Made by a program: the position numbers and the translations under genes
In this document: positions 1 to 64,000 of the stretch, one piece after another
Position numbering within the stretch: the first letter of the stretch is position 1
Layout: the number at the start of each line of letters is the position of its first letter
The notes under the pieces: generated by a model
What the model saw: only the letters and a program-made list of their open reading frames with translations
Told to the model about the DNA's origin: nothing
Database searches by the model: none
NCBI RefSeq assembly: GCF_900116765.1
Contig: NZ_UETC01000004.1
Coordinates: 124,001-188,000, forward strand
DNA: 64,000 nt
Reading direction: 5' to 3'
Source: Jannaschia seohaensis
GTDB taxonomy: Bacteria > Pseudomonadota > Alphaproteobacteria > Rhodobacterales > Rhodobacteraceae

Positions 1-1455
1 GCGCTGAACGCGGCGCTGGAGAAGATCCTGAACGCCGATGTGATCAAAACCGACCCGGCCGGGCGAATCATGTACAGCAACGACGGCGGTGCCACCTTCG
101 GCACAATCGACGCGCCGCTCGAGAACCTAGCGCTCTATCAATACCTGATGACGAACCCGGACGGGACGGTCGGCGCTTGGCCCGACGTCGCCGGAAACTG
201 GGATCCCGTGTTCCAGGCCCTGCTGGGCGATGAGGTCGAGACCGACGGCTACACCGACCCCGACTGGGATCCCTCGGCGCTGATCGGCGCCGCGTGGAGC
301 AAGGAGGGCAAGATCACCCTCGATGCGCTGATCTATGAAAACACCACGCTCGGGGTGAACAAGGTCACCGGCTCCGGCGCGACGCTGAACATCACCTATT
401 TCGACTTCAGCGATCCCGAGGGCGAACTCTACGACTACGATCGCGCGGCGACCTACAGCGACACCTGGCTGCGCTGGATCGAGATCGAGGACGGCGCGCC
501 CGTCTTCAAGTACGGCACGGCCTACGATGCCGTGTTCGGCGAGACGCCGTGGCAGGACGAGTATCTCCTGCTCGACGACAACGAGACGCCCGGGGATACC
601 TCCGACGACGAATTTGTCCTGGCGGGGGCGCCCAATTCCGGTGTCAACGACTTCACAGCGGCAGCCGACGACAGCCGGGCGGTGATCCAGTTCATCCACA
701 ATGTGCAGGCGGTCGAGGTCGATGTGAGCGAGGTCCCGCCCGAGTTCCTGCCTTCGCCGACGCCTCTTCCGCTGAATGCGTCCGTCGTCGCCCCGTTTGA
801 CGACAATGATGACGACCATGGTGACGACCATGGCGACGGCCACGATCACGAGCCCCAAATCGTCATGGGCACCAACAAGTCGGACGTCATCGAGACCGGC
901 GGCGGCGGACAGAAGATCTATGGCCTGAACGGAAGCGACGTGATCCATGCGGGCGGCGGCGCGGATGAAGTCCATGGCGGCAATGGGCGCGACCAGTTGT
1001 TCGGCCAGGGTGGACCCGACAAGCTCTATGGCGGCAACGGAGCCGACCTTCTGGTTGGCGGGGGCGGGCCCGACCTCCTGGTGGGCGGTAATGGCGCCGA
1101 CATCCTCGTCGGCGGCCGCGGGATGGACACGCTGACCGGCGGCAACGGACCGGACGTCTTCGTCTACAAGGCCGCGCAGGATGTGCCCGGCCATGGCGAG
1201 TGCGAAGGCGGACGCCGGGAGACGATCACCGACTTCGATGCAGCCAACGACAGGTTCCACTTCCGCAAGCTGGATCTCGAAGGCTTCTCCGATGTCGCGG
1301 AGGCGTATCACGTCTGGGCCGAACAGGTCGGTGGGGACACCGTTCTCTACGTCGACACAGACGGCAATATGGCCGGTGAACACCCCGCGGAGATGGGCAT
1401 TCTGCTCTTGGGCGTGGATGCTGGCGACCTGTCAGACGCCAATTTCATGTTCTGA
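1..1455 (+). CDS. RTX calcium-binding repeat protein, 5' end outside the window
   Basis: The reading frame is open from base 1, so the gene begins upstream; 484 residues are visible. The first 260 or so are acidic and match no domain I can name. A short Asp/His-rich stretch (DDHGDDHGDGHDHEP) at about residues 268-284 is followed by about eleven glycine/aspartate nonapeptides of the GGxGxDxLx type, such as GGNGADLLVG. These form the calcium-binding parallel beta roll of RTX proteins. The last 90 residues (TITDFDAANDRFHF onward) resemble the usual C-terminal cap that carries the type I secretion signal. By family, the protein should be exported by a type I ABC system and fold in calcium outside the cell. 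No transporter genes are visible. The Asp/His linker could bind metal. Function of the N-terminal part is unknown. Confidence 0.85.
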   Translation, partial: ALNAALEKILNADVIKTDPAGRIMYSNDGGATFGTIDAPLENLALYQYLMTNPDGTVGAWPDVAGNWDPVFQALLGDEVETDGYTDPDWDPSALIGAAWSKEGKITLDALIYENTTLGVNKVTGSGATLNITYFDFSDPEGELYDYDRAATYSDTWLRWIEIEDGAPVFKYGTAYDAVFGETPWQDEYLLLDDNETPGDTSDDEFVLAGAPNSGVNDFTAAADDSRAVIQFIHNVQAVEVDVSEVPPEFLPSPTPLPLNASVVAPFDDNDDDHGDDHGDGHDHEPQIVMGTNKSDVIETGGGGQKIYGLNGSDVIHAGGGADEVHGGNGRDQLFGQGGPDKLYGGNGADLLVGGGGPDLLVGGNGADILVGGRGMDTLTGGNGPDVFVYKAAQDVPGHGECEGGRRETITDFDAANDRFHFRKLDLEGFSDVAEAYHVWAEQVGGDTVLYVDTDGNMAGEHPAEMGILLLGVDAGDLSDANFMF

Positions 1456-1465
1456 TCCATCAGAC

Positions 1466-1493
1466 GGGACGTTCCGCGACTGCGGAGCGTCCC
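1466..1493 (+). terminator. hairpin after the RTX gene
   Basis: A 12-bp stem with one G-T wobble (GGGACGTTCCGC paired with GCGGAGCGTCCC, loop GACT) begins 11 bases after the RTX stop codon. There is no clear T run after it, so it could be a Rho-independent-like terminator or an mRNA-stabilising hairpin. Confidence 0.55.
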
Positions 1494-1762
1494 GACATGG
1501 GCGGGTTTGGCAGGATCGAGCCCGCATAGAACAAAGTGCCCCGCCCGGACCGCGGCAGGTGCCCGGGTTCCGACCTGCCGCGGTCCGGTTGTGCCGAGGG
1601 CATCCAGCCAACGGACCAGGAGGTGGCGGCAGAAGGCAGCTGCGGAGGATGAACGAGAGCCGTCGCATGGAGCCGCCATGCTCACGCCTCTGCGCCCAAG
1701 CCACGACTGCTCATGCCGCCGCCGGGACGAAGTTCTACAGCGGTCCAAGGTGCTGCCCGAGG

Positions 1763-1969
1763 TTACTCGGCATCCGCCCGGCGCCACTCGGGCAGGGAAT
1801 CGCCGCACCATGCGCAAGACCAACTCCCCGCCTTCACGCGGCGCAGGATCGCCGTCGCGCGCTGGGCACGATGGCGGGCCTTCCCGTCCCATCCGTAAGG
1901 GACGAACGATGCGAAGAGGCGACCGTCGTAACGCTCGATCCATACAGCATCGGGGGCAGGGCCAAGCAT
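1763..1969 (-). CDS. possible small zinc-ribbon protein, perhaps truncated
   Basis: This 68-residue frame differs from the surrounding noise. It has a plausible composition and ends with a CxxC pair in the context CAWCGDSLPEWRRADAE. Small zinc-ribbon proteins normally show CxxCG, then a tryptophan/arginine/alanine/aspartate segment, then a second cysteine pair. Here the stop codon falls where that second pair would be expected, so the gene may be truncated. Function is unknown. It could also be a chance frame. Confidence 0.3.
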   Translation of the reverse strand: MLGPAPDAVWIERYDGRLFASFVPYGWDGKARHRAQRATAILRRVKAGSWSCAWCGDSLPEWRRADAE

Positions 1970-2491
1970 GGGGAGTCAGCTCCTAGAATTGCAGGCGTGC
2001 AAGGGGATGACCCGGGAATGAACCCCGAAATAGATGGGGAGGGGAAGCCGCGGCATTTCTTCGGATCGTCCAGAACGGCACGGATATTCTGCCGGATCGC
2101 GTTGACCTCGTTGCCACCGGGCCGCCGCCATCATCTCAACATAGGTCGCCATTGGTTTCGCCTTTGCCTGCCTGCCAATGGCCTGATGGTATCATGCTAC
2201 CCCAAGCAAGGCACCTGCGTTCAGGTGCCGGGCTATCTCTGAAAGCAGTGAAAGGCCCCTTTCCTGAAGGCAGGAAAGCGCCTGTATCGGTGCCTTGCAC
2301 TGAAAGGCACGCGGATCGCGCGTCAGAACCATAGGTAACCCTCCGGCTCTGGGGGGTAGGGCACGGCGGCCTGCACCGGTCCGCCAGGCGCTCCACACGG
2401 CCCGCCAAGACACGCCCTCGACCGCGAGCGACAACAGGCACGCCAACGGCCCGCAAGGCGTCCCAGGCGGCGGCTCCGGGCTTGGGGTAGG

Positions 2492-2734
2492 GTGCGGGGG
2501 CCTGCCGCACCGTCCGGGACGCCCGAGGCGACTCAAGCGCTGCTGACCACCACGGCGGGCGGCGTGGCCCCGATCTTCATCGGCGCGTGGGGCGCGGTGG
2601 ACATGATCCGCGACCCGTTCAGCGATGCGCAGTCCGGTGGCCTTCGGATCACCGCCCTCGCCACGATGGACGTAACGGTGGCGCGCCCGGCCCAGCTCGA
2701 GCTGCTGACCGGTCTCGAACTGGCGGCGGCGTAA
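2492..2734 (+). pseudogene. phage major capsid protein, C-terminal remnant
   Basis: From about residue 25 the 80-residue frame reads like the C-terminal end of an HK97-fold major capsid protein: APIFIGAWGAVDMIRDPF, then a glycine-containing turn, then LRITALATMDVTVARPAQ. This matches the usual order of a glycine/tryptophan strand, an R-D-P turn and a hydrophobic VTVARP strand near the capsid C-terminus. The rest of a capsid gene (normally 300-400 residues) is absent upstream. The TAA stop overlaps the ATG of the next phage gene (TAATG), so the native gene junction survives here. The gene family is recognised from the motif pattern only. Confidence 0.6.
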
Positions 2735-3165
2735 TGCTCTGGGGCGCACATGTCGGCAGCCTGGAGCTGCGCACCGAAGGCGGGGAAACCCGCCTTCGGG
2801 CAACCTTCCCCTATGGCCGGGAAACCGTGTTGGCCGAGCGCCTCGGCATGGTCCGTGAGCGTCGTGAGATGATCGCAGCTCGTGCCTTCGCGGATCGGAT
2901 CGAGCGCGGCGAGGACGTGCACTTTCTGTCCGGCCATGACTTTAACAAGCCGCTGGCCTCGCGGTCGGCCGGCACCCTGAGCCTGACGGACTCGAATGAC
3001 GCGCTGACGGTCGAGGCGACCAAGGGCGGGGAGCGGAGGTCCGCTGCACCATGCACCCATGCACGGACGTCCGGTTTGGGCAGTGCGAGCTTTTCGGAAG
3101 CAGTCCCTCATCTTCTCAGCGGGTGGTTTTGGCCTCGGCTTTACATGCGTTGCGCAGGTCCATGA
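2734..3165 (+). pseudogene. HK97-type phage prohead protease, N-terminal remnant
   Basis: The frame starts at the ATG overlapping the capsid stop. Residues 1-100 fit a peptidase U35-type prohead protease: a beta-strand start (LRATFPYG), then AARAFADRI, then HFLSGHDFNKPLASRSAGTL, where the conserved histidine sits in the GHD/NHD context and is followed by the LASRSAGTLSL strand. After about residue 100 (near base 3035) the sequence turns into unrelated arginine/serine-rich text. The second half of the protease, including the expected catalytic serine region, is gone. It is therefore a remnant. The final 50 bases overlap the oppositely oriented GIY-YIG gene. Confidence 0.6.
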
Positions 3166-3643
3166 TGTGCCGCTTCTGCGGGTTGGCCCAACCTGTCAGA
3201 TTCAGCGGCGGCTGCATCACCCTAATGGTCTCCTTCTCGACCCGGTGCAGATCGACCTCTAACTCTACAGTCGCGTAGTCCAGATTCCTTACCATCCAGT
3301 TGGACAGCCGGTGTTCCCCGTCCCCCGCAAACGCAAAGTTCGTGAAGTTGCTCTCCGATGGTCCCGGGGCGCGGGGAACCGCCTGCAGGTTCAGCTCCAC
3401 TTTCAGGATCGCGCCGAGAGAGCGGCGAGGGGAATGGAAGCCGCTACTCTTCGGAAGAAAATGGTTTCGATTGCCCAGACTTTCCCCAGTCTGGCCGATG
3501 TAGATGATTTCGGTGTCCGGAATGGTCATGCCCGGAAGGCAATCCCGTCTTTTGGCGAAGATTCCGTAAAGCCCCGCCTTTTGGGATGAGACGACGTCGG
3601 TAATGGGCCGTCGCCCGATCAGCAGGGCTTCTGCGATGTCCAT
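3116..3643 (-). CDS. GIY-YIG domain nuclease-like protein
   Basis: A 175-residue protein with the parts of a GIY-YIG nuclease fold: GLYGIF at residues 24-29 (GIY position), IIYIGQTGESLGNR at 46-59 (YIG plus the catalytic arginine), a glutamate in VEKETI near 135-140, and the asparagine of PPLN at 145-148. The SPRRSLGAIL segment (71-80) and the C-terminal LNLTGWANPQKRHIMDLR are typical of a stand-alone bacterial branch of this superfamily. The ATG is preceded by GAGGAGG at a good distance. Key residues look intact, so it may be functional although it sits in a decayed phage island. Substrate is unknown; a role as a phage- or island-borne nuclease is inference. Confidence 0.75.
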   Translation of the reverse strand: MDIAEALLIGRRPITDVVSSQKAGLYGIFAKRRDCLPGMTIPDTEIIYIGQTGESLGNRNHFLPKSSGFHSPRRSLGAILKVELNLQAVPRAPGPSESNFTNFAFAGDGEHRLSNWMVRNLDYATVELEVDLHRVEKETIRVMQPPLNLTGWANPQKRHIMDLRNACKAEAKTTR

Positions 3644-4361
3644 GACACCTCCTCGAAATTGAATACTTGGGACCGAACTTTGCCACGCGGTGCACGAGCG
3701 TCCCCTCTCGCCTTAAACTAGAAGATCGCTGATGTAGCGGCTACATAGGCTTGCGCTGTAGTCGCGGTCGTTCGGGCTCGACGCTCATCTGCGGCAGCGC
3801 GGTATGAGGGGCATCGTGGCCGCCAGGCCTGGAAGACGCGCACGGCCCTGAGCCGATGTTCGACAGCGCGACTTCATGTGCGTCGCGGCTTCTCCGAAGC
3901 GGTCATTCGGATGCGGACGCAGCACGCCCGTGGTTATGGAGGTCCGCTCTGCGGACAAAGCCAAAACTGGCTGGATGTCCGCCTTCTGAAAACCCCCGTT
4001 GAGAGCAATTTCTGCACGGTCTAAGCCCTTGAAAAAGTGAAAAAACGCCAGTGTGTGAAAGTCACCCGATTTGTGCGTTTTTTTTGGTAGGTCCGAGATA
4101 ATCATGCTGGAAAGCGAACATCGCGCCCATAATCGAGGCTGCCCGCCCTGCAAAGCGCGCGCAGTCCCCGCTCCAGATCAACGGTACTAATATTGGCGCT
4201 GACCCACCAACCCGATCTCGCCTGCAGGGCCGGGAGGTCGGTTCGCCCGCCATGGATGTCCTCGCGCGCATTGGCGACATAGCGACGGACATTGGCCTTC
4301 ATCGCTGAGAGCTGTTGGATCACCGCCGGGTCGAGATGGTGGACGGCATCGACCACGTAGC
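3644..4361. other. gene-poor stretch inside the tRNA-Cys island
   Basis: About 700 bases with no gene I can support. It holds short segments around 3880-4000 with patterns such as cggtcattcggatgcg and gtccgctctgcggac that resemble non-coding repeat-like DNA often seen between genes in marine Alphaproteobacteria. A T run lies at 4078-4085. Frames here on the minus strand (for example 3785-4153) have no recognisable domain. Confidence 0.35.
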
Positions 4362-4490
4362 GATGACCTGATCGCCGCCGTGACGGGCCAGAGCCCGGCC
4401 ATGGTCCTGAACTACACGAAGAAGGTTCGTCAGCGTCTCCGGGCCATTCAGGCCCAGCGAAAACGAACAGAACAAAAGCAGAAAGTTTAG
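4362..4490 (+). pseudogene. tyrosine recombinase (integrase), C-terminal remnant
   Basis: The last 42 codons of a phage-type integrase remain, ending at TAG 4488-4490. DDLIAAVTGQSPAMVLNYTK corresponds to the region after the catalytic arginine box, where the conserved tyrosine (here NYTK) lies. It is followed by a basic glutamine/arginine/lysine tail. Upstream in the same frame the sequence does not look like an integrase, so the catalytic core has been lost. The stop lies 61 bases from the 3' end of tRNA-Cys, the classic position for an integrase at its attachment site. Confidence 0.6.
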
Positions 4491-4551
4491 ACGGTTGCTT
4501 AGACTTTCAAACGCCGCCGTGTCGCTAAATCGCTAACCGATTGAAAGTGGA

Positions 4552-4625
4552 TGGAGGCGAGTACCGGAATCGAACCGGTGTACACGGATTTGCAATCCGC
4601 TGCGTAACCACTCCGCCAACTCGCC
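4552..4625 (-). tRNA. tRNA-Cys (GCA)
   Basis: A full cloverleaf can be drawn on the minus strand: acceptor GGCGAGT/ACTCGCC, D arm, anticodon loop ATTGCAAAT with anticodon GCA, T arm with GGTTCGAATCC, discriminator T and an encoded CCA. The U73 discriminator agrees with cysteine identity. The 3' end faces the integrase remnant, so this gene was probably the island's attachment site. I did not find a second copy of the tRNA 3' end in the window. Confidence 0.95.
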
Positions 4626-4789
4626 GCAGGCCCGTGTCGTCTAGGCCTTGCCGGGGCAGGGTGCAAGGCCAAACGGTGCGGCTGGACGCGGGCCCCGGGG
4701 CCGCCTACCGTCGGCCGCATGATCGGTCGAGACAATCCTGGGAGCCCCGCCATCGCCGCACCGGCCCTCGGTCAACGGCACCCGCGCTG

Positions 4790-5956
4790 ATGCGACCGCT
4801 CGAGGGTATCACTGTGCTCGCGCTCGAGCATGCGGTCGCCGCGCCTTACTGCACGCGGCAATTGGCCGACCGGGGCGCGCGGGTCATCAAGCTGGAGCGC
4901 CCCGGGACCGGCGATTTCGCGCGCGGCTACGACCGGAGGGCGCGGGGCCTCAGCAGTCATTTCGTCTGGACCAATCGCGGCAAGGAAAGCCTCGCGCTGG
5001 ACCTCAAACACCCGGAAGCCGCGCGCGTGCTCACCCGCCTCGTCGAGAAGGCGGACGTGATCGTCCAGAACCTCGCCCCCGGGGCCGCCGCGCGGCTGGG
5101 GCTGTCATGGGAGACGCTCCACGCGCGCCATCCGGGGCTGATCCTCTGCGACATTTCCGGTTACGGGCCTGAGAGCGAGCGCAAGGCCTATGACCTGCTG
5201 GTGCAGGCGGAGGCCGGTCTGCTCTCGATCACGGGCACGCCGGAGGTGCCCTCCAAGGCGGGCATCTCCGCGGCCGATATCGCCGCGGGCAGCTTCGCGC
5301 TCCAAGCCATCCTGACCGCTCTGATCCAGAAGGGGCGGACGGGGGAGGGGGCGCATCTCGAGATCTCGATGCTGCACGCGCTGGCCGAATGGATGGGCTA
5401 TCCGATGTATTACGCGCTCGACGGCGCGCCGCCGCCGGCGCGGGCGGGCGCGGCGCATCCGACGATCTTTCCCTATGGCCCGTTTCGCGCCGCCGATGGG
5501 GAGGTGATCCTCGGCCTGCAGAATGACCGGGAATGGCGGAATTTCTGCGCGACCGTTCTGCGCCGTCCAGACTTGGCGGACGATCCGCGCTTCGACGGAA
5601 ACGCGGCCCGGGCCGAGAATGCCGGCGCGCTGCGCGCCGAGATCGAAGCGGTCTTCGCAGCCTTCCCCTGCGTCGAGGTCATGGCCCGGCTCGACGCGGC
5701 GGGCATCGGCAACGCGCGGCTCAACGAGATGGCCGATCTCTGGGCGCATCCCGCGCTTGCGGGACTCTGGAGCGAGATCGCGTCCCCGGCGGGCCCGCTG
5801 CCCGCCCTGCGCCCGCCCGGCCTGCCGCACCCGGCGATGGGGGCGGTCCCCGCGCTGGGCCAGCACTCCCGTGCGATCCTCGAGGAATGCGGCACGCCCG
5901 AACCCGTGATTGCCGACCTCGCTCGAAGCGGCGCCGTCACCTTCGGCGAGGAATGA
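4790..5956 (+). CDS. class III CoA-transferase (CaiB/BaiF family)
   Basis: A 388-residue protein starting at MRPLEGITVLALEHAVAAPY, the standard opening of family III CoA-transferases. These enzymes move CoA between carboxylic acids through an aspartyl-CoA thioester. The catalytic aspartate is probably Asp135 in RKAYDLLVQAEAGLL. The NRGKESLALDL motif (62-72) and GYGPESERKAYD fit the family, and the length is normal. The frame is open further upstream, but that part crosses the tRNA-Cys gene, so the ATG at 4790 is the realistic start. It stands alone, facing a convergent lysE-type gene with a hairpin repeat between them. The actual acyl donor and acceptor cannot be told from the sequence. Confidence 0.9.
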   Translation: MRPLEGITVLALEHAVAAPYCTRQLADRGARVIKLERPGTGDFARGYDRRARGLSSHFVWTNRGKESLALDLKHPEAARVLTRLVEKADVIVQNLAPGAAARLGLSWETLHARHPGLILCDISGYGPESERKAYDLLVQAEAGLLSITGTPEVPSKAGISAADIAAGSFALQAILTALIQKGRTGEGAHLEISMLHALAEWMGYPMYYALDGAPPPARAGAAHPTIFPYGPFRAADGEVILGLQNDREWRNFCATVLRRPDLADDPRFDGNAARAENAGALRAEIEAVFAAFPCVEVMARLDAAGIGNARLNEMADLWAHPALAGLWSEIASPAGPLPALRPPGLPHPAMGAVPALGQHSRAILEECGTPEPVIADLARSGAVTFGEE

Positions 5957-5965
5957 TCCTGCGTC

Positions 5966-6024
5966 CTTCTTCTGGCCGGAAATACTCTGGGGGGAGCCGA
6001 AGGCGGGGGGCAAAGCCCCCCTCC
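5966..6024. repeat. GC-hairpin intergenic repeat, copy 1
   Basis: CTTCTGGCCGGAAATACTC followed by G/C-rich hairpins ending GGGGGGCAAAGCCCCCC. The same order of parts occurs at 10131-10190 (reverse orientation) and 24351-24406. Here it lies between two convergent genes and could terminate both transcripts. Confidence 0.75.
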
Positions 6025-6042
6025 GCACGCGCCGCATGCGCT

Positions 6043-6630
6043 TCAGATCAGGCTGGCCAGAGCCAGCCCGACTACGACCAGCATCGATCCGGCCATCGCG
6101 ATATTGATCATGCGCTGCGTCCGCTCCGCCAGATCGAGCGAGCGCAGCCAGACGCCCAGCCCCAGCCACAGGAAATGCAGCGGCAGCCAGATCGCGTTCA
6201 TGATCAGCAGCTTGACCACCGGCTCCGCGACCGGCCCGAGACCGATGGCGAAGCCCGAGAACATGACTGTGTTGACCGCATAGGCCTTGGGGTTCACCGC
6301 CTGCAAGGCCAGCCCGTCGCGGATGCCCGGCTTGTGCTGGGCCTCGATGAAGGCGATCCGGCTGCCCGCGGTGGCGATGCGGAACGCGAGATAGAGCAGA
6401 TATCCGGTCGACAGCACGAACAGCACCGTCCGAATACGGGGATCGGCCAGGACCACCGCCGCCACGCCCGAAATCACCGCCAGCGCCACGATATTGGTGC
6501 CGATGCATAGCCCGATCACATAGCGCACGCCCGCGCGGCCGCCGAAGGCCGCGCCGACCCCGGCGGTGGACAGAACGCCAGGACCGGGCGTCACGATCAG
6601 GAAGAAGACGGCGGCGGCGAAGGCGATCAT
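6043..6630 (-). CDS. LysE/RhtB-family amino acid exporter
   Basis: A 195-residue membrane protein with about six hydrophobic segments. The opening MIAFAAAVFFLIVTPGPGVL carries the TPGPG motif of LysE/RhtB exporters. I choose the ATG at 6630 because it overlaps the stop of the upstream gene (ATGA), giving translational coupling; an in-frame ATG five codons earlier is possible. Members export amino acids or small derivatives through the inner membrane. It is the last gene of the leftward operon, after an EamA-type exporter, so both may remove a by-product or excess metabolite. Substrate is not predictable. Confidence 0.85.
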   Translation of the reverse strand: MIAFAAAVFFLIVTPGPGVLSTAGVGAAFGGRAGVRYVIGLCIGTNIVALAVISGVAAVVLADPRIRTVLFVLSTGYLLYLAFRIATAGSRIAFIEAQHKPGIRDGLALQAVNPKAYAVNTVMFSGFAIGLGPVAEPVVKLLIMNAIWLPLHFLWLGLGVWLRSLDLAERTQRMINIAMAGSMLVVVGLALASLI

Positions 6631-7526
6631 CGCCGCTCCCTCCACCAGATCACGAGGCCCGCGACCGCGATGATCGCCGCGCCGAGGATGGTCATCGCGT
6701 CAGGCGTCGTGCCGAAGACGAGGAAACTCAAGACGGCGAGATAGATCAGGAAAGAGTAGCTGAATGGCATCAGCACGCTGGCCGGGGCATAGCCATGGGC
6801 CGCGCTGAAGAAATGGTGTCCCGCCCAGGCCGAGACGCCGATCCCGACCATCAGCACCCAATCCAGCGGGGTGGCCGGCGCTTCCCACAGAAACCACGCC
6901 GCCGGGGCCAGGCTGATCGTGCCGACCAGCCCGGCATAGAGTTGCATCGTGCGCGGGGCGGCCACTCCTGCCAGGCGCCGCGTCAGGATGGAGAACACGG
7001 CCAGCGCCGTCGCAGCCGTCAGCGAGGCCAGCGCGGCCCAATGGAAGTCCGCGCCCCAAGGCCGCATCACCACCAGCACCCCGATAAAGCCCACAAGGAT
7101 CGCGCCCCAACGCCACGGCCCCACCTGCTCGCCCAGCAGCGGCACCGAGAGCGCGCAGACGATGATCGGCGAGGAGAACATGATCGCCGCCACCAGCGTC
7201 AGGTCGAGATAGGTCAGGGCCACGAAATTGCTGATCGTGGAGACCATCAGCAGCGCGCCCCGGAACAGCATCACCGCCGCCAGCCGGGGCGGGGCGGTGA
7301 AGCCCGAATGGTCGCGCCCCATCATCGGGCCGGTCGACAGCACGAGGTGGACGCTGAAGCGCATGAAGGCCAACTGCAAGGCGGGCAGACCGGCCAGGGC
7401 GAGCCATTTCACCGAGGTGTCGGTGAAGGAGAACAGCAGATAGGCCAGCAGCATCAGGGCGATGCCGCGGCCCGGATTGTCCTCGCGCGCGACGGCGAGG
7501 TGGCTGACGGGGGCGGGGCTGGCCAC
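6627..7526 (-). CDS. EamA/DMT-family transporter
   Basis: A 299-residue protein with about ten membrane segments in two repeated halves, as in the drug/metabolite transporter superfamily. Typical features are the early SFTDTSVKWLAL segment, the GALLMVSTISNFVALTYL region and the final glycine-rich helix before a basic end (WWRERR). It is an inner-membrane exporter of an unknown small molecule. It begins directly after the beta-hydroxyacid dehydrogenase stop and its own stop overlaps the lysE-type start, so it belongs to the same transcription unit. Confidence 0.88.
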   Translation of the reverse strand: MASPAPVSHLAVAREDNPGRGIALMLLAYLLFSFTDTSVKWLALAGLPALQLAFMRFSVHLVLSTGPMMGRDHSGFTAPPRLAAVMLFRGALLMVSTISNFVALTYLDLTLVAAIMFSSPIIVCALSVPLLGEQVGPWRWGAILVGFIGVLVVMRPWGADFHWAALASLTAATALAVFSILTRRLAGVAAPRTMQLYAGLVGTISLAPAAWFLWEAPATPLDWVLMVGIGVSAWAGHHFFSAAHGYAPASVLMPFSYSFLIYLAVLSFLVFGTTPDAMTILGAAIIAVAGLVIWWRERR

Positions 7527-8414
7527 TTATTTCCCGTATCGGCTCGCGTAGAAATCGACCATCTGCGGCACGAGGTCCTCGCCCCGGCCGTCCTCGATGG
7601 CGGCTTTCAGTCCCTTATCCGCGCAGGCCGACATGATGGACTCGACCCCCAGCCCCTCGGCCATGGAGCGGTAGTAGCCCACATCCTTCGATGCGTTCTT
7701 GATCGAGAAGGCGAGCATCTCGGCGTTGCCGTCGACGCCGTAGGCGGCGATGAACTCCATCATCCCGGACCGGAGCGGCCCGGCGCCCATCACGTCGAAG
7801 AGCTGCTTGCGGTCGACGCCCGCGAGGTCGGCCATGGCGAAGGCCTCGGACATGGCGTTGGCGGTGGTCATGGCGAAGAAGTTGTTGATCAGTTTGATCG
7901 TGTGCCCGTTGCCCAGGGCGCCCAGGTGAAAGACGTTCTCCCCCTGGTCGTCGAGAACGGGCTTCACCTTTTCATAGGCCGCCTTGTCGCCGGAGCACAT
8001 GATGTTGAGCTTGCCTTCGCGCCCATGGCTCGGCGTGCGGCCCAGCGGCGCGTCCAGATAGGTGCCGCCCGCCGCCGCGACCTCCTCGCCCAGGGCTTTG
8101 GTCGAGCCGGGCAGCGAGGTGCCGTAGTCGATGACGATCGCGCCGTCCTTCAGCCCTGCGATCACGCCATCGGGTCCGCGCATCCGGCCTTCGACATGTT
8201 CGGAAGTGCCCATGCAGAGCATCACGATGTCGGAGGCCTCCGCCACCTCCCGCGCGGTCGCGGCTTCGGTGGCGCCGCGGGCGAGCGCGGCCTCGATGCC
8301 GGTCCGGTCGCGATGGCCCAGCACGGTCAGCGTGTAGCCCTTGTCGAGCAGGTTCTGCACCATGGCCGACCCCATGAGGCCCAGGCCGATGAATCCGATT
8401 GCGGGTTTGCTCAT
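7527..8414 (-). CDS. NAD(P)-dependent beta-hydroxyacid dehydrogenase (HIBADH/GarR type)
   Basis: A 295-residue enzyme with the Rossmann motif GFIGLGLMGSAM at residues 7-18, a substrate-binding segment (DAPLGRTPSHGREG) and the catalytic lysine in GNGHTIKLINNFFA. Family members oxidise or reduce beta-hydroxyacids such as 3-hydroxyisobutyrate or tartronate semialdehyde. The usual DAPVSGG segment is changed to DAPLGRTP, so the substrate may differ from the classical ones. It lies in a tight run with a PhyH-type dioxygenase upstream and an EamA exporter downstream. A second member of the family lies at 18492-19349. Confidence 0.88.
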   Translation of the reverse strand: MSKPAIGFIGLGLMGSAMVQNLLDKGYTLTVLGHRDRTGIEAALARGATEAATAREVAEASDIVMLCMGTSEHVEGRMRGPDGVIAGLKDGAIVIDYGTSLPGSTKALGEEVAAAGGTYLDAPLGRTPSHGREGKLNIMCSGDKAAYEKVKPVLDDQGENVFHLGALGNGHTIKLINNFFAMTTANAMSEAFAMADLAGVDRKQLFDVMGAGPLRSGMMEFIAAYGVDGNAEMLAFSIKNASKDVGYYRSMAEGLGVESIMSACADKGLKAAIEDGRGEDLVPQMVDFYASRYGK

Positions 8415-8415
8415 G

Positions 8416-9300
8416 TCATTGCTCCACTGTCTCGAAGGCCCGCGCCGTCAGGCCCTTCTGGATTTCGTAGATCGTCTTGCCGATGGGCGGGGCGGGCAGG
8501 GGGATGCGCACCGGGATGTCCGCGAGCCGGGGCTGGCGCGACCTGCCGCAGAGCATCCGGCTGTCGTAATCCTCCAGCGTCGAGAACTTCGTCATCGAGC
8601 CCATGATCGGCCAGGCATCGGCGGCCATCATCTCGTAGAACAGAATGCGACGCGCCCGGGTCGAGCGGTTCACCGCCGAGCCGTGGACGATCCGCCCATG
8701 GTGGATCGAGATCGACCCCGCCGGCCCCATCAGCGGCACCGCGTCGGCCATGTCGTAGCCGTCGCGCGCGAGGTCCATCGCTCCCACGAAATGCCCGTTC
8801 GCGTGGTGGTCGTGGATCGGCCCCCGGTGCGAGCCTGGAAAGACCATCAGCGGCCCGTTCTCCATCCCCATGTCGTCGAGCAGCACGCCCACCGCCAGCA
8901 CGTCGTCGTTGGTGTGCGGGTAGAAGGCGAAATCCTGGTGCCACTCGACGGCGGCCCCGTGCCCGGCCTCCTTCATGTTGAGCTTGGTCGTGTGCAGCCG
9001 CAGGTCCGGCCCGATCAGGTCGCGCACCGGCGCCAGGATCGTGTCGGAGCGCATCAGGTCGGCCATCACCTGCGAATGGGTATGCGGCAGCTTGATCCGC
9101 CGCACGCGCGGCGCGTCCGGGCGGTGGCTGTCCTCCAGGTCCAGCTCGTCGGTGCCCTCGGTCAGCCCGCGCGCCTTGGCGGTATAGCGATCGACCTCGG
9201 CATGGAGCGCGGTCAGCTCCGCGGGCGAGAGACGGCTTTCGAGCACGAGGTATCCATCCGTCTCGAAGGCGTCTTTCTGGGCCTGGGTCAGAACGTCCAT
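8416..9300 (-). CDS. phytanoyl-CoA dioxygenase (PhyH) family oxygenase, first copy
   Basis: A 294-residue protein of the Fe(II)/2-oxoglutarate PhyH family. The metal triad is visible as WHQDFAFYPH (His and Asp) plus a distal histidine in IHHGRIVHGSAVN, followed by an arginine region (RARRILFYEM) suited to 2-oxoglutarate binding. GMENGPLMVFPGSHRG is a typical family segment. The family hydroxylates small molecules including ectoine, phosphonates and CoA esters; a substrate cannot be assigned. It sits between the shikimate-dehydrogenase-like and beta-hydroxyacid dehydrogenase genes with gaps of only a few bases. Confidence 0.88.
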   Translation of the reverse strand: MDVLTQAQKDAFETDGYLVLESRLSPAELTALHAEVDRYTAKARGLTEGTDELDLEDSHRPDAPRVRRIKLPHTHSQVMADLMRSDTILAPVRDLIGPDLRLHTTKLNMKEAGHGAAVEWHQDFAFYPHTNDDVLAVGVLLDDMGMENGPLMVFPGSHRGPIHDHHANGHFVGAMDLARDGYDMADAVPLMGPAGSISIHHGRIVHGSAVNRSTRARRILFYEMMAADAWPIMGSMTKFSTLEDYDSRMLCGRSRQPRLADIPVRIPLPAPPIGKTIYEIQKGLTARAFETVEQ

Positions 9301-9304
9301 GGGG

Positions 9305-10201
9305 TTACTCCGGTTTCAGCGCGTCGAGCTTTGGCAGGGTGGTCGCCGGGTCCGGTCGGATGCCGGTATAGGCGGCGAAGCTCGCCATGGCCATGTAGCG
9401 GAACAGGTCGAAGCCAGTCATGACGGCAAGCCCGGCGGCGCGCGCGGTCCGCAGGAACGGGGTCTCGGTCGGCGTGTAGACCGCGTCGAACGCCCAGGAC
9501 TGGCCGCCGATCCAGTCCGCCGGGAAGGCGCTGCCGGTATCGGGCGCCATGCCGCGCGGCGTGCAGTTGACGAGGCCGTCGGCGGCGCGGGTCACCGCCT
9601 GCGCCGCGTCGGCGGCGACCGCGCGCGCGCCCGTCCGTGCGGCGAGCTCGGTGGCTGCGTCCGGGTTTAGATCCCAGACGGAGACCTCCGTGGCGCCCAG
9701 GGTGATCAGCGCGGGCACGATCGCCCGGGCGACGCCGCCCGCGCCTGCGACGGCGACACGACCGGGAGGGCGTTCGAGGATCGCGGGCCAGGCGGCGAGA
9801 AAGCCCGCATGGTCGGTGTTATGCCCCGTCACGGGGTGGAAGGTCAGCGTGTTGGACGCGCCGAGACCTTGCGCCTCGGGAACCATGGCCGCGCCGGCCC
9901 AGGCGGCGGCATGGGTCTTCCACGGATGGGTGACGGTGACGCCGGTCCAGCCCTCGGCCATCAGCCGCGCGACGGTCGCGTCGAAATCGAAGGAGGGATC
10001 GTCGGCCGTGTCGATCGGCGTGAACTCCAGACGGCCGCCATGGTCCTCGGCCATGATCGCCAGCGCCAGGGCCAGGCGGGAGCGGCCGATATTCTCGCCG
10101 ATCAGACCGCAGCGCAGGGGGGTGAGGGCAGAGGGGGGCTCTGCCCCCCGCGCCTCTGGCGCCCCCCCGGAGTATTTCTGGCCAGAAGAAGGGGCGGTCA
10201 T
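9305..10201 (-). CDS. shikimate/quinate dehydrogenase-like enzyme with a repeat-derived N-terminus
   Basis: A 298-residue AroE-family protein. Visible motifs are CGLIGENIGRS (the usual beginning), VTVTHPWKTHAAA with the catalytic lysine, ASNTLTF, GHNTDHAGF with the catalytic aspartate, and the nucleotide-binding GAGGVARAI. The ATG at 10201 overlaps the stop of the upstream gene (ATGA). The first 30 or so codons are copy 2 of a GC-hairpin repeat, so the protein gains a non-family leader (starting MTAPSSGQKYSGG) before the normal start near LRCGLIGEN. I see no ATG after the repeat. Context in a catabolic operon suggests a sugar-acid or cyclitol substrate rather than aromatic amino acid synthesis; that is inference. 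Confidence 0.85.
   Translation of the reverse strand: MTAPSSGQKYSGGAPEARGAEPPSALTPLRCGLIGENIGRSRLALALAIMAEDHGGRLEFTPIDTADDPSFDFDATVARLMAEGWTGVTVTHPWKTHAAAWAGAAMVPEAQGLGASNTLTFHPVTGHNTDHAGFLAAWPAILERPPGRVAVAGAGGVARAIVPALITLGATEVSVWDLNPDAATELAARTGARAVAADAAQAVTRAADGLVNCTPRGMAPDTGSAFPADWIGGQSWAFDAVYTPTETPFLRTARAAGLAVMTGFDLFRYMAMASFAAYTGIRPDPATTLPKLDALKPE
10131..10190. repeat. GC-hairpin intergenic repeat, copy 2, inside a coding region
   Basis: The reverse orientation of the 5966 element: GGGGGGCTCTGCCCCCC, then GCGCCTCTGGCGC, then GGAGTATTTCTGGCCAGAAG. It falls just inside the 5' end of the aroE-like gene and is read in frame as codons 5-24. Confidence 0.8.
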
Positions 10202-11181
10202 TGCGCTGTCTCTTCGATGCGGAGAATGACCTCCAGGGTGCGGCGGGCAGAGGCGGCATCGACCAGCGGGAGGGCGCGGCCCGCGATCACGTTTGCGAAA
10301 TGCTCCAACTGGCGGATCAGGGGGACGCCGTCCTCCACCTCCGTCTCGGCGGACGTCGGCGCCTCGCTCCAATCGGCGGCCCCGGACCAGAGGCGCAGGC
10401 TGGGGAACTCCACCGCCCCGGCCGTGCCCGCGATGCGCAGGCAGTCTTGCCCGCTGGGCGGGATATGCGGATTCTCCCCGGTCCCGGCCTCGAAACTCCA
10501 GGGGGAGGCGGTCGTGTCCGCGTAGGTCAGCGTCGCTGTCACCCCGCTCTCGAAGCGCAGGACGGCGCCGCCCGACTCGGGCCGCGCGGCACCGCGCACC
10601 GCGTTGGAGGCGAGGCCCACGACCGCCGTCACCTCGCCAAAGAGCCAGCGCAGCAGGTCCACGTCATGGATCAGGTTCTGCTTGATCGGCGCCCCGTCCA
10701 TCCCGGCCCGCCACTCCACGTCGAAATAGGCGTCCGGCTTCTTCATCAGCCAGAGCAGCGAGGCCGCGACCGGCTGGCCCAGGATACCGGAGGCGACGAT
10801 CTTTTTCAGCTTGGCCACGCGGGGGTGATGGCGGCGGTGATGGCCGACCAGGATGTGACGCCCGGCGGCGCGCGCGGCCTCGATCATGCTGTCGGCCGCC
10901 GCGAGCGTATCGGCGACGGGTTTCTCGACCAGCACGTGCCAGCCGCGCTGGACGGCGGCGATGGACAGGGGCGCGTGGCTGGCGGTGGGCGTGGCGAGAA
11001 CGATGCCGTCGGCTGCGACATCGACCTCGTCGATGGTGGCGAAGCCGGGCGCGGTGGGATGGGCGCGGCGCGCCGGATCGGGGTCGACGATTCCCGCCAG
11101 GGTCAGGGCGGGATGCGCCTCGATATGGGCGAGGTGGCGCGCGCCGATCAGCCCCGTTCCGGCGAGCAGGAGGCGGGTCAT
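10198..11181 (-). CDS. Gfo/Idh/MocA-family oxidoreductase
   Basis: A 327-residue NAD(P)-dependent enzyme. The N-terminal Rossmann domain starts LLLAGTGLIGARHLAHIEAHP, and the family's EKP motif appears as VEKPVADTL. The C-terminal alpha/beta domain has GHHRRHHPRV and HDVDLLRWLFGEV, where histidine and aspartate are normally catalytic. These enzymes oxidise or reduce sugars, inositols and their acids. It starts 274 bases after the UxaA-type gene and is coupled to the aroE-like gene through ATGA. Substrate unknown. Confidence 0.9.
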   Translation of the reverse strand: MTRLLLAGTGLIGARHLAHIEAHPALTLAGIVDPDPARRAHPTAPGFATIDEVDVAADGIVLATPTASHAPLSIAAVQRGWHVLVEKPVADTLAAADSMIEAARAAGRHILVGHHRRHHPRVAKLKKIVASGILGQPVAASLLWLMKKPDAYFDVEWRAGMDGAPIKQNLIHDVDLLRWLFGEVTAVVGLASNAVRGAARPESGGAVLRFESGVTATLTYADTTASPWSFEAGTGENPHIPPSGQDCLRIAGTAGAVEFPSLRLWSGAADWSEAPTSAETEVEDGVPLIRQLEHFANVIAGRALPLVDAASARRTLEVILRIEETAQ

Positions 11182-11455
11182 TGCCCCCTCCGGAGCAGGT
11201 CACGCGGCCGGCGCGCCGGTCCTCGGGCCCAGTCGGCTTCGCCCCGTCGCCGATGCGGTCCTTTCCCGGTGACCGCGCGCCCGTGCGCCCCGGCGCTCCC
11301 CCGCCGAAGGCGATAGGGACCGGCGCCGCAACTCGATACGTCCTCGCCGGGGGCGTCCCCCGCCAGCGGGAAGGGATCGGTCCCCCGGTCGAGCGGACCT
11401 CCGTGCACTACCACGCCCGAGCCGTTTCGGGATGTCGCCGCACCGTCCCGATGGC

Positions 11456-12958
11456 TCACATCACGGCCCCGATCTGCCACGGCACGAATTCGTAATCGCC
11501 CAGGCCCTGCGCCTCGGACTTGGTCGCCTCGCCCGAGGCCACGCGTAGGAACATCTCGTAGATCTCGCGGCCCTTGCTCTCGACCGTGGACTCGCCCGAC
11601 AGGATATCGCCCGCGTTGACGTCCATGTCCTCCGGCATGCGGGTGAAGAGGGCGGTGTTGGTCGCCACCTTGATCGTCGGCGCGGGCTTCGAGCCGAAGG
11701 CGGAGCCGCGCCCCGTGGTGAAGCAGACGAGATTGCATCCGCCCGCGATCTGCCCCGTGACCGAGGCGGGGTCATAGCCGGGGCTGTCCATGAAGGTGAA
11801 GCCCTTGGCCCGCACCGGCTCCGCGTACTTGTAGACCCCAGTGAGCGGCGTCGTGCCCCCTTTGGCGGCGGCCCCCAGCGACTTCTCCAGGATGGTCGTC
11901 AGCCCGCCCTTCTTGTTGCCGGGCGAGGGATTGTTGTCCATCGAGCCCTTGTTGCGCGCGGTGTAATCCTCCCACCACTCGATCAGCCCGACCAGCCGGT
12001 CGCCCACGGCGCGGTCGGCGGCACGGCGGGTGAGCAGGTGTTCGGCGCCGTAGATCTCGGGCGTCTCGGCCAGCACCCCGGTCCCGCCCTGCGCCACCAG
12101 CAGGTCGCAGGCATAGCCCAGCGCCGGGTTCGCGGTGACGCCGGACCACGCATCCGAGCCGCCGCATTGCAGCGCCACCGTTAGTTCGGAGGCGGGGCAG
12201 GGGGTGCGGGTCGCCTCGTTGGCGATTGGCAGCATCGCGCGGATCTTTTCGACTCCCTTCTCGACGGTCCGGCGCAGGCCCGCGACGTTCTGGATGTTCA
12301 TCACCTGGAAGGTCGGGCCCTGCTCCAGCCCATAGGCCTCCAGCAGCCAGTCGATCTGGTTCATCTCGCAGCCGAGGCCCACCATTAGCACGGCGGCATG
12401 GTTCGGGTGGCGCGCATAGCCCCACATAACGCGCTGCAACGCCTCGAACCCGTCCCCGTCCCCGGCCATGCCGCAGCCGGTCCCGTGGACATAGGCGACG
12501 ACGCCATCGACATTCGGATAGGCGGCCAGTTCCTCCGGGCCGAAGCTGTCGGCGATACGCCGCGCGGCCGTGGCCGAGCAGTTCACGGAGGTGACCACGG
12601 CGATGTAGTTGCGCGTCCCCACCGCGCCGTTCGCGCGCCGGTAGCCCTGGAACGTGTCGCCGGTCGCCGGCGTCACGGGGCGCAGGTCGGTGCCGAACTC
12701 GTAATCGTGCTCGGTGGCGCGGAAGGCGAGGTTGTGGGTGTGGACATGCGCCCCGGGCGCGATGTCCTCGGAGGCATAGCCGATGATCTGCCCGAACTTG
12801 CGGACGGGCGCGCCCTTGGCCACGGCGCGCGTCGCGATCTTGTGGCCGGACGGGATCAGCGCAGTGGTGCGCACCCCCTCAACATCAATCCCGGCCTCCA
12901 GGGCGCGGGTGGCGACGACGACGTCGTCTTCGGCGGAAAGGCGGATGGTGAGGCTCAT
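11456..12958 (-). CDS. UxaA-family altronate/galactarate dehydratase
   Basis: A 500-residue protein carrying both the small N-terminal SAF-like domain (about residues 1-100) and the large UxaA domain in one chain. Family signatures include GYRRANGAVGTRNYIAVV, HGTGCGM, GLGCEMNQ, LQCGGSDAWSGVTANPALG and NLVCFTTGRGSAFG. The enzymes dehydrate sugar acids such as altronate or galactarate to 2-keto-3-deoxy acids and need iron. I choose the ATG at 12958 because the protein begins there in family fashion (MSLTIRLSAEDDVVVA) and it lies 4 bases after the PhyH stop; the frame is open further upstream but overlaps that gene. It is probably one of two sugar-acid dehydratases in this locus, with the IlvD-type enzyme. 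Confidence 0.92.
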   Translation of the reverse strand: MSLTIRLSAEDDVVVATRALEAGIDVEGVRTTALIPSGHKIATRAVAKGAPVRKFGQIIGYASEDIAPGAHVHTHNLAFRATEHDYEFGTDLRPVTPATGDTFQGYRRANGAVGTRNYIAVVTSVNCSATAARRIADSFGPEELAAYPNVDGVVAYVHGTGCGMAGDGDGFEALQRVMWGYARHPNHAAVLMVGLGCEMNQIDWLLEAYGLEQGPTFQVMNIQNVAGLRRTVEKGVEKIRAMLPIANEATRTPCPASELTVALQCGGSDAWSGVTANPALGYACDLLVAQGGTGVLAETPEIYGAEHLLTRRAADRAVGDRLVGLIEWWEDYTARNKGSMDNNPSPGNKKGGLTTILEKSLGAAAKGGTTPLTGVYKYAEPVRAKGFTFMDSPGYDPASVTGQIAGGCNLVCFTTGRGSAFGSKPAPTIKVATNTALFTRMPEDMDVNAGDILSGESTVESKGREIYEMFLRVASGEATKSEAQGLGDYEFVPWQIGAVM

Positions 12959-12962
12959 GGGG

Positions 12963-13874
12963 TCACGCGCAATTGGGGCTGTCAGAGGTCCAGCGGTGGA
13001 TCGGGATGTGCGGAACTTGCGCGCAGGCGGCGCGGGCGTCCAGCCACATCTCGCGCACCGCGCGCCAGTCGGGGGCTGGGCCGGGACGGACGGGGAAGCT
13101 CGGGAAATGGGCGCGGCCCGTGGGCTGGCCCGTGTGCTGGTAGCGCAGGTCGAAGGACCAGCGGAAGCCGTCGGTGCGGTTGTCGAGCGCCGCATGGGGC
13201 ACCATCGGGTGCAGCAGCACGACGCCGCCCGCGCGCACCGGCAGCGGCTCGGCGCGGGCCGGAGTCAGGTAGCCGGACGGGATCGCGGTCTGATCCAGCG
13301 GGCAATGGGGCAGCATCGCCTGCGGGCCATCGAAGGGCTGGGCGATCAGGCAACCATTCTCGGGCGTCGCGTCGGTCATGGCGACCCAGACGGTGACGAT
13401 GTCGGTTGCGTCGGCCTCGGCATGGGCGACGGCGCGGTCCTGATGCCAGGCGGTGACGGTGGTATGGACGGGCGCGTCCGCGGCCACCGTCTCGGAGGGC
13501 GGCTTGATCCGCAGGTGCTGGATCGGGTTCGATGTGATCCGGGGGCCGACGATGGCCTCCGCGAGATCGAGCAGGGCCTCGTTGCAGATCAGGTCGTGGA
13601 CGGCGGGACCGTAATGGAACGGCGTGTCCGCTTCGATGCGCGAGCCGGGCAGGGTGATGTCCAGCGGTTGGAACCAGTCATGGCCGGCCAGATGCACCGC
13701 GCGCAGCGTCTCCAGGAAATTGCCGCGCCAGCCCAGGCCCAGCCCCTCGGCCATCTCCCGGATCAGCGCGGCATATTCCGATTCGACCGCGTCCCTGACC
13801 ACCGCCGGGACGATGTCTTCCACCACCAGGCATCCCCGGCGGTGGAACTCCTCGATCTGGGTCGCGCTCAACAT
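12963..13874 (-). CDS. phytanoyl-CoA dioxygenase (PhyH) family oxygenase, second copy
   Basis: A 303-residue PhyH-family protein. AWHQDRAVAHAEADATDIV holds the His-x-Asp metal pair, and HPMVPHAALDNRTDGFRWS gives the distal histidine and a candidate 2-oxoglutarate arginine. It differs clearly from the first copy at 8416-9300, so it is not a recent duplicate. It lies between the TRAP large permease and the UxaA dehydratase and is almost certainly co-transcribed with them. A palindrome lies just upstream. Substrate unknown; by context it could hydroxylate or oxidatively open a transported compound before the dehydratase step. Confidence 0.85.
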   Translation of the reverse strand: MLSATQIEEFHRRGCLVVEDIVPAVVRDAVESEYAALIREMAEGLGLGWRGNFLETLRAVHLAGHDWFQPLDITLPGSRIEADTPFHYGPAVHDLICNEALLDLAEAIVGPRITSNPIQHLRIKPPSETVAADAPVHTTVTAWHQDRAVAHAEADATDIVTVWVAMTDATPENGCLIAQPFDGPQAMLPHCPLDQTAIPSGYLTPARAEPLPVRAGGVVLLHPMVPHAALDNRTDGFRWSFDLRYQHTGQPTGRAHFPSFPVRPGPAPDWRAVREMWLDARAACAQVPHIPIHRWTSDSPNCA

Positions 13875-13888
13875 CGGCGTCTCCGTAG

Positions 13889-13910
13889 GGTGGGCATCAC
13901 CATGCCCACC
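13889..13910. repeat. palindrome between TRAP permease and PhyH genes
   Basis: A perfect 8-bp inverted repeat (GGTGGGCA, 6-base loop, TGCCCACC) within gtagggtgggcatcacc. It lies in the 40-base gap of the leftward operon. It could stabilise or attenuate the transcript, or be a REP-like unit; the 22439 element shares its GTAGGG(C/T)GGG start. Confidence 0.55.
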
Positions 13911-13914
13911 ACCC

Positions 13915-15672
13915 CTAATCCAGCAGGATTTCCACGATGGGCGGCCAGATCAGCAGCACCGAGAGCGCGAGCAACTGGATGCAGATGAACGGCAGGAAGC
14001 CCCGGAAGATGTCCGTCAGGGAGATATGCGGCGGGCAGACCGACTTCAGATAGAAGGCGGCGGGACCGAAGGGCGGGCTGAGGAAGCTCACCTGCATGTT
14101 CATACAGAAGAGCACCCCGAACCAGACCGCGAGGTTCTTCGGCTCGACATGGCCCAGCAGTCCGATCTCCTCGATGGGAAGGCGCTGCACGATGGGCAGG
14201 AAGACCGGGATGATCAGCAGCACGATCCCGACCCAGTCCATGAAGGCGCCCATGAACAGCAGGATCAGCATCATCACCAGCAAGATGCCCATCGTGGGCA
14301 GGTCGGCGGAGGTGATGAGGTTGGCCACATAGGTCGGCCCGCCGGCGATCGTGTAGGCGCCGGCCAGCGCCGTCGCGCCGATGGTCACCCAGATGATCGT
14401 GCCGGTCGATTTCAGCGTCCGCATCAGCGAATCCCAGACCAGCTCGACCGAGGCCTCGCCGCGGAAGACCGAGATCACGAAGACCGCGACCACGCCCATC
14501 CCCGCGGCCTCGGTGATGCCCGAGATGCCGCCATAGATCGACCCCATGACGACCCCGATCACGACGATGGGCGCGACGAGGCCCTTGCCCATGTTCCACC
14601 CGGTCTTGGCCCGGTGCGGCTTGAACAGGAAGAAGATGAGCGCCAGGGCCACGGCGGCGACGGCGCCGAGGACATAGACGTGATGCGGCTGGCCCAGGGC
14701 GATCGGGTCCACGTTCTCGATCACGACGTTCTGGCCCGTCACCGTGAAGAACAGCGCCCGGAGGAACAGCGCGGTCGCAAAGCCGGCCACGAGAATGGTC
14801 AGGAACGCCCCGAAGAGCAGCGCCTTCTCCCGACCTTGGGGCTGCGCGTGCAAATCCGCCAGTTCGGCTTCGGCTGCGGCCAGCTCGGCCTGCGCCTTTT
14901 CGACCTCCGCCGGACCGCCCTGCGGCGCGGCTTTCAACTGCGCGATGGTTTGTTCCGCGCGCGCCTTTCGCGCCGACAGGCTGTCCTGGGGCAGGGGGGC
15001 GAGGGCTGGGTTCATCTGCGTGCGGATGATGATGTAGATGATGATGAACGAGGCCAGCATGAAGCCCGGCACGAAGGCCGCCGTGAACAGCGCCTTGATC
15101 GAGGTCTCGGTGATCAGGCCGAAGATGATCAGGACGATCGAGGGCGGGATCATCGTGCCCAGCGAGCCACTCGCGCAGATCGTGCCGATGGCGAGGTTTT
15201 GATCATAGCCTAGGCGCAGCATCTGCGGCAGCGCGATGAGGCCCAGCAGGACGACCTCGCCGCCGATGATGCCGGACATGGCCGCCATGATGACCGCCAT
15301 GATCGAAGTGACGATGGCGATCCCGCCCCGCGTCCGGTTCAGCCAGACATTGAGCGAGGAATACATGTCCTTGGCGATGCCGGAGCGCTCAAGCAGGGCC
15401 GCCATGAAGATGAAGAGCGGGATCGAGATCAGGACGTAATCGGTGAGCAGGCCGTATATGCGCTGCGCCAGGATGTTCAGCGGGCCCGAGCCGAAGCGCC
15501 CGGTCAGGATTCCTTCGCCGAATTCCCATGGCGCGGTCAGCAACGCCGGCTCGAACCGCATCACCAGCACCAGGACCGCGAGGATGGCCGAGGCCATGCC
15601 CAGCGGCATCCCGATGGCCAGCAACAGCATGAGGCCTATCAACAGGACCAGCGAGATCGTTCCGACGTCCAT
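13915..15672 (-). CDS. TRAP transporter large permease (DctM type), with a large insertion
   Basis: A 585-residue membrane protein, well above the roughly 430 residues usual for DctM. Family motifs include IGMPLGMASAI near the start, SGSLGTMIPPSIVLIIFG at 169-185, GGISGITEAAGMG, and the C-terminal LSPPFGPAAFYLK. Between about residues 222 and 360 there is an inserted block: an alanine/glutamate-rich helical stretch (KAQAELAAAEAELADLHAQ) followed by two further hydrophobic segments. TRAP large permeases use a sodium gradient to import carboxylates. It forms one operon with the small permease and binding protein upstream. Confidence 0.93.
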   Translation of the reverse strand: MDVGTISLVLLIGLMLLLAIGMPLGMASAILAVLVLVMRFEPALLTAPWEFGEGILTGRFGSGPLNILAQRIYGLLTDYVLISIPLFIFMAALLERSGIAKDMYSSLNVWLNRTRGGIAIVTSIMAVIMAAMSGIIGGEVVLLGLIALPQMLRLGYDQNLAIGTICASGSLGTMIPPSIVLIIFGLITETSIKALFTAAFVPGFMLASFIIIYIIIRTQMNPALAPLPQDSLSARKARAEQTIAQLKAAPQGGPAEVEKAQAELAAAEAELADLHAQPQGREKALLFGAFLTILVAGFATALFLRALFFTVTGQNVVIENVDPIALGQPHHVYVLGAVAAVALALIFFLFKPHRAKTGWNMGKGLVAPIVVIGVVMGSIYGGISGITEAAGMGVVAVFVISVFRGEASVELVWDSLMRTLKSTGTIIWVTIGATALAGAYTIAGGPTYVANLITSADLPTMGILLVMMLILLFMGAFMDWVGIVLLIIPVFLPIVQRLPIEEIGLLGHVEPKNLAVWFGVLFCMNMQVSFLSPPFGPAAFYLKSVCPPHISLTDIFRGFLPFICIQLLALSVLLIWPPIVEILLD

Positions 15673-15705
15673 TATGTCCCCCCTTTGTCGCCTGTCCGGC
15701 GCTCT

Positions 15706-16554
15706 TTAGTTTTCGCCGACCTGGCGGCGCAGCCGCTCCAGCTCGTCCTGGTCGATATCGTCGGCGGCCGTGTGGATCACGGGCTCGGCGTTCCAATCCC
15801 GGATCAGGTTCGCGACGGCCTGGATCGCGACGAGGATCACGATGAACAGAAGCATCGGTTTGAGCGTCGCCGGGATCGGCGGATCGAACGCGGTGCCGAA
15901 GGTTTCCCAGCGCAGGAACTTGTCCCGCGCCTCGCCCCAGCCGCCGTAGAAAAGCGCGAAGGCGAACACCACGATCAGCAGGGTGGAGAAGGTGTCGCAG
16001 CACCGCTGAAGCCAGCGCGGCATCACGTCATAGAGCAGGAAAATGCGGATATGGCTCCGCTGCTGCATCGAATAGAGCCCGGCGAGCATGAAGATGAAAC
16101 CGGCAAGCCAGAGCGACATCTCGTTGGCCCAAAGCGTCGGGCGCTCGAACACGTAGCGAAGCACGACCTCGTAGACCATGACCGTGACCAGCACGACAAT
16201 CAGCAGCATGGTCACCCGCCCGACGAAGACCGAGACCCGGTCGAAGAGCCCCCAATCCTCCCATTCGGAGGGGGCGCGGCGCACCGTCTTGACGCCGAGC
16301 ACCAGGAACAGGATGGATCCCGCGACCGCCACCCAGTCCAGCACCATGATCTCGCCGTATCTGCGGGCGAGCGCATCGACGGCGGGGCCGGCTTCCCGGA
16401 AGACCATCAGGAAGGCAGGCATGTTCCAGACGACCCAGGCGAAGCAGGCTGTGAAGGCCATCGGAAAGACGACCTCAAGCGCTCCGGGCTTGTAGACCTC
16501 GGGGGCGTCGCCGGTCGTCTCGACCGGGGTGGGGGATGTGCGCTTACTGGACAT
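15706..16554 (-). CDS. TRAP transporter small permease (DctQ type), extended
   Basis: A 282-residue protein; DctQ proteins are usually 160-200. The conserved core (about residues 115-250) has the typical order of four helices, with RYVFERPTLWANEMSLWLAGFIFMLAG as the recognisable segment. About 110 extra residues with two more hydrophobic segments precede it, and the C-terminus is acidic. I choose ATG 16554 because GGGAG stands about 8 bases upstream and the extra in-frame residues before it are arginine-rich noise. It works with the adjacent large permease and binding protein. Confidence 0.88.
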   Translation of the reverse strand: MSSKRTSPTPVETTGDAPEVYKPGALEVVFPMAFTACFAWVVWNMPAFLMVFREAGPAVDALARRYGEIMVLDWVAVAGSILFLVLGVKTVRRAPSEWEDWGLFDRVSVFVGRVTMLLIVVLVTVMVYEVVLRYVFERPTLWANEMSLWLAGFIFMLAGLYSMQQRSHIRIFLLYDVMPRWLQRCCDTFSTLLIVVFAFALFYGGWGEARDKFLRWETFGTAFDPPIPATLKPMLLFIVILVAIQAVANLIRDWNAEPVIHTAADDIDQDELERLRRQVGEN

Positions 16555-16656
16555 AGGGGCGGCTCCCTTTCGGATCGCGCGGCCGCGCGAACAATACCCG
16601 CGCGTCTTCCGCGCGGGCAAAGGCGCGGCCCCGGGGGCCGCGCGGTGTGCCTCAAC

Positions 16657-17670
16657 TCACTCGGAGACGAGGCCGAGCTGGGTCAGATACGCCATGTGGG
16701 AAGCCACCAGCGCTTCCGCCTCGGGCGTCGTCGCGAATTCCGGCCAGGTGGCCTGCGCGGCGGCGCGGAACGTGGCCAGATCCTCGGGCGACCACTGCGA
16801 CAGGGTCACGCCCTGCTCGCGCAGCATGGCGGCGGCCTCGGCGTTCTTCTTCTCGAAGGTCAGCGCGGTGCGCAGCGCCAGGCTCTCCATCGCGGTCGAC
16901 ATGATCGCGCGGTGATGTTCCGGCATGCTGTCCCAGACGGCCTTGTTGCAAGCCAAGTGGTCCGACGGCATCGAGTGGAAGCCCGGGAAGTTGGCGAATT
17001 TCGCGATGTCGTAAAGACCCAGACCGACGTTGTTGGACAGGCCCGAGGCGTCGGCACCGTCGATGATGCCGGTCTCCAGCGCGGTGAAGATCTCGGTGAA
17101 GTCCATCACGATGGGCGTCGCGCCCAGCTTTTCGAAGATCTTGGTCTCCATGCCCGGGGGCGAGCGGAATTTCCAATCCTTCAGATCTTCGACGCCGGCG
17201 ATCGGCTTGGTCGAGGCAAAGCTCTCCTGGCCGTAGACCCACCAGCCGATCAGCTGCATGTCATAGGCGTTGTAGAGCTCCTGCGCGTCCTCGAGGCCGC
17301 CACCGTAATACAGCCAGCTCAGCTGCTGATAGGGCGTGTCGTAGCCGCCCATGATGTCGCCGACGAACTGGAACGCGGGGTTCTTGCCGGTCTGGTAGGC
17401 GCCGCCCGTCATGTCGCAGTCCAGGATGCCGGTGGCCGCCGCGTCGAAGGTCTCGACCGACTTCACCACCGAAGAGCTGAAGAACGGCTCGATCGTGATT
17501 TCGCCATTCGACATGGTCTCGACCTTGTCGAAAAACTCTTGGGCGAGGCGGCCCGACTCCGTCTCAGGAGCGTAATGCGTCTGGATGCGGAGCGTGGTCG
17601 TTTGCGCCATCGCGGCGCCGGCAATAGCAGTGGTCGCCGCGGCAACAGCCGCGATCGTAAGCGTCTTCAT
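16657..17670 (-). CDS. TRAP transporter substrate-binding protein (DctP type)
   Basis: A 337-residue periplasmic protein with a clear signal peptide (cleavage probably after AGAAMAQ, about residue 23). The mature part follows the DctP fold; KDWKFRSPPGMETKIFEKLGA carries the conserved arginine that contacts the ligand carboxylate. It delivers a carboxylate to the small and large permeases downstream. First gene of the leftward operon, divergent from the GntR gene, with the shared promoter region at 17671-17838. Ligand is unknown; the enzymes of the locus suggest a sugar acid. Confidence 0.93.
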   Translation of the reverse strand: MKTLTIAAVAAATTAIAGAAMAQTTTLRIQTHYAPETESGRLAQEFFDKVETMSNGEITIEPFFSSSVVKSVETFDAAATGILDCDMTGGAYQTGKNPAFQFVGDIMGGYDTPYQQLSWLYYGGGLEDAQELYNAYDMQLIGWWVYGQESFASTKPIAGVEDLKDWKFRSPPGMETKIFEKLGATPIVMDFTEIFTALETGIIDGADASGLSNNVGLGLYDIAKFANFPGFHSMPSDHLACNKAVWDSMPEHHRAIMSTAMESLALRTALTFEKKNAEAAAMLREQGVTLSQWSPEDLATFRAAAQATWPEFATTPEAEALVASHMAYLTQLGLVSE

Positions 17671-17838
17671 GGATGTCCTCCCGTTATCTCTGGCCCCGGC
17701 AACACCCGAAACGGGCCTCCTGTCACCAGGGCGTGGGGGGACGTTAGCGAGGATTCGGCGTCACGCAAACGGAAAATGAAAATTCGTGGACAAAGGCTCA
17801 TTTCCCAGAATATCAAAATTCCCGGGGGAGGACCCGAT
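17671..17838. promoter_or_regulatory. divergent promoter region between dctP-type and gntR-type genes
   Basis: This stretch is visibly more A/T-rich than its surroundings between 17765 and 17825, with repeated AAAATTC (in gaaaattcg and caaaattcc). It must hold the promoter of the TRAP operon and probably that of the regulator. I could not identify a definite operator palindrome. Confidence 0.5.
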
Positions 17839-18486
17839 TTGCCAGAAGGCCGCGTCGGCACGCCCGACATCTATGCCGATCTTCAGCGCCGGTTGCTGAC
17901 CAACGGGTTCGCGCCGGGTGGTCGATTGATGCCGTCAACGCTCAGCCAGGAATATGGCTGTTCCGCCAATACGGTGCGCGACGTGCTGTTGCAGCTGTCG
18001 CAGGTCGGACTTGTGGACTTCGCCATCCAGCGGGGGTTCCGCGCGCGCCAGGTGTCGCGCGCGCGGCTGGCGGATATCGCGCGATTCCGAACCATCCTGG
18101 AGCAGGAGGGCGCCGTCCGCTCCCAGGCGGCCGGCGGGCTTCCGTGGGAGGCGCGCCTGACCGCCGCGCATCACTCGCTGCGCCATATCGAAAGCCAGAT
18201 CGCACGCGCCCCCGCCGCCGCGCCCTTTCTGGACCTGTGGTCGGATGCGGAGCACGATTTCCACGAGACGCTGATCTCGGAATGCCGCCTGCCGCCGCTG
18301 ATCGAGACGTTCAACGCCGTCTATCTCCAATTCCGCCAGCAGATGACCGGGGTGACCGAGACCTTCTCGCCCGGCTATTTCCACCCGATCATCGACGAGC
18401 ATCAGGCCATTCTGGACGCCGCGCTTTCGGGCGATTCCGGGGCGCTCCGGGCGGCCATCGCCGCCCATCTGGAGCGCCACCTGTGA
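17839..18486 (+). CDS. GntR-family transcriptional regulator (FadR/FCD type), TTG start
   Basis: A 215-residue regulator. The N-terminal winged helix (STLSQEYGCSANTVRDVLLQLSQVGLVDFAIQRGFRARQVS) binds DNA, and the C-terminal helical FCD domain has the ligand and metal residues expected in DAEHDFHETLI and the final HPIIDEHQAI region. The frame is open upstream, but the TTG at 17839 is best supported: GGAGG lies 7 bases ahead and no other start has a comparable site. An ATG at 17775 would give a longer N-terminus without a ribosome site. It probably controls the divergent TRAP operon and perhaps the SDR-to-dehydrogenase operon in response to a sugar acid. Confidence 0.88.
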   Translation: MPEGRVGTPDIYADLQRRLLTNGFAPGGRLMPSTLSQEYGCSANTVRDVLLQLSQVGLVDFAIQRGFRARQVSRARLADIARFRTILEQEGAVRSQAAGGLPWEARLTAAHHSLRHIESQIARAPAAAPFLDLWSDAEHDFHETLISECRLPPLIETFNAVYLQFRQQMTGVTETFSPGYFHPIIDEHQAILDAALSGDSGALRAAIAAHLERHL

Positions 18487-18491
18487 CCCGC

Positions 18492-19349
18492 TCAAAGCCC
18501 GTTGCGCGCCCGAAGCTCCAGGAACAGGGCGGAGTGATCCCAGTCCCCGCCCGCCATCTCGTCGCGGACCACCTTGAAGCGGTCATTGATGGCGCGCACC
18601 GTGGGCAGTTCCAGCCCGAGCCCGTCCGCCTCCGCCAGTACGTTGTCCAAGTCCTTGATCTGGAACTTGGTCAGGCCCCCAGGTTCGAAATTCCGCTCGG
18701 TCATGCGCTGCCCGTGCTGTTGCAGGATGGTGCTGTCGGCGAATCCTCCCTTGAGCGCGTCGCGCACCGCCGCCGGGTCGGCGCCGCCCTGTTCGAGCAG
18801 CAGCATCGCCTCGGCCACCGCGCCGATGGTGCAGGCGACGATCGCCTGGTTGGCGAGCTTGGAGAGCTGCCCCGCGCCGATGGGACCAACGTGAACGGCG
18901 CGCCCCAAGTCATTGAGAACGCTTTCGACAGCGGCAAAGGCCTTGGCATCTCCGCCCGCCATGATGGCCAGCGTCCCGGCCTCGGCGCCCTTTGTTCCGC
19001 CCGAAACCGGCGCGTCGACATAGCCGATTCCCCGTTCCGCGAAGCGGGCCGCGTGGGCGCGCGCCTCCTCCGGCTTGATCGAGCCCATCTCGACCCAGAT
19101 CGCGCCGGGGGCGAAGGCGTCCATGGCCTGAACCTGCACTGCGTCCGAGGCCGGCCCATCCGACAGCATCGAGATGACGACCGCCGCGCCCGCAACGGCT
19201 TCGGCCGGCGTGTCGGCCACGGCGGCGCCCAACCCCTCGGCCTTGGCGCGCGAGCGGTTCCAGACCGTCAGGTCATGCCCTGCCGCCACGAGGTTCCGCG
19301 CCATCGGCGCCCCCATCAATCCTGTCCCCAGCAGTGCAACCTTGGCCAT
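18492..19349 (-). CDS. NAD(P)-dependent beta-hydroxyacid dehydrogenase, second copy
   Basis: A 285-residue member of the HIBADH/tartronate semialdehyde reductase family with ALLGTGLMGAPMARNL at the nucleotide site, the classical DAPVSGGTKGAEAGTL substrate loop, and the catalytic lysine in GAGQLSKLANQAIV. ATG 19349 has AGGGAGG upstream at good spacing; an earlier in-frame ATG lacks this. Convergent with the GntR gene and divergent from the SDR gene 65 bases away. It probably reduces an aldehyde acid formed in the pathway; the exact substrate is not visible. Confidence 0.9.
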   Translation of the reverse strand: MAKVALLGTGLMGAPMARNLVAAGHDLTVWNRSRAKAEGLGAAVADTPAEAVAGAAVVISMLSDGPASDAVQVQAMDAFAPGAIWVEMGSIKPEEARAHAARFAERGIGYVDAPVSGGTKGAEAGTLAIMAGGDAKAFAAVESVLNDLGRAVHVGPIGAGQLSKLANQAIVACTIGAVAEAMLLLEQGGADPAAVRDALKGGFADSTILQQHGQRMTERNFEPGGLTKFQIKDLDNVLAEADGLGLELPTVRAINDRFKVVRDEMAGGDWDHSALFLELRARNGL

Positions 19350-19414
19350 CCGCGCCTCCCTGTTTGCGCTCACAACTGAAACGGCATAGCCCCAATGACA
19401 ACCAAGGAGTTCCC

Positions 19415-20155
19415 ATGACCGACCGCCTCAAAGGCAAGCGCGCCCTGATCACCGCCGCCGGGCAAGGGATCGGCCGCGCCACCGCCGAGATGTTCATCGC
19501 CGAGGGCGCGGAGCTCGTCGCCACGGATCTGAACGCCGACCTGCTCGACGGGCTGGACTGCGAAACCGCCGCGCTTGACGTGAGGAATGACGCGCAAGTC
19601 CGAGAAATTATTGATCGGGTGCGCCCCACGGTCCTGTTCAACTGCGCGGGTTTCGTCCATCACGGCACCGCCCTGGACGCGAGTGACGACGACTGGGCCT
19701 TCGGCTTCGACCTCAACGTCCACGCCATGTTCCGCACGATCCGCGCCGCGCTGCCCCATATGCTGGCGGCCGGGGGCGGCTCGATCATCAACATGTCCTC
19801 GGCCTGTTCCTCGGTGATCGGCGCGCCGAACCGCTTCGTCTACGGCACGACCAAAGCGGCGGTGATCGGGCTGACCAAGTCCGTCGCGGTGGATTACATC
19901 AAGCAGGGCATCCGCTGTAACGCGATCTGCCCCGGCACGGTCGAGAGCCCGTCCTGGCACGACCGAGTCAAGGCGCTGGGCGAGGAGATGGGCAGCTACG
20001 ACAAGGCGTTGGAGGCCTTCGTCTCGCGCCAGCCCATGGGCCGCGTCGCCACCGCCAAGGAGATCGCCGCGCTCGTCACCTATCTCGCCTCCGACGAAAG
20101 CGCCTTCACCACCGGCCACCCGCATATCATCGACGGCGGCTGGTCCGGCCAATGA
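19415..20155 (+). CDS. SDR-family dehydrogenase, likely 2-keto-3-deoxy sugar acid 4-dehydrogenase
   Basis: A 246-residue short-chain dehydrogenase. ALITAAGQGIGRATAEMF is the cofactor motif, NCAGFVHHG the structural NAG, and the catalytic set is Ser in INMSSACSS with YGTTK as the YxxxK pair. The start MTDRLKGKRALITAAGQG resembles bacterial 2-keto-3-deoxy-L-fuconate 4-dehydrogenases and the DHRS6 branch. ATG 19415 has AAGGAG 5 bases ahead. First gene of a rightward operon with a VOC protein, an IlvD-type dehydratase and an FAH hydrolase, which fits oxidation of a 2-keto-3-deoxy acid to the 2,4-diketo acid. Substrate assignment is by similarity and context. Confidence 0.88.
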   Translation: MTDRLKGKRALITAAGQGIGRATAEMFIAEGAELVATDLNADLLDGLDCETAALDVRNDAQVREIIDRVRPTVLFNCAGFVHHGTALDASDDDWAFGFDLNVHAMFRTIRAALPHMLAAGGGSIINMSSACSSVIGAPNRFVYGTTKAAVIGLTKSVAVDYIKQGIRCNAICPGTVESPSWHDRVKALGEEMGSYDKALEAFVSRQPMGRVATAKEIAALVTYLASDESAFTTGHPHIIDGGWSGQ

Positions 20156-20168
20156 CCCGGGGGGTGCG

Positions 20169-20642
20169 ATGACCTATACCGCCCCCGCCGGGACCGGCGT
20201 CGGACATGTTCATCTGCGGGTCGGCGACCTGGACCGTGCGGTCGCGTTCTACCGCGACGTGATGGGGTTCGAGGAGCAGGCCAGGATGGACGGCGCGGCG
20301 TTCCTCGGCGCGGGCGGCTATCACCATCATATCGGCCTCAACACCTGGGACAGCGCCGGCGGGCCGCCGCCGCGCGGGCATAGCGGCCTGTTCCACGCCG
20401 CCTTTCTCTACCCGACGCTGGACGACCTGAAGACCGCCGCGCGCCGGGTGCGCGACGCGGGCGTCCCGATCTACGGCCATGCCGATCACGGCGTCTCCGT
20501 GGCGCTCTATTTCGACGATCCCGATGGCAATGGGGTCGAAATCTACTGGGACAAGCCCCGGGACGAGTGGCCACGGGACGCGGAAGGCAACCTGATCCTC
20601 TCCAACGACCGCTTCGACCTGGATACCTTTCTTTCCGACTGA
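20169..20642 (+). CDS. VOC-superfamily (glyoxalase/extradiol dioxygenase-like) protein
   Basis: A 157-residue vicinal-oxygen-chelate fold protein with two beta-alpha-beta-beta-beta units. GVGHVHLRVGDLDRAVAFY supplies the first metal histidine, and HAAFLYPTLDDL and the final FDDPDGNGVEIYWD supply the second histidine and the metal glutamate. It resembles the CatE/ring-cleaving dioxygenase branch in sequence style, but no aromatic pathway genes are nearby. Thirteen bases after the SDR and 12 before the dehydratase, so it is clearly part of the sugar-acid operon. It might act as an isomerase or lyase, or remove a reactive dicarbonyl; the function is unknown. Confidence 0.85.
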   Translation: MTYTAPAGTGVGHVHLRVGDLDRAVAFYRDVMGFEEQARMDGAAFLGAGGYHHHIGLNTWDSAGGPPPRGHSGLFHAAFLYPTLDDLKTAARRVRDAGVPIYGHADHGVSVALYFDDPDGNGVEIYWDKPRDEWPRDAEGNLILSNDRFDLDTFLSD

Positions 20643-20654
20643 CTGGACCGACCG

Positions 20655-22430
20655 ATGACCAAGCTCCGCTCTCGCAAGTGGTTCGACAACCCCGACAATC
20701 GCGAGATGACCGCGCTCTATCTGGAGCGTTACCTGAACTATGGCCTGACCCGCGAAGAGTTGCAGGGCGACAAGCCGATCATCGCCATCGCGCAGACCGG
20801 CAGCGATCTGAGCCCCTGCAACCGGCACCATCTGGAGCTGGAGAAGCGGGTCCGCGACGGGATCATTGCGGCGGGCGGGCTGCCTCTGCAAGTCCCGGTC
20901 CATCCCATTCAAGAGACAGGCAAACGGCCCACCGCGTCGCTGGACCGCAACCTCGCCTATCTCAGCCTCACCGAGACGCTCTACGGCTATCCGCTGGATG
21001 GCGTGGTGCTGATGATCGGCTGCGACAAGACCACGCCCGCGCTGCTCATGGCGGCCGCGACGATCAACATCCCCGCCATCGCGCTCAGCGTCGGGCCGAT
21101 GCTGAACGGCTGGTTCAAGGGCCAGCGCACCGGCTCCGGCACGATCGTCTGGAAGGCGCGCGAGATGCACGCGGCGGGCGAGATCGACGATGCGGGCTTC
21201 ATGGAGATCGTGGCCTCGTCGACGCCCTCGGTCGGCTATTGCAACACGATGGGCACGGCGACGACGATGAACTCGCTGGCCGAGGCTTTGGGCATGCAGC
21301 TGCCCGGTTCCGCCGCGATTCCCGCACCCTACCGCCAGCGCGGCCATATCAGCTACCAGACCGGCCTGCGGATCGTGGAGATGGTGCGCGAGGACCTGAA
21401 GCCCTCCGACATCATGACGCGCGAGGCGTTCGAGAACGCCATCGTGGTCAACTCCGCCATCGGCGGCTCCACCAACGCGCCGATCCACCTCAACGCCATC
21501 GCCCGGCATATGGGCGTGCCGCTCGACAATGACGACTGGCAGCGGCTGGGCTATCACATCCCGCTGCTGACCAACATGCAGCCGGCCGGGGAGTATCTGG
21601 GCGAGGATTACTTCCACGCGGGCGGGGTGCCGGCCGTGATCGGGCAGCTGCTCGAGGCCGGCCTTTTCCCGCATCCCGACGCAGGGACCGTCAATGGCAA
21701 GACGATGCGCGAGAATTGCGGCGGCCTCTCGTCGGAGCTGCCGGACGTCATCAAACCGGTCGATGCACCGATGGTCGCGGCGGCGGGCTTCCTCAACCTC
21801 AAGGGCAACCTCTTCGACAGCGCGATCATGAAGACCTCCGTGATCTCCAAGGAGTTCCGCGACCGCTATCTGTCGAACCCCGACGATCCGGACGCCTTCG
21901 AGGGGCGCGCCATCGTTTTCGACGGGCCTGAGGATTTCCACGTGAAGATCGACGATGAAACCCTTGAGATCGATGAGAATTGTATTCTCATCATGCGCGG
22001 GGCCGGGCCGATCGGCTATCCCGGCGCGGCCGAGGTCGTGAACATGCGCCCGCCGGCCTATCTGCTCAAGAAGGGCATCCACGCGCTGCCTTGCATCGGC
22101 GACGGGCGGCAATCGGGCACCTCCGGCTCTCCCTCCATTCTGAATGCGTCGCCCGAGGCGGCGGCGGGGGGCGGCCTGGCCCTGGTGCGCACCGGCGACC
22201 GCCTGCGCATCGACCTGCGGAAGGGAACCGCCGACATGCTAGTCGACGAGGCCGAACTGGCCGAGCGCCGCCGCACCCTGCCGTCCGCGCCCTTCACCCC
22301 CGAGAGCCAGACGCCGTGGCAGGAGATCTTCCGCGAGCGGGTCGAGCCCCTCTCCAAGGGCATGACGCTGCGCGGTGCGGATGCCTATCGCGACGTGGCC
22401 GGCCGGGGCCTGCCGCGCGACAACCACTGA
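20655..22430 (+). CDS. IlvD/Edd-family sugar-acid dehydratase
   Basis: A 591-residue dehydratase of the IlvD/Edd family, with the length typical of the arabinonate/xylonate dehydratase branch rather than valine/isoleucine biosynthesis. Iron-sulfur cysteines are visible in [30 protein letters not shown] and [15 protein letters not shown]. Other family segments are [20 protein letters not shown] and [16 protein letters not shown]. It removes water from an aldonic acid to give a 2-keto-3-deoxy acid. Its product would be the natural substrate for the SDR two genes upstream. Which aldonate (arabinonate, fuconate, xylonate) cannot be decided here. Confidence 0.93.
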
Positions 22431-22438
22431 CTGCAAAC

Positions 22439-22494
22439 GTAGGGCGGGGATTTCCCCGCCCCCACCGAACAGGCGGGGCGACCCCCGCCCTACC
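22439..22494. repeat. long palindromic element after the dehydratase gene
   Basis: GTAGGGCGGGGA and TTTCCCCGCCC form one hairpin, and GGCGGGGCGACCCCCGCCCTA forms another; the outer arms (TAGGGCGGGG and CCCCGCCCTA) also pair with each other. It fills nearly the whole gap between the dehydratase and the FAH gene. It is probably a REP-like unit that tunes read-through or mRNA stability within the operon. Confidence 0.6.
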
Positions 22495-22507
22495 AGGGAG
22501 ACCACCT

Positions 22508-23356
22508 ATGAAGCTCGTCCGCTTCGGCGCGCCGGGGGCCGAGAAGCCCGGCATGATCGACCATAACGGCGACCTCCGCGATCTCAGCGAAGAGGTCGCC
22601 GACATCGCCCATGAGGTGCTCAGCGACACAAGCCTCGACATCCTGCGCAAGCTCGACCCGATGAGCCTGCCCAAGGTTGAAGGCCCTGTGCGCTTCGGCC
22701 CCTGCGTCGGCGGGATCGGCAAGTTCCTCTGCATCGGACTCAACTATTCCGACCACGCCGCCGAGACCGGCGCGGCGATCCCCGAGCATCCGATCCTCTT
22801 CCACAAGGCGCTCTCCGCCGTGGTCGGCCCCGATGACGACGTGGTCATGCCCCGCGGGTCGACCCATACCGACTGGGAAGTGGAACTTGGCGTCGTGATC
22901 GGCACCAAGGGCAAGTACATCTCGGAGGCCGACGCGCTGAACCACGTCGCCGGCTACTGCATCGTCAACGACGTCTCCGAGCGGCATTTCCAGACCCAGC
23001 TGTCGGGCACCTGGACCAAGGGCAAGTCCTGCGACACGTTCGGGCCTACCGGCCCCTGGCTTGTCACTCGCGACGAGGTGCCGGACCCGCAGAATCTCGC
23101 CATGTCGCTCGACGTCAACGGGACGCGGATGCAGACCGGGAACACCTCGACGATGATCTTCACCGTCGCCCAATGCATCGCCCATCTGTCCGAACTGATG
23201 ACCCTCTATCCGGGCGACGTGATTTCCACCGGCACGCCTCCGGGCGTGGGCATGGGCATGAAGCCCGAGCCGAAATACCTCAAGGTTGGCGACGTGATGG
23301 AGTTGGAAATCGAGGGGCTCGGCCGCCAGCGGCAGGAGGTCCGTCAGGATGCCTAA
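22508..23356 (+). CDS. fumarylacetoacetate hydrolase family protein, likely 2,4-diketo sugar-acid hydrolase
   Basis: A 282-residue FAH-domain enzyme. CIGLNYSDHAAETGA, the DWEVELGVVIG segment with the metal glutamates, GYCIVNDVSERHFQ, and KSCDTFGPTGPWLVT match the branch often labelled ureidoglycolate lyase, which contains 2,4-diketo-3-deoxy-L-fuconate hydrolases. Such enzymes split a 2,4-diketo acid into pyruvate and a 2-hydroxyacid. ATG 22508 is chosen because the upstream part of the frame overlaps the dehydratase; GGGAG lies about 10 bases ahead. Together with the SDR and the dehydratase it completes a three-step non-phosphorylating route. Specific substrate is inferred. Confidence 0.88.
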   Translation: MKLVRFGAPGAEKPGMIDHNGDLRDLSEEVADIAHEVLSDTSLDILRKLDPMSLPKVEGPVRFGPCVGGIGKFLCIGLNYSDHAAETGAAIPEHPILFHKALSAVVGPDDDVVMPRGSTHTDWEVELGVVIGTKGKYISEADALNHVAGYCIVNDVSERHFQTQLSGTWTKGKSCDTFGPTGPWLVTRDEVPDPQNLAMSLDVNGTRMQTGNTSTMIFTVAQCIAHLSELMTLYPGDVISTGTPPGVGMGMKPEPKYLKVGDVMELEIEGLGRQRQEVRQDA

Positions 23357-24305
23357 GACCAAGCTCCTCCAGATCGGTGAGATCACCGACCGAATGCGCG
23401 ACGCCCTGACGGACGTGTTCGAGATCGACATCCTGTTCGACCAGGAAGACCGGGCCGCATTCCTGTCCGCCCATGGCGCCGATTATCCGGCCATCCTCAC
23501 CAACGGCCATTGGGGCGTGCCCGAGGATGTCGCCGCCGCGACGTCCAATCTCAAGGTCGTGTCCAGCTACGGCGTGGGCTATGACGCCATCGACGCCGAC
23601 GGCTTCGCCGAGCGCGGCGTGCTCATCGCGCATACGCCCGGCGTCCTGTCGGACGAGGTGGCCAACACCTTCCTGATGCTCTGGCTCGCCGTCAGCCGGG
23701 AACTGATCCCGGCCGACGCATATGCGCGGTCCGGCCGGTGGGAGAAAGAGGGGAACTACCCGCTCACCCGCTCCGTGATGAAGCGCCGGGTTGGCATTCT
23801 CGGTCTGGGCCGGATCGGCGAGACGATCGCGGCGCGCTGCGCCGCGTTCGACGCCGAGATCCACTACCACTCTCGGTCCAAGAAGCAGGTGCCCTACACC
23901 TATCACGACAGCGCGGAGAAGCTGGCCGAGGCGGTGGAGGTGCTGGTCGCCATTACGCCCGGCGGGCCGGAGACCAGGCACATGGTGAATGCCGACGTCC
24001 TCAAGGCGCTCGGCCCCGATGGCCTGTTCTTCAACGTCGCCCGCGGCTCCGTCGTGGACGAGGCGGCGCTGGTCAAGGCGCTGCAGGACGGCACCATCGC
24101 CGGCGCGGGGCTGGACGTCTTCGAACAGGAGCCCAAGATCCCCGACGCGCTCAAGGAGATGACCAACGTGGTTCTCCTCCCCCATGTCGCCTCCGCCACC
24201 CACGAGACGCGGCAGGCAATGGGCGATCTGGTGGTTGAGAACCTGCGCACCTGGCTGGAGGACGGCAGCGTCGTCACCCCTGTCCCGGAATGCGCCCACC
24301 TTTAA
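23349..24305 (+). CDS. D-2-hydroxyacid dehydrogenase (GhrB-like)
   Basis: A 318-residue D-isomer-specific dehydrogenase. VGILGLGRIGETIA is the nucleotide motif; the catalytic arginine, glutamate and histidine are seen in NVARGSVVDE, GLDVFEQEP and LPHVASATHE. This arrangement is typical of glyoxylate/hydroxypyruvate reductases. It overlaps the FAH gene by 8 bases, so it is translationally linked to it. A plausible role is interconverting the small hydroxyacid/ketoacid released by the hydrolase, for example glyoxylate and glycolate; this is inference. Confidence 0.9.
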   Translation: MPKTKLLQIGEITDRMRDALTDVFEIDILFDQEDRAAFLSAHGADYPAILTNGHWGVPEDVAAATSNLKVVSSYGVGYDAIDADGFAERGVLIAHTPGVLSDEVANTFLMLWLAVSRELIPADAYARSGRWEKEGNYPLTRSVMKRRVGILGLGRIGETIAARCAAFDAEIHYHSRSKKQVPYTYHDSAEKLAEAVEVLVAITPGGPETRHMVNADVLKALGPDGLFFNVARGSVVDEAALVKALQDGTIAGAGLDVFEQEPKIPDALKEMTNVVLLPHVASATHETRQAMGDLVVENLRTWLEDGSVVTPVPECAHL

Positions 24306-24350
24306 CCTCCCGTTAACCCGCCTCCGGTTTGCGCCGCCGCCCCCCTCATC

Positions 24351-24406
24351 TTGCTTCAAATACCTCGGGGGGGCGGCCCGAAGGCCGCGGGGGGCAGAGC
24401 CCCCCT
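24351..24406. repeat. GC-hairpin intergenic repeat, copy 3 (probable bidirectional terminator)
   Basis: TTGCTTCAAATACCTCGGGG, then GCGGCCCGAAGGCCGC, then GGGGGGCAGAGCCCCCC. It shares the layout of copies 1 and 2 but with a diverged left arm. It lies between the convergent 2-hydroxyacid dehydrogenase and deacetylase genes. Confidence 0.75.
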
Positions 24407-24413
24407 CCGCCGC

Positions 24414-25556
24414 TTACACCACGCGCCGCGCGCCGGGCATGGCTCCGATCCGCGCCGCGAGCCGGCCCACACGATCCGTGACCTCGGCCCGCACGGGGCC
24501 GGGGCGCGGCGGGTCCGCCAGTTCCGTGAACAAGCCTTCGCGGGGGTTCCGCCCGCGGGAATTGCCCTCGAAGGGGATTGCGCGCAGCACCGCTTCCGCG
24601 GCGGCGGGCAAGCGATCGGGGATCTCCTGGCCCGAGCAGATCGCCCAGTTTCCGGCCCAGAGCCGGCCGACCGACCAGGGATTGTAGCCGCCGCCGCCCA
24701 GCACCAGAACCCGGGGCGCCATCCCGAGAAGGGCGCGGAGGACGGCCCAATGGGCGTTGTTCGACAGGGTCAGCCGCGAGAGCGGGTCCTCCTCCACCGC
24801 GTCGGCCCCGCATTGCAGGACGATGGCATCGGGCGCGAAGCGGGCGACCGCCGGCAGGATCAGGCGGTCGCGGGCAAGGGCGAATTCCGTGTCGTTGAGC
24901 GCGCGGGGCAGGGGCAGGTTGAAGACCTGACCGACCCCAGCGTCCTCCAGCGCGCCGGTGAAGGGCCAGCGGCGTTCTTCGTGGGTCGAGATCAGAAGCG
25001 TGTCGGGATCGTCGGCGAAGGCATGCTCCACCCCGTCCATGTGATGGGCGTCGATATCGATATAGGCGATCCGGGCCGCGCCGTTGCGGCGGAGGCTCAG
25101 AATGCCGAGCACGGCATCGTTCAGATAGCAGAAACCGGACGCGCGGTCGGGCATCCCGTGATGGGTGCCGCCTCCCGGATTGTGGATCACGCCGCCCTTG
25201 GCCAGAAGCTCCCCCGCGAGCAGCGAGGCGCCCGCGCCGGTGGCGGGGCGGCGATACATCTCGGGAAAGACCGGGTTCGAGGCGGTGCCCAGGCCATGAC
25301 GGTCGCGGGTCGCGTCATCGACCGTGCCGGTCTCTTCCGCTCTTTGCAGCGCGGCGACATAGCCGGGGGTGTGCCAGGCCGTGAGCGCCGCTGGCTTGGC
25401 GCGCGGCGAGGTGCGGAACCGCTCCGGCGGCAGCCATCCCAGTGCGCGGCACAGATCCATCACCGTCGACACCCGAGGCACGCGCAGCGGGTGCCACCGC
25501 CCATAGGAGGAGCCGCGATAGATCTCCGATCCGAGAAAGAGCGGGCCCGGGCTCAC
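24414..25556 (-). CDS. histone deacetylase family protein (AcuC/HdaH-like)
   Basis: A 380-residue zinc deacetylase-like enzyme. The metal site is visible as YIDIDAHHMDG and QCGADAVEEDPLSR, the catalytic histidine pair as PGGGTHHGM, and the transition-state tyrosine as LGGGGYNPW. Length and order match bacterial class I/II-like deacetylases, which remove acyl groups from polyamines or protein lysines. Its ATG overlaps the stop of the upstream glutathione peroxidase gene (ATGA), so the two are co-translated. Substrate is unknown; a link to acetyl-CoA synthetase regulation is possible but the AcsA gene here is 13 kb away. Confidence 0.9.
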   Translation of the reverse strand: MSPGPLFLGSEIYRGSSYGRWHPLRVPRVSTVMDLCRALGWLPPERFRTSPRAKPAALTAWHTPGYVAALQRAEETGTVDDATRDRHGLGTASNPVFPEMYRRPATGAGASLLAGELLAKGGVIHNPGGGTHHGMPDRASGFCYLNDAVLGILSLRRNGAARIAYIDIDAHHMDGVEHAFADDPDTLLISTHEERRWPFTGALEDAGVGQVFNLPLPRALNDTEFALARDRLILPAVARFAPDAIVLQCGADAVEEDPLSRLTLSNNAHWAVLRALLGMAPRVLVLGGGGYNPWSVGRLWAGNWAICSGQEIPDRLPAAAEAVLRAIPFEGNSRGRNPREGLFTELADPPRPGPVRAEVTDRVGRLAARIGAMPGARRVV

Positions 25557-26053
25557 TCCGGCAGCACGGCCTCGATCGCGCGCAGAAGCCGCGGCGCATC
25601 GGGCCGCGTGGCCGCGCCTTCGAAGGCGACCAGATCGCCTTCGGTATCGAGCAACGCCTTGTTGAAGTTCCAGCGCGGCACCGCGCCCTGTTCGGCAAGC
25701 CAGCGATAGAAGGGATGCGCGTCCGGGCCGCGCAGCGGCGTGATGGTGGTCAGCGGCAGGGTGAGCCCGTAATTGACCTCGCAGAACTCCGCCACGTCCT
25801 CCTCGGAGCCCAGCTCCTGCCGGAAGGTATTCGAGGGCACGCCGATCACGGTCAGTCCGCGCGGCCCGTATTCCTCATGCAGGCGTTGAAGCCCCGCATA
25901 TTGATCCGTGAAGCCGCAGAGCGATGCGGTGTTCACCACGAGCACCGCGCGTCCGCGCAGGTCGTCGAGGTCGATGAGTCCGCCCTCCAGAGCTTCAAAC
26001 TGAAAGGCCTGGGCGGGGAGGGCGAAGAGAAGAGGAGCGATCCATTTCAACAT
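25553..26053 (-). CDS. glutathione peroxidase family protein, probably exported
   Basis: A 166-residue thiol peroxidase. The peroxidatic cysteine lies in VVNTASLCGFTDQYAGL, followed by VIGVPSNTF and the conserved tryptophan in PRWNFNKALLD. It begins with a hydrophobic segment ending in ALPAQA, so a periplasmic location is likely, unusual for the cytosolic main family. It reduces hydroperoxides with thioredoxin or glutathione. Operon with the deacetylase. Divergent from DUF1178. Confidence 0.9.
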   Translation of the reverse strand: MLKWIAPLLFALPAQAFQFEALEGGLIDLDDLRGRAVLVVNTASLCGFTDQYAGLQRLHEEYGPRGLTVIGVPSNTFRQELGSEEDVAEFCEVNYGLTLPLTTITPLRGPDAHPFYRWLAEQGAVPRWNFNKALLDTEGDLVAFEGAATRPDAPRLLRAIEAVLPE

Positions 26054-26144
26054 GCAGCGGCAGATAGAAGCCTCGGCGTTGCGTTCAAGCCGATTGCGCT
26101 TGGGGGCGAAGCGCCTAGATACTGTTGAGACGAAAGGAGGCGTG

Positions 26145-26552
26145 ATGATCCGTTACGCGCTGCGCTGCAAGGACGGCCATGAATTCGAGAGCTGGTTCGC
26201 CTCGGCGGACGCCTATGACGCGCTGGCGGCAAAGGGCATGGTCTCCTGCGCGGTCTGCGGTGTCGCCGATGTGTCGAAAGCGTTGATGGCGCCCAAGGTC
26301 GCGCCGCGCTCCCAGCCCGAGGGGCCAAGCCCCGACGAGGTCGCCAAACGGATCGCCGAGATCCGCCGCAAGGTCGAAGCGGAGGCCACCTATGTCGGCC
26401 CCCGCTTCGCCGCCGAAGCGCGCGCGATCCACGAGGCGGGCGAATCGCGGGCGATCTATGGCGAGGCGAAGCCGGACGAGGCCCGCGCCCTGATCGAGGA
26501 CGGCATCCCCGTCGCGCCCTTGCCCTTCCTGCCCAAAGCCAAGGCAAACTGA
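26145..26552 (+). CDS. DUF1178 family protein
   Basis: A 135-residue protein of unknown function common in Alphaproteobacteria. It begins with MIRYALRCKDGHEFESWF and has a second CxxC (CAVCG) at about residue 37, suggesting a metal-binding zinc-ribbon-like head, then a helical tail. The ATG at 26145 has an excellent AAAGGAGG site; a GTG one codon earlier is also possible. The stop overlaps the start of the SDR gene (TGATG). Confidence 0.9.
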   Translation: MIRYALRCKDGHEFESWFASADAYDALAAKGMVSCAVCGVADVSKALMAPKVAPRSQPEGPSPDEVAKRIAEIRRKVEAEATYVGPRFAAEARAIHEAGESRAIYGEAKPDEARALIEDGIPVAPLPFLPKAKAN

Positions 26553-27175
26553 TGCGGGCTCTCGTGACCGGTGGGTCGCGCGGCATCGGCGCGGCGCTGG
26601 TGGCCGAGGGCCGGGCGCGCGGGCATGACGTGACCGGGACGGCGCGGGACGGCGCGATGGGTCTCGACGTGACGGACGCGGCGGCGCAGGCGCGGCTGGC
26701 GGCGGCCACGGGGCCGCTCGACCTGCTGGTGTGCAATGCGGGGATCTATGTGGATCGCGAGGCGGATATCCGCACGATCACGCCCGAGCAGCTTGCCGAC
26801 AGCTTTGCCGTGAACGTCACCGGCGTGGTGCTGACCGTGCAGGCGCAACTGCCCAACCTGTCGCGGGGCGGGCGAATCGCCGTGATCTCCTCGCAGATGG
26901 GGTCCTCCGAAAAGCGCGGTGCGGCGGGCCTAGCCTATCGCGCCTCGAAGGCGGCGGCGATCAACCTCGCGCTGAACCTCGCCGAAGCGCTGCGCCCCGA
27001 AGGCATCGCCGTCGGCGTCTACCATCCCGGTTGGGTTCGGACCGATATGGGCGGCGGCTCGGCCGCGATCTCACCCGAGGACGCGGCCCGGGGCCTCTGG
27101 GATCGGTTCGAGACGCTCACTCTGGAGACGACCGGCAGATTCGAGACCTGGGATGGCCGCGCGCATCCGATCTGA
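26552..27175 (+). CDS. SDR-family NAD(P)-dependent oxidoreductase
   Basis: A short 207-residue SDR with ALVTGGSRGIGAALV, NAGIYV, a serine in VISSQMGSS and YRASK as the YxxxK pair, followed by HPGWVRTDMGG. Length and motif order fit the C-factor/CsgA-like branch. Overlaps DUF1178 by one base upstream and modA by 23 bases downstream. Substrate unknown. Confidence 0.88.
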   Translation: MRALVTGGSRGIGAALVAEGRARGHDVTGTARDGAMGLDVTDAAAQARLAAATGPLDLLVCNAGIYVDREADIRTITPEQLADSFAVNVTGVVLTVQAQLPNLSRGGRIAVISSQMGSSEKRGAAGLAYRASKAAAINLALNLAEALRPEGIAVGVYHPGWVRTDMGGGSAAISPEDAARGLWDRFETLTLETTGRFETWDGRAHPI

Positions 27176-27911
27176 GCTTTCGCGCCGGACTGTGCTTGGC
27201 ACTGGGCTCGGCCTTGCGCTGACCACGCCGCTCGCGGCCCAGGAGCCGCTCGTGGTTCTGGCTGCCGCGTCGCTGAAACCCGCTTTGGACGAGGTCGCGG
27301 AGTCCTTCCCGCAGTCGGTCGCGCTGTCCTATGGCGGCAGCGGCACGATCGCGCGGCAGGCCGCCCGGGGCGCGCCGGCGGACGCGGTGCTTCTGGCGGC
27401 GACGGATTGGATGGACTGGCTCGCCGGGCAGGGGGTGCTGGATGGCGACCCGATCCCGCTGGCGGGCAACCGGCTGATCCTGGCCGCGCCGCCCGGCGCC
27501 GCGCCACTGCCGCTGACCGCCGAGGCCATCGACGCCCGGCTCGAAGGGGGGCGCTTCGCCATGGGCGATCCGCTTTCGGTCCCGGCGGGGCGATACGGGC
27601 AGCAGGCGTTGGAGACGCTGGGCCTTTGGGCCCATCTTCGCGGGCGGGCGATCCTGGCGGAGAATGTGCGCGCCGCTTTGGCCTATGTGGCGCGGGGCGA
27701 CGTGGCGCTTGGCCTAGTCTATGGCTCGGACGCCGTGGGGACCGGCGTGGTGGATGTCGCGCAGTTCCCGCCCGACACGCATAGCCCCATCGTCTATCCC
27801 GGCGCGCTGCTGCGCGGCGCTCGGCCCGGAGCGCGCGGCTTTCTGGAGGCGGTGGCCGGGTCCGGCCCGGTTTTCGCCCGCCACGGCTTCGCGCCCCGGC
27901 CCGCCGCGTGA
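27153..27911 (+). CDS. modA: molybdate ABC transporter substrate-binding protein
   Basis: A 252-residue periplasmic molybdate-binding protein. The N-terminus has a twin-arginine-like segment (SRRTVLGTGLGLALTTPLAAQ) that probably directs export, then VVLAAASLKPALDEV, SYGGSGTIARQ and the late VYGSDAVG segment typical of ModA. The ATG lies 23 bases inside the preceding SDR, and its stop overlaps modB, so modABC is read as one unit. No ModE-type regulator or recognisable molybdenum riboswitch is seen upstream, because the start sits inside another gene. Confidence 0.92.
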   Translation: MAARIRSELSRRTVLGTGLGLALTTPLAAQEPLVVLAAASLKPALDEVAESFPQSVALSYGGSGTIARQAARGAPADAVLLAATDWMDWLAGQGVLDGDPIPLAGNRLILAAPPGAAPLPLTAEAIDARLEGGRFAMGDPLSVPAGRYGQQALETLGLWAHLRGRAILAENVRAALAYVARGDVALGLVYGSDAVGTGVVDVAQFPPDTHSPIVYPGALLRGARPGARGFLEAVAGSGPVFARHGFAPRPAA

Positions 27912-28600
27912 TCGCGCTGCCGCCCGAAGCCTGGGACGCGCTGGCGCTGTCGCTCCGTGTCTCGCTGGTGGCGACGGTCGCGGCCTTGCCGCCGGCGCTG
28001 TGGGTGGCGCATCTGCTGGCGCGGGGGCGGTTCCGGGGGCGGTGGCTGCTGGACGCGGCGGTGCATCTGCCACTGGTCCTGCCGCCGGTGGTGACGGGCT
28101 ACGCGCTGCTGCTGCTGTTCTCGCGCTCCGGGCCACTGGGCGCGGTGTTGGAGCCGCTGGGCCTGGGTCTGGCGTTCCGCTGGACTGGCGCGGCGCTAGC
28201 CGCCGGGATCATGGCCTTCCCGCTGATCGTGCGCGCCATCCGTCTCGCTATCGAGGCGGTCGATCCCAAGCTGGAGGAGGCGGCGGCGACGCTGGGCGCT
28301 TCGCGCTGGAAGGTCTGGCGCACCGTGACGCTGCCGCTGATCGCGCCGGGGCTCCTGGCCGGGGCCACGCTGGGTTTCGCCAAGGCCTTCGGGGAGTTCG
28401 GGGCGACGATCACCTTTGTCGCCTCGATCCCGGGGGAGACGCGGACCCTGCCCTCGGCGATCTATGCCTTCCTGCAAGTGCCGGGCGCGGAGCCCGCCCT
28501 GGCCGGGCTCGTGGCCATCGCCGTCGCCGTGGCGGTGGGCGCCGTGCTTGTGTCCAACTGGCTGGCGCCGAAGGTCGCGGCGCGGATCGCGGGGCGCTGA
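27908..28600 (+). CDS. modB: molybdate ABC transporter permease
   Basis: A 230-residue inner-membrane permease with about five to six helices. The EAA loop that contacts the ATPase is clear: EAAATLGASRWKVWRTVTLPL. PLVLPPVVTGYALLLLF is characteristic of ModB. Overlaps modA by four bases (GTGA) and modC by one base (TGATG). Confidence 0.94.
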   Translation: MIALPPEAWDALALSLRVSLVATVAALPPALWVAHLLARGRFRGRWLLDAAVHLPLVLPPVVTGYALLLLFSRSGPLGAVLEPLGLGLAFRWTGAALAAGIMAFPLIVRAIRLAIEAVDPKLEEAAATLGASRWKVWRTVTLPLIAPGLLAGATLGFAKAFGEFGATITFVASIPGETRTLPSAIYAFLQVPGAEPALAGLVAIAVAVAVGAVLVSNWLAPKVAARIAGR

Positions 28601-29652
28601 TGCTCGATGTCGACATCACGCGGAGGGCGGGGGCGTTCACGCTCGACGTGACGCTGGCTGCCTCATCCGGCGTCACCGCCGTCTTCGGCCCGTCCGGGGC
28701 GGGCAAGACGACGCTGGCACGCTGCATCGCGGGGCTGGAGCGGCCCGATTCGGGACGAGTCGCGCTGGGCGGAGAGGTGATGTTCGGCCCGGATCGGGAT
28801 CTGCCGCCCCATCTCCGCGGAATCGGCTATGTCTTTCAGGAGCCCCGGCTCTTCCCGCATCTCGATGTCACCGCGAACCTTCTCTACGGCGCGCGGCCTG
28901 GTACCGATCCGGGGCCGGTGGCTGAAATGCTCGATATCGGCCCGCTGCTCGGGCGGCGGCCCGGCGGCCTGTCCGGGGGAGAGGCGGCCCGGGTGGCGAT
29001 CGGCCGCGCGCTGCTGCGGTCGCCGCGTCTGCTGATCCTGGACGAGCCCTTGGCCAGCCTGGATCGGCGGCGGCGGGCGGCGATCCTGCCCTATCTCGAA
29101 CGGCTTCGGGATAGCGGCACGCCGATCCTCTACATCTCCCACGCGATCGAGGAGGTCGCCCGGCTGGCGACGACCTTGGTGCTCTTGCAGGACGGGCGCG
29201 TCGCGGCCTCTGGATCGGTGGGCGACCTCCTGTCCGACCCGGATGTGGCGGCGCGGCTGGGGCCCGATCAGGCCGGGGCGCTGATCGAAGGGCGCATCAC
29301 GGCGCAGGAGGGCGGGCTTGCGACGGTGGAGACGCCGCTGGGGCAGCTGGAGGTCGCCGGGGTCGATGGGCCGCCGGGCGGGCGTGTCCGTGTCCGCATC
29401 CGGGCCGAGGACGTGATCGTCGCGCGGATGCGGCCCGAGGGGCTGTCGGCGCGCAACGTGCTGCCCTGCCGGATCGCCACGCTGCGCGCCGGGCAGGGGC
29501 CGGGCGTCATGCTGCGGCTTGAGGCGGGTGATGGGCGCCTGCTGGCGCGGCTCACGCGCCGCTCGGTCGAAGAGATGGGCCTCGCCGAGGGCCAGACGGT
29601 CTGGGCCGTGGTCAAGACCAGCGGTGTCGCGCGCATGGATGTGGGACGCTAG
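28600..29652 (+). CDS. modC: molybdate ABC transporter ATP-binding protein
   Basis: A 350-residue ATPase. Walker A GPSGAGKTT, signature LSGGEAARVAIGRAL, Walker B LLILDEPLASLD and the switch histidine in YISHAIEE are all present. The C-terminal 140 residues carry a regulatory Mop/TOBE domain, usual in ModC. ATG 28600 overlaps the modB stop. A weak GGGACC/GGTCCC hairpin follows the gene before the convergent DUF2244 gene. Confidence 0.94.
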   Translation: MLDVDITRRAGAFTLDVTLAASSGVTAVFGPSGAGKTTLARCIAGLERPDSGRVALGGEVMFGPDRDLPPHLRGIGYVFQEPRLFPHLDVTANLLYGARPGTDPGPVAEMLDIGPLLGRRPGGLSGGEAARVAIGRALLRSPRLLILDEPLASLDRRRRAAILPYLERLRDSGTPILYISHAIEEVARLATTLVLLQDGRVAASGSVGDLLSDPDVAARLGPDQAGALIEGRITAQEGGLATVETPLGQLEVAGVDGPPGGRVRVRIRAEDVIVARMRPEGLSARNVLPCRIATLRAGQGPGVMLRLEAGDGRLLARLTRRSVEEMGLAEGQTVWAVVKTSGVARMDVGR

Positions 29653-29679
29653 GGACCCCTGGGCGAGGTCCCCGGGGCC

Positions 29680-30207
29680 TCACCTACGGAGTTTCACCGC
29701 CCCTATCGCGTTCAGCAGCCGCCGTTCCAGCCCCCGCCGTTCCTCGGGCGTGAGAAAGGATCCGATTTCGACCGAGCGGGAGCCGCCCTCCAGCGTCAGA
29801 TAATCTTCGATCGAGCCCACCTTGTCGTGCCGCTCGACTCGCATCCAGAACGGGTTCGCCTCCCAGTCGCGCGTGGAGCCGTCCGGATCCCGCCGGGTCA
29901 GGCGAGCGCTCTCGGCGGTCAGTTCGAATCGCTCCAGGATGTCACGGTCCCTCCAGGAGCGTTGGAGCCCATACCAGAGCGCGCCGAGCACCAGCAGCAT
30001 GAAGGGCAGAACCCCCCACAGCACCGCCGTTCCGATCAATCCGACCAGCGGAACCATCAGCATGGCGAAGGTTCCGCCGATCATGATGACGAACCCTTTC
30101 GGTGTCAGCGATTGGTGCGGCCAGAGTTCGAGCTCCAAGAGCAAAGAGGCCCCGGACTGTGCCGGGGCCTCCCTGTCGCTCTGGTCCGTGATGACACGGA
30201 TCGGCAT
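29680..30207 (-). CDS. DUF2244 membrane protein next to ctaD
   Basis: A 175-residue protein with two central transmembrane segments (about residues 38-57 and 62-82) and a soluble C-terminal beta-rich part (RLTRRDPDGSTRDWEANPFWMRV) typical of DUF2244. The start codon abuts the ctaD stop codon, so it is read with cytochrome oxidase subunit I. Its function is unknown; a role in oxidase assembly is inference from this linkage. Confidence 0.9.
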   Translation of the reverse strand: MPIRVITDQSDREAPAQSGASLLLELELWPHQSLTPKGFVIMIGGTFAMLMVPLVGLIGTAVLWGVLPFMLLVLGALWYGLQRSWRDRDILERFELTAESARLTRRDPDGSTRDWEANPFWMRVERHDKVGSIEDYLTLEGGSRSVEIGSFLTPEERRGLERRLLNAIGAVKLRR

Positions 30208-31881
30208 TTAGTGTCCCGGCTGCTTGTCCCACATCTCGCGGGTCGGCAGCTGCTCGAAGGTGTGCTCCGGCGGCGGGTTGGGCAGGGTCCACTCCAGGGT
30301 GTCCGCATGCTCGCCCCAGTAGGCTTCGTCGGTCACGCGCTTGCCCGCGAAGATCGTGTAGAAGACGATCCCGATGAAGAAGAGGAACGAGGCGAAGGAC
30401 AGGAACGCACCCCAGCTCGACACCGCGTTCCAGAGCGCGAAGGCGTCCGGATAGTCGATGTAGCGGCGCGGCATGCCCTGACGGCCCAGGAAGTGCTGCG
30501 GGAAGAAGGTCAGGTTGGCGCCGATGAAGAACGCCCAGAAGTGAACCTGACCGGCCCATTCCGGATACTGGCGGCCCGACATCTTGCCGATCCAATAGTA
30601 GACCCCGGCGAAGATCCCGAACACCGCGCCCAGCGACATCACGTAGTGGAAGTGCGCCACGACGTAGTAGGTGTCGTGATAGGCCCGGTCGATGCCCGCT
30701 TGGGACAGGACGATGCCGGTCACGCCGCCGACGGTGAACAGGAAGATGAAGCCGATCGCGAAGAGCATGGGCGTCTTGAAGGTGATCGACCCGCCCCACA
30801 TCGTCGCGATCCAGGAGAAGATCTTCACGCCGGTCGGCACCGCGATGATCATCGTCGCGACCATGAAGTAGGCCTGCTGCGTCAGCGACATCCCAACGGT
30901 GTACATGTGGTGCGCCCAGACGACGAAGCCCAAGCCCCCGATCGCCACCATGGCGTAGACCATCGGCAGGTAGCCGAAGATCGGCTTCTTGGAGAAGGTC
31001 GAGACGATGTGGCTGATGATGCCGAAGGCCGGCAGGATCACGATGTAGACCTCGGGATGGCCGAAGAACCACAGGATGTGCTGGTAGAGCACCGGGTCGC
31101 CGCCGCCCGCCGGGTCGAAGAAGGTCGTCCCGAAGTTGCGGTCCGTCAGCAGCATGGTGATGGCGCCGGCCAGAACGGGCAGGGCCAGGAGAATCAGCCA
31201 CGCGGTCACGAAGATCGACCAGGCGAAGAGCGGCACCTTGTGCAGGGTCATCCCCGGCGCGCGCATGTTCAGGAAGGTCGTGATGATGTTGATCGCGCCC
31301 AGGATCGACGAGGCGCCCGAGACGTGCACCGCGAAAATCGCGATATCGGTCGAGAAACCCTGCTCGGTGGTCGAGAGCGGCGGGTAGAGAACCCAGCCGA
31401 TGCCCGAGCCCGTCTGCCCGTTGCCACCCGGCACGAAGACCGACAGCACGGCCAGCGAGGTGCCCGCGGTGAACAGCCAGAAGCTGAGGTTGTTGAGACG
31501 CGGGAACGCCATGTCCGGCGCGCCGATATGCAGCGGCATGAAGTAGTTGCCAAAGCCGCCGAACAGCGCGGGGATGACCACGAAGAACATCATCAGGATG
31601 CCGTGGCCGGTAATCAGCACGTTCCAGAGATGGCCGTTCGGGGTGCATTCCCCAGCGGCGGCGGCGGTCAGGCGCGCGCCTTCCAGGCACATGTACTGAA
31701 CGCCCGGATCCATGAGCTCCATGCGCATGTACACGGTGAAGGCCACCGAGATGAACCCGGCGAGGCCAGAGACCCAGAGATAGAGGATCCCGATATCCTT
31801 ATGGTTCGTGGACATGAACCACCGCGTGAAGAAGCCAGGCTTCTCGTGGTGATCGTGCCCCGAAATGGCGGCGTCTGCCAT
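30208..31881 (-). CDS. ctaD: cytochrome c oxidase subunit I (aa3 type)
   Basis: A 557-residue haem-copper oxidase core subunit. Twelve helices are expected; key parts are HGILMMFF with a haem histidine, FGHPEVYI with the CuB histidine and the cross-linked tyrosine, [19 protein letters not shown], and [13 protein letters not shown] with the haem histidines. ATG 31881 gives the standard beginning ([12 protein letters not shown]) and has GGGAG about 8 bases ahead. It reduces oxygen and pumps protons in the inner membrane. The other oxidase subunits are not in the window. Confidence 0.97.
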
Positions 31882-31911
31882 TTGGTCGCTCCCGAGTAGT
31901 GATCGTCTGCG

Positions 31912-31934
31912 GGCGCGGGGTCCACCCCCGCGCC
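31912..31934. terminator. hairpin between lipB and ctaD
   Basis: A perfect 9-bp stem (GGCGCGGGG / CCCCGCGCC, loop TCCAC) about 30 bases before the ctaD start. No T run follows on the minus strand. It may end lipB transcripts or structure the ctaD leader. Confidence 0.4.
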
Positions 31935-32028
31935 GGTGTCTGTCCGGACGCTTCCTAGCCCCGTCGCGCGCGCGGGGCAACGCGGCAACCGGACCCATGG
32001 GGACGAAAAATCGACGCAGCGGCGGCGA

Positions 32029-32685
32029 TCAGGCCTCGGTGGTGATCCAGGGGCAGGTGCGTTGCAGTGCCGAATCTAGGTCTTCCATCGTCACCGGCAG
32101 ACCCAGATCGACCAGCGAGGTCACGCCGTGCCCGCTGATCCCGCAGGGGACGATTCCGTCGAAATGGCTCAGGTCCGGTTCGACGTTGATCGAGATGCCG
32201 TGGAAGCTTACCCAGCGCCGCAGCCGGATGCCGATAGCGGCGATCTTGTCCTCGCGCGGGGTTCCGTCGGGCAGGGGGGGCTTGTCGGGCCGCGCGATCC
32301 AGACGCCGACTCGGCCCGGGCGAATCTCGCCGGTCAGGCCGAACTCGGCCAGGGCGGCGATGACCCAATGCTCCAGCGTCTCGACGAAGGCGCGGACATC
32401 GCGGCCCCGTGCGCCCACGTCCAGCATGCAGTAGACGACGCGCTGCCCCGGCCCGTGATAGGTATATTGCCCGCCGCGCCGGGCCTCGAAGACGGGAAAG
32501 CGGTCCGGCTCCCGCAGGTCGGCCGGATCGGCCGAGGTGCCGGCGGTATAGAGCGGCGGATGCTCCAGCAGCCACAGCGCCTCGCGCGCGGTGCCGTCGA
32601 GGATGCTCGCCACACGCGCTTCCATCTCCGCCAGAGCGGTCGGGTAAGGAACGGGTGCGTCGGAGGTGATCCAGTCGGGCGCCAT
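32029..32685 (-). CDS. lipB: lipoyl(octanoyl) transferase
   Basis: A 218-residue LipB. Signatures are [19 protein letters not shown], the catalytic lysine in [17 protein letters not shown], and the catalytic cysteine in [15 protein letters not shown]. It moves octanoate from acyl carrier protein to lipoyl domains of 2-oxoacid dehydrogenases and the glycine cleavage system. I take ATG 32685 ([14 protein letters not shown]) because the extra residues of the longer frame do not look like LipB. The lipoyl-E2 and ACP genes 2.5 kb away are natural partners. Confidence 0.92.
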
Positions 32686-32793
32686 ACGCGCTGGATACGC
32701 CGCGTTCGGCATGCCGGCAACGGGAAGCCACGTCCCGCGAAAAACCCCTTTCCATTCCCGCGGCACGAGGCTACACCCCGCCTCGCTCACGAT

Positions 32794-32880
32794 GCGGTCG
32801 TGGCGGAATTGGTAGACGCGCAGCGTTGAGGTCGCTGTGGGGTAACTCCCGTGGAAGTTCGAGTCTTCTCGACCGCACCA
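32794..32880 (+). tRNA. tRNA-Leu (GAG)
   Basis: A full class II tRNA with a long variable arm. Acceptor GCGGTCG/CGACCGC, D arm with GGTAGACGCG, anticodon loop TTGAGGT (anticodon GAG), variable arm, T loop GTTCGAGTC, discriminator A and encoded CCA. Confidence 0.96.
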
Positions 32881-32890
32881 GAGCTTGACG

Positions 32891-32921
32891 GCGCCGCCCC
32901 TTGGGGCGGCGCTTTCGTTTT
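32891..32921 (+). terminator. Rho-independent terminator of tRNA-Leu
   Basis: A perfect 10-bp stem (GCGCCGCCCC / GGGGCGGCGC, two-base loop) followed by TTTCGTTTT, ten bases after the tRNA. Confidence 0.9.
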
Positions 32922-33030
32922 GGGCCCGCCGGTCCCGAATGTGGGTTACCCTCGGTTGACTGCCAACGGGGATTATCCTCTGATCTCGAGAATTTACACC
33001 TTGCTAGGCGAGACCGGCCAAGGTGATCGC

Positions 33031-34463
33031 ATGACTTCTACCCGCGTGAACGCGCCAAATTCTGGCACTGACGGCAATCCCTCCGCAGTTGCTCTGCCCG
33101 ATGTCCGCGCCGCTATTGTCTACCAGTCACGTCGTGTCGGCGAACCGTTCGAGATCGTGCTGCGTCTCCGCGAGGCGGATGGCGGCTTCAGCCAGCCGAT
33201 GGTGCTCGATGCTGTCGGCTCGACGGCCCGAATGCCCGAGGCGACGCTGCTGAACGACGGCAGTCTGCTGGTGTCCTGGCTGGCCGAGACATCGTCCGGC
33301 GGCGAAGCGCGCACGAATGTCTTGGGCCAGCGATTCGATATGCAGGGCGGGGCGCTTTCCGATTCGTTTACCTTATCCTCCCGTGCGCTCTCGGAGGGGC
33401 GCTATCTCGACACGCAGCTAGAGGCCCGCCGCGAAGGCGGCTTTGTCGTGCAGGTGGTCGGGGTGGAAGCGACCGACGACCGCTGGGAGAACGATTGGGA
33501 TCAGGCGGTCGTTTTCCCGCGCGACGATAGCATCACGCCGCTCGATCCGGAGGGCCCGGGGTGGCGCACTCAGCTGATCCCCCTGGCGTAGGACAGGACG
33601 ATTACCTTCTCCGATGGGCGTGGTTTTGCCGATCGCGCGAACGGGGCCGAGGGCAATGACGAAGCGCCGTGCAGCTACGACAACCTGGACTGGCTCGATG
33701 ACGTCATCTTCGACGGACTCGACAGCCAAGCCTACCGCGTCGCACCGGACCGCGTGCATCAGGGCGGCAACGTCGTCATCGCCGATGGCGCGCTGCCGAG
33801 GGTCCGCCCGACGGTGACGGAATTGTCCGATGGCGACCTGTTCTTTGCCTGGCAGGAGAACCGGAACGGCAATCGCGAGGTCATCGCCCGCGAGGTCGCG
33901 CCCGAGACGCTGACCGAAGGCAGCTACGAGCAGATCCCGATCACGCAGTTCTACGTCAAGGCCGAGATCGTCGATGCCGACACGTGGAGCTACGACACAA
34001 CCGTTGGCGAGACCCTGAGCGTCTCCGGGCGCATCGGCTCGAATGTCGCTCTCGCGGGCCTCTCGATCCAATGGTTCGTCTCGGAGGGCACAAAATGGGT
34101 GCCGATCGAGGGGGCGACTGGACGAAGATTCACGCCGACGGAGGATCTTGCGGGGGAGACAGTGACGGTCGGAGCCACGCTGACGTTCGAAAATGGCATC
34201 GTGGCCGAAACGCTGATCGACGACGACGGCCGATGGGTCGTGCCCGCGGTCACGGCGCCAAGGTGATCGAGGATTTCGAGGTCGGTACCGACCGGGTGGA
34301 GTTCGACTTCACCGGCATCGACCGCGCGCGGGATCTCATCCGTGCCGCGGAGATCCGGCAGGACGAGGAGGGGGTTACGCTGGACCTGGGCAACGGCGAT
34401 GCGCTCACGCTGCTGGGCGTGACGCGGGCCGACCTGTCGCCGGCGGACGCGCTCTTCGCCTGA
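33031..34463 (+). pseudogene. secreted-type repeat protein, broken by a stop and a frameshift
   Basis: One gene appears to be split three ways. From the ATG at 33031 (AAGGTGA ahead) 186 codons encode repeats of the kind found in large RTX-type exoproteins (PDVRAAIVYQSR; LLNDGSLLVSWLAE; TNVLGQRFDMQGG). TAG at 33589 interrupts, but the same frame continues with similar text (LSDGDLFFAWQENRNGNREVIARE) and an Ig-like segment (LSVSGRIGSNVALAGLSIQWF). Near base 34257 the homology moves to another frame, giving the common exoprotein end (GAKVIEDFEVGTDRVEFDFTG...DLSPADALF). No RTX nonapeptides remain between, so a deletion is also likely. Could still make a short N-terminal protein. Confidence 0.7.
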
Positions 34464-34890
34464 GGCGGGCGGCAAGCGGTCAGAGGCGCCAGTCCGGCCC
34501 GGATAGAGACGGGCCGTCTGCGCGATGGCGTCAACTTGCAGCGGGCACTCCGGCTCGTCGGTCCGGCGCGTGTCATGGCCGCGCCTCCCGGGAGCGGCCA
34601 AAGCCCAAATCCCTGTCTCACGGCCCGTCCGCTGGGGGGCGTTGTCGTCGCGGGGCACAGGGCGCGCGCTGGCCGTATTCCCTCGACTGAGGTGTATTTT
34701 CGGGCCGTGGCGGGGCTGGGGATCCGCCCTCGATGGTCCATGCTGCGGAATTCGGATCGGTCGCGATAGAGGCCGTCTCAAAGCCCCGCGGCGTTGCCGA
34801 AAGCGGGCCGGACCCGGAGCGCCAGCCGCACGGGGCCGGCGCAGGATCTGGGCGATTTGGCTAGGTGCGCGGCTCAGGCGGCCGCACCGG
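34464..34890. other. non-coding gap between the broken exoprotein gene and the ACP gene
   Basis: About 430 bases on both strands without a recognisable gene, terminator or RNA. Frames here are arginine/proline-rich noise. It may hold further debris of the exoprotein gene. Confidence 0.4.
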
Positions 34891-35133
34891 TCAGACGTTG
34901 CGGGACAGATAGTCTGACGCCAGAGTCGGCGTCGCAATCTGAGGGTAGTCCTTTTCGGGGATGTCGACCCCAAGTCGATCATGCAGCGCGACGACGAGGT
35001 TCAGGACGTCCATCGAATCCAACCCTAGGTCGTCTTGGATGTGGTCACCGTCGCCCACCGTCTCGGGATCGATATCGGGTGCGATGCGGCACAGCTCCGC
35101 CAGGAAGATGGCGCGGTAATCGGCTGCGGTCAT
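34891..35133 (-). CDS. dedicated acyl carrier protein
   Basis: An 80-residue acidic carrier protein. The phosphopantetheine site is DDLGLDSMDVLNLV with Ser40 as the attachment residue, the normal helix II start. It is the last gene of the leftward operon; its ATG overlaps the stop of the E2 gene (ATGA), so stoichiometric co-production is likely. It is distant in sequence from the AcpP of fatty-acid synthesis (LGADSLD), and no fatty-acid synthase genes are adjacent. A role in receiving acyl groups from the E2 or the acyl-CoA synthetase, or in lipoyl assembly, is possible but not shown. Confidence 0.88.
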   Translation of the reverse strand: MTAADYRAIFLAELCRIAPDIDPETVGDGDHIQDDLGLDSMDVLNLVVALHDRLGVDIPEKDYPQIATPTLASDYLSRNV

Positions 35134-36314
35134 AGATCCTCCGGTCTTTTCATCAGGTCTTCGAAAACAGCGATGAAGCGCGCGGCCTGGCGGCCGTCGC
35201 TGACCCGGTGATCGGCGGACAGGGTGAGCGTCACGACATGGCGGGGCACAACCGCGTCCTCCACGACCCAAGGCCGCAGATGCGGCGCCCCGATGCCGAC
35301 CAGCGCGACCTGCGGGGGAAAGATGACGCCTGTCATGGCCTCCGCCCCGGTCTCACCAAGGCTGGAGACGGTGATGGTGCCTTCCGTCATCTCCGAGCCC
35401 CGGAGCCGCCCGGCCCGCGTGCGGGTCACGAGGTCCCGCATGCCCGCCATGGTCTCCGCAAGGGTCATGGAGCCGGCATCCATCAGCGCGGGCGCCACCA
35501 GCCCGCCGCTGCGCAGGGCGATGGCGACACCGGTGTTCACGGCTTCCGACGGAACGAAGCCGCGATCCTCGATATAGTGACCGTTCATCACCTTCACCTT
35601 GGCGGCGGCCAGGGTCGCGGCGCGCACGAAGAGAGCCCCGAGGAGGATCCGCTGATCGGGGGGCAGGCCCGCGTTCCGGTCTTCGAGAAAGGCGATGGCG
35701 GGATCGACGTCGATCGTCTCGGAGAGGTAGAAATGCGGGATCGTCCGCTTGGCGCGGGTCATCGCGGCGGCGATGGCCTTGCGCATCTCTTCGATGGGGG
35801 ACGGTTTGGCGGCGGGCCTGCCGGGGGCCGCATGCTCCACATCGGCGAGCAGGATCGCGCCGCCCGGTCCGCTGCCCCGGAGCGTCGAAATGTCCACGCC
35901 GAGCGCATCGGCCCGTTGGCGGGCGGCCGGGGAGGCGCGCGGCCGGTCGGTGGCGGGTGGCGGTGCGGGACGGGGCGCAGGCGGCCGGGCCGGCGACGGG
36001 GCGGCATCGGGCGCGTCTGTCGGCGGCTGGGAGGGCAGGGCGGGTTCGGGCGCCTCGGCCGCCGCCGGCGGGGCATTTCCTTCGGCCAGCACGACGGCAA
36101 GCGGCGCGCCGACGGGCAATTCGCTGCCAAGCTCGGCCAGGATCTCCTGCACGGTCCCGTCCTCGAAGATCTCGATCTCGATCGCGCCCTTCTGCGTCTC
36201 GACGACGGCCACGACATCGCCCCGATGGACCTTGTCGCCCGGTTTCACGAGCCACTCGACCAGCGTCCCGGCCTCCATGTCCGCCCCGAGCGACGGCATC
36301 GCGAAGACACCCAT
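35130..36314 (-). CDS. 2-oxoacid dehydrogenase E2 acyltransferase
   Basis: A 394-residue E2. Residues 1-75 form one lipoyl domain with the lipoylated lysine in VETQKGAIE (Lys42). A proline/alanine-rich linker follows, then a subunit-binding domain (about 125-162, [19 protein letters not shown]), then the catalytic domain with the active-site HRVSDG near residue 369. It passes an acyl group from E1 to CoA. One lipoyl domain and the sequence style resemble acetoin/pyruvate dehydrogenase E2. ATG 36314 lies beside the E1 stop; the longer frame would overlap E1. No E3 (dihydrolipoamide dehydrogenase) is present, so a shared one must be used. Confidence 0.92.
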
Positions 36315-36315
36315 G

Positions 36316-38310
36316 TCAGCGCCCCATCTGCGCGCGCACGGCGGCGGCGATCTTGTCGACCTGCGGGATCGAAGCCTGTTCGAGATGGGCGGCATACGGG
36401 ATCGGCACCTCCTCGGAGCAGACGCGGGACACCGGCCCGTCGAGCGACCAGAACCCGCGCTCCATGATCCGCGCCATGATCTCGGCCGAAAGCGAGCCGG
36501 ACCGCCAGCCCTCGTCCACGATCACCGCGCGCCGGGTCTTGGCCAGGGAGGCGAGGATCGTCTCCTCGTCGAGGGGGCGGAGGCTGCGCAGATCGATCAC
36601 CTCCGCGTCGATCCCCTCCTCGGCCAGCTTGGCCGCCGCCTCCAGCGTCTTGAACAGCGAACCGCCATAGGTGACGAGGCTCACGTCCTTGCCGGCGCGC
36701 CGGATGGCGGCCTTGGCGATATCGACGGGCCCCGCCGCCGCGTCGATCTGCCCGGTCATGTTGTAGAGCATGACGTTCTCGAAGATCAGCACCGGATCGG
36801 GGTCCTCCAGCGCGGTCCAGAGCATGCCGCGCGCATCCTCGATCGTGGCGGGTGCCAGCACCTTCAGACCGGGGATATGCGCATACCAGCCCTCGAGCGA
36901 ATGCGAATGCTGCGCGGCTAGCTGCTTGCCCGCGCCGGTCGCCATGCGGATCACGACCGGCGCGCCGAACTGCCCGGCCGACATGTGACGGATCGTGGCG
37001 GCCGTATTCATGATCTGGTCGAGCGCGAGCAGGCTGAAATTCACGGTCATCACTTCGACGATCGGCCGCATCCCCGCCGCCGCCGCGCCGATGCCCGCGC
37101 CGGTAAAGCCGGATTCAGACAGGGGCGTGTCGCGGATACGATCCGCGCCGAACTCCTCCATGAGCCCCTTGCTCACGGCATAGCAGCCGCCATAGGCACC
37201 CACGTCCTCGCCCATCAGGAACACGCGCTCGTCCTTCAGCATCGCGTCGCGGATGCCCTGCTTGACCGCTTCGCGGTAGGTCATCTCCAGCATCCGCCCA
37301 GAGGGCGCGGGCGGCTCGGGCGGCGCGGGCTGCGGCCCCAGGACATGGCTGGTCAGCGTCTCCACCGGCTCCCAGGTCCCTGCTTCGGCGAAATCGACGG
37401 CCTCGGCGATTTCCGCCGCGACTTCGGCTTCGATCTCGTCGACATCGGCCTGATGGATCAGCTTGTTGTCCAGCAGCCAGCTCTGGAAGCGGGCGATCGG
37501 CCCCCGGATCCGCCATTGCGCCACCTCCTCCTTGTCGCGGTAGAGCTGGGCGTCGAACATCGAATGGGCCCGGAAGCGGTATGTGCTGCATTCCAGGAAA
37601 TGCGGGCGCCCGGTCTCGCGGATGCGGGCGATGGCGCGTCGCGCCGCCGCCTCCATCGCGACCACATCCATGCCGTCCACACGCTCGGCTTCTATGCCAT
37701 AGGCGGCGGCCTTCCGGTGGATGTCGGTTTCCGATTCCGTTCGGTCGAGCGCCGAGCCCATGGCGTAGCCGTTGTTTTCGCAGACAAACAGCGCCGGCAG
37801 ATCCCAAAGCTCGGCGAGGTTCATGGTCTCGTGGAATTCGCCCTCCGCGACCGCGCCCTCGCCGAAGAAGCAGGCGGTGACGTTCCGCTCGCCGCGGAGC
37901 CGGTCGGCCAGCGCGAGCCCGCCCGCCAGCGGCAGGCCGCCGCCGACGATGGCGTTACCGCCGTAGAAATTCGTCGCGCGATCGAAGATATGCATCGACC
38001 CGCCGCGGCCGCCGGAGCAGCCCTCGGCCTTGCCATACATCTCAGCCAAGATGGCGGGCATCGGCACGCCGCGCATGAGCGCGTGGCCATGCTCGCGATA
38101 GGTCGCGACGATCCGGTCCGTCTCCGCGAGGACGGGGATGACCCCCGCCGCGATCGCCTCCTCTCCGTCATAGAGATGGAGGAAGCCGCGAATTTTCTCC
38201 TGCGTGTAGAGCTCGGCGCATTTGTCCTCGAAGCGGCGGATGCGGATCATCCGGCGGAGCAGGTCCAGGACGTGGGGTCGGTCCAGGCGGGGCTTGTCGA
38301 TCGGCGTCAT
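36316..38310 (-). CDS. fused 2-oxoacid dehydrogenase E1 (alpha plus beta in one chain)
   Basis: A 664-residue protein joining two normally separate subunits. Residues 1 to about 325 are E1 alpha, with the thiamine-diphosphate motif [20 protein letters not shown]...ENN at 149-180 and RAHSMFD in the usual loop. A proline-rich linker ([13 protein letters not shown]) follows. Residues about 342-664 are E1 beta, starting [19 protein letters not shown] and containing [11 protein letters not shown] and [15 protein letters not shown]. It decarboxylates a 2-oxoacid and loads the lipoyl domain of E2. Which 2-oxoacid is unknown; pyruvate or acetoin is likely. Its ATG overlaps the stop of the upstream acyl-CoA synthetase gene. 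Confidence 0.92.
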
Positions 38311-40055
38311 GTCTCATCGGTCTCCAGCGTGGAAATGTCCCCTTCGGGCAGGCCGAGTTCGCGCGCCTTGAGCAGGCGGCGCATGATCTTGCCGGAGCGG
38401 GTTTTGGGCAGGGTCTTGCGAAAAACGATCTCGCGCGGGGCGACGGCGGGGCCGAGCTTCTTGCGCGCATGCCCCCGAATGTCGCGTTCGAGCGCGTCGC
38501 TCGCCTCGAAGCCGGGGTTCAGCGTGACATAGGCCTTCACGACCTCGCCGGCCGTCTCGTCGGGAATGCCGATCACGCCCGCCTCGGCCACGGTGTCATG
38601 CTCGATCAGGGCGCTTTCCACCTCGAAGGGACCGATCAGGTGGCCGGAGCTCTTGATGAGGTCGTCGGCGCGTCCCACGAACCAGTAATAGCCTTCGGAA
38701 TCTCGCATCGCGAGGTCGCCCGACAGATACCAGCCATCGACGAAGCACTTGTCGTAGCGGGCCTGCTCGTGGAGATAGGCGCGCATCATCGAGGGCCAGC
38801 CGGGGCGGAACGCAAGTTCTCCGATCTCGCCCGTGCCAAGCGCCCTGATCTTTCCGTCCGCGCGCGCGACGATGCCCGCTTCGATGCCCGGCAGCGGTTT
38901 GCCCATGGAGCCGGGCCTGACCTCCGCCCCCGGGCAATTGGCGATCATGATGCCGCCCGTCTCGGTCTGCCACCAATTGTCGTGGAAGGGCTGCCCGAAG
39001 ACCTCGGCGCTCCAGAGCACGGCCTCGGGGTTCAGGGGCTCGCCCACGGAGGCGAGGAATTTCAGCGCCGAGAAATCGAAGGGTTTCGCCGCCTCCGATC
39101 CCTCGCGCATCATCATGCGGATGGCGGTCGGGGCGGAGTACCAGACCTCGACCTTCTCGTCCTGCACAAGGGAATACCAGCGCTGCAGGTCGAATTCCGC
39201 CTCGTCGATCAGCATCGTGACCCGGTTCACGAGCGGCGAGATGATCCCGTAGGACGTCCCCGTCACCCAGCCCGGATCGGCGGTGCACCAATATGTCACG
39301 CCGGGCTCCAGCCCCAGCGCGACACGGCCCGAGAAGGTATGGTAGCGCACGGCATTATGCACGTGGACCGCGCCTTTGGGCTTGCCGGTCGTGCCCGAGG
39401 TGAAATGGATGAGCGCAGGGTCCTCGGGTCGGGTGGCCACCGTCTCGAATTCGGGAGAGGCCGCCGCCATGGCGGGCGCCAGCGCGACACAGCCCTCGGG
39501 CGCGGTATCGCCGAGGATCAGGACCAGCTTCAGCGTCTCGATCTCATGGGCCCAGGCAGCGATCTTGCGGCGATAGATGCTCTCGGTCGTGACGAGGACG
39601 TTGGCGTCACCGATCTCCATCCGGGTGCGCACGGGTTCCGGTCCGAAGGCGGAGAAGAGCGGCGTGAAGATCAGTCCGGCCTTCAGGGTGCCAAGCGCCG
39701 CAGCGTAAAGCTCCGGCACCCGCCCCGCCATGGCGAAGACGCTGTCGCCGGCCGCGAGCCCATGGGACGCCAGCACGTTTGCGAACCGGTTGGCCTGCGC
39801 CGTAAGCTCGGCGTAGCTCAGGTCGCGCCGCTCCCCCGACTTGCCCAGCCAGCGGATCGCGATCTCATCGCCATGGCCCGCCGCCACGTGCCGGTCGAGC
39901 GCCTCATGCGCGATGTTGACGCCCCCCTTCCAGCCGTCGATCAGGCCCCTGGCCTCCGCCCATTTGTCGCCTGAAGCATCGGCATCCACCGCCCGCGCGC
40001 CGGAACGTGGGACGCTCTCGGCACCGGGCAACGCGGCGTCGCTGTCATCGGTCAT
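38307..40055 (-). CDS. acetyl/acyl-CoA synthetase (AMP-forming, AcsA-like)
   Basis: A 582-residue adenylate-forming enzyme. Visible are the P-loop-like [46 protein letters not shown], and the C-terminal [12 protein letters not shown] with the regulatory lysine that is acetylated in acetyl-CoA synthetases. The tryptophan in WWQTETGG is the residue that restricts acyl length in acetate-specific enzymes. It activates acetate, or works backwards to save energy from acetyl-CoA. First gene of the leftward operon (synthetase, E1, E2, ACP), starting in the region shared with the hydrogenase. Confidence 0.92.
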
Positions 40056-40353
40056 CGGCCTCTCCTCCCACGCCCATTCTGCGAAGGTGGACGCGCGGCG
40101 AAATGACGGGTGTCAAAGACCGCGATGCGAAATCGGGGCAGGATCGCCGCCGGGAGCAGTCGCTCTCGTCCCGGGCATGCGGTCGGGCGCCATTGTCCTG
40201 CGGGGTCCGGTGGGGCGGCATCGGGCTTCGGAAGCTCTCCCGGATGTCGGCGCTGCGACCATGGGGCGCCCGGGGGGAGGGCATCACGGCTTCCCCACAC
40301 CCCGTCCTGGGACAGACCGGCTGATCCGCCAATCCGATAAAAGGCTTCGTTCT
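40056..40353. promoter_or_regulatory. divergent control region of the acetyl-CoA operon and hydrogenase
   Basis: This 298-base region separates two divergent units. It must contain promoters for both directions. It holds an FnrL-like palindrome (separate entry) near the synthetase start. I do not see a gene in it; frames crossing it are noise. Confidence 0.6.
40103..40116. promoter_or_regulatory. FNR/FnrL-like operator
   Basis: ATGACGGGTGTCAA matches the FnrL consensus TTGA(T/C)-N4-(A/G)TCAA at nine of ten positions. It is centred about 54 bases upstream of the synthetase start codon and about 245 before the hydrogenase start. The position suits anaerobic control of the leftward operon and possibly both units. 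It also resembles NnrR/Dnr sites. Confidence 0.45.
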
Positions 40354-42426
40354 ATGATCCTGCTTTCTGTCAACGGTCGGCAAGTCGACCTCGACGAGGG
40401 GGCCACCTTGCTCGATGCGGCGAAGGCAGCAGGCGTTCATGTCCCCACGCTCTGTCATCATCCAGGCCTGCCGGCCCATGCCGCCTGCCGCATCTGCCTC
40501 GTGGAGGTGGAGGGCAATCCGCGCCCCCAGCCGGCGTGCAGAACCCTGGCGAGAGACGGCGATGTGGTTCAGACGGATACGGAGGCGTTGCAGGCATTCC
40601 GGCGCGCCGATGCGGAATGGCTACTCGCGAACCACCCGAACGACTGTATGCGCTGCGAGGTGAACGGCAGCTGCCGGCTCCAGCGTCTCGTCAGCGAACA
40701 CCAGTGGGAGGAACGGTGGCCCAAGGTCGTCGCGGTCGCGGCGAAATCCGAGGAGGACGTTTTCACGGACCATACCTCACCCAGCATCTGGCGGGATCTG
40801 TCGAAATGTATCGAATGTGGCCTCTGCGCGGATGTCTGCGGGGACGCGGTCCAGCAGCAGGATGTCATCGGCTTTGGCGAACGGGGAGGCGACCGCCGGC
40901 CCGTCACCGTCTTCGACGCGCCTCTGGCTGAGACGAACTGCATCTCCTGCGGGCAATGCACCCTCGTCTGTCCGGTTGGGGCCCTGATCGAGTCCCCGCA
41001 CTGGCATGAGGTGCTTCATACGCTCGATGCCCGGCGGCGGGTGTCCGTCGTTCAGGTCGCGCCGGCAACCCGCATCGCCATCAGCGAGGAGTTCGGTCTC
41101 AAGCCCGGGACCGTAAGCACGGGGCGATTGATCAACGCGCTGCGGCAGCTTGGTTTCGATTATGTGTTCGACACGAATTTCGCCGCCGATCTCACGATCA
41201 TGGAGGAAGGCTCCGAACTGCTCGCGCGGATGGAAGCGCACGAATCGCTGCCGCTGTTCACATCCTGCTGCCCGGGTTGGGTGAATTGGGTCGAGCTCAA
41301 CCGGCCCGACCTTCTGCCGCATCTCAGCACGACGAAATCGCCCCAGCAAATGCATGGGGCAATCGCCAAGCGCAGCGGCTTCGCGCGGTCACTCGGGCCG
41401 GATTTCGCCGAAGGCAAAACCGAGCCGTACGTCGTCAGCGTCATGCCCTGCACCGCCAAGAAGGACGAGGCCCAGCGGCCCGGCAGTTCCGGCGACGTGG
41501 ATCGCGTGCTCACGACGCGGGAACTGGCCCGCATGATCCGAGCCAGGGGGATTGCGTTCGGGGCGCTCTCCGAGGACGGCCAGTTCGACAGTCCGCTCGG
41601 AGAGAGCACGGGCGCGGCGCAGATCTTCGGCGCCTCCGGCGGCGTCATGGAAGCCATGGTTCGAACGGCATCGCATCTCAAAGGCGGGGATGCGTCGCTT
41701 CCCCTCGACTGGGAGGCCCTGCGCGGCGTCCGGGAGGGTGTAAAGACCGCGACGATCCCGGGCATCGGCACCGTGGCCGTCTGCAACGGCATCGCGGCGG
41801 CCCAGCGCATGCTGGAGCAGGAAGCCTGGCGGGACGAATTCGTCGCAATCGAAGTCATGGCCTGTGTCGGCGGCTGCCTCGGCGGCGGCGGCGAGCCCAA
41901 GTCCATGGATCCGCAGATCCTCCAGAAGCGCGCCAAGGCGATCTACGGCGTTGACGCGACGGCGCGGCACCGACGGTCCTACGAGAATGCGGATGTGCGG
42001 AAACTCTATGCCCGGGAGCTCGGCGCGCCGAACTCCCCTGCGGCGCATGACTTGCTCCACACCCAGTACACGGCCAGACAGTCCCGACGCTCGCTTCTGA
42101 TGCGGTTTCTCGACTGTGTGGACAGGCGGGACGGCGCTGCGGCCGCGCGCCTGTTTCATTCCGAGGGCGTTTGGGACACGGCCTCTGCGTTCGGCGTTAT
42201 TGAGGGGGCTAAGGAAATCGAGGCCCTCATACACTCGAAACTACCGCCAAGATCCTACGGTCCGAAATATGCCCGACACCGGATGGAGTCCGCGGCGGGT
42301 CTCGATGACCTCACGGTTGTGACGCCAGAGGGCAGCCGATGCCGGTTTCATCTGGATCTCACCGAGCTGGACGGTGGGGGAACATCGAAGACGGTGATTG
42401 GAAAACTGATCCGCACCGTCTTGTGA
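40354..42426 (+). CDS. [FeFe]-hydrogenase with an extra C-terminal NTF2/SnoaL-like domain
   Basis: A 690-residue protein with a complete iron-hydrogenase layout. Residues 1-75: plant-type [2Fe-2S] domain with Cys34, 45, 48 and 62. Residues 94-107: His-ligated [4Fe-4S] (HPNDCMRCEVNGSC). Residues 152-206: two [4Fe-4S] motifs (CIECGLCADVC, CISCGQCTLVC). The H-cluster domain has all three signatures: L1 TSCCPGW (303-309, including the proton-relay cysteine), L2 VMPCTAKKDE (363-372), L3 EVMACVGGCLGGGGEP (500-515). A small-subunit-like tail (about 517-575) follows. Residues about 576-690 form an added domain (FLDCVDRRDGAAAARLFHSEGVW) whose order resembles SnoaL/NTF2 folds. It should form or oxidise H2 with ferredoxin. 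No hydE/F/G maturases are in the window. The longer frame upstream of ATG 40354 is noise. Confidence 0.93.
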   Translation: MILLSVNGRQVDLDEGATLLDAAKAAGVHVPTLCHHPGLPAHAACRICLVEVEGNPRPQPACRTLARDGDVVQTDTEALQAFRRADAEWLLANHPNDCMRCEVNGSCRLQRLVSEHQWEERWPKVVAVAAKSEEDVFTDHTSPSIWRDLSKCIECGLCADVCGDAVQQQDVIGFGERGGDRRPVTVFDAPLAETNCISCGQCTLVCPVGALIESPHWHEVLHTLDARRRVSVVQVAPATRIAISEEFGLKPGTVSTGRLINALRQLGFDYVFDTNFAADLTIMEEGSELLARMEAHESLPLFTSCCPGWVNWVELNRPDLLPHLSTTKSPQQMHGAIAKRSGFARSLGPDFAEGKTEPYVVSVMPCTAKKDEAQRPGSSGDVDRVLTTRELARMIRARGIAFGALSEDGQFDSPLGESTGAAQIFGASGGVMEAMVRTASHLKGGDASLPLDWEALRGVREGVKTATIPGIGTVAVCNGIAAAQRMLEQEAWRDEFVAIEVMACVGGCLGGGGEPKSMDPQILQKRAKAIYGVDATARHRRSYENADVRKLYARELGAPNSPAAHDLLHTQYTARQSRRSLLMRFLDCVDRRDGAAAARLFHSEGVWDTASAFGVIEGAKEIEALIHSKLPPRSYGPKYARHRMESAAGLDDLTVVTPEGSRCRFHLDLTELDGGGTSKTVIGKLIRTVL

Positions 42427-42491
42427 CGTCTGCAACTCGGACGCGCGGACCGGTCCGGTCCCCTGCGATGCGCTCTTCGCCTGAACCCCGC

Positions 42492-43517
42492 TCAGGCGGG
42501 CAAAGGTTCCAGCCCGGCCCGCGCGCGCATCCGGCCCAGGGCGCGCAACGGGTCGCGCATGTCCTCGATCTGCTCCCAGGCGCCTTCGGCGAGATGGGGG
42601 CCGATCGCCTCCAGATGCGGGGCGGCGGTCGGCCAGCCAACAAGCGCGGCCATCGAGGCGCCTATGACGTTATGAGCGATCAGGCTTCGGGCGCGGGGCT
42701 GCGGGCGCTCCAGCCCGGCCAGGGCCCCGGCCTGAAGCTGGAGCAACTCCGCGGTATAGTTCGGGTCGTCGCGCCGGGTCTTGTGGCGCTCGGCGGCGTC
42801 CGGGACGTCGCTCATATGCTCATGCCAGACGCAATCCTGGAGTCGGCCGCGCATCTCCAGCGCGATCCAGGCGGGGCCCTGATGCTCCCGGTCGCGGATC
42901 ACCGCCCACATGTCTTCCTGCGTGGCCCCCCAGCGCGCCTCCCAGGCGGTCAGCAGCGCGAGGTCGGCGGCGAGGCACGCTTCCGAGGTCGTCAAGAGGA
43001 TGTCGGTTTGCGCCGCCACGCCCTCATGATCGGAAAGCCCCATCGCCGCCCGCAGCCCGAAGCCGAGCGCCACGATATCGGCCCCGTCGGCCTGGCGGGC
43101 CATGTCGAGCGCCATCCGGGCATGGCGCAGCCGATCCTGCATTTCGGCACGGGCCGTCTCGCTGACGCGATGGGCGGGGCCCGCGCCGCGATGCCGCCAG
43201 GCCAGCGTCACCAGCAGACCGCCGGCCACCTTCAGCGCCGCGCCGCGCCGCGCGCCCGAAGGCAGGGGGCGAGCCACGGGCCAAAGCCCGCCCATCAGAT
43301 CGATCCAGAGATAGCGATCGTCCGCCGTCTGGCTGCTATACAGGGCCGCGACCCTGTCCCAGTCGCCATCATGCAGCGCCGCGAGCCCTTCGCGCACCAG
43401 CGGCTGGCCTAGGGTCCGGTCGAACTCGGGGGCGCGCAAGCCGCGCAAGCGGCGCAGGCCGTCGCGGACCAGACCGCCCTCGGCGATCGGATGGAACGAG
43501 AAACGATCGATAAACAT
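42492..43517 (-). CDS. hypothetical helical protein
   Basis: A 341-residue protein I do not recognise. It has no signal peptide or membrane segment and reads as mostly alpha-helical, with repeated hydrophobic/charged helices (LVREGLAALHDGDWDRVAAL, ALDMARQADGADIVALGFGL) that suggest a TPR-like or helical-repeat fold. ATG 43517 (MFIDRFSFHPIAEGG) is chosen over one nine codons earlier because GGGAGG stands 11 bases ahead. The stop lies 65 bases from the hydrogenase stop; the genes are convergent. Not clearly linked to neighbours. Confidence 0.7.
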   Translation of the reverse strand: MFIDRFSFHPIAEGGLVRDGLRRLRGLRAPEFDRTLGQPLVREGLAALHDGDWDRVAALYSSQTADDRYLWIDLMGGLWPVARPLPSGARRGAALKVAGGLLVTLAWRHRGAGPAHRVSETARAEMQDRLRHARMALDMARQADGADIVALGFGLRAAMGLSDHEGVAAQTDILLTTSEACLAADLALLTAWEARWGATQEDMWAVIRDREHQGPAWIALEMRGRLQDCVWHEHMSDVPDAAERHKTRRDDPNYTAELLQLQAGALAGLERPQPRARSLIAHNVIGASMAALVGWPTAAPHLEAIGPHLAEGAWEQIEDMRDPLRALGRMRARAGLEPLPA

Positions 43518-43619
43518 ACGGCAGACGCCCTCCCAGGTGCGCACAGGCGAACCTGCGCCGGGAAATGGGCGTCGCCTGGGGCGGCGGGGGGCGTTTTCGC
43601 GGCGGGGCCTGGGCGGAGG

Positions 43620-44492
43620 TCAGGCCGTGCGGGGCCGCCAGGGCCGGAACGCGGGGCGCGTCTCCGTCAGCTTGATCTCTCCCTGGCGTCCCGAGCCGAG
43701 GCGCAGCGTCGCCTCCCGCAACTCCTCGATGCCGAGATGGGCATCCTTCGGAAGCGCGCCCCCGTCCAGCGGGCGGCCGAACGTGACATGATAGGGCTGC
43801 ACGTCCTTGTTGAGCGTCTCGTGGAAGAGGGTGATGTCGCGCAAGGTCGGGTGGATCGCGTCGAAAGCGTAGAACATCGCCGAATTGCGCGCGCGGATAT
43901 GCACGGGGATGACGGGCAGGGCGAACTTGCGGGCGATCATGGCCGCCGAGGCCATCCATTTCCGCTCATGCAGCTGCAACCCGCGCCGCTTGGCCAGGCG
44001 GCCCGACGGGAAGATCACGCCCAGCCGCTCCGCCTCCAGGGCCTTGCGGGTCAGCGTCATGGTCTCGCGCGTCTTGGCGACGGTGCGCTTTTCCTCACGC
44101 CATTCGACGGGGACGATGATCTCCTCGAACTGCGGCAAGACCTTCAGGATGTCGGCATTCGCGTAGTAGAATGCGTCCGCGCGCCGCCGCAGGAGCAGAT
44201 CCTGCAGGATGATGCCGTCCGCGATCCCCGTCGGGTGGTTCGCCACGATCAGGGCGCGGCCGTCGGTCGGCACGTTCTCCAGCCCCTCGAAGGTCACGCG
44301 TTGGGCGATGCGGCGGGCGAGATCGGCCATGATGTCGGGCACAGAGAGATCGACATAGCTGGTTCCGATCTCGACCGAGCGTTCATAGGCCAACAGCCGG
44401 TCGAGCACGACGCGCGCCCCGCGCGCGGCAAGCGACGGGCGAAAGAGCCAGGGGGCCCTCTCCGCGATCATGGGGTCGAGACGCTCACGCAT
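43620..44492 (-). CDS. lysophospholipid acyltransferase family protein (PlsC-like)
   Basis: A 290-residue acyltransferase. The catalytic NHPTGIADG (His-x4-Asp) at about residues 84-92 and VIFPSGRLAKRRG match the PlsC/LPLAT fold. It probably adds an acyl chain to a lysolipid at the inner membrane. The substrate could be a phospholipid or ornithine-type lipid; not decidable here. Confidence 0.85.
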   Translation of the reverse strand: MRERLDPMIAERAPWLFRPSLAARGARVVLDRLLAYERSVEIGTSYVDLSVPDIMADLARRIAQRVTFEGLENVPTDGRALIVANHPTGIADGIILQDLLLRRRADAFYYANADILKVLPQFEEIIVPVEWREEKRTVAKTRETMTLTRKALEAERLGVIFPSGRLAKRRGLQLHERKWMASAAMIARKFALPVIPVHIRARNSAMFYAFDAIHPTLRDITLFHETLNKDVQPYHVTFGRPLDGGALPKDAHLGIEELREATLRLGSGRQGEIKLTETRPAFRPWRPRTA

Positions 44493-44640
44493 GGCGTTCT
44501 CCTGTCAGTCGTATGTCACGGGCAAATGACGCGACGTGACCATCTGCGCGGCAAATAAGCGCCGCAATGACGCAATTCTACCACAAATTGGAACGGATGG
44601 TTGCGATTCCTCTGCATCGGCGGAGCGGCATCGGCGGGTT

Positions 44641-45372
44641 TCAGCGCCCGCCCGAGACGTCGAGCACCGTATCGGTGACATAGCTGGCCGAGTCGCTGAG
44701 CAGCCAGAGGATCGCGCGGGCGACCTCTTCGGCGGTGCCGGCGCGGCCCATCGGCACGGTGGGGCCCAGACGGGCGGCGCGGTCGGGCAGGCCGCCCTTG
44801 GCGTGGATCTCGGTCTCGATGATGCCGGGGCGGATGGCGGTGACGCGGATGCCCTTGGGCGCGAGTTCCTGCGCCAGCCCTTTGGAGAAGACCTCCAGCC
44901 CGCCCTTGGTCGCCGCGTAATCGGCATATTGCCCGGGGCTGCCGAAGCGCGCGGCGGCGGAGGAGACGTTGACGATGGCCGCGCCGGGGCCGAGCCGCCG
45001 GGCGGACTGCGCGGCGACCAGCATCGGCGCGGTGAGGTTGATGGCGACCATGCGGGCGACGCGCTCGGGCGTGAACTCCGCCACCGGGGCCGCGACATCG
45101 ACGACGCCCGCATTGTTGACGAGACCGTGCAGGGCGGGGTGGGCCGCGTCGATCTCGTCGAACATCGGGGCGATGCTGGCCGGATCGGCCAGGTCGGCGC
45201 GGTGCAGGCTGACCCGGGCCCCGGCGGATCGGGCGTCGCTGGCCACCGCCTCCGCGCCCGCGCGGTTGCCGTTATAGTGCAGCGCCAGGTCGTAATCGGG
45301 CGCGGCGAGCCGGGCGGTCGCCGCGCCGATCCCGGAGGACGCGCCGGTGATGAGCAGGGTTTTTCGGGTCAT
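44641..45372 (-). CDS. SDR-family oxidoreductase (FabG-like)
   Basis: A 243-residue short-chain dehydrogenase with LLITGASSGIGAATA, NNAGVVDVA, IVNVSSAAARFGSPG and YAATK. The end SYVTDTVLDVSGGR is the usual family C-terminus. It follows pepN on the same strand after 37 bases. Substrate unknown. Confidence 0.9.
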   Translation of the reverse strand: MTRKTLLITGASSGIGAATARLAAPDYDLALHYNGNRAGAEAVASDARSAGARVSLHRADLADPASIAPMFDEIDAAHPALHGLVNNAGVVDVAAPVAEFTPERVARMVAINLTAPMLVAAQSARRLGPGAAIVNVSSAAARFGSPGQYADYAATKGGLEVFSKGLAQELAPKGIRVTAIRPGIIETEIHAKGGLPDRAARLGPTVPMGRAGTAEEVARAILWLLSDSASYVTDTVLDVSGGR

Positions 45373-45409
45373 GTCAGTCTCCAGATCGAGCCGGTCCGGC
45401 GCGCGGATT

Positions 45410-47956
45410 TCAGGCGCCGCGCATCCGCCCGACCATCTCGGCGAGGTCGCGGCTGATGCTCTCGCCCGCGATCCGGTCCAGCTGGGCCCGAATCAAGTCC
45501 TGCCGATCGGCGTCATAGCGCCGCCAGGTGTCGAAGGCGGTGGACATGCGCGCCGCCATCTGCGGGTTCATCGCGTCCATCTTCAGCAGCCAGTCGGCCA
45601 GGAAGCGATAGCCGGACCCGTCCTTCTGGTGGAAGCCCGCCGGGTTGCCCGCCGTGAGCGCGCCGATGACCGAGCGGAAGCGGTTGGGGTTCGCCGCGTC
45701 GAAATCGTCCCGCCGGGTCAGGCCGGTGGCGATGCCGACCGCCCGGTCGGGGGCGGAATGCATCACCTGGGCCGCGAACCACTTGTCCATGACGAGCCGG
45801 TCATGCTTCCAATCCTCCTCGAAGGCCTTGGCGACCGAGGGGTCGCCGGCCTCCAGCAGGCAGGTGAAGGCCGCCATCCGGTCGGTCATGTTGTCCGCCG
45901 CCCCATAGGCCGCGCGGGCGGCGTCACCCCCGTCGAGCCGGGTCGCGAGCCGCAGCAGCACCGCGTCCAGCGCCCGCTTGCCCGCATCCTCCGCGTTCGC
46001 ATCGTAGGGGCCGGTGACGCGCATGGCGCGGCGCAGCTCCCCCAGGTCGGAGGCGAGCGCCTGCGCGATCGCCAGCCCCGCCGCCTCCCGCGCGGCATGG
46101 ATTGCGTCGGGGTCCGGGACGATCCCGCCGACATGGAGCGTCTGCGCCAAGTCGTCCTCGGAGGGCAGTGCCAGGGCCAGCGCCCGGAAGGCCGGGTCGG
46201 CGGTCTCATCGCGGGCCAGCTTGGCGATCGCCTCCAGCCAGGGCGCGTCGGGCGCCGTCCCCTCGGCGACCATCGCGACCAGCCGTGCCTTGGCCAGCGC
46301 GCGCCCCGCCTCCCACCGGTTGAACGGATCCGTGTCATGGGCCAGCAGAACCAGCCGGTCCGCGTCGGATTGGTCGTGCTCCAGGATGACCGGCGCAGAG
46401 AAGCCCCGCAGCACCGAGAGAACCGGGCGGGACGCGGTCTCGACTTCGATCACGCCTTCGGCCTCCGAAAGTTCGAACACTTCGGTCGGCCGCAGCTCCG
46501 CCCCATCGGCATCCAGCAGACCCCAGGCCACCGGGATCGTCATCGGGATCTTGTCGGTCTGGCCCGGCGTGTCTGGCACAACCTGCCGGAGCGTCGCGCG
46601 CCAGACGCCATCCTCCCAGCTTTCCTCGACCGTGACGCGCGGCGTGCCCGCCTGGGAATACCACAGCGCGAACTGAGACAGATCGCGCCCCGTCGCGTCC
46701 TCGAAGCATTTCAGCCAGTCCTCAATCGTGCAGGCCTGGCCGTCATGCCGCTCGAAATAGAGGTCGCAGCCCGCCTGATACCCATCCGGCCCGACGAGGC
46801 GGCGCAGCATCCCGATCACCTCCGCGCCCTTCTCGTAGACGGTCGCGGTGTAGAAGTTGTTGATCTCGACAAAGCTCTCGGGCCGCACCGGATGGGCCAG
46901 CGGCCCGGCATCCTCCCGGAATTGGCGGGCGCGCAGTTGCAACACGTCCCCGATCCGCTGCACCGCGGCCGAGCGCATGTCGGCGCTGAATTGCTGGTCG
47001 CGGAAGACGGTCAGCCCTTCCTTGAGGCAGAGCTGGAACCAGTCGCGGCAGGTGATGCGGTTGCCGGTCCAGTTGTGGAAATATTCGTGGGCGACGATCC
47101 CCTCGATCAGCGCGTAGTCGGTGTCGGTCGCCGTCTCCGGCGAAGCCAGTACGTATTTGGAGTTGAACACGTTCAACCCCTTGTTCTCCATCGCGCCCAT
47201 GTTGAAGTCGTCGACCGCGACGATGTTGAAGACGCTAAGGTCATAGGCGCGGCCATAAACCTGCTCGTCCCAGGCCATCGAACGCTTGAGCGCGTCGAGC
47301 GCATAGCCCGTCCGCCCCTCATCGCCCGGCCGCACCCAGACGTTCAGCGCGACCTCCCGGCCCTCCATCGTGGTGAAGCGGTCCGAGGCGGCCACGAGGT
47401 TCCCGGCGACCAGCGCGAAGAGATAGGTCGGCTTGGGCCAAGGGTCGTGCCACTTGCCGGGCGCGACCTCGTCCCCATTCGACAGAAGCACCGGCAGATC
47501 GGCCTCGATCTCCACGTCATAGGTGGCCATCACGTCGGGCCGGTCCAGCATCCAGGTGATCCGGCGGAAGCCCTCGGCCTCGCATTGGGTGCAATACATG
47601 CCGTTCGACATATAGAGCCCCTCCAGCGCCTTGTTGGTCTCGGGCGAGATGCGGGCGACCGTCTCCAGCAGGAAGGCGTCCGGCGCGTCGTGCAGGGTAA
47701 GCGTCTTGTCGGTGAGCGTGTAGCGGTCGGCGGGCAGATCCTTTCCGTCGAGGCGCAGGGCTACCATCTCCAGCTGTTCGCCGTTCAGCACCATCTCGCC
47801 GGGGCCCTGCCGCTTGCAGGTCAGGCGCGCGCTGACCTCGGTGGCGCGCGGGTCGAGCCGGACATGCAGATCGACATGGGTCACGGTCACGGGGACGGGG
47901 GCGTAGTCCTTCAGATAGACGGTTTCGTCGGTCTGGGCGGGGGTCGCGTCGCGCAT
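45410..47956 (-). CDS. pepN: aminopeptidase N
   Basis: An 848-residue zinc M1 aminopeptidase of the bacterial PepN branch. The GAMEN substrate motif (NMGAMENKGLN) and the zinc site HEYFHNW...LKEGLTVFRD are intact, followed by an Ig-like domain and the long helical C-terminal domain. It cleaves N-terminal residues from peptides in the cytoplasm. ATG 47956 has AAAGGAG at good distance; the frame runs far upstream as noise across the opposite-strand photolyase gene. Confidence 0.96.
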   Translation of the reverse strand: MRDATPAQTDETVYLKDYAPVPVTVTHVDLHVRLDPRATEVSARLTCKRQGPGEMVLNGEQLEMVALRLDGKDLPADRYTLTDKTLTLHDAPDAFLLETVARISPETNKALEGLYMSNGMYCTQCEAEGFRRITWMLDRPDVMATYDVEIEADLPVLLSNGDEVAPGKWHDPWPKPTYLFALVAGNLVAASDRFTTMEGREVALNVWVRPGDEGRTGYALDALKRSMAWDEQVYGRAYDLSVFNIVAVDDFNMGAMENKGLNVFNSKYVLASPETATDTDYALIEGIVAHEYFHNWTGNRITCRDWFQLCLKEGLTVFRDQQFSADMRSAAVQRIGDVLQLRARQFREDAGPLAHPVRPESFVEINNFYTATVYEKGAEVIGMLRRLVGPDGYQAGCDLYFERHDGQACTIEDWLKCFEDATGRDLSQFALWYSQAGTPRVTVEESWEDGVWRATLRQVVPDTPGQTDKIPMTIPVAWGLLDADGAELRPTEVFELSEAEGVIEVETASRPVLSVLRGFSAPVILEHDQSDADRLVLLAHDTDPFNRWEAGRALAKARLVAMVAEGTAPDAPWLEAIAKLARDETADPAFRALALALPSEDDLAQTLHVGGIVPDPDAIHAAREAAGLAIAQALASDLGELRRAMRVTGPYDANAEDAGKRALDAVLLRLATRLDGGDAARAAYGAADNMTDRMAAFTCLLEAGDPSVAKAFEEDWKHDRLVMDKWFAAQVMHSAPDRAVGIATGLTRRDDFDAANPNRFRSVIGALTAGNPAGFHQKDGSGYRFLADWLLKMDAMNPQMAARMSTAFDTWRRYDADRQDLIRAQLDRIAGESISRDLAEMVGRMRGA

Positions 47957-48109
47957 CGCAAGTCTCCTTTGGCTCCGACCTAGCGGGCCGGGCGGGGCGC
48001 GGCCAGGGGTCGCGGGCGAAGAGGGCCGATGCGGCCCGATGAGCGGACGCCCCCTATTGGCCGCGCCGCGCGTCGGACTACCTGCCGCTCGCCCAAGCCC
48101 GGACCGATC

Positions 48110-49576
48110 ATGCCCGACCCCGCCACCCTCGTCTGGTTCAAGCGCGACCTGCGCATGACCGATCACTCGCCCCTCGCCGCCGCGATCGGCCCCGTGATCC
48201 CGCTCTATATCGCGGAGCCCGAGATGTGGGCCCATCCGGACGCCGCCGGCCGCCAATGGGCCTTCGTCGCCGAGAGCCTGAACGAATTGCGCGCTTCCCT
48301 CGCCGCCCTCGGCGCGCCATTGATCGTCCGGACCGGTGAGGCCGTCGCCGTGCTCGACGCGCTTCGCCGCGCGCACCCCATCGCCGCGCTGCGTTCCCAC
48401 GAGGAGACCGGCCTCCTCTGGTCCTGGGAGCGGGACAAGCGCGTCGCCGCCTGGGCCGCGCGCCACGGCATCCCCTGGACCGAGCAGGCCGATAGCGGCG
48501 TCGTCCGCCGCCTCGCCAGCCGCGATGGCTGGGCCCAGCGGCGCGAGGCGCTGATGCGACAGCCGCTGATCCCTGCGCCCAAGCGCCTGCAAGGCACCGG
48601 CCTCGCCCCCGGCGCCATCCCCACCGCCGCGCAGCTGGGCCTCACCCCCGACCCGTGCCCTCTCCGCCAGACCGGAGGGCGCACCGCCGGCGAAGAGATC
48701 CTGACCACCTTCCTCCACGACCGGGGCGAGCAATTCCCGACCGACATGTCCTCGCCCGTGACCGGCGAGACCGGCTGCTCCCGCCTCTCGCCGCATCTGG
48801 CCTGGGGCACGATCAGCCCGCGCGAGGCGCAGCAGGCCGCCATGGCCCGCGCCGCCGAGACCAGGGGGCAGGGCACCGGCTGGCCCAAGGCGATGCGCAG
48901 CTTCGTCTCGCGCCTGGCCTGGCGCGACCACTTCACCCAGAAGCTGGAGGACTTCCCCCGGCTCGACCGCGACTGCCTGCATTCCGGCATGGAGGGTCTG
49001 CGCCCCCGTGTGCCCGAGGGCGATACGGCGGACCGTCTCGCCGCCTTCGCCGAAGGACGCACGGGCCTGCCCTTCGTCGATGCCTGCATGCGCTACGCGC
49101 AGGCGACCGGCTGGCTGAACTTCCGGATGCGCGCGATGGTGCAATGCGTGGCCAGCTATCATCTCTGGCTCGACCACCGCGACAGCGGGCCGGTGCTGGC
49201 GCGGCTCTGGACCGATTACGCCCCCGGCATCCATTGGGCCCAGAGTCAGATGCAGTCGGGCACGACCGGGATCAACCAGCTGCGCATCTACAACCCGGTC
49301 AAGCAGGGCCATGACCAAGACCCGACCGGCGCCTTCACCCGCCGCTGGGTGCCGGAGCTGGCGCATCTGGAGGGCAGGGAGTTGCAAGAGCCCTGGCGCG
49401 CCGCGTCCCCGCCTGCGGGCTATCCCGCCCCGCTCGTCGATCCGGTCGCCGCGGCCAAGGAGGCGCGGAGCCGCGTCTACGCCCATCGCCGGGGCGACGC
49501 TTTCCGCGAAGAGGCGCAGCGGATCGCCGCGAAACACGGCTCCCGCAAGGGCGGACGCCGGGGCTGGGCCGCCTGA
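48110..49576 (+). CDS. FAD-binding DNA photolyase / cryptochrome family protein
   Basis: A 488-residue photolyase-fold protein. It begins with the alpha/beta antenna domain ([20 protein letters not shown]) and continues with the FAD-binding helical domain, including [53 protein letters not shown] and [24 protein letters not shown]. The last block holds the FAD and DNA contacts of class I enzymes. It repairs pyrimidine dimers with light, or senses light. It shares a TGATG junction with the DUF2256 gene. Confidence 0.92.
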
Positions 49577-49761
49577 TGGCCCGCATGCGCCGCAAGGGCG
49601 ACCTGCCGGAAAAGGTCTGCGCCACCTGCGGGCGACCGTTCGCCTGGCGCAAGAAATGGGCCAAGGTCTGGGACGAAGTCCGGTATTGCTCCGACGCCTG
49701 TCGTCGAAAGCGGTCAAAAAATCTGACCAATCCTGTTGCCGATAGGAAACTTGCGCGTTAA
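49576..49761 (+). CDS. DUF2256 zinc-ribbon protein
   Basis: A 61-residue basic protein with [31 protein letters not shown], the two CxxC-type pairs and tryptophan-rich core of DUF2256. Start overlaps the photolyase stop by one base. Function unknown; repeated coupling with photolyases suggests a DNA- or FAD-related helper, which is inference. Confidence 0.93.
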
Positions 49762-49793
49762 TTGCGGCCAAACATCGCAGTTCGGAGGCTCCC

Positions 49794-51944
49794 ATGACCC
49801 GTATCGACAAATCCGGCTTGCAGGTCGACGCGGCGCTCGCCCGCTTCGTCGAAGAGGAAGCCCTCCCGGGCACCGGCGTTGCCGCGGAGGCGTTCTGGGA
49901 CGGGTTCGCCAAGCTTGTCGCCGACCTCGCCCCGCGCAACGCGGCGCTCCTGGCCGAGCGGGCGGAGATCCAGGGCAAGATCGACGATTGGCACCGCGCG
50001 CGCACGGGCCAGCCTCATGACGCGGAGGCCTACAAGGCGTTCCTGACCGAGATCGGCTATCTCGTGCCAGAGGGCGCGCCCTTCCAGATCGACACCGCCA
50101 ATGTCGACCCGGAGATCGCCGAGGTTCCGGGCCCGCAGCTCGTCGTTCCGATCACCAATGCGCGCTATGCGCTCAACGCGGCGAACGCGCGCTGGGGCAA
50201 TCTCTATGACGCGCTCTATGGCACCGACGCGCTGGGCGACCTGCCCGCGGGCGGCGGCTATGACGCGGCGCGCGGCGCCCGGGTGATCGCCTGGGGCAAG
50301 CGCTTCCTGGACGAGGCGGTGCCGCTGGCCGGCGCGTCCTGGTCCGATGTCACCGACATCGGCATCGAGGACGGCAAGCCCGTGATCCGCACCGGCGCCG
50401 AGACCGCCGCGCTGGCTGATGCGGAGGCCTACCAGGGCTGGGTCGAGAGCGATGGCACCCTGCGCGTCCTCTTGCGGAACAATGGCTTGGGAATCGTCCT
50501 GGTCATCGCCCCCGAGGGCGCGATCGGCAAGGACGACCCGATGGGGCTGGACGCGATCCATCTGGAATCGGCCATGTCGGCGATCATGGATTGCGAAGAT
50601 TCGGTCGCCTGCGTCGATGCCGAGGACAAGATCGTCGCCTATTCCAACTGGCTCGGGCTGATGAAGGGCGACCTCACCGAAGAGGTGACCAAGGGCGGCA
50701 CCACCTTCACCCGCGCCCTGAATCCCGACATGGAGTTCAACGCTCCGGGTGGCGGCGTCCTGACCGCCAAGGGCCGGTCGTTGATGCTGGTCCGCAACGT
50801 CGGGCACCTGATGACGAACCCGGCCATCCTGATGGCCGATGGCGGCGAAATCCCCGAGGGGCTGATGGATGCCGCGATCACCACGCTGATCGCGATGCAC
50901 GATCTGAAAAAGACCGAAGGCGCGCGCAACTCCGTCGCGGGCTCGGTCTATGTGGTGAAGCCCAAGATGCATGGCCCCGCCGAGGTCGCCTTCGCCGACG
51001 AGATCTTCACCCGGGTCGAGGGCTTCCTGGGCCTGCCCGCCAATACCGTGAAGCTGGGCATCATGGACGAGGAGCGGCGCACCTCCGCCAACCTCGCCGA
51101 GTGCATCCGCGCCGCCAAGTCGCGGGTCGCCTTCATCAATACCGGCTTCCTCGATCGCACCGGCGACGAGATCCACACCTCGATGGAGGCGGGACCGATG
51201 CTGCCCAAGGGCGAGATGAAGGCCACGCCCTGGATTGCCGCCTACGAGGACCGGAACGTCGATATCGGCCTGGCTTGCGGCCTGCGCGGCAAGGCGCAGA
51301 TCGGCAAGGGCATGTGGGCCATGCCAGACATGATGCACGCCATGCTGGAGCAAAAGATCGGCCACCCGAAATCCGGCGCCAATTGCGCCTGGGTGCCCTC
51401 GCCCACGGCTGCGACGCTGCATGCCACCCACTACCACCAGGTCGACGTCCTGGCCCGCCAGGAGGAACTGGCCCAGGGCGGCCCGCGCGCTTCGCTCGAC
51501 GCGCTGCTGACGATCCCGGTCATGGAGGGCCGGAACCTCTCCGACGACGAGGTCCAGGCCGAGATCGAGAACAACGCGCAGGGCATCCTGGGCTATGTGG
51601 TGCGCTGGATCGATGCCGGGGTCGGCTGCTCCAAGGTGCCGGACATCAACGATGTGGGCCTGATGGAGGACCGCGCGACCTGCCGGATTTCGTCGCAGGC
51701 GCTCGCCAACTGGCTGCATCACGGCGTGATCACGCCGGACCGGGTCGAGGAAGGGATGCGCAAGATGGCCGCGAAGGTCGATGCGCAGAACGCCGACACG
51801 CCGGGCTACCAGCCGCTGGCGCCGGGCTTCGACGGCGTGGCCTACAAGGCCGCGCAGGATCTGGTGTTCCAGGGCCGCGTTCAGCCCTCGGGCTATACCG
51901 AGCCGGTCCTGCACCGCCGCCGCCTGGAACGCAAAGCAAGCTGA
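49794..51944 (+). CDS. glcB: malate synthase G
   Basis: A 716-residue enzyme with the standard length and motifs of malate synthase [17 protein letters not shown] with the magnesium glutamate/aspartate, [45 protein letters not shown]-like segment ([13 protein letters not shown]), and [25 protein letters not shown]. It condenses glyoxylate with acetyl-CoA to malate, closing use of glycolate/glyoxylate. GGAGG precedes the ATG. It would also accept glyoxylate from the sugar-acid locus, if that pathway makes it. Confidence 0.97.
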
Positions 51945-52007
51945 TCGTTGCCGTCCCGCGCGCGGGGCGGCCCCACCGTCCCTTCGACGGGGCGCACAGG
52001 AGACATC

Positions 52008-52436
52008 ATGACCGACATCACCATCGACCAAGCCCGCACCATCGTCAGCGCCACCCTCGCCAAAGGCCGCGAGATGGGGCTGAAGCCCCTCTCCGTGATC
52101 GTGCTCGACGCGGGCGGCCACGCCAAGGCGTTCGAGCGCGAGGACGGCGCGTCGCCCGGCCGCTTCGCCATCGCCGAGGGCAAGGCCTATGGCGCCGTCA
52201 TGCTGGGCATGGGGGGCACGGCCCAGATGGCGCGGGCCGAGCAGCAGGCCTATTTCATGGCCGCCGTGAACGGCGCCTTCGGAGGCCGGGTCGTCCCGGT
52301 TCCGGGCGGCATCCTGGTGCGGGACGCGGAGGGCGCGGTGATCGGCGCGGTCGGCGTGACCGGCGATACCTCCGACAACGACCTTGAGGCTGGCGCGGCG
52401 GGCATCGCCGCCGCCGGACTCACCGCCGAGGGCTGA
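52008..52436 (+). CDS. GlcG/HbpS-family protein
   Basis: A 142-residue protein with TIDQARTIVSATLAKGREMGLKPLSVIVLDAGGH and a glycine-rich end GAVGVTGDTSDNDLEAG, the pattern of the GlcG/HbpS family. Members near glycolate genes are of unknown role; HbpS members bind haem. It follows glcB after 63 bases and is probably co-transcribed. Confidence 0.9.
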   Translation: MTDITIDQARTIVSATLAKGREMGLKPLSVIVLDAGGHAKAFEREDGASPGRFAIAEGKAYGAVMLGMGGTAQMARAEQQAYFMAAVNGAFGGRVVPVPGGILVRDAEGAVIGAVGVTGDTSDNDLEAGAAGIAAAGLTAEG

Positions 52437-52704
52437 GCATCGCGCGCGGCCTGCCGAGGCCGTGCGACGCCGCGCGCCGGGGCCGATCCGGGCGCGCGGA
52501 CCCCGCGATACGGCATGGCGGTGCGGTGGGCGGAAGGGTTTCGCGCAGCGGCCCGCGCGTGCCGGCGCCGCCCGTGCGAGAGTTGCGTAACATCGCGGCA
52601 ATCGCCGGGTTTCGCTGCCCTTGCGTAAGACTGTGCGCAGATGCACGCGGCCGCCTGCTATGGCGAAGCTTCTCCCGGCGGCAAGCGTCTATTATGTTGA
52701 TCTC

Positions 52705-53481
52705 ATGACAAGGCCTATCGTTGGCATCATCTCGAATGCCTATCTCATCAACGATCAGTATCCGGCTCATGCATGCGGGTCGATGAACACCGACGCGGTC
52801 GTGCAGGTGTCGGGCGCGATGCCACTGGCCTTTCCGGCTGATCCGGAGGTCGTGACGATCCCCGAGTTGCTCGACGCGTTCGACGGTTTTCTCTTCACCG
52901 GCGGCCGACCGAACGTCCACCCGGAGGAATATGGCGAGGAGCCGACCGAGGCGCATGGCACGTTCGACCGCAACCGCGACCGCGTCGCCCTGCCGCTGAT
53001 CCGCGCCGCGGTGGAGCGGGGCCAGCCCATCCTCGGCATCTGCCGCGGCTTTCAGGAAGTGGCGGTGGCCTTCGGCTCTACCCTCCACCCCGAGATCCGG
53101 GAGCTGCCCGGCCGCATGAACCACCGGATGCCGCCCGACGGCACGCTGGAAGAGAAATTCGCGCTTCGGCACGATGTGATCCTCGCTCCCGGGTCGCCTT
53201 ATGCCCACGTCTTCGGCACGGAGCGGGTGCGGACCAACACGCTGCACGGGCAGGGGATCAAGGTCGCGGGGCCGCGGGTGCGCATCGACGGCTGGGCCGA
53301 GGACGACACGCCTGAGGCGATCAGCATCGACGGCGCGCCGGGCTTCGCCATGGCCGTGCAATGGCATCCGGAGGCGAACGCCGCCGAGGATCCGGTCTCC
53401 CGACCGCTCTTCGCCGCTTTCGGCGAGGCCTGCCGCGCCTGGCGGGCGAGCGGCGGGCAGCCGCTGCGCGCGGTGGGCTGA
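52705..53481 (+). CDS. class I glutamine amidotransferase-like peptidase (PuuD type)
   Basis: A 258-residue gamma-glutamyl hydrolase of the class I amidotransferase fold. The nucleophile is in GICRGFQEVAVAFG, the catalytic histidine in QWHPEAN, and FTGGRPNVHPEEYG is the typical early segment. PuuD enzymes split gamma-glutamyl-GABA in polyamine breakdown. No puu partner is adjacent. ATG 52705 gives the family beginning (MTRPIVGIISNAY). Confidence 0.9.
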   Translation: MTRPIVGIISNAYLINDQYPAHACGSMNTDAVVQVSGAMPLAFPADPEVVTIPELLDAFDGFLFTGGRPNVHPEEYGEEPTEAHGTFDRNRDRVALPLIRAAVERGQPILGICRGFQEVAVAFGSTLHPEIRELPGRMNHRMPPDGTLEEKFALRHDVILAPGSPYAHVFGTERVRTNTLHGQGIKVAGPRVRIDGWAEDDTPEAISIDGAPGFAMAVQWHPEANAAEDPVSRPLFAAFGEACRAWRASGGQPLRAVG

Positions 53482-53547
53482 GGCGGCGGGCCCGAACCGC
53501 CGCCAACCTCATCGCAAAGGATGCCCGTCGGCCCGTCTAGAGGCCGA

Positions 53548-53733
53548 TCAGCCCTGACGCGGCGCGCGCCGCTCCTGCAGCAGATTGCGGATCTGGTCCC
53601 AGTTGTTCGCCTCGTCCGTATGGCCGGCCTCCCGCTCGCGAATGGCGCGGGCCGCGGCGACCGCTTCGGACTTTTGGCCCATAAGCTCTTGCAGGGCGTT
53701 GGCTTGGTGAACGACCGTCTGTCTCTCGATCAT
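53548..53733 (-). CDS. small hypothetical helical protein
   Basis: A 61-residue, charged, probably helical protein (MIERQTVVHQANALQELMGQKSEA at the start, shown only in part here). GGGAGG lies about 6 bases before ATG 53733; a longer start at 53802 lacks such support. It lies 65 bases after the DNA ligase gene on the same strand. Unrecognised. Confidence 0.55.
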   Translation of the reverse strand: MIERQTVVHQANALQELMGQKSEAVAAARAIREREAGHTDEANNWDQIRNLLQERRAPRQG

Positions 53734-53798
53734 GGTATCCTCCCATGGGTAGGGCGACCACCATAGCACGTATCCGGCAATTTGCCGATTGAGATCGA

Positions 53799-55397
53799 TC
53801 AACCGTAGAGGCGCAGCATCTCCAGCAGGTGCTCATGGGTGTCGATGTCGCGCGCGGCCTTGTCGTGCCGCCAGCGCAGCATCCGCGGAAAACGCAGCGC
53901 CACGCCGGACTTATGGCGCGTGCTTGCCTGGATGCCCTCGAAGCCGATCTCGAACACCTGCTCGGGCGGAACCTGCCGGACCGGGCCGAACCGGGCCAGC
54001 GTATTCCTGCGCACCCAAGCCGTGATCTTGCGGAATTCCGCGTCCGTCAGACCGCTATAAGCCTTGGTGAAGGGCACCAGCTCGTTCCCCTTGGCGACAG
54101 CGAAGGTGAAATCGGTGTAGAGATTCGCGCGCCGGCCATGCCCGGCCTGGGCGTAGACCATGACCGCGTCGATGGTCAGCGGGTCCAGCTTCCACTTGTA
54201 CCAGTCCCCCTTCTTGCGGCCGACATGATAGGGCGAGGCGGCCCGCTTCAGCATCAGCCCTTCGGCCTGCTCATCCCTCGCTGACGCGCGGGTCTTCGCC
54301 AGCCCGTCCCATGTCTCGAAGGGCACCTGCGGCGACAGCAGGACCGGCGCCTCGGGGGGCAGGCCGTCGAGCATCGCCTCCAGCCGGGCGCGGCGTTCGG
54401 CGAAAGGTAGGGCGCGGATATCCGCGCCGCCCGCTTCCAGCAGGTCGTAGGCATGGAGGATCGCGGGCGCCTCGGTCAGGAGCCTTTTCGGCACGGTCTT
54501 GCGGCCGATCCGCTTTTGCAGGGCGGCGAAGGACATCGGGCGCGCCGTCTCCGCATCCCAGGCCAACACTTCCCCGTCGATCACCGTGCCGTCGGGCAGG
54601 AAGTCGCGCGCCCGGGCCAGCTCGGGGAACCGGTGGGTCATCAGCTCCTCCCCCCGGCTCCAGAGGTGATGCTGCCCGCCGCGCAGAATCAGCTGGCCGC
54701 GGATGCCGTCCCATTTCCACTCTGCCCGCCACTCCTCGGGCGGACCCAACGCCTCCGGTCCACCCTCCACGCCATAGGCGAGGCAGAACGGGTAGGGACG
54801 GCTGAGGCTCGCCTCGGGATCCGGCGCCTCGATCAAGGCGGTATAGCTGGTGCTGTCGGGCGTCCAGTCGCCCATCAGGCGATGGGCCAGCTCCGCTTCC
54901 GCGATGCCGGTGGCTTGGGCCAGGGCGCGTGTCATCAGCTTTTGGCTCACGCCGACACGGAAGCCGCCGGTGATGAGCTTGTTGAAAACGAAGCGCTCCG
55001 CCCCGGCCAGCCGGTCCCACGCCGCCTCGATGAAGGCGCGCTTCTCAGGCTCCTCGGCCTTGGCCAGGGCGCGGATGTCGCCGATCCATTCGGCGAGGCT
55101 CCGGTCGCTCTCCCGCGCGGGCGGGGGCAGGACCAGATGCATCGTCTCGGCCAGGTCGCCCACCACGTCATAGCTCGCGCGGAACAGCCAGTCGGGCAGG
55201 GCGGCGCGCGCCGCCGCCCATTCCGCGAGGCGCGTGGTCGTCACCGTCCGCCTGGGCCGCCGCCCGGAGAGGAGCGCGATGGTCCAGAGTCGGTCCGCCT
55301 CGGGCGCGTCGGCGAAATAGGCGGCCAGGGCGGCCGTCTTGGCCCCGGTCTTCGTCGTCTGATCCAGGGCGGTGAAGAGCGCGGCGAAACGCTTCAT
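53799..55397 (-). CDS. ATP-dependent DNA ligase (cisplatin-damage-response type)
   Basis: A 532-residue ligase. The N-terminal helical domain is followed by the adenylation core with the lysine motif EWKWDGIRGQLI (motif I), then DGEVLAW, EGLMLKR and the C-terminal DWYKWKLDPL. This size and domain order match the ligase that is usually encoded with an MBL-fold exonuclease and a Lhr-type helicase. Here the exonuclease is two genes upstream, and an alpha/beta hydrolase stands between. No helicase or endonuclease of that set lies downstream. Confidence 0.92.
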   Translation of the reverse strand: MKRFAALFTALDQTTKTGAKTAALAAYFADAPEADRLWTIALLSGRRPRRTVTTTRLAEWAAARAALPDWLFRASYDVVGDLAETMHLVLPPPARESDRSLAEWIGDIRALAKAEEPEKRAFIEAAWDRLAGAERFVFNKLITGGFRVGVSQKLMTRALAQATGIAEAELAHRLMGDWTPDSTSYTALIEAPDPEASLSRPYPFCLAYGVEGGPEALGPPEEWRAEWKWDGIRGQLILRGGQHHLWSRGEELMTHRFPELARARDFLPDGTVIDGEVLAWDAETARPMSFAALQKRIGRKTVPKRLLTEAPAILHAYDLLEAGGADIRALPFAERRARLEAMLDGLPPEAPVLLSPQVPFETWDGLAKTRASARDEQAEGLMLKRAASPYHVGRKKGDWYKWKLDPLTIDAVMVYAQAGHGRRANLYTDFTFAVAKGNELVPFTKAYSGLTDAEFRKITAWVRRNTLARFGPVRQVPPEQVFEIGFEGIQASTRHKSGVALRFPRMLRWRHDKAARDIDTHEHLLEMLRLYG

Positions 55398-56266
55398 GCC
55401 GGGCGCAGGAAATCGGCCATCCGGTCGATGGCGCGGTCGGCGGCGGGGCAGAGCCCGGCGAAGATCTGATAGTCATGGGGCAGACCCGTGGCCTTCTCCA
55501 GCTGGACCTCTCCCCCCGCCGCGCGCAGGTGCAGCGCCAGCGCGTCGATATCGCCTTCGAGAAACTCCCGCCGGGCGCATTGGATCAGAACCGGCGGCGG
55601 ATCGCGGTAGGGGGCGCGCAGCGGCGAGATCCGCGGATCCGAAGGGTCGGCCCCGTTCAGATAGTCGGCCACGGCGCGGCGCAGCAGCTGCTCGGGCAGC
55701 ATCATCTCGTCCATATCGGGCGGCAGATCCCGGCTGGGGTCGATCTCGGGCGCGGGCGAGGCGAGCACGACCCGCTCGGGGCCGCGCCCCCGGGTCAGCA
55801 TCTCCGACAGGACGACCAGCGCAAGATTGCCGCCCGCGCTATCCCCGGCCAGCCACCACGGGCCGTCCTGGGCGAGCGCCTCGGCGGTGGCGAGCGCATC
55901 GTCGGGCGCGGCGGGAAACGGATGCTCCGGCGCGAGCCGATAACGAGGGAGTGCGACGCGTAGCCCCGACCGGATTGCCAGACGATGCGCCAAGCGGCGA
56001 TAGCTGATGGGATGCCCCAGGACGAAGCCGCCGCCATGGAGCCATAGCACGGTGCCCCGCGCCTCCGGAGGCGTCACGAACAGGGTCCGCCGGTCCGCGA
56101 GCCGTCCCCACTGCTCGCGGCACGGGCCGCGTTGTGGCCTGGGCGCGACCAGCGCCATGCCACGGCGATGCACGCTCCAAGGCAGCGGCAAGGCCAGGAA
56201 CGGGCGCAGGCCATAGCGGGTGCCGGCCGCGACCAGGCGGTCGCGGAAGGTCATCTCGTCGCTCAT
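55394..56266 (-). CDS. alpha/beta hydrolase (HSL-type esterase)
   Basis: A 290-residue esterase. The oxyanion motif HGGGFVLG, the nucleophile elbow GDSAGGNLAL and a late histidine in GLPHDYQIF mark the hormone-sensitive-lipase branch. It overlaps the exonuclease and ligase genes by 4 bases on each side, so it is embedded in the ligase operon. A DNA-repair role is not evident. Confidence 0.9.
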   Translation of the reverse strand: MSDEMTFRDRLVAAGTRYGLRPFLALPLPWSVHRRGMALVAPRPQRGPCREQWGRLADRRTLFVTPPEARGTVLWLHGGGFVLGHPISYRRLAHRLAIRSGLRVALPRYRLAPEHPFPAAPDDALATAEALAQDGPWWLAGDSAGGNLALVVLSEMLTRGRGPERVVLASPAPEIDPSRDLPPDMDEMMLPEQLLRRAVADYLNGADPSDPRISPLRAPYRDPPPVLIQCARREFLEGDIDALALHLRAAGGEVQLEKATGLPHDYQIFAGLCPAADRAIDRMADFLRPA

Positions 56267-57279
56267 GCCGCGGATGCCTCTTCTTCCTCGGTCGCGTCGA
56301 GCGCTTCGCCCTCGTATTCGGTTGCGACGATGGCGGCGTCGTAGCCTTGTTCCTTAAGCCACTGACGAAACGTCGCGGTGTAGCCATGGGTCGCGAAGAT
56401 GCGCGTCGCGCCGGTCTCTCGGATGGCCGCGTTGAGGCCCTTCCAATCCGCATGATCTGAGATGACGAACCCCCGATCCGCCGCCCTTCGCCGCCGCACG
56501 CCGCGCAGCGCCATCCAGCCCGAGGCGATGCCGGTCGAGAGCGCGCCGAACCGGCGCAGCCACGGCCCGGCCAGGGCCGAGGGGGGTGCCACGACGAGAG
56601 CGCCGCGGATCGCTTTCAGGTCAGTCTCCGGCGTGACGCGGACCGTGTCGGGCAGGGCCACACCCTGGGCGCGGAGGACGGCATTGGTGTTCTCGACCGC
56701 GCCATGGGTCAGGATCGGGCCGATGGACGGGTCGACCATCGTCATGACGCGCTGCGCCTTGCCCAGCGCATAGGCGCCGATCACGGCGTGCTTGCCCTCG
56801 GCCGCGCAGGCGCGCCACCAGTCGTTCAGTCCCGCGGCCAGTTCCGCCTCGGGGCGCCAGTCGAAGACGGGCAGACCGAAGGTGCATTCGGTGATGAAGG
56901 CGTGGCAGCGCACCGGCTCCCACGGCTCGGAAAGGGTGTCGGGCGTGGTCTTGTAGTCGCCGGAGACGACCCAAACCTGCCCGCGATGTTCCACGCGGAT
57001 CTGGGCGGAGCCGGGGACATGGCCGGCCGGATGGAAACTGACCGTCGCCCCACCGATGCGCCGGGTCTCGCCATAGGCGATGGTGTCGAGCGCGATCTCG
57101 CCCAGACGGTGGTGCATGACGGGGGCGGCGGCCTCGGTCGCCAGATAGCGGCGGTGCCCCGGGCGCGCGTGGTCCGCATGGCCGTGGGTGATCAGCGCCC
57201 GATCGACGGGACGCCAGGGGTCAATGTAGAAATCGCCCGAGGGGCAGTAGATGCCGCTGTCGCGGAATTCGAGAACCAT
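56263..57279 (-). CDS. ligase-associated MBL-fold DNA exonuclease
   Basis: A 338-residue metallo-beta-lactamase fold nuclease. The metal motif LITHGHADHARPGH, VSFHPAGHVPGSAQI and FVISDHADWKGLNAAI are those of the CPSF/SNM1-like branch. The partner ligase lies downstream in the same operon; such pairs belong to a bacterial DNA-damage-response set. The final residues are glutamate/alanine-rich. Confidence 0.9.
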   Translation of the reverse strand: MVLEFRDSGIYCPSGDFYIDPWRPVDRALITHGHADHARPGHRRYLATEAAAPVMHHRLGEIALDTIAYGETRRIGGATVSFHPAGHVPGSAQIRVEHRGQVWVVSGDYKTTPDTLSEPWEPVRCHAFITECTFGLPVFDWRPEAELAAGLNDWWRACAAEGKHAVIGAYALGKAQRVMTMVDPSIGPILTHGAVENTNAVLRAQGVALPDTVRVTPETDLKAIRGALVVAPPSALAGPWLRRFGALSTGIASGWMALRGVRRRRAADRGFVISDHADWKGLNAAIRETGATRIFATHGYTATFRQWLKEQGYDAAIVATEYEGEALDATEEEEASAA

Positions 57280-57332
57280 GCCACGAAGGTAGCATGCTCG
57301 CCCCGCGGGGCGAGCCCCCCGCCTCCCGCGTC

Positions 57333-58382
57333 TCAGGTCCCGGGCGGATCCTCGTACTCGTCCGCGAGAAGGTTGATCTCGCCGCTATCGTCCAGTTCTC
57401 GGATGGTCGCGACGATCTTCGACCGCGCTTCTTCCACGGCCTCTGGCTTGGGTTTGGTCATCTCCTCGATCTGGTCGCGCAACTGATCGGCCATCCGGCC
57501 CGAGACCGAACCCAGGATGAACTCGGCCGCCGCATCTCCCGGGGGGTGCATTGCTACGATCATCAGATCGCTATCGATCGCGCGCAGCAATTTCGGCACG
57601 TCGCGGGTCTCGACCCGCTGGGGGATGTTCTCCCAGGTGAAGATTGCGGCGCGGACCCGGGCCGCGAAATCCGGGTCGCCGGCCTCCAGCCGGTCGAGAA
57701 CGGCATTGCGCAAGGCGCTGGTGGCGACGTTGAGGATAGCGGCGATGCGGATCACCGCATCCGAGTCGAAGGCCCCCCGGATGCGCGCGGCGGAGTGCCG
57801 GCCCAGAGACGTGCCGATCCGCGCGACGGCGCCTGGCGTCACGCTTTCGGTTCGGGCGAAGGCGGCGGCGACGCTGTCGGCGCGGTCCTTGGGGAGAGCG
57901 GCGAGGAGCGCGGCGGCCCGGTCCGGGGCCAGTTTGGAAACGACGATGGCGACGACCTCGTCCGTCTCGCCCGCCAGCAAGGGCACGAGCGCGTCGACAT
58001 CCATGGTCGAGATCGCCTGCCACGCGGCCCCGCTGACCAGGGCGGGATCGCCGCCCGATTCGTGCAGCAGGGCGTCGACGACCTCCTGCGAGAGGGCGCC
58101 GTCCATGGATTGCAGGATCTTGTCGATTTCCCGCGGGAAATGCAGGCCGATGGCGTCCAGCTCAGCCGAGAATTCGGCGATGACCTCGGCCAGGGTCTGA
58201 CGATCGACGAAGCGGAGAGACGCCATCTCTCGGACGAGGCGGCGCTGCTGATCGGGCGGCAGGGCCGCGAGGCCGGGATCGGCCCCGCCCATCATCAAGA
58301 GCCGGACGACGACGGCGGCCTTTTGGCTCGGCGACAGACGGGGCGACGTCGCCATGCCGGGGAGGGGCGTCAATTGGGACAT
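57333..58382 (-). CDS. fliG: flagellar motor switch protein FliG
   Basis: A 349-residue FliG. The three armadillo-like domains can be followed; the end has FTWENIPQRVETRDVPKLLRAIDSDLMIVAM and MADQLRDQIEEM, the region bearing the charged torque-helix residues. It belongs to the C-ring and sets rotation direction. No other flagellar gene is in the window, so it is detached from a main cluster. Confidence 0.9.
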   Translation of the reverse strand: MSQLTPLPGMATSPRLSPSQKAAVVVRLLMMGGADPGLAALPPDQQRRLVREMASLRFVDRQTLAEVIAEFSAELDAIGLHFPREIDKILQSMDGALSQEVVDALLHESGGDPALVSGAAWQAISTMDVDALVPLLAGETDEVVAIVVSKLAPDRAAALLAALPKDRADSVAAAFARTESVTPGAVARIGTSLGRHSAARIRGAFDSDAVIRIAAILNVATSALRNAVLDRLEAGDPDFAARVRAAIFTWENIPQRVETRDVPKLLRAIDSDLMIVAMHPPGDAAAEFILGSVSGRMADQLRDQIEEMTKPKPEAVEEARSKIVATIRELDDSGEINLLADEYEDPPGT

Positions 58383-58454
58383 GCGGGCCTCGAAACACTC
58401 TCAAGGCTCGGTTTGACGGCGAAATCTAAAGGTTTGGTTACCGCGCGGCGCGGG

Positions 58455-58796
58455 TCAGCTGGTTTCGCAGCGGCCGGTCCACTGGTTCCAGATCGTCCCC
58501 GGATTGCACGCGCTCCCGTTGGGGACGAGGGTCTGGACCGGGACGCCGAACTCGATGACGGCGGGCTGCTCGACGGTCTCCTCTTCCGCCGCGTCCGCGA
58601 CCTGTTCGCCGTCGGCCTCCTCGACCGGCATCTCGTCCTCGACCGCCGCGGCTTCGGTTTCCTCGGCGGCGGCCTCCGTCGCGGTGGCGGCGCCGATCGT
58701 GGTCCGGGTGGTTTCACCGGTCACCGAGACGAATTTCTGCGCCATGGCCGGCGCGGCGAGCGTGCAGGCGGCAAGGCTGATGAGGAGGAAGCGCAT
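58455..58796 (-). CDS. small exported hypothetical protein, acidic
   Basis: A 113-residue protein with a clean signal peptide (MRFLLISLAACTLAAPAMAQ). The mature part is an alanine/glutamate-rich low-complexity stretch and a short C-terminal part with two cysteines (CNPGTIWNQWTGRC). AAGGA precedes ATG 58796. Function unknown. Confidence 0.75.
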   Translation of the reverse strand: MRFLLISLAACTLAAPAMAQKFVSVTGETTRTTIGAATATEAAAEETEAAAVEDEMPVEEADGEQVADAAEEETVEQPAVIEFGVPVQTLVPNGSACNPGTIWNQWTGRCETS

Positions 58797-58868
58797 GCGG
58801 GCAATCCTTCGGAAAGGGGGACGGGCCCCCTTTCCCTTTCGGACAATCATGGCGAGGTCATGACCGGC

Positions 58869-59780
58869 TCAGGTCAAACCCTCGGTTTCGTCCACGCCCA
58901 TCATCAGATTGAGGTTCTGCACGGCCGTTCCCGAGGCGCCCTTGCCCAGATTGTCCAGCACCGCGACGGCCGTGACCCGTCCGGTGCCGTCGCCCTGCAC
59001 GGACAAGGCCATGCGGTTCGTGCCGTTGAGCTCCTGCGGGTCGATGCGTTCTCCGGCGGTGCGCACGGTGACGAACGGATCGCCCGCGTAGAAGGCGCGC
59101 AGCGCCGCCTCCACCCGCGCATGGCCGCGCACCGCGCCGGGCAGCAGATCGGCATGCAGATGCAGTTGCACGATCATGCCCTGCGCATAGGCGCCGACGG
59201 CCGGCTGAAACAGCGGCCGGCGAGTCAATCCGCCATGGGCCATGATCTCGGGCAGATGCTTATGGGTCTGGCCGGTGGCGTAGAGGAAATAGTCGGGCGC
59301 GCTGCCTGCCTCATACTCCGCGATCAGCGCCTTGCCGCCGCCGGTATAGCCGGAGACGCCGGTCAGCGTGGCGGCGTAGTCGGGCCGGATCACCTCCGCC
59401 TCGATCAGCGGGCGGATCAGGGCGATGGCCCCGGTCGCATAGCAGCCGACATTGGCCACGCGGGCGGCGTCGCGGATGCGTTCGCGCTGCCCCGGAAGCT
59501 CGGGCATACCATAGACCCAGCCATCGGCCACGCGGTGGGCCGTGGAGGCGTCGATCAACCGGGTGTCCCCCGCGAGGCTCAGCGCGGCGCGCGCGGCTTC
59601 GTCGGGCAGGCAGAGGATGCCGAAATCGGCCTGGTCGAACGCCTCCCGCCGCGCACCGGTATCCTTTCGGCGCGACTCGTCCAAAGAGATCAGCGTGATG
59701 TCCTCGCGGGCGCTCAGGCGCTCGCGGATCTGCAGGCCGGTCGTTCCGGCCTCGCCGTCGATGAACACGCGGGTAGGCAT
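58869..59780 (-). CDS. argC: N-acetyl-gamma-glutamyl-phosphate reductase
   Basis: A 303-residue enzyme of arginine synthesis, the short (type 2) form. RVFIDGEAGTTGLQIRERL is the nucleotide motif and NVGCYATGAIAL holds the catalytic cysteine; GVSGYTGGGKALI follows. It reduces N-acetyl-glutamyl phosphate to the semialdehyde. ATG 59780 has AGAGGAG at good distance. Confidence 0.95.
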   Translation of the reverse strand: MPTRVFIDGEAGTTGLQIRERLSAREDITLISLDESRRKDTGARREAFDQADFGILCLPDEAARAALSLAGDTRLIDASTAHRVADGWVYGMPELPGQRERIRDAARVANVGCYATGAIALIRPLIEAEVIRPDYAATLTGVSGYTGGGKALIAEYEAGSAPDYFLYATGQTHKHLPEIMAHGGLTRRPLFQPAVGAYAQGMIVQLHLHADLLPGAVRGHARVEAALRAFYAGDPFVTVRTAGERIDPQELNGTNRMALSVQGDGTGRVTAVAVLDNLGKGASGTAVQNLNLMMGVDETEGLT

Positions 59781-59853
59781 GATGGCTCCTCTACCGGGGA
59801 TGAGCCCGTGGATAGGGGAGAGCCGCCCCCCTGGCAACCGTCGCCGATGCGCT

Positions 59854-60294
59854 TCAGCTCGAGGCGGCGGGCCGCTTTTCGAAGCGGACATTCGGACCCA
59901 GCGGCGAGAAGAACAGCCGCCGCACGCCGTCGATATCGGTCACGAAGACCTCGGCGCGGGGGCCGGGGCCGCCATCGGGGCCGACCGGCACGCCCGTCGG
60001 ATCCTCGATAATGAACCGCGAGGCGACGCCGCCCTGATGGAACTCCACCGTGAAGGGGAGGACATAGCCGCATTCCTCTTCGGTGACGCCGGACCAACCG
60101 GCGAGCACGCCCTCGGGGCGTTCGGCGGTGCAGCGCGCGCCGTCGCTCACCCGGATCACCACCCGATTCGGGGACGCATCGACCGATGCCACGCGCGGCG
60201 GGCCTTCGAGATCGGCCCGGGTCACGGCGCCATCGGTCATCGGCACGCAAGCGGCGCCGAAAAACGGCAAAGCAAGAATGAATGCGAGGCGCAT
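59854..60294 (-). CDS. hypothetical lipoprotein
   Basis: A 146-residue protein with a lipoprotein signal (LALPFFGAAC, lipid cysteine at about residue 16). The mature part is beta-rich with one more cysteine pair (ARC...EEEC) that may form a disulfide. GGAGA precedes ATG 60294. Unrecognised family. Confidence 0.75.
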   Translation of the reverse strand: MRLAFILALPFFGAACVPMTDGAVTRADLEGPPRVASVDASPNRVVIRVSDGARCTAERPEGVLAGWSGVTEEECGYVLPFTVEFHQGGVASRFIIEDPTGVPVGPDGGPGPRAEVFVTDIDGVRRLFFSPLGPNVRFEKRPAASS

Positions 60295-60320
60295 GGCTGG
60301 TCTCCGAAAGGCGGACGCGC

Positions 60321-62099
60321 TCACAACGGCCAGATCAGAGGGATCAGCGCCGTCGAGACGAGCGCGACGAGAACGTTCATGCCGATACCCACTTTGGCGA
60401 AATCCGTAAACCTGTAGCCCCCCGGCCCGTAGACCAGCATGTTCGTCTGGTAGCCGATAGGTGTCGAAAAGGCACAGCTTGCTCCGATCATCACCGCGAC
60501 CACCAGGGGGCGCGGGTCCACGCCCAGCGTCTCGCCCAGCGCGATGGCGATCGGGGTTACGACCACGGCGACGGCGTTGTTCGACACGACTTCCGTCAGA
60601 AACGAGGTGAGCAGGAACACGGCGAGCACGAGCAGGGGGCCCGGAAGACCGCCGAGGACAGGGGCCACCGCATCGACGATCATCGTGACGGCGCCCGAGG
60701 CCTCCAACGCGGCGCCGACGGCCAGCATGGCGAAGATCATCGTCAGAAGACGCCCGTCGACGAAGCCGAACGCTTCGTCCGCGTCCACGCTCCGGGTCAG
60801 CAGCACCGCCACGGCCCCCAGCACGGCCAGAGCGAAGATCGGCGCCACGCCCCAGGCCGACAAGGCGACGATCGCGGCCACGGCCGCGACCGGCACCCAG
60901 AGCTTTTCCCGGCGGAAGGCGCGGGCGCTGGGCTGGTTGACCTCGACCAGGTGATGGTCGGCGGCGAGGCGCGAGATGTCCTCGGCCGCGCCCTCCAGCA
61001 GCAGCGTGTCGCCCACGCGAAGGAACACCTCGTCGAGCTGGCCCGAGATGTTCTTGTCCCGGCGATGCAGCGCCAACGGATAGACGCCGTAGCGCCGCCG
61101 CAGGCGCAGCGCGCCCAGGCGCCGCCCGACCAGTTTCGCATCGGGGGTGATCAGCACCTCGACGGTCGTCGTCTCGATCGCGCCGACCTGATCGAGCCGC
61201 TTGAGCGACTTATTGCGCTGGAGGGTTAGCAACTCCGTCATCTCGGTCCGCAGGACGACCCGGTCTCCGACCTGGAGCGTGACGCCCTTGAGGTTGCGCC
61301 GGAGCGAGGCGTCGCCCCGCAGCACGTCGATCAGGCGCACGCCAGGGCGCTTGAAGAGCTGCACGTCCAGCGCTTCGCGTCCGATGAGGTTCGAGTCGGG
61401 CGGGATGACCGCTTCGGCGAAGAATTTCGCGCCCTTGCGCCGTCCCAGGGCCGCCGCCATCGAGATGCGCTCCGGAAGCAGGTGACGGCCGACGAGATAG
61501 AGATAGGCCAGACCGGCCAGCGCGACGGGGATGGCGAGGGGCGAGACCTCGAAGATTGTGAACGGCTCCAAGCCCCGCTCGCGGGCGACGCCATCGACCA
61601 GCAGGTTCGTCGAGGTTCCGATCAGCGTGATCGTGCCCCCCAGGATCGACGCGTAGCTGAGCGGGATCAGAAGCTTGGACGGCGCCATGTTCATCGAGGC
61701 GGCCAGCTGCACGAAAACCGGGATCATCACCACGACAACCGGCGTATTGGCCACGAAGCCGGAGGCGATCAGCACGAAGCCCAGCAGGATCCCGATTGCG
61801 AGCCGGGGCCGCGTCTTGGTGCGGGCCTCCGCGAAGCGCGTGAACCAGTCGAGCGCGCCGGTCCGCACCAGCGCGCCCATCAGCAGGAACATCGCCGCGA
61901 TGGTCCAGGGCGCCGGGTTCGACAGCACCGCGACCCCCGCTTCATAGGGCAGGATGCCCATGACCAGCAGAAACGCGGCGCCCGTCAACGCCACGACTTC
62001 GGTGGGATAGGTCTCCCGCACGAAGAGGATCAGCATGGCGGCCAGCGTGGCCAGCGTGATCCAGGCCTCAACCGATTGCGGCAGGTCGAGCCAGGTCAT
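60321..62099 (-). CDS. SLC13/DASS-type transporter with two TrkA-C domains
   Basis: A 592-residue membrane transporter. Two halves of the ion-transporter fold (starting TLAAMLILFVRETYPTEVVALT and LWVPVAAVAAIVALSAWG) flank a soluble centre with two TrkA-C (RCK_C) domains (about residues 215-300 and 305-395). SNT-type signatures are TSTNLLVDGV and FSTPIGYQTNMLVYGPGGYRF. Relatives transport sulfate or di/tricarboxylates. Substrate uncertain. Confidence 0.9.
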   Translation of the reverse strand: MTWLDLPQSVEAWITLATLAAMLILFVRETYPTEVVALTGAAFLLVMGILPYEAGVAVLSNPAPWTIAAMFLLMGALVRTGALDWFTRFAEARTKTRPRLAIGILLGFVLIASGFVANTPVVVVMIPVFVQLAASMNMAPSKLLIPLSYASILGGTITLIGTSTNLLVDGVARERGLEPFTIFEVSPLAIPVALAGLAYLYLVGRHLLPERISMAAALGRRKGAKFFAEAVIPPDSNLIGREALDVQLFKRPGVRLIDVLRGDASLRRNLKGVTLQVGDRVVLRTEMTELLTLQRNKSLKRLDQVGAIETTTVEVLITPDAKLVGRRLGALRLRRRYGVYPLALHRRDKNISGQLDEVFLRVGDTLLLEGAAEDISRLAADHHLVEVNQPSARAFRREKLWVPVAAVAAIVALSAWGVAPIFALAVLGAVAVLLTRSVDADEAFGFVDGRLLTMIFAMLAVGAALEASGAVTMIVDAVAPVLGGLPGPLLVLAVFLLTSFLTEVVSNNAVAVVVTPIAIALGETLGVDPRPLVVAVMIGASCAFSTPIGYQTNMLVYGPGGYRFTDFAKVGIGMNVLVALVSTALIPLIWPL

Positions 62100-62112
62100 C
62101 CGGTGGGCGCTT

Positions 62113-62925
62113 TCAACCCGGCGCCGCCTGCGTCAGGCGCCCGCCCACGCGCACGGGCGCGACCGACCGCGCCAGCCCGGTCGCGTCGTCCGTCTCGACG
62201 AAGAGGCCCGACAGCGTCGCCTCGCCGCCCGCCGGCTCGAACCGGGCCTTGGCCATGCCCGTGACGAAGCGGCGCATCGGCTCGGCTTTCTCCATGCCGA
62301 TGACCGAGTTGTAGTCGCCGCACATCCCCGCATCGGTCATATAGGCCGTGCCGCCCGGCAGGATCGTCGCATCTGCGGTCGGCACATGGGTGTGGGTGCC
62401 AACCACGACCGAGGCCCGCCCGTCGCAGAAATGGCCCATCGCCATTTTCTCCGAGGTCGCCTCGCAATGGATGTCGATCAAGATGGCGTCCACGGTCTTG
62501 CCCAGCACCTGACCCTTCAGCAGCGTATCCACCGGGGCGAACGGATCGCTATAGGGCCGCGACATGAAGACCTGGCCCAGCACCTGCGCCACCAGCACGC
62601 GTTTGCCGCCGATCTGGTAGATCCGGGCGCCCTTTCCCGGCGCCGCTTTGGCGTAATTGATGGGCCGCAGGATACGGGTTTCCTGTTCGATGGCCTGCAT
62701 CATGTCCTTCTGGTCGAAGGCATGGTCGCCCAGCGTAATCACATCCGCCCCGGCCTCCAACAGGTCCTTGGCTTGCGCGGTGTTGAGGCCGCGCCCCGAG
62801 GAGGCGTTCTCCCCGTTGACGATGACCGCATCGAGCCGCCACTCGGCCCGCAGGCCAGGAAGCCGCTCCGCCACGGCGGTCCGGCCCGCCCGCCCCATCA
62901 CGTCGCCGAGAAAGAGAATACGCAT
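62113..62925 (-). CDS. YmdB/TIGR00282-type metallophosphoesterase
   Basis: A 270-residue calcineurin-like phosphoesterase. Motifs GDVMGRAGR, NGENASSGRG, LGDHAFD, IDIHCEATSEKMAMG, VVGTHTHVPTAD and DAGMCGDYNSVIGM match the YmdB family of cyclic-nucleotide phosphodiesterases. It probably acts on 2',3'-cAMP or similar. Ends 14 bases from the transporter start on the same strand. Confidence 0.92.
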   Translation of the reverse strand: MRILFLGDVMGRAGRTAVAERLPGLRAEWRLDAVIVNGENASSGRGLNTAQAKDLLEAGADVITLGDHAFDQKDMMQAIEQETRILRPINYAKAAPGKGARIYQIGGKRVLVAQVLGQVFMSRPYSDPFAPVDTLLKGQVLGKTVDAILIDIHCEATSEKMAMGHFCDGRASVVVGTHTHVPTADATILPGGTAYMTDAGMCGDYNSVIGMEKAEPMRRFVTGMAKARFEPAGGEATLSGLFVETDDATGLARSVAPVRVGGRLTQAAPG

Positions 62926-63032
62926 GGAGCGGGGTTACGCGGCCTGACCTGCCGTTGCAACGTCGCCGCTGCGGGCCGAACCCCTCGGGGCGGCTTCGGC
63001 CAGAATTTTGGCGAAAACCCTGGCCGACGATC

Positions 63033-63989
63033 TCACCCTTTGACCGCCCCCGCCGTCAGGCCAGACACGATCTGACGCTGGAAGATCATCACCAGCAGGA
63101 AGAGCGGCGCCGTGATGCTGACCGCCGCGGCTACGGCCTCGACCTGGTCGGTGGTTGTCGTCTCGCGGTTGAAATAGCCTGCGATCGCCGGGACCATCGT
63201 CTGGTTCGACGCATCCAGCAGCAGCGAGGTCACGAGGAAGTCGTTATAGGCCAGCAGGAAGCTGAACAGCCCGGTCGTGATCACACCCGGCCACATCACC
63301 GGCATGATGACCCAGCGGAAGGCCTGGAAATGGGTGCAACCGTCGACGCGAGCGGATTCGTCCAGGTCCACGGGAATGTTCTGGAAGAAGCTGCGCAGCA
63401 TCCAGATGGTGAAGGGCTGGTTGATCGAGACCAGCACCGCGATCACCGCGAGGGGTTGGCCATAGAGGGTCGGGGCGTTCTCGCCCAGGATCGGGGACAG
63501 GATCTCGGCGGAGTTGATGAAGACCGGCAGATAGCCCGCGACCAGCACCGAATGGGGCAGGGCGCGGAACACCAGCGCGATGATCAGGATCCAGAAGGCA
63601 AGTGTCGAGCCCGAGCGCGCCAGCCCATAGCCTGCCAAAGTCCCAACCGTCAGCGAGACGGTCACCACGCCCACCGTGACGATGAGCGAGTTGCGGAAGT
63701 TCTCGTAGAAGGCGTTCTCGACCCAGACGGCCTGATAATGCTCCGTCGTGATCCCCAGGATTGGCTGGCCCAGCGGGCCCAGCAGACCCTCCAGAGGCGC
63801 GGCGACCAGCGGCAGAAAGAAGAAGAAGCCGATCACGAAGAGCGTGCCGAAGCCCAGCGCGACGACGGCCCAGTTGAAGATCCGGTGCAACGTGCCCTCT
63901 GCCACGGTCATCGGCATCAGCAGTTTCGTTGCGGCCTTGATCGCGAGCCACGCCAAGGCGATCCCCAGCACGATGTCCACGATCGACAC
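63033..63989 (-). CDS. carbohydrate ABC transporter permease (MalG type), start at window edge
   Basis: A 318-residue permease with six or more helices. The EAA loop (ARVDGCTHFQAFRWVIMPVMWPG) and QPFTIWMLRSFFQNIP are typical of MalG-like permeases of sugar importers. The first usable start is GTG 63989, but the frame stays open to the end of the window, so the gene may begin beyond it. Other transporter genes should lie to the right. Confidence 0.9.
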   Translation of the reverse strand: MSIVDIVLGIALAWLAIKAATKLLMPMTVAEGTLHRIFNWAVVALGFGTLFVIGFFFFLPLVAAPLEGLLGPLGQPILGITTEHYQAVWVENAFYENFRNSLIVTVGVVTVSLTVGTLAGYGLARSGSTLAFWILIIALVFRALPHSVLVAGYLPVFINSAEILSPILGENAPTLYGQPLAVIAVLVSINQPFTIWMLRSFFQNIPVDLDESARVDGCTHFQAFRWVIMPVMWPGVITTGLFSFLLAYNDFLVTSLLLDASNQTMVPAIAGYFNRETTTTDQVEAVAAAVSITAPLFLLVMIFQRQIVSGLTAGAVKG

Positions 63990-64000
63990 GCCATTGCCAT

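Follow-up and report, generated by a model that had tools for sequence, protein, structure and literature searches.

The [FeFe]-hydrogenase-type gene at positions 40354-42426 of the window (that is, of the whole 64,000-nucleotide stretch of DNA analyzed) encodes a stand-alone HydA-type protein; it belongs to a distinct proteobacterial clade in which such proteins carry a C-terminal SnoaL-like domain (fusion proteins, from here on). The tested hosts of this clade carry no HydG and, at the thresholds given below, no HydE or HydF, the three proteins held necessary for active [FeFe]-hydrogenases, and purifying selection on the catalytic domain is strong. We consider an orphan enzyme with an H-cluster pocket, loaded without HydEFG, to be the best reading of these data, albeit a tentative one whose chance falls a little short of even.

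Architecture of the fusion protein

ORF and profile searches confirmed a forward-strand, group A [FeFe]-hydrogenase-type gene that starts with ATG and encodes 690 amino acids (Table 1). The protein scored 432.4 bits against TIGR02512 ([FeFe] hydrogenase, group A), above the curated cut-off of 405.95, which places it in this family, and matched PF02906 with an E value of 3.9e-81. Among solved structures, the bifurcating HydA1 of Thermoanaerobacter kivui (8a6t_A) came closest both in sequence (E 4.7e-145) and in fold (TMt 0.88 and rmsd 4.0 for the match of the model). The Pfam domains follow the usual order, i.e., [2Fe-2S], His-ligated [4Fe-4S], two [4Fe-4S], H-cluster domain and small-subunit tail, and none of the 16 accessory-cluster ligands, four H-cluster cysteines or proton-path residues is missing. 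The first-pass annotation of this DNA had described the signatures as complete, and sequence and alignment agree for the Fe-S ligands, the three H-cluster motifs and the proton-relay cysteine; the feature that it overlooked is the C-terminal SnoaL fusion. This domain belongs to the SnoaL-like/NTF2 superfamily, based on a SnoaL_4 score above the cut-off together with a matching fold: modeled alone, it reached a pLDDT of 90.0, and Foldseek returned cystatin-like, SnoaL and ketosteroid-isomerase-fold matches (best E 3.1e-5; TMq 0.43-0.64 among the 50 matches listed). The AlphaFold model of the full protein had a mean pLDDT of 82.4 and five stretches below 50. One of these, residues 509-514, lies near the last H-cluster cysteine; hence, the effect of E514 is not readable from this model.

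Table 1. Features of the fusion gene and its product (window positions).
Feature	Positions	Strand	Evidence
Shine-Dalgarno-like AAAAGG	40339..40344	+	sequence; 9 nt before ATG
HydA-SnoaL fusion gene, 690 aa	40354..42426	+	ORF, profiles, structure match
[2Fe-2S] domain (Fer2_4), residues 2-76	40357..40581	+	PF13510, 62.9 bits
His/Cys3 [4Fe-4S] domain (NADH-G_4Fe-4S_3), residues 84-120	40603..40713	+	PF10588, 42 bits; H94, C98, C101, C107 invariant
Two [4Fe-4S] clusters, residues 150-211	40801..40986	+	Fer4 families; 8 cysteines invariant
H-cluster domain (Fe_hyd_lg_C), residues 231-512	41044..41889	+	PF02906, 272.7 bits
L1 TSCCPGW (CpI C299, C300)	41260..41280	+	sequence, alignment
L2 MPCTAKKDE (CpI M353, C355, K358)	41443..41469	+	sequence, alignment
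L3 EVMACVGGCLGGGGEP (CpI M497, C499, C503)	41851..41898	+	sequence, alignment
Residue E514	41893..41895	+	E in 63/63 fusion-clade proteins; Q in 30/31 ordinary HydAs compared
Fe_hyd_SSU, residues 521-575	41914..42078	+	PF02256, 63 bits
SnoaL/NTF2-like C-terminal domain, residues 576-690	42079..42423	+	PF13577 (SnoaL_4), 28.5 bits, cut-off 24

Distribution and history of the fusion gene

Among the best 80 of 291 matching stretches, 66 (L011-L076) were of the fusion type, with 66-82% identity. Most of these matches span the whole 690 residues or fall just short, and contig ends truncate a few; their hosts are Alpha-, Beta- and Gammaproteobacteria plus one Mariprofundus. The other 14, from Thermotogota, lacked the fusion and were 45-49% identical across some 580 residues. 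In the window's class, 385 genomes were screened; PF02906 matched in 24, and two carried the fusion type, the window's own genome and G232, whose protein (L107) is 74.6% identical to the window protein over 690 residues; the earlier remark that such hydrogenases are rare in these bacteria is thus borne out. No HydG was found in G232. Ordinary group A HydAs occurred in 17 of the 24 genomes, with HydG over the cut-off in nine, in two pieces in one and none in seven, and the remaining five had more distant or partial matches only (HydG in two). In the class of Janthinobacterium (G031), 9 of 369 genomes matched: three with the fusion (69-71% identical across 690 residues; no HydG; already counted among the 44 genomes below), five with ordinary HydAs (38-42% identity; HydG in four) and one with a marginal match. 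Seven alphaproteobacterial genomes (L093, L095, L097, L099-L101 and L106) combine an ordinary group A HydA with no HydG over the cut-off; four of them are 96-100% complete, and the set includes both f38-family and both f90-family genomes.

The fusion proteins form one clade (SH-aLRT 100), and the branch that separates them from the ordinary HydAs has a drawn length of 0.8 on each side of the root; this is a 'quick' tree with SH-aLRT support only, and its outgroup branches are long, which makes the deep order unsure. A 99%-supported subclade contains the window protein, L107 and 17 of the 18 named alphaproteobacterial rows (L024 falls apart from it), and the Beta- and Gammaproteobacterial rows are intermixed. 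Therefore, the tree suggests old residence of the fusion gene with some transfer as opposed to recent gain, and the position of the window protein inside that subclade argues against the annotation's suggestion that it was recently acquired. Placement of the protein in a clade known to lack H-cluster activity had been named as evidence to the contrary; the clade recovered here keeps the H-cluster residues, while its tested genomes are without the known maturation genes. Judging from the nearest proteins, the host is probably kin to Rhodobacteraceae-like bacteria.

A broken second copy of the fusion gene lies in the same genome on contig 21 near 114 kb (L002, 1237-2429); it matches residues 1-308 in three frames and residues 617-688, with the stretch between unmatched, next to an ORF (L002, 26-901) that we take to be of PHA-synthase type. 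Matches were also found in 178 plasmid records, all below 60% identity and nine covering at least 80% of the query. None of the 40 (of 178) plasmid matches listed extends past residue 579, so none of those 40 shows the fusion.

Maturation genes

The window's own genome (99.99% complete) had zero matches to HydE and HydG at E 0.001 and nine to HydF, all below the cut-off (best 71.7 vs. 325.55 bits); the HydF model also matched 14 of 14 control genomes, in one of them over the cut-off. For the relatives, we reached 44 genomes from 45 fusion loci and used five Thermotogota genomes as controls in the same searches. HydG, HydE over the cut-off and HydF at E 1e-30 were each found in 0 of the 44 proteobacterial genomes vs. 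4 of the 5 Thermotogota, with all three genes present in four controls and none of the three in the fifth. Weak HydE-model matches occurred in 9 of the 44 (best 42.9 vs. a cut-off of 254.6 bits), in five of the 44 genomes 30 of the 31-34 HydF candidates were scored, and completeness is not stated for the 44, of which 21 are titled MAG or uncultured and 23 neither. Overall, HydG was absent from all 46 fusion genomes, and HydE over the cut-off and HydF at E 1e-30 from all 45 searched for them, the window's own and the 44 relatives. That is, the combination of HydE, HydF and HydG expected in the genome of a functional [FeFe]-hydrogenase is absent, at these thresholds, from the window's genome and its tested relatives. 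The first-pass annotation had envisioned a hidden fermentative H2 ability and had itself named missing maturases as evidence to the contrary; this suggestion is not supported, and cultures of Thiomicrorhabdus chilensis, of the same clade, consumed no H2 under the conditions described in the accessible part of PMC4744846.

Among 27 genomes with ordinary HydAs, Thermotogota included (17 of the window's class, 5 of Janthinobacterium's class and 5 Thermotogota), 18 carried HydG. This count takes G051 as positive, where HydG lies in two pieces, each below the cut-off, and leaves out four genomes whose matches are 25-29% identical and not group-A-like (G221, G317, G394 and G420; HydG in G317 and G394), as well as G118, a partial case that did not match the query, and G578, whose match was marginal. 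Fisher's test of 0/46 vs. 18/27 gives 9e-11 but ignores kinship, and our argument therefore rests on the counts. The 9 of 27 genomes with an ordinary HydA and no HydG call for caution, since they may reflect orphan HydAs elsewhere or incomplete bins.

Conservation and selection

In the alignment of 63 fusion proteins (the window protein, 61 of the 66 loci and L107), all 16 accessory-cluster ligands and the four H-cluster cysteines are invariant, and so are, in CpI numbers, C299, E279, E282, R286, M353, K358, F417 and M497, with S319 and Q325 varying once each. The proton path runs E282-S319-E279-C299, with R286 at its entrance (CpI numbers; PMC6226526, accessible part); the H-cluster cysteines, the proton-relay cysteine and the path are invariant or kept in 62 of 63 proteins, in agreement with membership of group A. 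Twelve of the 14 non-ligand sites tied to the 2Fe unit or the proton path show no variation and the other two are kept in 62/63; across the H-domain as a whole, 108 of 285 sites are invariant (hypergeometric P 2e-4, for sites picked by the analyst). More broadly, 99 of the 112 sites conserved across 31 ordinary HydAs are kept, and two near-universal positions are swapped in 63/63 fusion proteins (L89W and Q514E).

Nonsynonymous change was lower than synonymous change in nearly every domain of 11 pairs taken from 62 codon rows. For instance, the H-domain of the window-L068 pair showed dN 0.055 vs. dS 0.80, the lowest dN among the four regions of that pair. Among the more distant pairs, constraint was strongest on the H-domain; this did not hold for the closest Burkholderiales pairs, and in the SnoaL domain of L061-L065, a close pair, the two rates were nearly equal, based on few changes. 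At most of the conserved sites, the residue is fixed while synonymous codons differ.

Genomic neighborhood and other suppliers

No conserved neighbor gene emerged around the fusion loci, the commonest family occurring in 8 of 66 (contig ends truncate many of the flanks). In the window, genes for an AMP-binding synthetase, a fused PDH-type E1, an E2 and a carrier protein stand in a row at 34891-40055 (minus strand), divergent from the hydrogenase gene; matches to these families in just 4-6 of 66 loci led us to reject them as a functional clue. Directly downstream, at 42492-43544 (minus strand), an ORF of 350 aa gave no hit in Pfam at 1e-5. A bifurcating HydABC with adjacent genes was rejected as well: none of the seven window neighbors scanned was of the hydB/hydC type and, when the flanks of the relatives were clustered, every family stayed within 8 of the 66. 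HypCDEF cannot be a general supplier, because HypD occurred in only 7 of 46 genomes; the window's genome carries HypD on contig 16 (251672-252724), and hence a [NiFe]-hydrogenase may exist there. FNR boxes within 300 bases upstream showed a weak excess (exact in 3/64 vs. 0.7% of random stretches; with at most one mismatch in 9/64 vs. 5.8%) that we did not rely on.

Alternative explanations

If the pocket is loaded without HydEFG, it would still hold a catalytic, H-cluster-like diiron site, and the diiron site would be installed by a route independent of HydE, HydF and HydG. Electrons would pass from a soluble partner (NADH-linked or ferredoxin) through the N-terminal clusters, as an Fe-S wire, to the pocket, protons would take the normal path (E288, S325, E285 and C305), and the SnoaL domain might, at a guess, bind a small molecule acting as regulator of the site or as substrate. 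Redox balancing or sensing at low oxygen is a more likely role than growth on H2. We favor HydEFG-independent loading because selection acts on residues that serve the 2Fe unit; the invariant Fe-S and H-cluster ligands, the 99 retained sites, the low nonsynonymous rate of the H-domain, the full support of the clade and the absence, at the thresholds used, of HydEFG from genomes whose Thermotogota counterparts mostly have it all point the same way, and draft genomes of Giardia and Entamoeba are reported to be without HydE and HydG (PMC2148110, accessible part). Several observations weigh against such loading: an alternative maturation gene was not found among the neighbor families (none in more than 8 of 66 loci) or with HypD, T. 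chilensis did not consume H2 as tested, the same part of PMC2148110 regards HydE and HydG as mandatory in bacteria, conservation could partly reflect the needs of the fold and the [4Fe-4S] cluster, and ordinary HydAs, too, can occur without HydG.

The main alternative, which we regard as an appreciable possibility though clearly less than even, is a maturase-free Fe-S protein in which the 2Fe unit is never installed. With the N-terminal clusters and the [4Fe-4S] of the pocket alone, and coupled to the SnoaL domain, such a protein would carry electrons, act as a reductase or sense redox state. It is favored because maturases (HydG in 46/46 genomes; HydE/HydF at threshold in 45/45) and H2 consumption (T. 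chilensis; PMC4744846, accessible part) are missing; fixation of Q514E near the last H-cluster cysteine and the lack of a conserved partner gene nearby are consistent with it as well. However, it leaves the invariance of C299, E279, E282, R286, M353, K358 and M497 (and S319 in 62/63) to be explained, and purifying selection is strong where relaxation would be expected. Under either of these two readings, fusion to SnoaL and the Q514E change point to a shift. It is unlikely that the protein is an ordinary [FeFe]-hydrogenase with maturases that the models miss through divergence or that fall into assembly gaps: unstated completeness, the many MAG or uncultured titles, the weak HydE matches and the partial HydF scoring leave room for it, but three separate genes would have to be missed together, including in the nearly complete own genome and the 23 genomes titled neither MAG nor uncultured, in searches that matched the positive controls and in which the best HydE score stayed far below the cut-off. 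We think it very improbable that the gene is a useless remnant, en route to loss after the maturases went; the broken second copy and the patchy distribution (2/385 and 3/369 genomes) fit a remnant. Against it, dN stayed below dS in almost every pair and domain compared, 62 relatives keep the frame at full length, and the gene persists down to 60% pairwise identity. Equally improbable is uptake of the diiron cofactor, or a precursor, from HydEFG-bearing neighbors in low-oxygen communities, for which the semisynthetic CpI made with a supplied [2Fe] cofactor (according to the title of 4xdc) offers a parallel and which is otherwise inference only. Returning to HydEFG-independent loading, it is possible, though we put this broader claim at noticeably under an even chance, that Proteobacteria have a second route of this sort by which a hydrogenase-type pocket receives a catalytic cofactor, diiron or other, and that it is used in HydA-SnoaL for aerobic or low-oxygen redox chemistry and not for H2 metabolism.

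Significance and comparison with known systems

Some members of the clade are already listed as putative hydrogenases; the fusion and the missing maturases were not found described. A 2016 paper (PMC4744846, accessible part), citing Greening 2015, reports putative group A1 [FeFe]-hydrogenases in Thiomicrospira, Hydrogenovibrio, Roseibacterium and Wenzhouxiangella, names T. chilensis, T. kuenenii and T. pelophila among the organisms discussed, and states that no biochemical data exist for these proteins; H2 evolution, the fusion and missing maturases are not mentioned in that part. These proteins apparently are the fusion clade, and the protein of T. chilensis DSM 12352 (locus L073 of our set) is probably one of those meant. 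The accessible part of PMC4967309 reports maturases in some Rhodospirillales and its main text, as far as available, does not mention Thioclava, Hyphomonas or Gallionella; the available part of PMC6265342 adds nothing further on the clade. Our literature search, which covered few subscription papers, returned no paper with both FeFe hydrogenase and SnoaL and no description of the clade's missing maturases.

A clade in three proteobacterial classes and Mariprofundus that keeps the active-site residues, with none of the three maturases found in the tested genomes, can be read in two ways: as an apo-hydrogenase that occurs naturally, is under selection and does a different job, or as a sign that a further maturation route exists. 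Both readings are directly testable in culturable bacteria. Further, H2 production may be overstated by surveys in which these genes are counted as group A hydrogenases that evolve H2.

Nar1/IOP1 hydrogenase-like proteins also show the hydrogenase fold in organisms without HydEFG, but they have lost the 2Fe-unit residues; these residues are kept in the fusion clade, which is why we rejected a Nar1/IOP1-type protein. The hydrogenases of Giardia and Entamoeba resemble the fusion proteins in that HydE and HydG are reported absent from the draft genomes (PMC2148110, accessible part); this likeness is drawn from gene absence, not from sequences, and the hosts, unlike those of the fusion, are anaerobic eukaryotes. 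Finally, the fusion protein scored 649.1 bits against the NADH-dependent [FeFe] hydrogenase group A6 model (NF040763), below the cut-off of 765, and thus falls outside that family; it differs from bifurcating HydA1 in its SnoaL domain and Q514E, in having no conserved partner gene and in tested hosts without HydEFG at the thresholds used, while residues 1-576 align with the group A6 bifurcating HydA1 (8a6t; FeFe_hydrog_A6), the cluster wire and H-cluster pocket being alike in the two.
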